This document shows, in pieces, positions 1-29,287 of a stretch of DNA of 29,287 nucleotides (within the stretch, counting starts at the first letter, position 1; each line of letters starts with the position of its first letter). The stretch covers positions 1 through 29,287 of IMG/VR virus record IMGVR_UViG_3300030101_002795. One strand, 5' to 3'. Position numbers and translations under genes: made by a program. Origin of the DNA: a virus. The notes under the pieces are model-generated. The model was not told where the DNA came from. It did no database searches and saw only the letters and a program-made list of their open reading frames with translations.

Positions 1-1386
1 ATCGGCCATCATACGCAGCGAGTTGCGAACAACAGCACGGTAGCAATCGGCTACGCGCAACTGCATCCACTCGCGGTTGACCTGAGCAAAACTTGCAGAC
101 AAGCTGGCCTGTGTAGCCGTAACCTTCGGCCCACCGCCCATCGCCATCTGCGATACGTTTAAACTTTGTTCCTCGTAACTTTGTGCATCCGACTCCAGAC
201 CTAACTGATCCGGTGGAGGGTTGCCAAAGTTCATCTCGCGCATCGAAGTGCTTGGATCTTCCACCCAGATGATCTCACCGTCACGACCGCCCTCTAAGGT
301 GTCGCCGATGTCCTGATTGGCTTCGCGTTCACGGCGCGACGCTAAAACCACACGCTGGAACCGTTTTAACAAATCGGCTCTGCGTGATACGGACTCAACA
401 ATGAGCGACTGTGTATCCTCGACATACGCCATTGGCGGTTCGCCATAGAACGAGCGTTCGGTCTGGTCAAACCGCAGTGCGTGGTATGGAAAGCCACCGT
501 CCATCAGGTAGCCACCAGCCGGTTCAAACTCACCGGTCATACGTTCTTCGCCGGTAAACGGATCGGTTTCGGTAATAGGGTTCATTGCCAGAAACGGATG
601 ATCGACTTCCTCAATCGGATCAGTCACCCCTTCGGCAAACGTGATGCGCTTTTTATGCAGACGGTCATGGATTTCATACAGGCAAACCATCTGACCCTGC
701 TTGGAATGCTGCACCGCGTCATACTCGTCAGAGTGTTCCGCATCTTGCATGTCATAAATAAAAGCGTCGGCCTGATCTTCATCGGACATCGCCTCTATCT
801 GCCTACGGTTCACAAACCGGTCGTCCTCTTTCACAAACTCTAAAGGCACCATCATCTTTTCGATGATATACCGTGCGCCTGACAATTTGTGCGGTGGACA
901 TAACGGATCGACGTAGACGTTAAACGGCGACACCCGATGCACATACGGAAAGTCGTTTTCAGCAGCATCGTTAATCGTGTATGGTGCAACAATGTCGTCA
1001 TCACCCGGTGGGTTGTATCCAAACTTTAACCAACCCACACTACAAAACAACGCATCAAAAATGACCTGTTGCACTTCGCGTTTAGCATCCATCTGCTCTA
1101 ACGCAGCATTGGCTACACGCTCCAGTATCTCCGCAGCAAACTCTCTACCCGGTTCTTCGACCTTGAAAAACACATGCGGATAGTTAAAAGAGACACTGGC
1201 TATGATCTGACGCGCCAATGGATACATGCGACTGATCTTGACGATCTTATCCTCGTCCAGACCAGGCACATCAAAGTCGAGTTCGTAAGTCTTTAAGAGT
1301 CTACGCCACGTCTTGTGGCGCGTCTTCATGTACTTACGACCGTCTTCGATGGCTCCACGCCAGTATTCGATCTGCCGTTGTTTCAA
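1..1386 (-). CDS. Phage portal protein (3' end beyond window)
   Basis: Portal (head-tail connector) protein, forming the dodecameric ring through which DNA is packaged and ejected. The frame is open for 462 codons and runs off the left edge, so the C-terminus is missing. The N-terminus reads YWRGAIEDGRKYMKTRHKTWRRL, followed by a mixed alpha/beta region with PYVHRVSPFNVYVDP, a pattern I associate with portals of short-tailed phages. The best start is TTG at 1386-1384, preceded by AAAGG 8 nt away, with an in-frame stop just upstream; an ATG at 1329 is the alternative. It lies directly after the large terminase and a 39-aa gene, the classic terminase-portal order. Identity rests on context plus sequence character. 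Confidence 0.8.
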   Translation of the reverse strand, partial: MKQRQIEYWRGAIEDGRKYMKTRHKTWRRLLKTYELDFDVPGLDEDKIVKISRMYPLARQIIASVSFNYPHVFFKVEEPGREFAAEILERVANAALEQMDAKREVQQVIFDALFCSVGWLKFGYNPPGDDDIVAPYTINDAAENDFPYVHRVSPFNVYVDPLCPPHKLSGARYIIEKMMVPLEFVKEDDRFVNRRQIEAMSDEDQADAFIYDMQDAEHSDEYDAVQHSKQGQMVCLYEIHDRLHKKRITFAEGVTDPIEEVDHPFLAMNPITETDPFTGEERMTGEFEPAGGYLMDGGFPYHALRFDQTERSFYGEPPMAYVEDTQSLIVESVSRRADLLKRFQRVVLASRREREANQDIGDTLEGGRDGEIIWVEDPSTSMREMNFGNPPPDQLGLESDAQSYEEQSLNVSQMAMGGGPKVTATQASLSASFAQVNREWMQLRVADCYRAVVRNSLRMMAD

Positions 1387-1387
1387 A

Positions 1388-1507
1388 CTATTTGCCTTTG
1401 CCGACCTTCTTCAAGTTGTCCGACCCTGCCGGTTTCGCTTTTACGCGAGTGCCTTTTTTACTGCGGTTCGGCTTGGTCGTTGTTGGTGTACCGTTAAAAC
1501 CCTTCAT
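1388..1507 (-). CDS. Small basic protein between terminase and portal
   Basis: A 39-residue Lys/Arg/Thr-rich protein beginning MKGFNGTPTTTKPNRSKKGT. AGGAGA lies 7 nt before the ATG, and the gene starts 14 nt after the terminase stop and ends 1 nt before the portal TTG start. It has no recognisable domain and looks disordered and nucleic-acid binding. Tight spacing, a good ribosome binding site and exact fit between its neighbours support a real gene. A role in packaging or head assembly is only positional inference. Confidence 0.6.
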   Translation of the reverse strand: MKGFNGTPTTTKPNRSKKGTRVKAKPAGSDNLKKVGKGK

Positions 1508-1521
1508 AGCAATTTCTCCTG

Positions 1522-2901
1522 TTATGCCAGTGCGTAACGCCCTTTGCGCGTACCCCAGCCTTGTTCCATCATGTCAATGACTTCTTGTCCGGTGCCTTCA
1601 TACGGCTGCTCTTCTTCCGGCTTGTGCGGTCGATATACGTGCATCATTGCATAGCGCAATTCATCTGCTGCGTGATCTTCTGCGTGGGTGTCCAGATCCT
1701 CCGGATTCTTGTTGCTTCGTGGCAACGCCGGCATGGTTCGCATCAGTGCATCGTTCCATCCGTTAAAGCAGAAAAAGCGCTCTTTAATCAGCGCGTCGTT
1801 AATCACACGCCATCCGGTGATACGGTCGTTGGATGCTCTGGTTAAAAACAATCCGCGCTCTGCAAACACATCTGCCGGTGAATGAGAAATAGCAGCCGAC
1901 AAACGGCGCTTGGTAAACATCGAAGGATCGCAATAGATGGTTTGTGGGTAGCGTCCATCCGTAAACGGACAACTCTCAATCATCTTGCAAATGTTGTCTG
2001 CATGTTGCGATGCGCTGGCGTTGTCTTGGTAATACTCTGCGATGCGATAGACGTTGCCATCGTAGTCCACCGTGTATAGGCCAAAAGAAGTGGGTGCAGC
2101 TTCACCGTAATCCATAGCGCCAAACAGCGGCCAGTGTTCGGGTATTTCGTAACTGTTAACGGCAATCTTCTTTTCGTTCCAGTTGGTGAAATATTGGCCG
2201 ACAAACGCATCCCAATCGCCTTCCAGCCATGCCTTTACCAAATGCTCGTCGCCTACACTTTTCAAACGGTTGATGTAGTGCGGATCGCGGTCTAACAAAA
2301 TCTTGTTGTCTGTAACCAGACTGCGGATATACATACGGTTCATACCGTCTTCACCCTCAATCACCGTGCCTTCCGGTGCAGGGTCAATAAAGTATTTTTT
2401 GATATTCTGGTGATTTGGCCCACCGGGGTTACCGCTACTGACAATCTTCTTGTCCGGCACATCGGCACTACCGGAACGCAAACACGCCTTAATCTTGTGA
2501 TAGGCTTTTAAGTCACTCCAGCTACCTAACTCATCAAAAGCAACAAACGTAAAAGCCATACCCTGATAATGGTCTGCATCGGCCTCGTTTTCTATGTGTC
2601 TGAGCTTGAGTGTAGCTCCGTTTGGAAACTGCCATGTATGCGTTCCGACCTTGTATTCAGCATCCGGATAGAAATCTCGATACATTTTGCGCGTTTGATC
2701 TACAATTTCGTCCAACTCCGGGTAGGTTCGCCTAAACAACACGCCTTTCCAGTGTTCACCGTACTTTTCCACACCCATCAGGAACATGTAGCACAATGTC
2801 CACGACTTACCGCCACCTCGACCGCCTCCGTAGAAAATTTCATCTACAAAATTGGCACGTATGGCCTTTTCTTGTGGGCCGGGTTGCGGTTGCCAGTTCA
2901 T
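1522..2901 (-). CDS. terL: Terminase large subunit (packaging ATPase/nuclease)
   Basis: DNA-packaging motor with an N-terminal ATPase and C-terminal RNase H-like nuclease. Walker A is GGGRGGGKS at residues 25-33; Walker B with catalytic acidic residue is VAFDELG at 120-126; coupling motif SSGNPGG is at 155-161. Likely nuclease acidic residues are D264 (AMDYGE), D325 (IYCDPSMF) and an acidic position in the DHAADELRYAMM segment around 409-414. Length, 459 aa, is normal for the family. The ATG overlaps the stop of the 52-aa upstream gene by 4 nt (ATGA), so translation is coupled. It would work with the small subunit and the portal beside it. Confidence 0.95.
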   Translation of the reverse strand: MNWQPQPGPQEKAIRANFVDEIFYGGGRGGGKSWTLCYMFLMGVEKYGEHWKGVLFRRTYPELDEIVDQTRKMYRDFYPDAEYKVGTHTWQFPNGATLKLRHIENEADADHYQGMAFTFVAFDELGSWSDLKAYHKIKACLRSGSADVPDKKIVSSGNPGGPNHQNIKKYFIDPAPEGTVIEGEDGMNRMYIRSLVTDNKILLDRDPHYINRLKSVGDEHLVKAWLEGDWDAFVGQYFTNWNEKKIAVNSYEIPEHWPLFGAMDYGEAAPTSFGLYTVDYDGNVYRIAEYYQDNASASQHADNICKMIESCPFTDGRYPQTIYCDPSMFTKRRLSAAISHSPADVFAERGLFLTRASNDRITGWRVINDALIKERFFCFNGWNDALMRTMPALPRSNKNPEDLDTHAEDHAADELRYAMMHVYRPHKPEEEQPYEGTGQEVIDMMEQGWGTRKGRYALA

Positions 2902-3056
2902 TTTGCCTTGACCTTGACTTTTTTCGGCTTTTCAACCGGAACACTACGCCAATCTTTGTTTTCACGGTGCAGACCGCCCCAATTATCCACAATCTTGGGC
3001 GCACGACTATCGGTTGGATAGATTTTTGGCCGATAGGTCTGCTCTTCAAGTATCAT
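2898..3056 (-). CDS. 52-aa protein between terminase subunits
   Basis: A short gene whose ATG overlaps the small terminase stop by 4 nt and whose TGA overlaps the large terminase ATG by 4 nt, making a three-gene coupled string. The product begins MILEEQTYRPKIYPTDSRAP, is charged, and ends in a Lys-rich tail (EKPKKVKVKAK). No domain is recognised. The exact ATGA overlaps at both ends are strong evidence of coding. A structural or accessory role in packaging is inferred from position only. Confidence 0.7.
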   Translation of the reverse strand: MILEEQTYRPKIYPTDSRAPKIVDNWGGLHRENKDWRSVPVEKPKKVKVKAK

Positions 3057-3508
3057 GCCACTGTTTCCTCAACTGTGTATTGCGCTTCCACCATCTGCTC
3101 GTTCTGTTTCAGCCATTCCTCGTAACTTTCCGCTACCGGAGGTGCGTTTAACGGTCTAACTTCCACCGTATGCTCGACCTGTAGACGGTTATCGCCCACT
3201 TCTTCACGAATCTCTTTCAACACTTTCAACTTCAGCGCTACACGCTTGTCGTCGATCTTGTTGTAAATCTCTTCCAGAGCCAAAACCCGGTTCTTTCGCC
3301 AGGCCAACGGCACCTCATCGAAATTCTTGCGATCTCGCTCCAGTGCCTCTTGCAGTGCTTCCTTGAACTCCGGCTTTTTGCGCCATGCAGCCACTGTAGA
3401 CCGATTCACATCCAGTGTTTTGGCTACTTTCTCTCCGCATTTATCCGGATTCCACCGATCCAGCACGATCAACTGCACTGCCTGTTGCTGTAGTTCGCTT
3501 AACGCCAT
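3053..3508 (-). CDS. terS: Terminase small subunit, HTH type
   Basis: Recognises phage DNA for packaging and hands it to the large subunit. The N-terminal third holds a helix-turn-helix (KCGEKVAKTLDVNRSTVAAW, about residues 22-43) like those in terminase small subunits and phage transposase-type HTHs. It is followed by helices suited to oligomerisation and an acidic C-terminal tail. The ATG at 3508 is chosen because GGAG lies 6 nt upstream and it overlaps the endolysin stop by 1 nt (TGATG); an ATG four codons earlier at 3520 is possible. Product 151 aa. Position immediately before the large subunit supports the call. Confidence 0.8.
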   Translation of the reverse strand: MALSELQQQAVQLIVLDRWNPDKCGEKVAKTLDVNRSTVAAWRKKPEFKEALQEALERDRKNFDEVPLAWRKNRVLALEEIYNKIDDKRVALKLKVLKEIREEVGDNRLQVEHTVEVRPLNAPPVAESYEEWLKQNEQMVEAQYTVEETVA

Positions 3509-3933
3509 CAGTAACTCCACAATGCCGGACGCGGTACATGGAACCCGTCACCCGACCCGATAACGTCTAGATGCAAAAACCTGTTTGATCCGGACTGCTG
3601 AACCCCGATACCCGTAAACCCCAGCTTCACCGCTGCAAAAAGCACCTGATAGGCAAACGCCCTCTCACATGCTACATCCACCGCCTTGCCGGAGGTGTGT
3701 GAACCGGTTGGCCTACCGTCTGCCAACTTTGCCGCTTCAATCGGATGATCGGGTGACCGATACCCCGACGTAATCGTCAACGGCTTACCCACTGCCTCTC
3801 GCAACTTCTGCAACTTATCCATCAAATCCTCATCCACCCGGCACATACCCGTTGCCGAACATTTCATCTCGTCAAACGAGAAGTTCGGCCAGCGGTTTGA
3901 AGGCCATTCGGCCTGATGGTAATCTCTTTGCAT
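3508..3933 (-). CDS. Peptidase M15 family endolysin (L,D- or D,D-peptidase)
   Basis: Peptidoglycan peptidase likely to act as the endolysin. The 141-aa product shows the M15 layout: FSFDEMKCSATG near the N-terminus, ITSGYRSP (54-61), then zinc ligands in SHTSGKAVDV (H79, D86) and FLHLD (H121). No signal peptide is visible, so export would need a holin. The start at 3933 matches where homologues begin; an in-frame GTG at 3963 is an alternative and neither has a strong ribosome binding site. It is the first gene of the leftward late operon, upstream of the terminases, while the holin-like genes lie far away at 17.6 kb. Confidence 0.85.
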   Translation of the reverse strand: MQRDYHQAEWPSNRWPNFSFDEMKCSATGMCRVDEDLMDKLQKLREAVGKPLTITSGYRSPDHPIEAAKLADGRPTGSHTSGKAVDVACERAFAYQVLFAAVKLGFTGIGVQQSGSNRFLHLDVIGSGDGFHVPRPALWSY

Positions 3934-3976
3934 GATGCAAAAATACCGAAGTAGAAATCGCACAAGAGATACAGTT

Positions 3977-3991
3977 GTGCAGTATATGCAC
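3977..3991 (-). promoter_or_regulatory. GTGCA-N5-TGCAC dyad upstream of late operon
   Basis: A perfect 5-bp inverted repeat with a 5-nt spacer lies upstream of the endolysin/terminase operon. Read on the minus strand the centre is TATAC, giving a TATACT that could serve as a -10 box, though no good -35 is visible. The half-site TGCAC also occurs as a dyad inside the promoter of the XRE regulator at 8962-8979. It may be a repressor site on a late promoter. On the plus strand it is followed by eight T, so a weak terminator is another reading. Confidence 0.35.
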
Positions 3992-4075
3992 TTTTTTTTA
4001 AAAAATTTTCAGAGAAATAAAAAAAAATTTGACAAACCGTTTTCACGGAGTTATGGTTGGGGGGGTAAGGGGGGG
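3992..4075. other. A/T homopolymer tracts next to G7-TAA-G7 block
   Basis: Eight T (3992-3999), six A (4000-4005) and nine A (4019-4027) are followed, after TTGACAAACCG, by two runs of seven G separated by TAA (4059-4065 and 4069-4075). The G block could form a G-quadruplex on the plus strand; the A/T block would melt easily. The arrangement directly precedes the 9-bp repeat array. Origin-like or packaging-related function is inference. Confidence 0.5.
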
Positions 4076-4106
4076 CAAACCGGTTAAACACGTCAAACGT
4101 CACAAT

Positions 4107-4279
4107 GTGTACACGGTGTACCCAGTGTAATCAGTGTACCCAGTTATAACCGGTGTACCCAGTGTACCCTACGCTGACAAAACGTGTACCCCACCCAACC
4201 ACCCATGGCAAATAAGAAAAGTGTCACATCTTAACCCAATCACCCGATAACACGGTGACACAGTGTACCCAGTGTACAC
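4107..4279. repeat. Iteron-like array of GTGTACCC repeats
   Basis: GTGTACCC occurs at 4116, 4134, 4153, 4162, 4184 and 4263. The perfect palindrome GTGTACAC occurs at both ends (4107 and 4272), and a degenerate copy, GTGTAATC, at 4125. Spacing is exactly 9 bp for 4107-4116-4125-4134, for 4153-4162 and for 4263-4272, so the underlying unit is a 9-mer close to GTGTACCCA. Periodic short direct repeats in a non-coding region typically bind a replication initiator, a terminase or a repressor; which one is not evident. Confidence 0.75.
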
Positions 4280-4530
4280 ACCTCCACAACATTCGCTCAC
4301 GATACAAGCTCGCCCACGTCCAGCGTCACCATTTCGGGCATAGTCACCTCGTCACGTATGGACAAATTATGGTGCTGAGATGGACACGCATATGGACGGG
4401 TATATACGGGTTCGTGTGCTTTTGACGGCACCCCCGGTCGCTTCGCCTCGACCACTGGCCACAACCGAAAACGAACACAAACACAAACCAAAACCAACAC
4501 AAAAACAACCGGCCATATTGCCAGTTATAG

Positions 4531-4807
4531 ACGCTTAGACGCTTACCAGGTTAGACTATAGACAAGCGTAGTCTTGGCATGTTGTCGCATTCTGTGCGCT
4601 ATTATGAACGCATTGAAATTGATTGATTGTGTTGGATTGAATTGCGACTTCAAGTGTAAGCGTTGATGACTCTCAAGCGTTAACTGTTCCGTCAATCGTC
4701 AAGCGTCCACTATTCGCAATACGTCGCCGACAATGCACAAAAATAGACCCGTCAAGCGTCAATGCCTAACGGGTCTAAACTTTGTAGCTCTGTAACTCTT
4801 TAAGCGT
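4531..4807. repeat. Dispersed AAGCGT / GTCAAGCGTC repeats
   Basis: The hexamer AAGCGT or its complement occurs at 4531, 4539, 4564, 4658, 4675, 4701, 4754 and 4802. Two of these belong to an identical 10-mer GTCAAGCGTC (4698-4707 and 4751-4760). Further copies lie at 5097 and, as GACAAGCGTC, at 5781-5790. The cluster fills the 3' flank of the leftward gene pair. It may be a protein-binding array; spacing is irregular, unlike the GTGTACCC array. Confidence 0.5.
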
Positions 4808-5204
4808 CTATGTAGGCCCTTGTCTTTGCTTTGGTGTCCATGCTCTCACAAGTTACCACATAGGCCCGACAAACTGAGTCAATACGCTCTCCTTGTCTTG
4901 TGTAAAAATAGGGCCTTTCGCTATGTGTTTTGGGGTTATAAGTCACTTCAATAAATCGGCTATTGTTGGCGAAAGTATCCGCGTCAATGCTTGCCAAGTT
5001 TTCGACGTTACCTTTCAGTCTTGCTCCTACTTCTCTGTGTCCTTTCGTGACAATTCGTTTATGTGTTGCGGCCGATACAACAAATTGACAATCAACAAGC
5101 GTCAAAACTGTATTAGTCAACTGTTGCGTCTTTTCTCCTTTAGGCACTACAGACAAACAACCCTTGTTAAGGTTTCCATGTGCGCTAATTTGTTGACCAA
5201 TCAT
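4800..5204 (-). CDS. Hypothetical protein, second gene of leftward pair
   Basis: A 134-aa protein I do not recognise. It begins MIGQQISAHGNLNKGCLSVV, is mixed alpha/beta in character without membrane segments, and has scattered Cys residues. Its ATG overlaps the previous stop by 1 nt (TAATG), so it is translated with the 141-aa gene from the leftward promoter at 5661-5688. An AAGCGT repeat lies inside its last codons. The coupling makes coding likely; function is unknown, though its place beside the repeat arrays would suit a DNA-related role. Confidence 0.65.
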   Translation of the reverse strand: MIGQQISAHGNLNKGCLSVVPKGEKTQQLTNTVLTLVDCQFVVSAATHKRIVTKGHREVGARLKGNVENLASIDADTFANNSRFIEVTYNPKTHSERPYFYTRQGERIDSVCRAYVVTCESMDTKAKTRAYIDA

Positions 5205-5629
5205 TACGCCAACTCGGCTTTTTTCATAGCTTCGTAAACTCTCTTGTCATATGCTCTTTTGTTTTCAGCGTCAACAGTTCCAATATATCCTTGCGTCTCT
5301 GATATCCATTCTTGCGCCACATTTTCCAATACACCAAACAATGCCAACTGCACAAGTTTAATCAATGACCTTGACTCTTCGTCATTTACTTCTACCCATT
5401 CAGGCAACTCTAACTCGTGAGCATAGTCTGTGCCGAATACTTCGCGTAATTCTTGATATGTTTTGTAAGCTACTGTATCGTCAATTAATTGGTGTAGTCT
5501 TCCGTCATACTCTAAGTCTTCAAATATTGTCTGCGCTCCTGAATGTGGTTCAAATGTCTTCAACTCTTCTTCGACTAAGTCATGTAAACTTTTGCGAAAT
5601 TCTTTTTTGACTGCTTGTAAATCTGCCAT
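5204..5629 (-). CDS. Hypothetical acidic protein, first gene of leftward pair
   Basis: A 141-aa protein of unknown function, rich in Glu/Asp and predicted mostly helical (LHDLVEEELKTF, ESRSLIKLVQLALFGVLENVAQEW). The start at 5629 is fixed by a strong AGGAGG 6 nt upstream; longer readings into the promoter region are not credible. Transcription should come from the TTGACA/TATATT promoter at 5661-5688, which contains the TATACTGAGTATA operator shared with the rightward promoter. It is therefore probably co-controlled with the 6065-8648 genes. Confidence 0.75.
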   Translation of the reverse strand: MADLQAVKKEFRKSLHDLVEEELKTFEPHSGAQTIFEDLEYDGRLHQLIDDTVAYKTYQELREVFGTDYAHELELPEWVEVNDEESRSLIKLVQLALFGVLENVAQEWISETQGYIGTVDAENKRAYDKRVYEAMKKAELA

Positions 5630-5660
5630 TGTGGCCTCCTTTAGGTTAATAGATGCCCCT

Positions 5661-5688
5661 AATATACTATACTGAGTATATATGTCAA
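5661..5688 (-). promoter_or_regulatory. Leftward promoter with embedded palindromic operator
   Basis: On the minus strand TTGACA (5688-5683) is followed after 16 nt by TATATT (5666-5661), a near-consensus sigma70 promoter. The spacer contains the perfect 13-bp palindrome TATACTGAGTATA (5668-5680). A protein bound there would block RNA polymerase. The start codon of the 141-aa gene is about 32 nt downstream. The same operator sits in the rightward promoter at 5998-6026. Confidence 0.8.
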
Positions 5689-5867
5689 GAAAATAATTTT
5701 TATATATATTTCTCTCTCTTTTTGCTTGCCGATCTCGTCGCCAAAAATTGACCAACAAAGCTGCAACAAAACCAAACACCGACAAGCGTCAACAATGCCG
5801 AAAACTTGACAAAACTTGTCAACAATTCGCCACAAATCCAAAATATAAAATCAATTACAGATAAATA

Positions 5868-5996
5868 GATTGATGCCAACAAGATTAGATTAAGATTGGA
5901 TTAGATCGAAACCGATTGTGATTAGATTAGATTGTGATTGGATTGCGTCCAGTAAGATTATGATTGGATTAGATTACTGGCCTTGATTCGATTGCG
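5868..5996. repeat. GATT-rich direct repeat array
   Basis: GATT occurs 16 times between 5881 and 5996, mostly as GATTAGATT, GATTGGATT or GATTGTGATT. It ends immediately before the -35 of the rightward promoter. There is no gene in this stretch. Together with the two promoters it accounts for the whole 5630-6064 gap. It may be an UP-like activator array, a binding array for a module protein, or an AT-rich melting region. Confidence 0.6.
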
Positions 5997-5997
5997 C

Positions 5998-6026
5998 TTG
6001 ACACAAAACAATACTGAGTATATATT
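5998..6026 (+). promoter_or_regulatory. Rightward promoter with the same operator
   Basis: TTGACA (5998-6003), a 17-nt spacer and TATATT (6021-6026) form a strong sigma70-type promoter for the 6065-8648 genes. The spacer holds ATACTGAGTAT (6011-6021), an 11-bp perfect palindrome. The 15-mer ATACTGAGTATATAT is shared exactly with the leftward promoter (5669-5683 and 6011-6025). The first gene begins at 6065 after an AAAGGA ribosome binding site. Confidence 0.85.
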
Positions 6027-6064
6027 ACTTGTATCTATTAATCTAAGCCGAAAGGACGGCCAGT

Positions 6065-6592
6065 ATGTCACGAAGACAAGTAGAACAGATTGAGCAAGAT
6101 CTACTCGCTGTAGATTGCAAATATTTGCCATCAACATTTGGAGCAAACAAACCAGTATTAGATGACGGAAATTGCTCCAGAGATCCAGAACAGATTGATT
6201 GGGCAACAAACGGAAAACTTGCAGTGCGTAGATCAGTTGCGAAGAAGGGCAAAAAGCAATTAGTAACTCCGAATTACAAAGAGATTGCAAACGAACTTAT
6301 TGAACAAGCAATATCGGACGCGATTAGCGGAGAACGTCACCTAATTGCATCGCATGTAGCCAGAGAGAGTAGCAAGATTAAGCACACAGTGATTGACGCG
6401 AAATTGCACGTTGTGTTAGACAATGGCGATAAGGTTAATTTCGACGGTAAGCGTTGTGCTTACATTGTATCACAAACTAATCCAACAAAATTAGACGTTG
6501 TTAAAAACGACTACCCATATGCACTGGTAGCCTATGACAACAACGATACCCCGGTAGCTATGTTGTTAGCCTTGCGAGGTGACAATGACTAA
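6065..6592 (+). CDS. Hypothetical protein, first gene of rightward module
   Basis: A 175-aa protein of unknown function. The N-terminal half is polar and charged with two Cys. The central part has a helical run (YKEIANELIEQAISDAISGE), and the C-terminal half looks beta-rich (AKLHVVLDNGDKVNFDGKRC, YALVAYDNNDTPVAMLLALR). No membrane segment or known motif is visible. The ATG follows AAAGGACGGCCAGT. It is the first gene after the operator-controlled rightward promoter and overlaps the next gene by 8 nt, so expression should be repressor-controlled. Confidence 0.75.
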   Translation: MSRRQVEQIEQDLLAVDCKYLPSTFGANKPVLDDGNCSRDPEQIDWATNGKLAVRRSVAKKGKKQLVTPNYKEIANELIEQAISDAISGERHLIASHVARESSKIKHTVIDAKLHVVLDNGDKVNFDGKRCAYIVSQTNPTKLDVVKNDYPYALVAYDNNDTPVAMLLALRGDND

Positions 6593-6776
6593 TCCGATCA
6601 AGCACCCATTACCCTATCGTAGTCGAACAGATGCGAACCAGTTGATTGCCGAATTGATTGCCGACGATCAACAAAACGATTGCACTTACATCGCTCACCC
6701 CATACAACCTGGTAGCCGGTATTACGTCGTGATTGCCTATGACGATACTGGACGCTATCGCGGATCAATCAGATAA
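6585..6776 (+). CDS. Small hypothetical protein
   Basis: A 63-aa protein with no recognised domain. It contains QLIAELIADDQQ, a likely helix, followed by a short beta-rich C-terminus (YYVVIAYDDTGRYRG). The ATG at 6585 is preferred over the upstream in-frame GTG at 6579 because GAGGTG lies 3-4 nt before it. The start lies inside the end of the previous gene (8-nt overlap), implying coupled translation. Confidence 0.6.
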   Translation: MTNPIKHPLPYRSRTDANQLIAELIADDQQNDCTYIAHPIQPGSRYYVVIAYDDTGRYRGSIR

Positions 6777-6786
6777 GGAGATTATC

Positions 6787-6999
6787 ATGCCAGATAAATA
6801 TCGTAGGCCATTAATCGACTCGTATCAGATTGCCGGAGTGCTTAAACAGTTCAGCATTGCGCTAAAAGCAGATGGATTAGCACCAAAAGATTACACCGGT
6901 ATAACGGAGGCATTCATTGCCAATTTGTTTGCTGAGGAATTGAAAAAAGCCGATCCAGAATTTGACGCGGAATCATTCATTAGAGACATACAAGAATAA
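6787..6999 (+). CDS. Small hypothetical helical protein
   Basis: A 70-aa protein, mostly helical by composition (SYQIAGVLKQFSIALKADGL, FIANLFAEELKKADPEF). The ATG at 6787 is selected because AAGGAGA lies 6 nt upstream; the open frame extends further back but without a comparable site. It follows the 63-aa gene by 10 nt in the rightward operon. No function can be assigned. Confidence 0.65.
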   Translation: MPDKYRRPLIDSYQIAGVLKQFSIALKADGLAPKDYTGITEAFIANLFAEELKKADPEFDAESFIRDIQE

Positions 7000-7059
7000 T
7001 TTTAGGAATCCCACACTTTTCATTATAATTTTAACAGTTAAACAAACGGAGGAATCACA

Positions 7060-7512
7060 ATGGTATCAGCAAACGGTAATAACGAGATACAAAAACCAGA
7101 AGACGTGAAGTATAGCAGCCGCAAAACCGACATCAAATATGAAGACGACCATTTCAACGACGGATTAGGGTCGGAAGATCCGTCAACTGATACCAATCTA
7201 CAAGTCAACACGTTTTACTTTTCTCCAAGAGGTGTAGAGCGAATTGATTTACACATGTCCAGTATGGGCAAATTTCACGATCTTGTGAAACAGATTGAGG
7301 AATACCACGACGACGAAGAATCACTTCGTATGCGCTATGATTGGACTTCTACATTTACGCTTAGTTTAGAGGACGCGAAACAATTAGTCGAAGATCTACA
7401 GAAAACCATAATCGTAGCCGAAACAGCTACAGCAGAGTATCGCGCCTATCAGTCGGCCAAGTGGAAAGCTGAACGTGCTGAACGTGCAAAAAACGAGGCC
7501 GACAATGACTAA
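7060..7512 (+). CDS. Hypothetical acidic protein upstream of recombinase
   Basis: A 150-aa acidic protein with a likely disordered N-terminal 50 residues, then a beta/alpha region (NTFYFSPRGVERIDLHMSSM, then a helix around FHDLVKQIEEYHDDEE), and a charged helical tail (WKAERAERAKNEADND). It has a clear ribosome binding site, GGAGG with 7-nt spacing. The stop overlaps the recombinase start by 8 nt at GACAATGACTAA, the same junction string found between the 175-aa and 63-aa genes, which may reflect duplicated gene borders. Function unknown. Confidence 0.7.
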   Translation: MVSANGNNEIQKPEDVKYSSRKTDIKYEDDHFNDGLGSEDPSTDTNLQVNTFYFSPRGVERIDLHMSSMGKFHDLVKQIEEYHDDEESLRMRYDWTSTFTLSLEDAKQLVEDLQKTIIVAETATAEYRAYQSAKWKAERAERAKNEADND

Positions 7513-8425
7513 CATTGCTGTTTTGCCTCACCCGTCCGCTGATTTGCTTGAACCATTCCTGGAATCGCAACTGGCCCCATCTACCCGTCAAGCGTATCGT
7601 GCCGATTTGATTGCCTTTTTTGGCACTACGCTTGTCACGGTGGATCAGGTTACTGGTGTAGCTGTAGAGGACGTTGAGCAGTTTCGTAACGATTTGATTG
7701 CAAATGATGCCAAGAATACAACCGTCAACCGTAAGCTAACATCACTACGCGGTTTCTATAGGCGTATGGTAGCCAAAGGCATTGTCAAAAAGAATCCGGC
7801 AGATCCAGCGTTAGTCAAGAATATGAAAGTGTCGGATAGTTCAGTAGGCAAAGCGATTGCGACCAAACATATTAATGCTATGTTGCGCCTGGCTCAATCG
7901 AACAAAAACGAGCTGATGGCCAAGCGTGACCACGCATTGATGCTGGTGCTACTCTATGCCGGATTACGTCGTGCGGAGGCGACAAGATTGCGTTGGTCGC
8001 ATATACGCGAAGAGGGTTCGCATTTGATTGCAGTATTGCCTAATACTAAGTCAGGCATGGAGCAACACGTCAAATTATCGCCCGTGATTGTTAAAGCATT
8101 GCAAGCCCTACGGCAAGCGTATCAGGATCAATTTGATTACGTGTTCGTTTCTCTATCCACGCTCAACTACGGCCGATCTATGCGCCCTGCTACCGTAACA
8201 GATATTGTTAAAGGATACGGCAAGCAAGTTGGTATCGACATATCCGCGCACTCGTTTCGCCATACGTGTTGCACGTTAGCGTTTGAAGGCGGAGCGCAAC
8301 CGCAAAAGGTGCAAGGACATTTACGTCATGCGGATCTCAAGACTACGCTTAGATACTATCAGGATCGTGATTCGCTTGACGATAATGCAACCGATTACAT
8401 TACGACCGGAGACAACGATGAGTGA
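7505..8425 (+). CDS. Tyrosine recombinase (XerC/D-like), first of two
   Basis: A 306-aa site-specific recombinase. Residues 12-105 resemble the SAM-like core-binding domain (FLESQLAPSTRQAYRADLIA, VNRKLTSLRGFYRRMV). The catalytic domain shows the first Arg in YAGLRRAEATRLRW (R155), Lys in TKSG (K182), HSFRH (H249, R252), GHLRH (H272) and the nucleophile in TTLRYY (Y284 or Y285). All expected residues are present, so it should be active. The ATG at 7505 overlaps the previous gene by 8 nt. It is shorter and more Xer-like than the integrase at 16273 and is not next to the tRNA-type attP. It could resolve dimers, invert DNA, or mobilise its own module. Confidence 0.9.
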   Translation: MTNIAVLPHPSADLLEPFLESQLAPSTRQAYRADLIAFFGTTLVTVDQVTGVAVEDVEQFRNDLIANDAKNTTVNRKLTSLRGFYRRMVAKGIVKKNPADPALVKNMKVSDSSVGKAIATKHINAMLRLAQSNKNELMAKRDHALMLVLLYAGLRRAEATRLRWSHIREEGSHLIAVLPNTKSGMEQHVKLSPVIVKALQALRQAYQDQFDYVFVSLSTLNYGRSMRPATVTDIVKGYGKQVGIDISAHSFRHTCCTLAFEGGAQPQKVQGHLRHADLKTTLRYYQDRDSLDDNATDYITTGDNDE

Positions 8426-8648
8426 GGAACTAACACCGGGTAAACGCATTAAAGAGGTGCGAAAAGAATTAGGAATAACGCAAGTTCAGTTTGCCGAAAC
8501 ATTAGGCGTTACGCCAGCCATTGTAAACCGGTGGGAGTCTGGCAAACAGGAACCGTCGGAAACGATTGTAAAGTTTGTCGATTTGATTGCAACCTTGAAG
8601 CCTGGCCGTGATTGGGTTAGATTACATGTGCCCAAAGCTACTGGCTAA
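8418..8648 (+). CDS. Small XRE-family HTH protein
   Basis: A 76-aa DNA-binding protein made almost entirely of a Cro/CI-type helix-turn-helix: GKRIKEVRKELGITQVQFAE, then VTPAIVNRWESGKQEP. The start at 8418 overlaps the recombinase stop by 8 nt and has GGAG upstream. It is the last gene before the terminator at 8677. It is the best in-module candidate to bind the TATACTGAGTATA operators of the divergent promoters, acting as autorepressor, or it may control recombinase directionality. Both are inference. Confidence 0.85.
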   Translation: MSEELTPGKRIKEVRKELGITQVQFAETLGVTPAIVNRWESGKQEPSETIVKFVDLIATLKPGRDWVRLHVPKATG

Positions 8649-8676
8649 CGCCATAGGCTTCAGGTTAATAGATAAG

Positions 8677-8716
8677 CAGTCGCTGATCGGATAGACCGGT
8701 TGGCGGCTGTTTTTTT
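8677..8716 (+). terminator. Rho-independent terminator of rightward module
   Basis: A 14-bp stem with several G-U pairs (8677-8690 with 8696-8709), a 5-nt loop ATAGA, and seven T (8710-8716). It lies 28 nt after the XRE gene stop and cleanly ends the 6065-8648 operon, separating it from the regulator at 9016. Confidence 0.9.
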
Positions 8717-8957
8717 GTATATCATGTAACGACATTGTATATACATTGCTATACGTTTGCCAGTTGGCAATTAATTTTATCAAACTTTTTTGCAACCAAC
8801 AAACAACAATATGGGTTCATTTTCGCACCTGTTAAGTTGGTCATTTGTTCACCCTTGAATAACAATACCCCTATATAAATAGCGTTTTAATTACATAGTC
8901 GTCATATTTTGCACTGTTTTTGATTAGCAAAATGAACACATAAATGGGTTTGTTTGA
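8717..8957. promoter_or_regulatory. Operator-rich intergenic region, no gene
   Basis: No coding region is seen. It contains the palindrome TGTATATACA (8736-8745) and the inverted repeat TTGCC-AGTT-GGCAA (8757-8770), both typical of dimeric repressor sites. A copy of the half-site TTTGCAC lies at 8908-8914. The rest is AT-rich. This is probably a control region for the 9016 regulator; which protein binds which site is unknown. Confidence 0.45.
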
Positions 8958-8960
8958 GAT

Positions 8961-8989
8961 TTGCACTATCTTTTGTGCATTGCTATAAT
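8961..8989 (+). promoter_or_regulatory. Promoter of XRE regulator with TGCAC dyad
   Basis: TTGCAC (8961-8966), a 17-nt spacer and the perfect -10 TATAAT (8984-8989) form a promoter 27 nt before the ATG at 9016. TGCAC (8962-8966) and GTGCA (8975-8979) make an inverted repeat overlapping the -35 and spacer, suggesting autoregulation by the regulator itself. Confidence 0.8.
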
Positions 8990-9015
8990 ACTCACCCCCA
9001 CAGGAGAATTTGATT

Positions 9016-9684
9016 ATGGACGTGAGTAAAGCAGTGCAGAAAAACATACCGATATTACTGGCCCGAACGTCAATGTCTCAGGCCACACTTGCAACAAAAT
9101 CCAACGTATCGAAAGCGTCCATACAGCGAATTATGAACGGCGAAGTCTCACCCACACTGCATACGCTGCAACAACTCGCCAGTGGGTTTGGTGTGCCTCC
9201 GGCAACGCTGATAGAGGCTGGCCTTGATCGGAAATCATTGACAAGTGTCAAAAAAATAGACACGGCGATTTTTGACATTTATAGCAATTTGTACGATGGC
9301 CCGGAAACAATCAAAACAATCAATAAATATTTTGCCGACGATTACAAGCTGATCTATGGCGACCAGCCACTGGGCAGTCCTAATCGCGTAGGTTGTACCC
9401 TTGCAGAAGAACTGGAATCCAATAAAAACTTAAAATCAAAAAAAATGGTTTTGCTGGTGAAAAGCGCATGGCTTAGTGCAGACCAAGTTAACGTGTTTGT
9501 GGACATTGTAGACAATCACGCCGGCGATCCGGTTGCCGTCGGCCTGAACGCATCAGCGCACATACGGACTACAGCAATTATTGATAGCTGGTGCATGTTG
9601 CATTCGGTGCGTGAGATTTGCGACGGAGCGCCAGTAAAAATTAAAACCCGGACACTAAAATATATAGACACGATAATGAGCTAA
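9016..9684 (+). CDS. XRE-family regulator with probable NTF2/SnoaL-like C-terminal domain; candidate repressor
   Basis: A 222-aa regulator. Residues 8-70 form a CI/Cro-type HTH (MSQATLATKSNVSKASIQRI, then PTLHTLQQLASGFGVPPATL). Instead of a LexA/CI peptidase domain, residues 83-220 resemble an NTF2-like (SnoaL) fold: FDIYSNLYDGPETIKTINKY followed by FADDYKLIYGD is the typical opening, with beta strands after it (VLLVKSAW, VNVFVDIV, HIRTTAIIDSW). No Ser/Lys autoprotease signature is seen, so RecA-triggered self-cleavage is unlikely. The ATG at 9016 is chosen for AGGAGA 8 nt upstream. Gene position between two operons and an autoregulated promoter make it the best lysogeny repressor candidate. 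The NTF2 assignment is by pattern only. Confidence 0.75.
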   Translation: MDVSKAVQKNIPILLARTSMSQATLATKSNVSKASIQRIMNGEVSPTLHTLQQLASGFGVPPATLIEAGLDRKSLTSVKKIDTAIFDIYSNLYDGPETIKTINKYFADDYKLIYGDQPLGSPNRVGCTLAEELESNKNLKSKKMVLLVKSAWLSADQVNVFVDIVDNHAGDPVAVGLNASAHIRTTAIIDSWCMLHSVREICDGAPVKIKTRTLKYIDTIMS

Positions 9685-9687
9685 CAT

Positions 9688-9721
9688 AAAAAAAGCCCAC
9701 GCGGTGCTGTAACACCGTGTG
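9688..9721 (-). terminator. Hairpin with U-tract on the minus strand
   Basis: CACGCGGTG (9698-9706) pairs with CACCGTGTG (9713-9721) over a 6-nt loop, with one G-U pair. On the plus strand it is preceded by seven A (9688-9694) and not followed by T, so as an intrinsic terminator it works for leftward transcription. It would block antisense transcription into the regulator at 9016-9684. On the plus strand it may still slow polymerase ahead of the early operon. Confidence 0.6.
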
Positions 9722-9765
9722 AGCCGATTACAATCCACCTCACTCGCTAAAGAAAGTAGGAAAGT

Positions 9766-9903
9766 ATGTTGTCAAATATGCTGAACGGCTGTGCAATAGT
9801 CAAATGGCTAAAGTTGCACGGCTACACAGTTGCCCTCACCCTCACATCCATTTACATCATCGCATTTGTCTTTGTGCCTTTCATCATGGAGGTCACAAAA
9901 TGA
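9766..9903 (+). CDS. Small single-pass membrane protein
   Basis: A 45-aa protein with one hydrophobic segment of about 22 residues (VALTLTSIYIIAFVFVPFIM) and a short, slightly basic N-terminus. AGTAGG/GGAAAG lies just upstream of the ATG, and the TGA overlaps the next ATG by 4 nt. That overlap and the clean membrane segment support a real gene, the first of the rightward early operon. A superinfection-exclusion or membrane-localising role is possible but not shown. Confidence 0.6.
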   Translation: MLSNMLNGCAIVKWLKLHGYTVALTLTSIYIIAFVFVPFIMEVTK

Positions 9904-10397
9904 CGGAAATGCGAACCTTTCCACCCAAACTAATTTTTGATTCTAAAGTTGTTGAAGTCACGCAAGGCAAAGACAACCGGGGCGAACCTACTACCCTACT
10001 GCCTGACGGAACGTCGCACGATCTGATTCTAAACTACGATACGCCACTGGAAAAAGCCGGTAAATACGGCCCTTACTTTATCTACAACATAGACCATCAG
10101 GGCGTAACCCACACCATGTTTTGTAATCCGCGCCAACATGAGGCGATCCAGAATGCCGGTGGACATCGTGGCTCTACGATTCATATTCAGTGCGACCGTG
10201 AGGAGTTCACTGGTAGAGACGGCACACAAAAATGGGCGCCGGTTTGGACGGTAACATGCACGGCTGCACCTAACACAACCGTAGATAGTTTTCTCGCATC
10301 CGAGCAAACCCAACAGGCTGCTCAACAAGCCACAGAACAACTCAAACCAACTAATACACCCCAACCACAAGCTGACCTGTTAGGGGGTGATCTATGA
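9900..10397 (+). CDS. Probable ssDNA-binding / OB-fold-like phage protein
   Basis: A 165-aa protein. Residues 1-120 look beta-rich (LIFDSKVVEVTQGKDNRG, YGPYFIYNIDHQGVTHTMF, STIHIQCDREEF) and could form an OB-like fold. Residues 125-165 are a Gln/Pro-rich flexible tail ending in LLGGDL. The globular-core-plus-disordered-tail plan is that of single-stranded DNA-binding proteins. GGAGG lies 7 nt before the ATG at 9900. The gene is translationally coupled on both sides (ATGA overlaps) and is followed by a protein with a clear SSB-type C-terminal tip. The assignment is inference. Confidence 0.5.
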   Translation: MTEMRTFPPKLIFDSKVVEVTQGKDNRGEPTTLLPDGTSHDLILNYDTPLEKAGKYGPYFIYNIDHQGVTHTMFCNPRQHEAIQNAGGHRGSTIHIQCDREEFTGRDGTQKWAPVWTVTCTAAPNTTVDSFLASEQTQQAAQQATEQLKPTNTPQPQADLLGGDL

Positions 10398-10861
10398 GCC
10401 TACCTGACGTTGGCTTTCGGCCTGACACGCCTACTGCTCTAACCATCATCGACTGCGCTGTTTGGCCGTATACCGTGCAAGCCGGAACAACCCAAGCCAA
10501 GTTCAAGACGGATGCCCATTCTGCAATCTTAAAAGAGCTACAGCCGATGTCGATTGCTCAAGGCGATACGATCCAGGTCACGGCCAGTAAACGAACAGAC
10601 GGTAGCGTAGCGTTTGCGGTAGAAATGATTGCACGGCATCGACCGGAACCAAACACTGAAGAACATGCCGAATGGAAATTTGAAGGCATAGTGATGATGA
10701 TGCGCCGTTGTATTGCCTCTGCGATTACTAACTGCAAGGCGAACAACTTGGAGCCTACGTCCGAACTGGTCGGGCCGATGGCTACGTCCATGTTTATCCA
10801 ATGCTGCAAAAGTTTCGATGTGAATTATCTGATCGGCGATCCGGATGACCTACCATTCTAA
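10394..10861 (+). CDS. Probable SSB-like protein with DDLPF C-terminal tip
   Basis: A 155-aa protein ending GDPDDLPF, very close to the acidic C-terminal tip (DDDIPF in E. coli SSB) with which SSB recruits repair and replication proteins. The N-terminal half is beta-rich (ALTIIDCAVWPYTVQAGTTQ, DTIQVTASKRTDGSVAFAVE), consistent with a DNA-binding core; a helical segment follows (GIVMMMRRCIASAITNCKAN). GGGGGTG precedes the ATG, which overlaps the previous stop by 4 nt. Next to a RusA-type resolvase, a recombination or replication role fits. Sequence identity to classical SSB is not visible, so the core fold is inferred. Confidence 0.55.
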   Translation: MSLPDVGFRPDTPTALTIIDCAVWPYTVQAGTTQAKFKTDAHSAILKELQPMSIAQGDTIQVTASKRTDGSVAFAVEMIARHRPEPNTEEHAEWKFEGIVMMMRRCIASAITNCKANNLEPTSELVGPMATSMFIQCCKSFDVNYLIGDPDDLPF

Positions 10862-10880
10862 GCTCGTTATCAGAGGAGCC

Positions 10881-11228
10881 ATGCCCAATCTCAACACGGT
10901 GATAGCTGCAACCAAACGGCACTGGTCGCACTACTCCAAAGAGAAAAAGCGTTGGACTCAGATGGTGCGCGTTGAGGCGTTGGCACAAAAGCTCACACCA
11001 ATCACGCAACCCGTGTGGGTTCGCTCAGAATATTACTCAAAAAACAGACGTGCTGATCCGGACGGTATTCGCATAGCAGCAAAATACATTTTGGACGGAT
11101 TGGTCGAAGCACAAGTTTTACCCGATGACTCGCAAAAATGGATCATCGGTTTTGTGGATCGGTTTGACGTGGACAAAAACGACCCACGAATCGAAGTCGA
11201 GTTAATGCCGGAGCCGGATGGCTTATGA
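10881..11228 (+). CDS. rusA: RusA-family Holliday junction resolvase
   Basis: A 115-aa endodeoxyribonuclease of the RusA type that cleaves Holliday junctions as a dimer. The family signature is plain: NRRADPDG (55-62), then AAKYILDGLVEAQVLPDD (66-83), with metal-binding acidic residues at D59, D61 and D72, followed by beta strands to the end (RIEVELM). The ATG at 10881 has GAGGAG 4 nt upstream and is preferred over an ATG at 10845 inside the previous gene. It lies in the early operon after two probable ssDNA-binding proteins and overlaps the next ATG by 4 nt. Confidence 0.9.
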   Translation: MPNLNTVIAATKRHWSHYSKEKKRWTQMVRVEALAQKLTPITQPVWVRSEYYSKNRRADPDGIRIAAKYILDGLVEAQVLPDDSQKWIIGFVDRFDVDKNDPRIEVELMPEPDGL

Positions 11229-11494
11229 GCAACCAGTTGTTGGTCGAGAAAACAGACGGCTACCTACTCAATGTCTACGCAGATCAAATCGTGGACGTTG
11301 TGCCGTCTGCTGAACCCGACCGGCAACCGTGCGCCATCGTAATGCGTTACGGTGATCCGGTTTTGTTATCGGAAGAAACAAACGTGATACAAATCATTGA
11401 ATGGTGGATAGAAAATTTGGAAGAGTCACGAACACGCGACACACCAATGGGGCGCGTGGAGCGTATGGGGGCCGGGTCGTCCGGCTGCGCTTAG
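11225..11494 (+). CDS. Hypothetical protein after resolvase
   Basis: An 89-aa protein, unrecognised. The N-terminal part looks like short beta strands (YLLNVYADQIVDVVP, PCAIVMRYGDPVLL), followed by a helix (VIQIIEWWIENLEES) and a Gly/Arg-rich tail. The ATG overlaps the resolvase stop (ATGA). It ends just before a structured non-coding stretch with two alternative hairpins. Function unknown. Confidence 0.65.
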   Translation: MSNQLLVEKTDGYLLNVYADQIVDVVPSAEPDRQPCAIVMRYGDPVLLSEETNVIQIIEWWIENLEESRTRDTPMGRVERMGAGSSGCA

Positions 11495-11500
11495 TGACTT

Positions 11501-11536
11501 AGGGGTAGGCTGGAACTAACCCCTCTGGCCTACCCC
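11501..11536 (+). promoter_or_regulatory. Two mutually exclusive RNA hairpins between early genes
   Basis: GGGGTAGGC (11502-11510) pairs perfectly with GCCTACCCC (11528-11536). Alternatively AGGGGT (11501-11506) pairs with ACCCCT (11519-11524). The two cannot form together. No T run follows, so this is not a standard terminator. It sits 14 nt before the ribosome binding site of the next gene and could act on translation or processing. Confidence 0.45.
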
Positions 11537-11561
11537 GTCTAATACAAAAATGGAGGTAGTA

Positions 11562-12299
11562 ATGGAAGAGTATACAGCAACAACACTGGAACGAGCCAGA
11601 CACGTCCTTAAAAAGTTTCCACTATCAGACGGTGCTAAAATGGCAATAGGTAAAGACCTGGAATACGGCTATACATGGGCTGCGCTTAATCAAAACAAAC
11701 GCGCACTCACCGCAGAATTACCGCCACGTAAACCGGGCGTGTTTACCGTTTTCAGTTTAGAAGGTCATACCTTAAATCTCACCGGCAAAGCCCTCAAACA
11801 AATGATTGAAAATGCCAGAACCAGACACCGAAACACCCAGGCCCGTATTAACGCTCACGCAACACGCTCAACTTACTTTACAAAAAATGATCCAAGAAAA
11901 ATCGCGCACGATACCGCCCGCGCAAAACGTGAGCAACGAGACTACGAGGCTGGCATTAGAAATACTTTCAGAATTGCTGGATGGGGCGACGCTGAGTTCA
12001 CCTTTTTTAATGAAAGCGATTATCGAACTGATCGAAGAAGAGGTGACGTGGCTGAAACGCCAGACGATACAGCACCAGTGGTACGAAGAGAACAAACCGC
12101 AACCGGCAGTGCGATACGAAACACGGGGGCCGGAACCACTGGAGCTATCGACTCCGGTCTATCGGAGACTGAAAGAAGTGGGCCTCAGTTACAGCCACGA
12201 AACGAAAATGTGGTCTGGGTGGCAGACGGACGAGATGGTCATCACCGCAAACGAATTGTTGTCCGTGCAGGGCAAGCTGATTTAACGGGTGAGCTATGA
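11562..12299 (+). CDS. Hypothetical protein with out-of-frame overlap over its 3' two-thirds
   Basis: A 245-aa reading frame. Its first 85 residues look like an ordinary folded protein (TLERARHVLKKFPLSDGAKM, YGYTWAALNQNKRALTAELP). After that the composition becomes Arg/Thr/Asp-rich and low in hydrophobic residues, exactly where a second frame (11812-12285) opens. GGAGGT lies 6 nt before the ATG at 11562, and the stop overlaps the next ATG (12296). So the 5' part is very likely coding. The 3' part is either true dual coding or an open frame kept by chance. Function unknown; it may once have been a shorter gene. Confidence 0.6.
   Translation: MEEYTATTLERARHVLKKFPLSDGAKMAIGKDLEYGYTWAALNQNKRALTAELPPRKPGVFTVFSLEGHTLNLTGKALKQMIENARTRHRNTQARINAHATRSTYFTKNDPRKIAHDTARAKREQRDYEAGIRNTFRIAGWGDAEFTFFNESDYRTDRRRGDVAETPDDTAPVVRREQTATGSAIRNTGAGTTGAIDSGLSETERSGPQLQPRNENVVWVADGRDGHHRKRIVVRAGQADLTGEL
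11812..12285 (+). CDS. Hypothetical protein in +1 frame, nested in preceding gene
   Basis: A 157-aa frame beginning MPEPDTETPRPVLTLTQHAQ. It has strong protein character: a long amphipathic helical region (RLALEILSELL, LMKAIIELIEEEVTWLKRQ) and a C-terminal segment (VYRRLKEVGLSYSHETKMWS) with aromatic/charged alternation. It lies wholly inside 11562-12299, in frame +1. No good ribosome binding site precedes the ATG, so reinitiation, leaderless coupling or a programmed frameshift may be used. I judge this frame the more protein-like of the two in the shared region. Function unknown. Confidence 0.6.
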   Translation: MPEPDTETPRPVLTLTQHAQLTLQKMIQEKSRTIPPAQNVSNETTRLALEILSELLDGATLSSPFLMKAIIELIEEEVTWLKRQTIQHQWYEENKPQPAVRYETRGPEPLELSTPVYRRLKEVGLSYSHETKMWSGWQTDEMVITANELLSVQGKLI

Positions 12300-12721
12300 A
12301 ACAGCGCAAGTATGGTTGGGCAGATAAAGCTGCTCCGTATAAAAGCTGGCGCTACCAGTGGAACGTATCGGGTGTCCATGATGTAGACCAGATCGAATGG
12401 CGTGGTGACTACCCTGTTGCAGTGCTCGAGTTGACGACAAATCCAATCATTAATCAGGCCGTGAAAGACCGGGTAGCGCATCGGTTATGGTATCAGTTCT
12501 CTGGTCGCAAACTACGCCATGTAGCAAAGGCATTAGGCGTTCCATTCTACATCGTCCTCATGGATTTCAACGTGGAGAAAATAAGCGTATGCCATCAAAC
12601 AAGTCCGGACGCAAACTGGGCCGATATGCCAAGAGATGTATACCGGCACTGGCTATCCTCGTTGGAGCCATCGCCATCTATAAAAAATTTAAACGCAATA
12701 GAAACTACGAACAGCCCATAG
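12296..12721 (+). CDS. Possible PD-(D/E)XK-type nuclease-like phage protein
   Basis: A 141-aa protein. Around D31-x13-E45 (DQIEWRGDYPVAVLELT) it has the spacing of a restriction-endonuclease-like core strand pair, though the usual final Lys is replaced by Thr (ELT). It is followed by helices and a beta strand (HVAKALGVPFYIVLMDFNVE), as in that fold. If real, the Lys loss questions catalysis. The ATG overlaps the previous stop, with GGTGAG upstream. It sits immediately before the cytosine methyltransferase, a setting where nuclease-like partners occur. Alternative: an uncharacterised phage protein without nuclease activity. Confidence 0.45.
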   Translation: MKQRKYGWADKAAPYKSWRYQWNVSGVHDVDQIEWRGDYPVAVLELTTNPIINQAVKDRVAHRLWYQFSGRKLRHVAKALGVPFYIVLMDFNVEKISVCHQTSPDANWADMPRDVYRHWLSSLEPSPSIKNLNAIETTNSP

Positions 12722-12729
12722 GATTATGA
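12589..12729 (+). CDS. Small membrane protein overlapping the nuclease-like gene
   Basis: A 46-aa frame with a basic N-terminus (NKSGRKLGRYAKR), one hydrophobic segment (CIPALAILVGAIAIYKKF) and a basic tail, a positive-in single-pass topology. It overlaps the last 133 nt of the 12296-12721 gene in another frame. Its stop overlaps the methyltransferase ATG by 4 nt (ATGA). GGAG lies 11 nt upstream, a little far. The ATGA junction, repeated all along this operon, is the main argument for coding. Confidence 0.45.
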   Translation: MPSNKSGRKLGRYAKRCIPALAILVGAIAIYKKFKRNRNYEQPIGL

Positions 12730-13814
12730 CGGCCTACTACAACGAAAACGATAAACAAACTTGTGCTTGGTTGCGAGAACTGATTAAACAGGATCTGATC
12801 GCACCGGGTGACGTAGACGAGAGAGACATTAGAGATGTTAGATCAAATGAACTTATTCAATTTAAACAAATTCACCTCTTCGCCGGCATCGGGGTCTGGA
12901 GCTACGCACTCCGAAACGCCGGATGGCCGGACGATAGACCCGTCCTCACCGGAAGTTGTCCATGCCAGCCATTCTCATCAGCCGGCAAAAAAGACGGAAC
13001 AAAAGACAAGCGACACCTCTGGCCAGAAATGTATCGACTCATCGCCGGTTTACCAAAGAGCAAAAGACCGCCAACAATCTTTGGCGAACAGGTTGCACAA
13101 AAAGCTGGTCAGGCTTGGTTCGACACTCTACAAGCAGACCTGGCGCGAGAAAACTACGCCGCAGGGTTGGTCGTTTTTCCAGCTTGTAGCGTCGGCGCAC
13201 CGCACCTCCGGCAAAGACTCTACTGGTTTGCAGACAACGTGGAACAGTCCAACCGCGATGGACGGCAACAGAGGGCCACATGCCATAACGATGGACGAAA
13301 ACGGCAACGCCCAACGGATCAGCAAAACGACCGGTACAAAGTTTGGAATGACACTGGTGACGCAGAGCCAGCTGACGGCATGGAAAACACCAGTAGCCAA
13401 CGACCAGACGGGCAGTCAATATGCGTACAAAAAAAACAAGGAAAAGATCCTAAAACTGCCGGGCGAGGCTCAACTGACGGGGTGGCCAACGTGCAATGCA
13501 AGCGAAACCTGCGAGAAATTGGAGACAGTAGAAAAACGGAAACAGAGACGCAAGAAAGAAGGCAAAAGCGGAGGGCTGATGAAACTTGGCACAACAGTCC
13601 AACTGACGGGGCCGGCCCGACTAACGGCTACTGGCGAAATGCAGATTGGATCTGGTGCAGAGATCAAAAATGGAGGCCAACTGAACCCGGCCTTGAGCCG
13701 CTGGTTGATCGGTCTGCCGCCAGAATGGTGCGACTCCGCGGTTACGGCAACGCCATCGTCGCGCCCCAGGCGCAAGCATTTATAGAATCTTATCTGGAGA
13801 CCGAAAATGCATAA
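12726..13814 (+). CDS. DNA cytosine-5 methyltransferase
   Basis: Transfers a methyl group from S-adenosylmethionine to C5 of cytosine in DNA. The 362-aa product has motif I FAGIG (52-56), motif IV GSCPCQPFS (76-84, catalytic C80), motif VI as GEQV (120-123), motif VIII GAPHLRQRLYW (157-167) and motif X around GYGNAIV (339-345). Residues 172-310, the target-recognition region, are unusually polar and Arg/Gln/Asn-rich. The N-terminal MTAYYNENDK...WLRELI extension is typical of phage members. No cognate restriction enzyme is obvious, so an anti-restriction role is likely. A second frame is open through almost the whole gene (12847-13785). Confidence 0.93.
   Translation: MTAYYNENDKQTCAWLRELIKQDLIAPGDVDERDIRDVRSNELIQFKQIHLFAGIGVWSYALRNAGWPDDRPVLTGSCPCQPFSSAGKKDGTKDKRHLWPEMYRLIAGLPKSKRPPTIFGEQVAQKAGQAWFDTLQADLARENYAAGLVVFPACSVGAPHLRQRLYWFADNVEQSNRDGRQQRATCHNDGRKRQRPTDQQNDRYKVWNDTGDAEPADGMENTSSQRPDGQSICVQKKQGKDPKTAGRGSTDGVANVQCKRNLREIGDSRKTETETQERRQKRRADETWHNSPTDGAGPTNGYWRNADWIWCRDQKWRPTEPGLEPLVDRSAARMVRLRGYGNAIVAPQAQAFIESYLETENA
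12847..13785 (+). CDS. Nested +1-frame protein inside the methyltransferase gene
   Basis: A 312-aa frame (start at 12847, or 12835 for 316 aa) lying entirely within the methyltransferase gene in frame +1. It has its own protein signature: an N-terminal helical part with SLANRLHKKLVRLGSTLYKQ and TWREKTTPQGWSF, then three or four repeats of a QL-T-x-W-x-(T/S)-P type module (TTWNSPTAMDG, SQLTAWKTPVANDQTGSQYA, AQLTGWPTCNAS, VQLTGPARLT). It ends with NPALSRWLIGLPPEW and a Ser/Arg tail. I recall phage and prophage proteins with the same WPTP-type repeats and SRWLMGLPPEW ending, so it is probably conserved. Function unknown. AGAGAG upstream is a weak ribosome binding site. Confidence 0.65.
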   Translation: MNLFNLNKFTSSPASGSGATHSETPDGRTIDPSSPEVVHASHSHQPAKKTEQKTSDTSGQKCIDSSPVYQRAKDRQQSLANRLHKKLVRLGSTLYKQTWREKTTPQGWSFFQLVASAHRTSGKDSTGLQTTWNSPTAMDGNRGPHAITMDENGNAQRISKTTGTKFGMTLVTQSQLTAWKTPVANDQTGSQYAYKKNKEKILKLPGEAQLTGWPTCNASETCEKLETVEKRKQRRKKEGKSGGLMKLGTTVQLTGPARLTATGEMQIGSGAEIKNGGQLNPALSRWLIGLPPEWCDSAVTATPSSRPRRKHL

Positions 13815-14250
13815 CCTACCCATACTCGACACGAAACAAGTTTCCGAAATGTTTAGCATTCCAATGCGAACCATTAAATACTACACCGAATTGCAAATTG
13901 TAGAATTAGTAGACCAACATCCGGGCATAGGCAATACGCGCCGTTACAGCATATACAATTTGGTGAGCGTGTTACTGGCATGGCACTTGGACAATCTTGG
14001 TGTAAGCACACCGGCGATTGCAAAAAAAGCAGAGTTATTAAACCACGGTATTGCCCGATTCCTTAAGGAACCCTATCCATCGCGTTACATGTCGCTCTAT
14101 GTTACGTCAGATGCGGAAATAAAAGTATCGTGGCACACCAGCACAAATTTTCCTTATACAACGTCCATACTGATCGATTTAGAAATGCTGCACGAAGACG
14201 TGGTGGACGCGCTTAATAAACAATCGGACATCCTATGCCAAATGAAATAA
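13807..14250 (+). CDS. MerR-like HTH protein
   Basis: A 147-aa DNA-binding protein. The N-terminus carries a MerR-type winged HTH: LDTKQVSEMFSIPMRTIKYY, then RRYSIYNLVSVLLAW, matching the usual helix-turn-helix-wing pattern with its RYY and RRY landmarks. The C-terminal 70 residues (SRYMSLYVTSDAEIKVSWHT, ILIDLEMLHEDVVDALN) are not a known effector domain. GGAGA lies 6 nt before the ATG, which overlaps the methyltransferase stop by 8 nt. Probably a regulator of phage early or late genes; the target is unknown. Confidence 0.7.
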   Translation: MHNLPILDTKQVSEMFSIPMRTIKYYTELQIVELVDQHPGIGNTRRYSIYNLVSVLLAWHLDNLGVSTPAIAKKAELLNHGIARFLKEPYPSRYMSLYVTSDAEIKVSWHTSTNFPYTTSILIDLEMLHEDVVDALNKQSDILCQMK

Positions 14251-14264
14251 TACTGGAGCATGAA

Positions 14265-14477
14265 ATGGTAATTGTGGTTGAGGTGACCGCTCAAGTTTTA
14301 GGCGAGAACCGCGATGCCCGTTTTGACGAGCCGGGTGAGTGCCAGTTTAGCGGTGACATAAAAGTGGTATGGAACAACGAGGACATCACAACAAAACTTG
14401 ATGAAGATGACATAGAAAAAATCCGAAACCACATAGACGGAGAAATTCAATATAGATCCGTTACAGAAATGGAGTAA
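14265..14477 (+). CDS. Small acidic hypothetical protein
   Basis: A 70-aa acidic protein (VIVVEVTAQVLGENRDARFD, then ITTKLDEDDIEKIRNHIDGE). It looks like a few beta strands followed by one helix, a plan common in short phage proteins of unknown role. The ATG at 14265 is chosen because GGAG lies 6 nt upstream; an ATG at 14235, inside the previous gene, has no such site. Confidence 0.6.
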   Translation: MVIVVEVTAQVLGENRDARFDEPGECQFSGDIKVVWNNEDITTKLDEDDIEKIRNHIDGEIQYRSVTEME

Positions 14478-14479
14478 AA

Positions 14480-14746
14480 ATGGCAGGGGTAAACGGTCAA
14501 CATATAAAGATGCTGATAAAACTTAATCGGAGACTAAATAAACGCCTAACGCTTACCTATCCTGATTTTGAAAAAGCAAAGAAAGAACTGCGTGACATTT
14601 TGCTCAGTGCTGCACGGGGTCATGCTGACTACGAGCAGTGGGTATTTAATGAATTGTTACAAGTAAGTAGAAATGAAAGAAAAGAATTAGAAAAAAACGG
14701 TAAACGTGCGCTTGTTGCACTCGACCAAACATTACAAAAGGACTAA
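14480..14746 (+). CDS. Small basic helical hypothetical protein
   Basis: An 88-aa Lys/Arg-rich protein, predicted nearly all helical (IKMLIKLNRRLNKRL, FEKAKKELRDILLSAARGHA, QVSRNERKELEKNGKRALVA). GGAG lies 5 nt before the ATG, and the gene begins 2 nt after the previous stop. No domain recognised; DNA or RNA binding is possible from charge. Confidence 0.6.
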   Translation: MAGVNGQHIKMLIKLNRRLNKRLTLTYPDFEKAKKELRDILLSAARGHADYEQWVFNELLQVSRNERKELEKNGKRALVALDQTLQKD

Positions 14747-14748
14747 CA

Positions 14749-15012
14749 ATGGATAAAAGACAATTTAGAGATACGCACAACACGCCCATCACTCCGGCGC
14801 AACAACGGGTGCTTGATGTCATACGGCGACACTTAGAGGAACACAATCGCACACCGACCATTAGGCAGATATGCGAAGAGCTTGGACTCAAGTCTACGTT
14901 CAGCGTATCCACCCAGATAAACCGTTTGCAGAAGAAGGGTCATCTGGCATACGGGCCAAGAGTCGCGCTAAGTGACCGTTATCGAACGGTTGTCCTGGAG
15001 AAGAGCGAGTGA
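14749..15012 (+). CDS. Stand-alone LexA-type DNA-binding domain
   Basis: An 87-aa protein matching the N-terminal winged-helix domain of LexA: ITPAQQRVLDVIRRHLEEHN, RTPTIRQICEELGLKSTFSV, then a helix and wing ending in RYRTVV. LexA normally continues into an autoprotease domain of over 100 residues. Here the gene stops, so it cannot self-cleave. It could bind SOS-type boxes constitutively or control phage promoters. AAGGA lies 6 nt before the ATG, and the stop overlaps the next GTG start by 3 nt. Confidence 0.85.
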   Translation: MDKRQFRDTHNTPITPAQQRVLDVIRRHLEEHNRTPTIRQICEELGLKSTFSVSTQINRLQKKGHLAYGPRVALSDRYRTVVLEKSE

Positions 15013-15797
15013 TCGACCACCTTGTGTATTATTCGGGTGGCGTGGGGTCGTGGGCAGCGGCACGGAGGTTATCTGTTCAGGGTCATGTAGACATACTAAC
15101 CCTTCTATTTGCTGACACCTTAATCGAAGACGAGGATCTATACAGATTTTTAGACGAAAGCGTAGAAAACATTAAACAATATTGCGAAGTAGATTTCGTG
15201 CGAATCACCGAAGGGCGCGACGTTTGGCAAGTGTTTGAAGATGTAAAATATATCGGCAACTCACGCATTGACCCATGTTCAAGAATACTCAAACGTGAGT
15301 TTATGGATGCGTGGCGAGACGAACACTGCGACCCCAAACACACCGTGCTGTATTACGGCATAGACTGGACGGAACAGCACCGCTTAGACCGCGTGAAAGA
15401 ACGAGTTGGTGACTGGTTCATACAAGCACCGATGTGTGAGGAACCGTTTTTAAACAAAGGTGACATGATCGACTGGTTGGCAAAAGAAGGCATCAAGCCA
15501 CCACGCCTCTATGAGCTTGGCTTTCCACATAATAACTGTGGTGGGTTTTGCGTGAAAGCCGGACAAGCTCAGTTTCGTTTATTACTAAGGCACTTTCCAG
15601 AACGCTACAAGCAGCACGAAGAAAAAGAGCAAGAAGTAGCACGTAAGATCGGTAGCGAGAATGCCACCATTTTACGTGACCGTCGAAACAACAAAACAAC
15701 CCCCCTATCATTACGCGCTTTTCGTGAGCGCATTGAAAAGCAGCCCGATCTGTTTGACCAGTTTGACTGGGGCGGATGCGGTTGCGCTTTGGAGTGA
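15009..15797 (+). CDS. PP-loop adenine nucleotide hydrolase, PAPS-reductase-like
   Basis: A 262-aa protein of the PP-loop ATPase/PAPS reductase superfamily. The nucleotide loop is SGGVGSW at residues 9-15, in place of the usual SGGxDS. Cys residues cluster at 90, 177, 181, 257 and 259 (DPCSR, NNCGGFC, GGCGC), which could bind an Fe-S cluster or zinc, as in DndC-type proteins that thiolate DNA. It is unlikely to do sulfate assimilation in a phage; DNA or RNA modification is a better guess. Start is GTG at 15009, overlapping the LexA-like stop. An alternative is a tRNA-modifying enzyme. Confidence 0.75.
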   Translation: MIDHLVYYSGGVGSWAAARRLSVQGHVDILTLLFADTLIEDEDLYRFLDESVENIKQYCEVDFVRITEGRDVWQVFEDVKYIGNSRIDPCSRILKREFMDAWRDEHCDPKHTVLYYGIDWTEQHRLDRVKERVGDWFIQAPMCEEPFLNKGDMIDWLAKEGIKPPRLYELGFPHNNCGGFCVKAGQAQFRLLLRHFPERYKQHEEKEQEVARKIGSENATILRDRRNNKTTPLSLRAFRERIEKQPDLFDQFDWGGCGCALE

Positions 15798-15799
15798 TT

Positions 15800-15994
15800 A
15801 TGACAGATAAAACAGACCAACTCAAGTTGCTGACCGTGCCGGAAGTGGCAGAGATGTTGTCGATTTCGGAAAGCCATGTATACGCATTAAAAGCAACGGG
15901 CAAATTAAAATTTATTAAAATTGGGCGCTCAACTCGCTACAAACGCACCGATATTGAACGATTCATAAACGAACGGATTGACCAGTTAGAATGA
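15800..15994 (+). CDS. Excisionase-like helix-turn-helix protein
   Basis: A 64-aa DNA-binding protein of the HTH_17/excisionase type: LLTVPEVAEMLSISESHVYA, then FIKIGRSTRYKRTDIERFI. Homologues insert into AlpA/Xis-like sites and bend DNA. GGAG lies 6 nt before the ATG at 15800. It is the last gene of the rightward early operon, ending just before the terminator, attP and integrase, so it is the best candidate recombination directionality factor. A purely transcriptional role remains possible. Confidence 0.85.
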   Translation: MTDKTDQLKLLTVPEVAEMLSISESHVYALKATGKLKFIKIGRSTRYKRTDIERFINERIDQLE

Positions 15995-16039
15995 CACGCA
16001 TTAAGGAGATATTAAGGAGATAGCGCATATTTAAACCAA

Positions 16040-16077
16040 AACAACCACCTACGAATTGACGTAAGTGGTTGTTTTTT
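16040..16077 (+). terminator. Terminator of early operon
   Basis: AACAACCAC (16040-16048) pairs with GTGGTTGTT (16065-16073), extended inward by TACG/CGTA with one mismatch around a 6-nt loop. The T run lies at 16072-16077. It ends rightward transcription after the excisionase-like gene and directly abuts the attP core, so it could also insulate attP and the integrase. Confidence 0.85.
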
Positions 16078-16078
16078 A

Positions 16079-16125
16079 TGGTGAGCCCGGCGCGAATCGA
16101 ACGCGCGACCAATTGATTAAAAGTC
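16079..16125 (-). other. attP: attP core: 3' half of tRNA-Lys(TTT)
   Basis: Read on the minus strand, 47 nt correspond to the 3' half of a bacterial tRNA-Lys. They comprise the anticodon loop CTTTTAA, the 3' anticodon stem TCAAT, a variable loop, a five-pair T arm (GCGCG/CGCGC) around TTCGATT, the acceptor strand CGGGCTC, discriminator A and CCA. The 5' half of a tRNA is absent, so this is not a tRNA gene. Many temperate phages carry such a segment to rebuild the host tRNA on integration. It lies between the early-operon terminator and the integrase, the expected attP place. Confidence 0.88.
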
Positions 16126-16198
16126 CGTACAAGGGCAATGTGACCAACACAACAAAAACAACGACTTACGTGTTTAATGCTTGTATAGTAGTGTTAAA

Positions 16199-16239
16199 TG
16201 TAGTATATTGAACTACACAAAACTACACAAAACTATGCC
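16199..16239. repeat. ACTACA repeats, likely integrase arm-type sites
   Basis: AACTACACAA is repeated in tandem at 16211-16220 and 16221-16230 and followed by AACTATGCCA. TGTAGT (16199-16204) and ACTACA (16212-16217) form a dyad. The 10-bp periodicity, close to one helical turn, and the position between attP core and integrase fit arm-type binding sites. Confidence 0.5.
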
Positions 16240-16272
16240 AAATGAGCATTGCACTAAGGAGATATTAAGGAG

Positions 16273-17532
16273 ATGAATAAACCAGCAAAACGATACCACG
16301 AAGGCAATGTTGCTTATTTCAAGCGCACTCAAAAAGGCGAAGGAAAATATTGGCATTGTCAGTATACAGACCGCGTTACTGGTAAACAAGTGTCACAAAG
16401 CCTACGGTGTACAACATTAAGAATGGCTCGTAAAAAAGCAAAAGAAATCAACGACGCTTTAGAAGGTGGCACACTTAAAAAAGTCAAAGAGGTAAAAAAA
16501 AACAGAGGCGTGACCTTTGCCCAAGTGACTGAAGAATACTTCAATGGCGAAACGCAAAACACGAAGAAGTTGCGTAAGCGTCGCCTTAAGGCCGTGACCG
16601 AAAAGAGTGCTGCTACGGTTAAAGGTGAGCAGTCATTTGCACGAACCATTTGCGCTGATTTTGGACACCAACCTGTAGCATCAATCACTGCATTGGACAT
16701 CACAAAATGGTTGACCAAGATGTCGAAAAAAGGCGTAAGAGGGTTAGACGGTGGATGGACACCCAGCACCCGTAATCGCCATAAATCATTTTTCAGTTGT
16801 GTGTTACATTTGGCCGAAGAGAAAAACTACATCGCACGTTGGCCGATGGACGAGGTAGACCATGTAGATGAACTGGTCGATGAAAAGGATTTGCCCACTC
16901 AAACAAAGTTTGACCAGCTACTCGGGTATTTGCCCCCGTATGTTTCGCTGATAATGAGCCTGATGCGATATACCGGAATGCGGGCCGGTGAGCTACATAG
17001 CCTCGTATGGCGAGATATAGATTGGACGGAAAATGTTATCGTGATCCGACCAAGTAAAGAAAAAGCATCAAGGGGTCGTAAGATACCAATGAATGACTAC
17101 GTAAGACCCACGCTCGACGACTTACGCGGTGGCAGTTCTTGGGTGAAAGAGAAAAGCGGTCACAAAGTGCCTACGATCTTTTGGCCGTCCGATGAAAACC
17201 TGGACGATCTAATCATACCGCCTATCAATATATATAACACGCTTAAACGTGCCGTCGGTCAACTTTTAGAAGATACTAAGCATCTCAAAGGCGAGGATCG
17301 GTGGACAATCAAAAAGGTCAATCGCCACATGATGCGACATCTGTTTGCTACCGATGGATCAGATAGGGGTATGCGTGATTCTGTCTTGATGGATATAGGT
17401 GGGTGGAACTCTATAACTATGTTACGTCGCTATCGCCACGAATCGGCCAAGCGTAATCAGGAAGAAATGCAACTGCTTAATGGCATTGCGAATAACCCAA
17501 AGCCAAAACTAAAAGCTACAAAACGAGCCTAA
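16273..17532 (+). CDS. int: Phage integrase, tyrosine recombinase
   Basis: A 419-aa integrase with an N-terminal arm-binding region (YFKRTQKGEGKYWHCQYTDR, beta-rich), a core-binding domain (about 80-195) and the catalytic domain. Catalytic residues are visible: R237 in YTGMRAGEL, Lys in PSKEKASRGRK (about 262-264), H352 and R355 in RHMMRH, W378 in GGWNS and Y387 in LRRYRH. It should recombine the adjacent attP (16079-16125) with a host tRNA-Lys gene. The ribosome binding site lies within a direct repeat. The gene converges on the lysis genes that follow. Confidence 0.95.
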   Translation: MNKPAKRYHEGNVAYFKRTQKGEGKYWHCQYTDRVTGKQVSQSLRCTTLRMARKKAKEINDALEGGTLKKVKEVKKNRGVTFAQVTEEYFNGETQNTKKLRKRRLKAVTEKSAATVKGEQSFARTICADFGHQPVASITALDITKWLTKMSKKGVRGLDGGWTPSTRNRHKSFFSCVLHLAEEKNYIARWPMDEVDHVDELVDEKDLPTQTKFDQLLGYLPPYVSLIMSLMRYTGMRAGELHSLVWRDIDWTENVIVIRPSKEKASRGRKIPMNDYVRPTLDDLRGGSSWVKEKSGHKVPTIFWPSDENLDDLIIPPINIYNTLKRAVGQLLEDTKHLKGEDRWTIKKVNRHMMRHLFATDGSDRGMRDSVLMDIGGWNSITMLRRYRHESAKRNQEEMQLLNGIANNPKPKLKATKRA

Positions 17533-17539
17533 CACAAGA

Positions 17540-17600
17540 GCCGCACCGGGCGTGGCAACACCCACACGAATCGCCACAAGAAGTTAAAGCCCGGCACGGC
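17540..17600. terminator. Large hairpin between convergent genes
   Basis: GCCG-CA-CCGGGC (17540-17551) pairs with GCCCGG-CA-CGGC (17589-17600), with an inner GTGGC/GCCAC stem. It lies between the convergent integrase and holin-like genes. There is no clear T run, so bidirectional terminator function is uncertain, but the structure is symmetric and GC-rich. Confidence 0.45.
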
Positions 17601-17606
17601 CATTTG

Positions 17607-17777
17607 TTATTTAGCGTGGGCATCTACATAGGCTTGACCCAGCACATACGCTGCGGCTACCAGAGCGATGGGCCATGTGACCTCAACGGCACCGGTTCCG
17701 GCTGCTGCTGTGATGGCAGCGGTTACGCCGAGTTTTCGGCTACCTAATTTTTCTTTCAAATCATTCAGAAGTTTCAT
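17607..17777 (-). CDS. Holin-like small membrane protein
   Basis: A 56-aa protein beginning MKLLNDLKEKLGSRKLG. It has two short Ala/Val-rich hydrophobic segments (VTAAITAAAGTG and WPIALVAAAYVLGQAY) and ends DAHAK. The closing VAAAYVLGQAYVDA pattern is familiar from small phage holin-type proteins. It would permeabilise the inner membrane and release the M15 endolysin. The ATG at 17777 lies 17 nt inside the preceding gene; an upstream ATG gives 64 aa. It is the last gene of the leftward late operon. Confidence 0.6.
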   Translation of the reverse strand: MKLLNDLKEKLGSRKLGVTAAITAAAGTGAVEVTWPIALVAAAYVLGQAYVDAHAK

Positions 17778-17961
17778 CGTTTTCGCTTTCCGCACTGGCA
17801 TCCTCTTGTAGGCTCTCCAGTGCCGTTATTGCGCCGCTTTGACGTTGTATCAGGGCGTTCAGTTCCGTGACTTTTGTTTGCGCCTCCTGGAGCATCTGGA
17901 GCGCTTCCTGACGGTTGTTTGTTAGCTCGTCGATTTTGTTTACAACAGCCGATTCGGTCAT
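17761..17961 (-). CDS. Small coiled-coil protein of lysis cluster
   Basis: A 66-aa protein, nearly all heptad-like helix (NKIDELTNNRQEALQMLQEA, then TKVTELNALIQRQSGAI) with an acidic Ser-rich tail. A strong ribosome binding site (AGGAGAGGA) precedes the ATG. It overlaps the holin-like gene by 17 nt. Coiled-coil partners occur beside phage holins, but no spanin lipobox or membrane anchor is seen. Function unknown. Confidence 0.6.
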   Translation of the reverse strand: MTESAVVNKIDELTNNRQEALQMLQEAQTKVTELNALIQRQSGAITALESLQEDASAESENDETSE

Positions 17962-17991
17962 CTTCCTCTCCTGTGGGTTAGTTGAGTTTCT

Positions 17992-18141
17992 CTATCGTTT
18001 TTTTGCTGTCTTTTTGCTTGCACGAAATGCCTTTGCAGTAGGCGCACCTTTAGTGCCGGGTTTACGCATCTTCTCACCCGACCCACCGGCTATGCGCTTA
18101 CGTTTGGCATGGATATTCGCGTATAGTCCTCGTTTAGCCAT
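17992..18141 (-). CDS. Tiny basic phage protein (MAKRGLYANIHAKRKRI family)
   Basis: A 49-aa protein, about 40% Lys/Arg, beginning MAKRGLYANIHAKRKRI with GSGEKMRKPGTKGAPTAKAF in the middle. I recall close look-alikes in many aquatic podoviruses, always tiny, always in structural or lysis regions. No stop separates it from its neighbour by more than 3 nt. It probably binds nucleic acid or the capsid interior; function is not known. Confidence 0.7.
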   Translation of the reverse strand: MAKRGLYANIHAKRKRIAGGSGEKMRKPGTKGAPTAKAFRASKKTAKKR

Positions 18142-18144
18142 AGA

Positions 18145-18432
18145 TCACCACTTCGTTTTATGCGACCAATAACGAGCCGACATTTTAGATGGTTTAGAGT
18201 CTTGAGCATTGTGTCTCGCGTAGTAGGATTTACGCCGTGCTTTTTGCTTTGCTGACGTAGGGTTTTTACCGGCCCCCCTGACACCTTGTTGCCCGAATCG
18301 AATGGTTTTGGTTTGACCGCCCGACTTAGCCACTACCACATGCGACTTGGTTTTGTGGTTAGGCGTTCGCTTGGGTTTGTTGTAGGCGCTGACCCCTGCT
18401 CTTGCAAGTTTCGGATCTCGTTTTGCTGGCAT
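18145..18432 (-). CDS. Basic phage protein, DUF5872-like
   Basis: A 95-aa basic protein with SAYNKPKRTPNHKTKSHVVV, IRFGQQGVRGAG and a C-terminal MSARYWSHKTKW. These features match, from memory, a family of short basic proteins (DUF5872) common in aquatic phages and some bacteria. The role is unknown; the RFGQ..G and WxxKxKW motifs are conserved. The ATG overlaps the preceding stop by 1 nt (TGATG), so it is coupled to the 52-aa gene. Confidence 0.7.
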   Translation of the reverse strand: MPAKRDPKLARAGVSAYNKPKRTPNHKTKSHVVVAKSGGQTKTIRFGQQGVRGAGKNPTSAKQKARRKSYYARHNAQDSKPSKMSARYWSHKTKW

Positions 18433-18590
18433 CAGCGACCGACCTTGCCCATTGCTTTTTTGTGAGCAGCAGTGAATGTTGATCCTGCTCTCATTGATTT
18501 CCGCATCTCAGCCATGTGTTTTGCGGTGTGATGTTTGGCATGTCTGCTCAGTGCATTTTGCTGCCGTGTCGTTAATTTTTTTGCTGGCAT
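18432..18590 (-). CDS. Tiny basic protein with His/Lys-rich helix
   Basis: A 52-aa protein beginning MPAKKLTTRQQNALSRHAKH, followed by HTAKHMAEMRKSMRAG and FTAAHKKAMGKVGR. It is very basic and helical. The start overlaps the stop of the upstream 35-aa gene (TAATG), and its stop overlaps the DUF5872-like start (TGATG). The perfect couplings prove it is part of the translated string. Probably nucleic-acid binding; function unknown. Confidence 0.7.
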   Translation of the reverse strand: MPAKKLTTRQQNALSRHAKHHTAKHMAEMRKSMRAGSTFTAAHKKAMGKVGR

Positions 18591-18697
18591 TAGCGACCTC
18601 GTTTTTTGCTCTTTGGCTTGGCTTTGTTTTTAGCTTTAGCAGCAGCTTTTTTACCTTTTGCAGTATATGGATATTTCTGACCTTTTACCATTGGCAT
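18590..18697 (-). CDS. 35-aa Lys/Ala-rich protein
   Basis: A 35-aa product starting MPMVKGQKYPYTAKGKKAAA and continuing as a Lys/Ala-rich histone-like tail. AAAGGAGG lies 6 nt before the ATG, one of the strongest ribosome binding sites in the window, so high expression is expected. It heads the coupled series of basic proteins down to 17992. Abundant basic peptides could neutralise packaged DNA, but this is conjecture. Confidence 0.65.
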   Translation of the reverse strand: MPMVKGQKYPYTAKGKKAAAKAKNKAKPKSKKRGR

Positions 18698-18698
18698 G

Positions 18699-19094
18699 TT
18701 AGCCTCCTTTGTTAGATGTGCCTAAATCCAATTTGTCGAGTTGTCGTTCGATGCGTAACGATCCTAATTCGTTGTTTGCCACACTCAGTAACGTGCCACC
18801 TATGATGGCTCCAGCCTCGTCTGTCTCATACACGTAAAACGTGGTAGTCGTTATTGCTGTTTTGCTAATTCTTGCCGGTCTTCGATCACCGCCTACCTGT
18901 ATCCAACATGTCTGATTCTCGTCATATTTACTGCCAAAAAACACCGCGCATCCGGCCAGTATATTCTCTATTGAGTTTTTCAAAAACAAGAGCGCAAACC
19001 CAACCACAAACAGCCAAGAATACTGTTCTATAAGCAGACCGATACCGGACTGTTCACTAAATCTTTGTAACGCTTCTGCGGCTTCTTTTTCCAT
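18699..19094 (-). CDS. Membrane protein with MscS-like pore helix and beta domain
   Basis: A 131-aa protein. One hydrophobic helix (SWLFVVGFALLFLK) runs into NSIENILAGCAVFFGSKY, resembling the TM3 pore helix of MscS channels. Next comes WIQVGGDRRPARISKTAITT, like the MscS beta domain (typically D.I.VGG..G.V..I....T). It lacks the first two MscS membrane helices and the alpha/beta C-terminal domain. It ends 2 nt before the 35-aa gene. Given its place in the lysis region, it might form a lesion or modulate membrane tension. The MscS link is by pattern only. Confidence 0.5.
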   Translation of the reverse strand: MEKEAAEALQRFSEQSGIGLLIEQYSWLFVVGFALLFLKNSIENILAGCAVFFGSKYDENQTCWIQVGGDRRPARISKTAITTTTFYVYETDEAGAIIGGTLLSVANNELGSLRIERQLDKLDLGTSNKGG

Positions 19095-19185
19095 TCTTTT
19101 TTGCCATTCGCGCCTTTGGTGAACGCTTGTCTTTAAGACGCTTTCGGTTCAACAATTTTTCTAACCACGACCAAAAGCGGTTCAT
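19057..19185 (-). CDS. Tiny Arg/Lys-rich amphipathic protein
   Basis: A 42-aa protein starting MNRFWSWLEKLLNRKRLKDK, an aromatic/hydrophobic amphipathic helix followed by a very basic tail. The ATG lies 1 nt after the stop of the 146-aa gene, and its 3' end overlaps the next gene by 38 nt. No strong ribosome binding site is seen, so translation would rely on reinitiation. It is plausible as a gene because it fills the gap exactly, but less certain than its neighbours. Confidence 0.5.
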   Translation of the reverse strand: MNRFWSWLEKLLNRKRLKDKRSPKARMAKKNGKRSRRSVTKI

Positions 19186-19186
19186 T

Positions 19187-19627
19187 TTATTTGCTACCGT
19201 TGGTCGCCTTATAGACTTCAGCAAACGTGACCGTCATAAGCCATACAATAACCCCGTAGACCGCCTCATGGTTCCAAAACTCCATCCATTTTTTATCAGC
19301 ACCGTTTCTCGCAAATGGAAAGCCGATGGTATGCCAGAGTTGATATAGGATGGTTACGCAAATCGTTGCACCGCCGGACCAGGCAGCGGCTTTCTTCGAC
19401 TCGTCAGCGGCTTTTTGCCGTTTGGATAGTGTAACAATAGATCGCTTGGCGTGTTTGAGTTCGCCCTTCAATTCATCGCGGTCGTTGCGATATTCCTTGG
19501 CGACTATGTTTTCACTTGCCACCATTTTACGCAGATGTTCGATCTCTTTTACCGCCTCGACGTACAAACGCCGTTGCCGTTCTGCTGATGGTATTTGCTC
19601 AGGTGATGGATACTTGGCCGGACTCAT
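19187..19627 (-). CDS. Membrane protein with N-terminal coiled coil
   Basis: A 146-aa protein. Residues 15-78 form a charged coiled coil (LYVEAVKEIEHLRKMVA, RNDRDELKGELKHAKRS). There are two C-terminal hydrophobic segments (GGATICVTILYQLWHTIGFPF and AVYGVIVWLMTVTFAEVY). This topology occurs in phage lysis-cluster proteins, including some holins. It lies between the tail chaperone-like gene and the small basic genes. No signal peptide or catalytic motif. A holin or lysis-accessory role is inferred. Confidence 0.6.
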   Translation of the reverse strand: MSPAKYPSPEQIPSAERQRRLYVEAVKEIEHLRKMVASENIVAKEYRNDRDELKGELKHAKRSIVTLSKRQKAADESKKAAAWSGGATICVTILYQLWHTIGFPFARNGADKKWMEFWNHEAVYGVIVWLMTVTFAEVYKATNGSK

Positions 19628-19632
19628 AGCGT

Positions 19633-19941
19633 TTAGCTACCTAATGTGGGCTTTGTGCCTGATGGAAACTCGGAAGTTTCGGGCCATTGGCGAAGTGCTT
19701 GCCTATATAATAGATACGCATCACGCTGTGGATGGTCTGTCAAAGGCACAATAAAATCCGTAGCACCCAACTGTTTGTCACGCCACATCCGTGCGCGGTG
19801 CTCTAATTCGCGGTCTGTAGGATCTGGGGGTTCGACTAATTCGTACGATCCACCAGATGCCGTATATGTCTTACAAAAATCTTCGTCGGCTACGATTATA
19901 TTTGTCGTATTATCTGGATACGTAATTCTGTAGTTTGGCAT
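19633..19941 (-). CDS. Tail assembly chaperone-like protein
   Basis: A 102-aa protein. The N-terminus is a small beta unit (YRITYPDNTTNIIVADEDFC). The C-terminal half has a signature familiar from phage tail assembly chaperone proteins: RELEHRARMWRDKQLGATDF, then VPLTDHPQRDAYLLYRQALR, and QWPETSEFP. AAGGA lies 7 nt before the ATG at 19941; longer readings run into the previous gene. It follows the glycine-rich fibre, as such proteins usually follow tail fibres. Confidence 0.65.
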   Translation of the reverse strand: MPNYRITYPDNTTNIIVADEDFCKTYTASGGSYELVEPPDPTDRELEHRARMWRDKQLGATDFIVPLTDHPQRDAYLLYRQALRQWPETSEFPSGTKPTLGS

Positions 19942-19955
19942 TATTTTATTGTCCT

Positions 19956-20942
19956 TTATAAGGTGATCGGAAACAGCATGACCGCTCCGTTTCCACCTGC
20001 GCCAGCGTACGCATCCATTGTGGTATCGTTGCTCGCGATTGCTCCTGATCCAGACCCCATGCAACCTTTCGACCCATAGATGTGCGTATAAGACGATTTA
20101 TTGCCGTTTCCTCCGATAAAAGGACTCGGCATTGCAGAAAACTGAATCGCGCTTGTGGTGAAACCTTGCGGAAATAAGCCTTCACCTAAATGCTGCATTC
20201 CGGCCTGATATGTCAGCGGAGCATCATTATAATCGGTGCTGGAGATGTAGGCATTTTGATCGGATTGCAGATAAGTGAACAACTCTGGAAATGGCGTGAG
20301 CGAAACAGGTAATGGATACAAATAGTCTGTTGGCTTTGTTGGTTCTCGCGTTACTCCACCCCTGTCGTAATGGCTCAGGTTTCCGCCTACCGGATAACCA
20401 TTGTCACCCGTGCCTGATTCTTCGGTTGGCGTAAGGCCCGTAGCCCACAGGCCCACGGCACCACCCCCAGTGCAACTCCGAGTCGATGTGGTAGTTCCAC
20501 CTGATCCACCTGCCCAATTTGCGATATTGCCCGTCGATCCTGCTGCGCCACCTGCCCCACCTGAACCCCCAGCCCCTGAATGTATCGCCCCTGCTGCTCC
20601 ACCATTTGCGGTCATGTCTGTTATGTCAGAACCAGAAAAACCAGAGTTAGCACCAGCGTTACCTGCCTGATGTGCATCGGACGTGTGACCTGCGCCACCA
20701 GCACCCACTGTCACCGTATATGTCACACTACTACTCAGTCGCAGTCTGGAAATTGCTGTGGCACCTGCACCTGCCCCAGTAGCAGAGTAATTCGCGTTTT
20801 CCGCTGATATTGCACCACTGCCACCACCTCCAATTACGTAGACTATGCACTCCATGGAAGTGGCTGGACTCCACGTAGTAGATTTCTGCCACAATATATT
20901 TGGAAATCCAGTGTCACCAGTTTTGCTGCCTAAAATTGCCAT
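19956..20942 (-). CDS. Glycine-rich tail fibre / appendage protein
   Basis: A 328-aa protein dominated by glycine-rich tracts (VIGGGGSGAISAENANY, VGAGGAGHTSDA, GGAGGAAGSTGN), typical of polyglycine-sandwich phage adhesins and fibre tips. The N-terminal WSPATSMECIVYVIGGGGSG and C-terminal GAGGNGAVMLFPI frame the domain. The centre (about 205-270) is less repetitive and may carry receptor specificity. AAAGGA upstream gives the start. It follows the large repeat-containing fibre gene by 13 nt. Host-range determinant by inference. Confidence 0.8.
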   Translation of the reverse strand: MAILGSKTGDTGFPNILWQKSTTWSPATSMECIVYVIGGGGSGAISAENANYSATGAGAGATAISRLRLSSSVTYTVTVGAGGAGHTSDAHQAGNAGANSGFSGSDITDMTANGGAAGAIHSGAGGSGGAGGAAGSTGNIANWAGGSGGTTTSTRSCTGGGAVGLWATGLTPTEESGTGDNGYPVGGNLSHYDRGGVTREPTKPTDYLYPLPVSLTPFPELFTYLQSDQNAYISSTDYNDAPLTYQAGMQHLGEGLFPQGFTTSAIQFSAMPSPFIGGNGNKSSYTHIYGSKGCMGSGSGAIASNDTTMDAYAGAGGNGAVMLFPITL

Positions 20943-20955
20943 CCTATTTTATCCT

Positions 20956-22896
20956 TTAAAGTGTTGTCCAACCAATAGTCGAGTCCACATATACACACTG
21001 GACTGCTGCATCGGTGAATAAAGTGCCATCTTCTGCCTGTGAGTTTATCTTCTCTGAATTGCGCCCAACGGTTACTGTTGCTGCTCCAACATTTTTAATA
21101 GTCACCGTGTCACCTGCTGATGGTGACGATGGCAGGGTAATGGTGAATGCACTGCTTGCATGGTTACCGATTAACTGATCGCCAGACACGGCAGTATAAC
21201 CGCTTGTTTTGACGCTCCATGCGTTATATAGGCCACCTACTGCTGTGCCGTCTATGGTGAATGTTTTGCCCGATGCAATGTCAATACCGCCATCGTCGAT
21301 GGTTGCAATTTCAGCTTCATCCACATAAAAGGTCATCTTACCATGATCGCCTGTGCCAGAGGCCGTCTTGGTCGTAAAACGCAACTCTTCTAACGTCTTG
21401 TTTGAGCCACCGTTCAAGGCTTGTATAAACAACGCCTCAGTAGCCGAGGTTCCGATAGATAGCGATGTGTCTGCGTTATTATTGTCATCGTAGATCGTGA
21501 CATCACCGGCGGTAACTCCAAGCGTAGCCGTACCTGCACTTAGCGTCAGGTTATTGTTGCCAGAGGTATCAACCGTAGCTGCAGAGTTGAAACTCAGCGT
21601 GTCACCGCCTATGTCTACATCGCCTTCAAAATCCATCGACCATGATGCGGTTGTAGCATGTGGGGTAAGAGTTAGACCAGTTACAAATGACCCGGCTGAT
21701 GCAATGTCGTTACCGAATGTCAATGTGCCACCGTTAGCTGCGTTGATTTTCCAGTCGTCACCGGCATCCGCACTTGCATCGGCAGACAACACAATCGCTA
21801 CAGGTGCATCATCTACACTGGCCTGTATCAGCAGGGCATCAGCACCGGCCTCATCATATTCAACTTTAATGTCATCATTGGAGCCAAAGATGATCTCTTT
21901 GCCGTCGGCCATCGTTATCGAATTTGCACCGCTGACGTTGTTAGAATCGTCTACGATCAAACCGCTGTTTTGACCGGTCTTGCCACCAGGGCCATCAAAA
22001 CGAACAACTGCATTATCAGTAGATGAACCAGGCCCACTAAAGTCACCAGAGGCTATAGCACTGCCAGCTACGGTATATGCTTTACCAGACGCAAGATCGA
22101 TTCCACCATCGTCAATCGTTGCGACCTCTGCTTCGTCAATGTAGAAACTTACTTTACCGTGATCGGCTGTACTGCTTGCCGTCTTTGTGGTAAATCGAAG
22201 TTCTTCTAAAGTCTTATTGCTTGTGCCGTTCAAGGCTTGCACAAACAGCGCTTCGGTGGCCGATGTTCCTATCGACAATGACGTATCGGCGTTGTTCGCG
22301 TCTTCGTAAATGGTTACGTCAGAAGAGACGGCTAACGTGCTACCTATTGTGGCTTGCCCGGCTATAGCAGTCACCCATGATGTAGTAGTCGCATGTGGTG
22401 TAAGCGTTAGACCCGTTACATACGTGCCAGCAGACGCTATATCGTTTCCAAATGTAAGCGCACCGCCATCGGCTACACCGATCTTCCACTCATCACCAGC
22501 GTCATCGCCCTGATCCGCTTTTAGCACTATAGCTAATGCAGCACCTTCTACCGCAGCAGCAATCTCCAAAGCATCGTTAGTTGTTTCGTCATATTGTATC
22601 GTGATGTCATCGTTGCTGCCCAGAGACAATGCTTTATTGTCTGCCAGTTTTAACGTGCCGGATATGCTTAAATTATTTACCTGATTTGATGCCGATGTAT
22701 CATCAAGGTCGCGAGAACTGTCAACAACTAACGCTTTCGATGCCGAAACGACTCCGGCGGTAACCCCTAAATTCGTCGCATTCAAACCGCCATTTATAGC
22801 TGAACTGGTCAGAAGGTTATCGAACTCGTTGTTGAGTTGCGCCGCAGTTAAAACCGCGCCTGATGAAAATGTATGTACCCTTGATACAGTACCCAT
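20956..22896 (-). CDS. Tail fibre-like protein with long internal duplication
   Basis: A 646-aa structural protein. The N-terminus (VHTFSSGAVLTAAQLNNEFD) is the usual start of marine-type tail fibre proteins. Two homologous modules follow, about 84-281 and 330-552, each with GSNDDI..YDE, LTFGNDIASAG..VTGLTLTPHATT, ADTSLSIGTSATEALF and TLEELRFTTKTAS...HGK. A beta-rich C-terminal segment (TITLPSSPSAGDTVTIKNVG) ends the protein. It lacks tape-measure features. It should trimerise as a fibre; receptor specificity cannot be read. Confidence 0.8.
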   Translation of the reverse strand: MGTVSRVHTFSSGAVLTAAQLNNEFDNLLTSSAINGGLNATNLGVTAGVVSASKALVVDSSRDLDDTSASNQVNNLSISGTLKLADNKALSLGSNDDITIQYDETTNDALEIAAAVEGAALAIVLKADQGDDAGDEWKIGVADGGALTFGNDIASAGTYVTGLTLTPHATTTSWVTAIAGQATIGSTLAVSSDVTIYEDANNADTSLSIGTSATEALFVQALNGTSNKTLEELRFTTKTASSTADHGKVSFYIDEAEVATIDDGGIDLASGKAYTVAGSAIASGDFSGPGSSTDNAVVRFDGPGGKTGQNSGLIVDDSNNVSGANSITMADGKEIIFGSNDDIKVEYDEAGADALLIQASVDDAPVAIVLSADASADAGDDWKINAANGGTLTFGNDIASAGSFVTGLTLTPHATTASWSMDFEGDVDIGGDTLSFNSAATVDTSGNNNLTLSAGTATLGVTAGDVTIYDDNNNADTSLSIGTSATEALFIQALNGGSNKTLEELRFTTKTASGTGDHGKMTFYVDEAEIATIDDGGIDIASGKTFTIDGTAVGGLYNAWSVKTSGYTAVSGDQLIGNHASSAFTITLPSSPSAGDTVTIKNVGAATVTVGRNSEKINSQAEDGTLFTDAAVQCVYVDSTIGWTTL

Positions 22897-22906
22897 GTTA
22901 ATTTAC

Positions 22907-25546
22907 CTATCTTGACGGAGGCAGTGTTGAGCCTCCACCTGTTGGTGGCGGCGTTGTTGGATTTTCAAATCTTCCGGCTCGACTGAGCGTAGCCAAAATG
23001 TTACGTCGCGTTTCTTCTTCTTGCCCTTGCTCAACAGCACGATTCGTAGCCACGCCACCACGCAAAAGACTTTTTAATGTGGTGATCTCTTGACTGCCTA
23101 CCGACTGTTCTAAGATTTCTCTCATTGTTCGCACTTCGGTAAGCGTCTTAGCACGATCAGCCGGGGTGATTTTGTCTATGGATTTACCCGTGCGCTCCGC
23201 AGACAACTTATTCAGCAAAGGCACGTTACCGGCAGAAAGTATTTGTTCTAATCGACCTACGCCTTGAGTAGCGAGATCAACGCCTTTACCCGGCAACGAA
23301 GACAACTCTGCTGCACCCGAAGGCGAGTAGAGATAACTTAAAGCCATGCCACCATACTTTGGACTAAACCCTGCTAAAACAAGCGGAGCAGTTAAAACAT
23401 TAAAAAGGTTATAACTGAGTGCTGCACGACCGATCTGGCTTATTTCTGATTTTACAACCAAACCTTCACCAAATATGGGTCGCATACTAAGGCCAACTAT
23501 TTTTGGCAGTAAATCCTGACGGCCAGTATCGTCAAGCAATACACGCAGATTTCTCAATGCAATCTCACGATCTGCACCGCCAAATGCGTTCAATACTGCC
23601 TTGATAACTGTTTGTGGGTTTTTACTTTGTCGCAAAACGGCAAGCGTTTCCTCACCGCCAAACTTCAGTTGCGGATCTTTCACGCCTAATGTTGCCTCTA
23701 TGTCATCTAAGCGCGTAACGTAATCTTCATACTCAGCCATAGCTGCTAAATACGGATTAGGCCCGGTTCCACTTACGCCAAGTTGCTGACGTACGTCTTG
23801 TGCATCGTATCTTTTAACTATTGCATCATAAACGATACCCCGTAACGTATTCAACTGACTTTGCGCTTGTCCTTCTGACGCTTTTTGCAGTTTAGATATT
23901 CTTCTTTTTGCTAAATCCAATTCTGCTATACTGGCATTTTCCGGCAGATTCATCACATATTCAAACGCCTCTTTTACCGCAGCAACCCCCTGACCCATTG
24001 CCGGTATATCCGTGCCTCCGAAATTGATGTTGTCCGGTTTAAATCCTTTTTCTTCTGGCGTAGCTGGTCGTTCCTTAAAAACCCTACCACCAACAGCACC
24101 GTATCCTATATCATCTTTTACCGTTCCAAACTCAAATACCACACCCTGATTGCGTAAATTTGGATCTTGGATAATGGCTTGCCGTATGGAAGGCATGTTG
24201 GTTTTAACTTTGTTCATCTGCAATGCTTGACGGGTATCCAATGTACCCTCACGCATTTTTTCCGACCATTCATTCACCGCTCCGGTAAGTTCAGAAATAA
24301 TTTCATCGCCTACCGTAACGTAACGACTGCCTGTATCATACTCTCGGTTTGCCGCTTCAAGCATAATCTTACGTTGCGCCTGGTCATCAATGCGACTTAT
24401 CCTGACAATCTCATCTATTACATCAGAACCAAGACCTGTTGTAAAACCCATGAACTGAGCAACAAGTCCATCTAATAATCCTTTTGTTTTAACGGGGCCA
24501 ACCTGATCCATTGTGCGTTGACCTACCTGTTCTGTTACAAACTCTTCTGCTTTTTTGTTCAAATCTTTTATCGACTCTAAAGCAGACCTTCCACGCTCTC
24601 GTATAGTTTGACCTTTTCTTCCAAATATGTTTGCAAACCGACCATCAAACCCACTCTGTGCAAACTCTTTAAAACCAGTTATTGCCTCTTGAAAGTTTTT
24701 AAACGTCTGTTGCGCCTGACTACCTTGATAGGCTTTAGCTATAGGCTTAACAACAACTTCTTTGCCTACTTGTTTAATGCCTCCAAGTGCAGCCTTACCA
24801 CTAAGCTCTGCTCCTTTTAACATACCTCTACCGATTGCTGTTGTCGGATCAAAAAGCTGAGATGCCTTTTCAACTTTTTCTGCACCTCTAACAAATCTTT
24901 CTGCCCCTTCTCTTACTTGATCTGCACCGCGTTTACCTGCCTGTTTAGCAACTTGTGCCGCCGTTCGTTTTGCTATGTTTGCTCCTAATCCAGTGCCACC
25001 AAGCAAGGTACTAATTGCTGCCAATGGCCGATTCTGCAACCCCTCTCCGGTAAAATCTAATGTTCCATCTGGACGGCGAGTAAACCCAACGTCAGCAAGC
25101 ACACCTTCCTTCATTTCTCTTGCGACCTGTTTGCTCTCCGGAAAAATATTTGTTCCGGCCAACCCTTCAACAGCACCAATTCCAGCTTGCACCATTGTCT
25201 TTCCGGTTGTATACGGACTACTCAATGCTGTTAAAATATTCTTGCCTTCTTCTACTGCACTTTCCGGAATATTTTGCGCTGTACCTAACGCAGAAAATCC
25301 TTCATCCGGTATAAACGGAGCAAATATTGGAACGTCCTCTTCCGTGATCGTAATCTTTTGCGTTGGCGCATATCGCTTATGGTATCTTAGACCCAAAGAT
25401 CGACTATCCACATCACGATACTTTGTAACGCCTTCGCTTTCTGCGGTTTGTTTTAAATATTCACCCAACTGTGTGTATGTCGGAGCTTCAATCTCCACTT
25501 GTGCATCCTGATCTCGCGTAGTTGTGACACGATTTTGTTCAGCCAT
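22907..25546 (-). CDS. Large virion / putative DNA-ejection protein
   Basis: An 879-aa protein with no catalytic motif I recognise. An N-terminal region with IFAPFIPDEGFSALG is followed by Gly/Ala-rich, mildly amphipathic stretches (LLGGTGLGANIAKRTAAQVA) of a kind seen in phage proteins that insert into membranes during ejection. Then come long charged helical regions and, near 690-730, a hydrophobic segment (ALSYNLFNVLTAPLVLAGF). The ATG follows GGAGG and overlaps the upstream stop (TAATG). Its position, between another large virion protein and the fibre, fits an internal virion protein. Confidence 0.55.
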   Translation of the reverse strand: MAEQNRVTTTRDQDAQVEIEAPTYTQLGEYLKQTAESEGVTKYRDVDSRSLGLRYHKRYAPTQKITITEEDVPIFAPFIPDEGFSALGTAQNIPESAVEEGKNILTALSSPYTTGKTMVQAGIGAVEGLAGTNIFPESKQVAREMKEGVLADVGFTRRPDGTLDFTGEGLQNRPLAAISTLLGGTGLGANIAKRTAAQVAKQAGKRGADQVREGAERFVRGAEKVEKASQLFDPTTAIGRGMLKGAELSGKAALGGIKQVGKEVVVKPIAKAYQGSQAQQTFKNFQEAITGFKEFAQSGFDGRFANIFGRKGQTIRERGRSALESIKDLNKKAEEFVTEQVGQRTMDQVGPVKTKGLLDGLVAQFMGFTTGLGSDVIDEIVRISRIDDQAQRKIMLEAANREYDTGSRYVTVGDEIISELTGAVNEWSEKMREGTLDTRQALQMNKVKTNMPSIRQAIIQDPNLRNQGVVFEFGTVKDDIGYGAVGGRVFKERPATPEEKGFKPDNINFGGTDIPAMGQGVAAVKEAFEYVMNLPENASIAELDLAKRRISKLQKASEGQAQSQLNTLRGIVYDAIVKRYDAQDVRQQLGVSGTGPNPYLAAMAEYEDYVTRLDDIEATLGVKDPQLKFGGEETLAVLRQSKNPQTVIKAVLNAFGGADREIALRNLRVLLDDTGRQDLLPKIVGLSMRPIFGEGLVVKSEISQIGRAALSYNLFNVLTAPLVLAGFSPKYGGMALSYLYSPSGAAELSSLPGKGVDLATQGVGRLEQILSAGNVPLLNKLSAERTGKSIDKITPADRAKTLTEVRTMREILEQSVGSQEITTLKSLLRGGVATNRAVEQGQEEETRRNILATLSRAGRFENPTTPPPTGGGSTLPPSR

Positions 25547-27882
25547 TATTCATCCTCCAGATTTTCCAACGACTTCACAATAATTGGAGCATTGGTAACC
25601 TTTACCCCTGTATCCTGTTCGATCTGCGAAGGTGTGCCAAAAAGCCTATCGTAGTATCTGTCGAAACTTGCGCGTTCTTCTGGCGGTACAGCCTCAGACA
25701 GATAAGCGTTTAGTCTGCCACGCGCTTTACCGGCCAAATCTTTATACAGGGCATCACCCAATCGTTTCATTCTTCTCAATTGAGTATTTGAAAGAACGTG
25801 TCCAACACCTCTGGCACGTTCAAAAAACGCTGCAACCTCTTGCTGGAAACCTTGCGCTCGTTCCTGTAAGTTGAGGTCGCCTTCTCGTACGGTTGCAGCA
25901 TCTATCATCTGTTGATAAAAGTTAAAGATGGCAGTACTGTTTGCTGCATTTGGATTTTTATCAAAATCTTCAAAAGCGGCAGTGAGTCCTGTATATATCT
26001 TTAAAGTTCCTCGTTCATCAGCCAGGAATCCGCTTATCTCCTTATTGGCTTCTGTCACTATATCTCTAAAGTTTTTATACCGATCACCATACACTGCTTT
26101 TAACGCTTCATCGGCTTCGTTTTTCAATTTTTGCACATACGCATCGGCTTTTCTGACATAGGCATCAGTTTTGGTCTTATCCAGATTTAATCTCTCTTTT
26201 GACAACTCGTATGCTCTGTTTTTATCCTCAACACTTAGCTTAAAGAATTCGTCCCTACGTGCTTGCGCCCACTGTTCTGCTTGCATATCAGCGTTTTGCC
26301 AAATGTTTTTCCAATCCAACGCTTTTTGTGACAACTTAAATTTTGCAAGGTCTAAGTCTTGCCCCTGCTGCGCTAAACCTCTGCGATAATATCTTTCATA
26401 CTCTCTTGCTTCCGCTTCCGTCATATCCATTGTGGCATCAAATATTGATTTATTAATTTGTTCAGCAGTTAAATTGTTCAAAGCAGCAGTACGGGCAGCC
26501 GTCACCGCATCTCTACGTATCTTTCTTGTCAACTCGTCTTGTTTTAACTTTTGCACATCTCTCTGTTTAAGCGCTTCCATGCCGGTTTCACCAGCTACGG
26601 CAAGTCCTTGCCCAATACGACCTAACAATCCAATATCAGGCTGTTCTTTGCTTACGCCCGGTGTGACTCTTCCACTTGTTAAAGCACTTATTAAATTCGA
26701 TCTGCCAGTGGCTTGCCTTACGCGCTCATCTTCTTTACGCTGACCGCGACCCTGACCAATGGCGGCTAATAAACTGCCAATAGAACGTGTTCCGGCCAGT
26801 GCCATTTCGGGGTTGTCTCTTACTGCTTTGCCAAGACGAGCCAGCATAGACTGTTGAGGTTGTTCTACCTCTTCTTCATCTGTAAAAGTTGGAACCGCAA
26901 CTGCTTCTTCATCTCCGCGTTCCACCTTAGTTTCAATTAATTTGTTCTCTATAGTGTTTTCCGGAGTTTCTATATCTACCGGTTCAACTTCCACCTTGTC
27001 GATGGAACCAAAAGGCTCTGTTGGAACCTTAGAACCTGGTGGCAATTCATCCGTAACAGGTGACGTAGGCTGACCAGCCGTAGGCGTAGGCCTTATGGAC
27101 ATTTTAGGAAAACGCTCAAACATCCGACCTCCTCCAACAGTTTGAAAATCCATACTGTTTCTTACTGAGGCTGGTATGCTGACATTAGGATTATCACGAT
27201 AGGAATCTGCTGTAAGACGCTTAGTAATAGGATCTGTTTGGTCTGTTGACTTATCGCCCGTAAGATCAGAGAAACTTTTAGATGATTTAGACCAAGCATC
27301 CATTGCTCTGTTATTGTATGCGTTGCGTTCTTCTGGAGTCATTTTAGCCAACTCTTCAGAAGAGAGAGGGGTAAACTGCTCGCCCGTTGAAGGTTCCTCA
27401 GTTAAATTCCTTACCAACGAGTCATCAACGGTTGCGGTATCAGCTAAAATATTTGCAAAAACAGGTTCAAATTGCGCTCTGTTTTCCAGCCCACCTTCGC
27501 TTTGCGTAACCGCATTCATCAAAGCACCAGTAGGTATGTCAGACATTAGCGTATCTAAATTTACATCTATACCATCTTTTTTAAGTATTGCCGGTATGTT
27601 AATTTTGTGGTTAGCAATACCTGTAGAATCACCACTTGTATGCGCTTCTATAAATTGGCCAAGCGTAAACCCCTTATCTTTTTTTACGCCATAGTCGTGA
27701 AGTGCCGCTTTAGCACCCGACTTCTTATCTCCAAACTCAACAAAACCGCCTGGCGTATTGCCAACAACCGTAGATTCGCCAAATGCAAATCCCGGGTTAT
27801 CAGCTGAATAGAATCGTGCAGCCTTGCTTTTTGGAAGGCGTATGCCTGTTGGGTTGTTTGACCTACTTAAAACATTGCTCAT
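25546..27882 (-). CDS. Large virion protein with P5-like N-terminus, possible peptidoglycan hydrolase
   Basis: A 778-aa protein. Residues 1-140 (SNNPTGIRLP, FVEFGDKKSGAKAALHDYGV, FTLGQFIEAHT, GIANHKINIPAIL) resemble the small N-terminal domain seen in phage structural lysozyme-like proteins (structural protein P5 type). Pro/Thr-rich linkers follow (about 270-350), then long charged coiled-coil helices (450-700). The gene overlaps its neighbours by 4 nt (ATGA) and 1 nt (TAATG). An internal virion protein that opens the cell wall during entry fits the data, but enzyme activity is inferred only. Confidence 0.55.
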   Translation of the reverse strand: MSNVLSRSNNPTGIRLPKSKAARFYSADNPGFAFGESTVVGNTPGGFVEFGDKKSGAKAALHDYGVKKDKGFTLGQFIEAHTSGDSTGIANHKINIPAILKKDGIDVNLDTLMSDIPTGALMNAVTQSEGGLENRAQFEPVFANILADTATVDDSLVRNLTEEPSTGEQFTPLSSEELAKMTPEERNAYNNRAMDAWSKSSKSFSDLTGDKSTDQTDPITKRLTADSYRDNPNVSIPASVRNSMDFQTVGGGRMFERFPKMSIRPTPTAGQPTSPVTDELPPGSKVPTEPFGSIDKVEVEPVDIETPENTIENKLIETKVERGDEEAVAVPTFTDEEEVEQPQQSMLARLGKAVRDNPEMALAGTRSIGSLLAAIGQGRGQRKEDERVRQATGRSNLISALTSGRVTPGVSKEQPDIGLLGRIGQGLAVAGETGMEALKQRDVQKLKQDELTRKIRRDAVTAARTAALNNLTAEQINKSIFDATMDMTEAEAREYERYYRRGLAQQGQDLDLAKFKLSQKALDWKNIWQNADMQAEQWAQARRDEFFKLSVEDKNRAYELSKERLNLDKTKTDAYVRKADAYVQKLKNEADEALKAVYGDRYKNFRDIVTEANKEISGFLADERGTLKIYTGLTAAFEDFDKNPNAANSTAIFNFYQQMIDAATVREGDLNLQERAQGFQQEVAAFFERARGVGHVLSNTQLRRMKRLGDALYKDLAGKARGRLNAYLSEAVPPEERASFDRYYDRLFGTPSQIEQDTGVKVTNAPIIVKSLENLEDE

Positions 27883-28157
27883 ACTGCACCTAAAGGTGTT
27901 ATGCCGAATTTCTGTTCAGCTATTTGTTCAAGCAGTTTGCGCGTCATTGGATCGCTTACTAATGTTTGCCCAATGCCCGGCTGCGATGCCTGTTGTGTTG
28001 TTGTAGGCTGGGCTTGCGGATTGAACGCCTGTATCAGCTTGTCTTGTTTGGCCTGTTCTTCTGCTCTTTTACGATCACGTTCAGCCTGTTGATTTGCGTA
28101 CATACCTTGAGCAAGACTTAACCCTGCCGGTATTGCAAATGGTAAAAATCCTGCCAT
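27879..28157 (-). CDS. Small virion-module protein with hydrophobic N-terminus
   Basis: A 92-aa protein. The N-terminus (MAGFLPFAIPAGLSLAQGMY) is a hydrophobic Gly/Ala helix like those of phage internal virion proteins. A charged helix (QAERDRKRAEEQAKQDK) and a Gln/Thr-rich linker follow. The ATG at 28157 is set by AAGGAGA; an upstream in-frame ATG inside the previous gene is less likely. It overlaps the 778-aa gene by 4 nt. Probably a small core or ejection protein. Confidence 0.6.
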   Translation of the reverse strand: MAGFLPFAIPAGLSLAQGMYANQQAERDRKRAEEQAKQDKLIQAFNPQAQPTTTQQASQPGIGQTLVSDPMTRKLLEQIAEQKFGITPLGAV

Positions 28158-28158
28158 T

Positions 28159-29287
28159 TTATTCTCCTTCTTCTCTTCTTCTTCTTGCTTCTGCTGCTGC
28201 TCGTCTGGCCGAGTCAAACATGCTGCTTTGACCGGTTTCTTGGTTTAACCCTCTCATTTCTTCATAAATTAATGCGCGTTCATTCGGGTTAATTCCTGCA
28301 CCACGGTCATTAAGTATTTTTTCAAGTTCTATAAACCTTCTCATATTATCAGGTGACATAAATGGACTTGCTTGAGGCATAGAGCTTAAACCTTGAGCAT
28401 CTCTAAACCTTTGCGATGCTTCTTCACCTAAAACTTCACTGTCTATGTTTTCTGTTAAACCTTGTAGTAATGGATCTAACCTACGATCATTTAAATCTTG
28501 ACCAGCCAATATTGCGCCTATCGTATCCATTTCAGCTTGTCTTCCGGCCAATGTCAGTCGCTCGTCTTCGCCTTCTCCTAATCTTCCGGTCATTGCAGCT
28601 TCACGTAGTCGAGCTTCTAATGTTGGATCGTCGTCAAACGTACCCGTCAAACCAGCGCGTGTGGCATCACGTCCTAATGCAGCCGTATCCAGTTCACTTT
28701 CCAATGCTCTGGCTTGCTGGGTCTGTATTGGATCAACGCCTTCTATTTCTTGATCGAATAGTCCGGTCTGACCGGCTTCAGCTATTCTACGCTGTAAGTC
28801 TTGGGTATCTAATCCGCTTCGTGTGGTTTCACCCGTTAGCGTTTGCTGACCATCGATCTCACCAAACAACTGTGATTCTAACTGGCGTTCAGCACGACCT
28901 TCCTGACCTTCTATTGCTCCACGTTGCGCTGCTGATCTGCGAATGTCCTCTGCACCGGTGCGTTCCTGTAAGCCGGTTTGACGTTCACCTAATCCTAACT
29001 GGCCACGCTGTATATCAGACTGCAATGTCTGCCTACCGTCTACTTCGCCAAAGATGTCTGCTTCTTGGCGTTGTCCGGCCATTGTTTGACCGCCTCTAAA
29101 CTGACCGGTTTGACCGGCCTCGGTAACTTCTCTTGCCAGTTCTTGCGTAAGCCTGTCCTGATCAAAACGACCTTCTTGCAGACCCATACCACGTTGGCCT
29201 AAATCAAAGCCTTGAGCATCACGTAAGTCCTGTTGTCTGCGTTGTGCAGCTTGAGCTTCAAGTGCTAACCGGTTACGCTCATCGCCT
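28159..29287 (-). CDS. Repeat-rich virion protein (5' end beyond window)
   Basis: Open without stop to the right edge, so at least 375 residues with the N-terminus missing; the ATG at 29187 is internal. It is Gln/Glu/Arg/Gly-rich and built of degenerate repeats with landmarks TGQF/TGLF/TGTF/TGRL, FGE(V/I)DG and QTL (for example EAGQTGQFRGGQTMAGQRQE and EAGQTGLFDQ). A different C-terminal part (about the last 110 residues) follows. Such repeats suggest a long helical or disordered scaffold in the virion. It is placed upstream of the 92-aa and 778-aa virion genes. Function unknown. Confidence 0.65.
   Translation of the reverse strand, partial: GDERNRLALEAQAAQRRQQDLRDAQGFDLGQRGMGLQEGRFDQDRLTQELAREVTEAGQTGQFRGGQTMAGQRQEADIFGEVDGRQTLQSDIQRGQLGLGERQTGLQERTGAEDIRRSAAQRGAIEGQEGRAERQLESQLFGEIDGQQTLTGETTRSGLDTQDLQRRIAEAGQTGLFDQEIEGVDPIQTQQARALESELDTAALGRDATRAGLTGTFDDDPTLEARLREAAMTGRLGEGEDERLTLAGRQAEMDTIGAILAGQDLNDRRLDPLLQGLTENIDSEVLGEEASQRFRDAQGLSSMPQASPFMSPDNMRRFIELEKILNDRGAGINPNERALIYEEMRGLNQETGQSSMFDSARRAAAEARRRREEGE

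Follow-up and report, generated by a model that had tools for sequence, protein, structure and literature searches.

In phage lambda, cosB holds three 16-bp R sites matching gpNu1. Origins of the iteron type in primase-helicase phages and in satellites, for example the ori/crr of P4, are built from short repeated octamers in noncoding DNA, and the tandem operators of ribbon-helix-helix proteins (the MetJ boxes and the omega heptads of pSM19035 parS) are contiguous units of 7-9 bp to which the protein binds cooperatively. For the pac regions of SPP1 and SF6, it has been established that the boxA repeats of SPP1 are missing in SF6, yet the SF6 TerS can substitute for the SPP1 protein, and that the DNA-binding domain of TerS binds with little sequence preference (PMC4737164).

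The locus described here belongs to a marine temperate phage represented by an IMG/VR virus record, which was analysed over its whole length of 29,287 nucleotides (the window). Its noncoding DNA before the packaging genes contains a genuine cluster of repeated 9-base words, hereafter the array. The array resembles the lambda R sites in being made of short repeated sites between a single conserved element, here a candidate for cleavage, and terS, but its words are replaced while the TerS domain stays the same. It shares short, noncoding repeats with the P4 type of origin, although an alpha-like initiator was not found in the present phage, and contiguous units of 7-9 bp with MetJ boxes and omega heptads, although no ribbon-helix-helix protein was found among the genes searched. 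Like the SPP1/SF6 pac region, it lies at terS and comprises multiple sets of direct repeats (PMC4737164), whereas here the repeats are 9-bp words, lie on the far side of the endolysin gene about 590 bp from terS, and are not known to be protected by TerS. The array words had no match in the phage literature searched. TerL (Terminase_6N), an HTH protein resembling TerS, and an M15 endolysin are all encoded leftward, and the features of this region are the following:

1522-2901, minus strand: terL (Terminase_6N)
3053-3520, minus strand: terS, HTH protein with recognition segment NRSTVAAWRKK
3508-3963, minus strand: M15-peptidase endolysin gene, the first gene downstream of the array
4056-4090, no strand: GGGGGGGTAAGGGGGGGCAAACCGGTTAAACA tract, nearly invariant among array-bearing relatives; contig L101 starts directly beside it
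4107-4279, plus strand: the array, with GTGTACAC at 4107, six GTGTACCC (4116, 4134, 4153, 4162, 4184, 4263), a degenerate unit at 4125, and GTGTACAC at 4272
4192-4262, no strand: spacer within the array, with the inverted pair GTGTCAC (4221-4227) and GTGACAC (4255-4261), kept in array-bearing relatives
4384-4448, minus strand: family-wide single-copy element of about 65 bp, AGGCGAAGCGACC..GGGGCCG....AAA..GAA.CGAACCCGTATATACYC.C.CA, candidate cos or pac site
4744-4777, minus strand: terminator-like site that ends the left early operon, a 14-pair stem followed by TTTTT
4800-5635, minus strand: left early genes (one L5 gp82-like, one orphan), not in other array-bearing relatives examined

An earlier note on this DNA had counted six copies of GTGTACCC, and all six are present, on the plus strand between 4116 and 4270 and nowhere else in the window, against 0.66 expected in the whole window; that number was reached in 0 of 100 shuffles. 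The densest 175 bp hold eight copies of GTGTACMC, compared with a maximum of two in 300 dinucleotide shuffles of the window and of three in 2000 shuffles restricted to the intergenic block. The array unit is a directional 9 bp, formed by the 8-bp near-palindrome GKGTACMC and one further base. Successive starts are separated by 9, 18, 19, 9, 22, 79 and 9 bp, with the 18-bp step filled by the degenerate unit GTGTAATC at 4125, so that the 9-bp register previously noted "in places" is real and confined to three short blocks. As in an iteron-type array, several direct repeats stand in register, here in those short blocks only. Read along the late strand, the variable part consists of 9-mers, among them GGGTACACT, GGGTACACC, GGGTACATG, GTGTACACT and GGTTTAACC. 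A coding origin of the units was rejected, since the steps of 19 and 22 place them in differing registers and no long frame accommodates them. In other phages (L009, L031, L053 and others), GTGTACCC 9-mers resemble, by reading, in-frame Gly-X-Y collagen-like repeats, and among the 89 stretches recovered by a viral-contig scan for GTGTACMCRGTGTACMC, many of those beyond the relatives are coding repeats or probably due to chance. Dense noncoding clusters of GTGTACAC or GTGTACCC were also seen in apparently unrelated phages (L014:3135, L048:5923, L051:2088, L063 and L079).

The strong terminator-like site at 4777-4744 on the minus strand, after the left early genes, places the array within some 0.8 kb of control DNA before the late genes, a noncoding block bounded on its other side by the endolysin-terS-terL operon. 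From the end of terS (3520) to the array there are 587 bp, in agreement with the roughly 600 bp given before. Farther right, sigma-70-like promoters diverge at 5661-5688 (minus strand) and 5998-6026 (plus strand); these early promoter-like sites overlap or adjoin ATACTNAGTAT palindromes, which are likely repressor operators. Among the early genes are Cro-like (8421-8648), MerR-like (13807-14250) and LexA-like (14749-15012) ones and orphans at 9804 and 10394. A relative of 36.7 kb (G002, TerL 99% identical) joins the two ends of the window by about 8.1 kb within the leftward late region, which indicates a genome of roughly 37 kb. Two tyrosine recombinases are encoded in this one temperate phage, at 7475-8425 and 16273-17532, one resembling XerC/D and the other preceded by an excisionase-like HTH gene. 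In addition, 12726-13814 and 12835-13785 are two long frames that overlap on one strand, both matched in G002, and one of them matches DNA methyltransferase PHROGs. No near record was found in the phage collection, and genome relatives reach just 25-47% TerL identity.

The comparison comprised 43 viral contigs encoding related TerL. In every contig that has TerL 91-100% identical and extends into the block, the array is found at the same place before endolysin-terS-terL and on the same strand (L096/L201, L098, L104, L105/L106, L107, L034 and L054), lying about 250 bp farther from terL in L104, L034 and L054. The GTGTACCC units keep a single direction throughout. In the alignment of these relatives the flanking blocks are conserved and units are gained or lost whole, the indels seen in L104/L105 and in L107 measuring exactly 9 nt. 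The number and arrangement of units differ even under an identical TerS (window versus L204/L107). One more distant phage, L080 (TerL 81%, TerS 89%), carries a related GGGTACA array. Among relatives with 65-80% TerL identity, the same block contains other words, namely GTGTACGCC five times in L221, CGTTGTAC nine to ten times in L223/L231, CCAAGGTC seven times in L235, and CTAGTACTAG in L245/L256. In L205, L207, L208 and L211 no word is repeated four times in the block, and L111 has only low-complexity words of the AAACCAAA type; because these five phages are without a four-times-repeated word, the array is dispensable in the family. Conservation in relatives, which had been set as a check, is therefore found among the closest kin (TerL 91-100%, and one at 81%) but gives way to other words or none at 65-80%. 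Likewise, the palindromes described as flanking the array do stand at 4107-4114 and 4272-4279 in the window, but the right-hand GTGTACAC is not kept, being absent from L107 and L098. At the place of the array, L110 and L114 have a long stretch of conserved, GC-rich noncoding DNA (up to 550 bp ahead of the endolysin gene), which may be a structured RNA and had no Rfam match at the gathering threshold. Type II hammerhead ribozymes (Rfam) were detected on the minus strand of two distant relatives, at L117:1606-1670 and L120:1455-1519, and none in the window.

Beside the array, and separate from it, the element at 4384-4448 occurs once per genome and at fixed spacing in nearly all relatives that reach the block, with 36 non-redundant ungapped copies. 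Its core was found within two mismatches in 23 of 30 records, one copy in each, compared with two matches of a reversed control pattern in the same 30. As in a cos site, the element is single-copy, conserved and near terS. When contig G001 (36,322 bp) is compared with L122, just 295 bp are missing, the part that holds the element. Such a gap would fit a cos or pac site, although an assembly stop at repeats could also explain it. We consider this element, and not the array, the likelier cos or pac signal and the best candidate in the phage family.

The earlier note had named a terminase recognition site as one possibility for the array; on this reading, TerS would read the GTGTACCC words as pac or cosB. 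The location agrees, as terS is just 587 bp away and the array occupies the same block in all array-bearing relatives. Moreover, the TerS segment STVAAWRKK is confined to array-bearing phages, L080 with its 81% TerL included, and to close kin whose contigs end before the array (L101, L103 and L202), the remaining relatives with a recognised TerS having S/TTVFRWR. The spacing of neighbouring HTHs in TerS rings, about one DNA turn (PMC4737164), also counts for this proposal. However, with array and terS adjacent, co-inheritance is expected anyway, whatever TerS reads. In six phages (L220, L221, L223, L227, L229 and L258) all 40 residues of the TerS DNA-binding domain are identical, yet no single repeated word is common to the six, although some pairs among them do share one; repeat sequence is thus not conserved where this domain is, and the words are not dictated by TerS. 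Where the segment is STVFRWRK, the phages have either several words or none, and the family-wide element at 4384-4448 adjoins the array. Different words under an identical domain, together with a separate single-copy element conserved across the family, make a sequence-specific reading of the array by TerS unlikely. Words that change under a constant TerS domain recall SPP1/SF6 with its differing boxA repeats, and TerS might therefore still wrap the array in a sequence-independent manner. Origin iterons serving a phage or host initiator are rather improbable. It is true that in the unrelated phages L048/L038 and L014 the GTGTACAC clusters adjoin Prim-Pol/VapE and DUF927 genes, where origins would be expected, but no initiator, primase or helicase was recognised by Pfam/PHROGs among the early genes searched, several of which are orphans, and the 8.1 kb absent from the window falls, as read in G002, inside the late region. 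The protein of 10394-10861 has a low-confidence predicted model containing strands and helices (mean pLDDT 45.5). The products of the 4800/5204 genes, named before as possible binders, were discarded, their genes being absent in L201, L104, L203 and L204, which bear the array; a CI-type repressor was also discarded as reader, being 37-42% identical in L204/L203, where the array is kept. What stands of the first interpretation is a noncoding control block upstream of endolysin-terS-terL, kept in close relatives; its terminase and 4800/5204 readings find less support. Arm-type sites of an attP around the core at 4192-4262 would fit direct repeats on either side of a conserved 71-bp core. This possibility is very remote, given that the integrase is 48% identical in the L201 genome (G002) beside a nearly unchanged array, with no co-variation of the two, that int lies 12 kb away, and that a 28-nt stretch of the core had no match in the bacterial and archaeal genome collection; the search for tRNA genes as attB sites yielded none. 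Neither TerS sequence specificity, the 4800/5204 proteins nor the integrase thus appears to account for the array. A structured RNA was rejected, with folding z-scores (-0.18, -0.83 and 0.59) no better than shuffles, an unfavourable covariation term (+2.18), double changes in 4 of 115 pairs and no match of the window to Rfam.

The explanation that we tentatively favour is that the array is a lineage-specific multi-site dock for a putative cooperative DNA-binding protein in a late-control or packaging block. The directional 9-bp units in the noncoding block would be repeated docking sites, a cooperative protein of phage or host origin would occupy them, and the bound protein would affect late transcription or the packaging region. 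This dock is suggested by the non-random density of the words, the retention of place and strand, the length changes of 9 nt, the single direction, the other words specific to other lineages, the bounding of the block by a terminator-like site and late genes, and the folding values that speak against an RNA element. Counting against it are the relatives lacking a word repeated four times, the variable unit number under identical TerS, and the fact that slippage alone can make short noncoding repeats. The main rival, less probable but plausible, is that the array arose by slippage and has little or no function, short words expanding and giving way to others in an unconstrained noncoding block. 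Words that vary by lineage or are missing, changes by whole units and the loss of the palindromic right boundary in L107 and L098 are consistent with slippage, but two observations speak against it: at least seven related contigs keep the GTGTACCC units in one orientation with an intact GTGTAC core although parts of the block have changed, and the same core recurs in dense clusters of unrelated phages.

With the relatives, two things can be told apart that one genome would leave merged: a repeat array that changes fast and, next to it, a conserved element. Packaging experiments should accordingly be directed to the element at 4384-4448, and repeat arrays near terS should be compared across relatives before they are called terminase sites. 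There is also a slim chance that a hypervariable recognition locus occupies the block upstream of terS, where each lineage would change its repeat word together with the reader protein, leaving the conserved cleavage element and TerS unchanged; if so, late expression or packaging would be private to each lineage.
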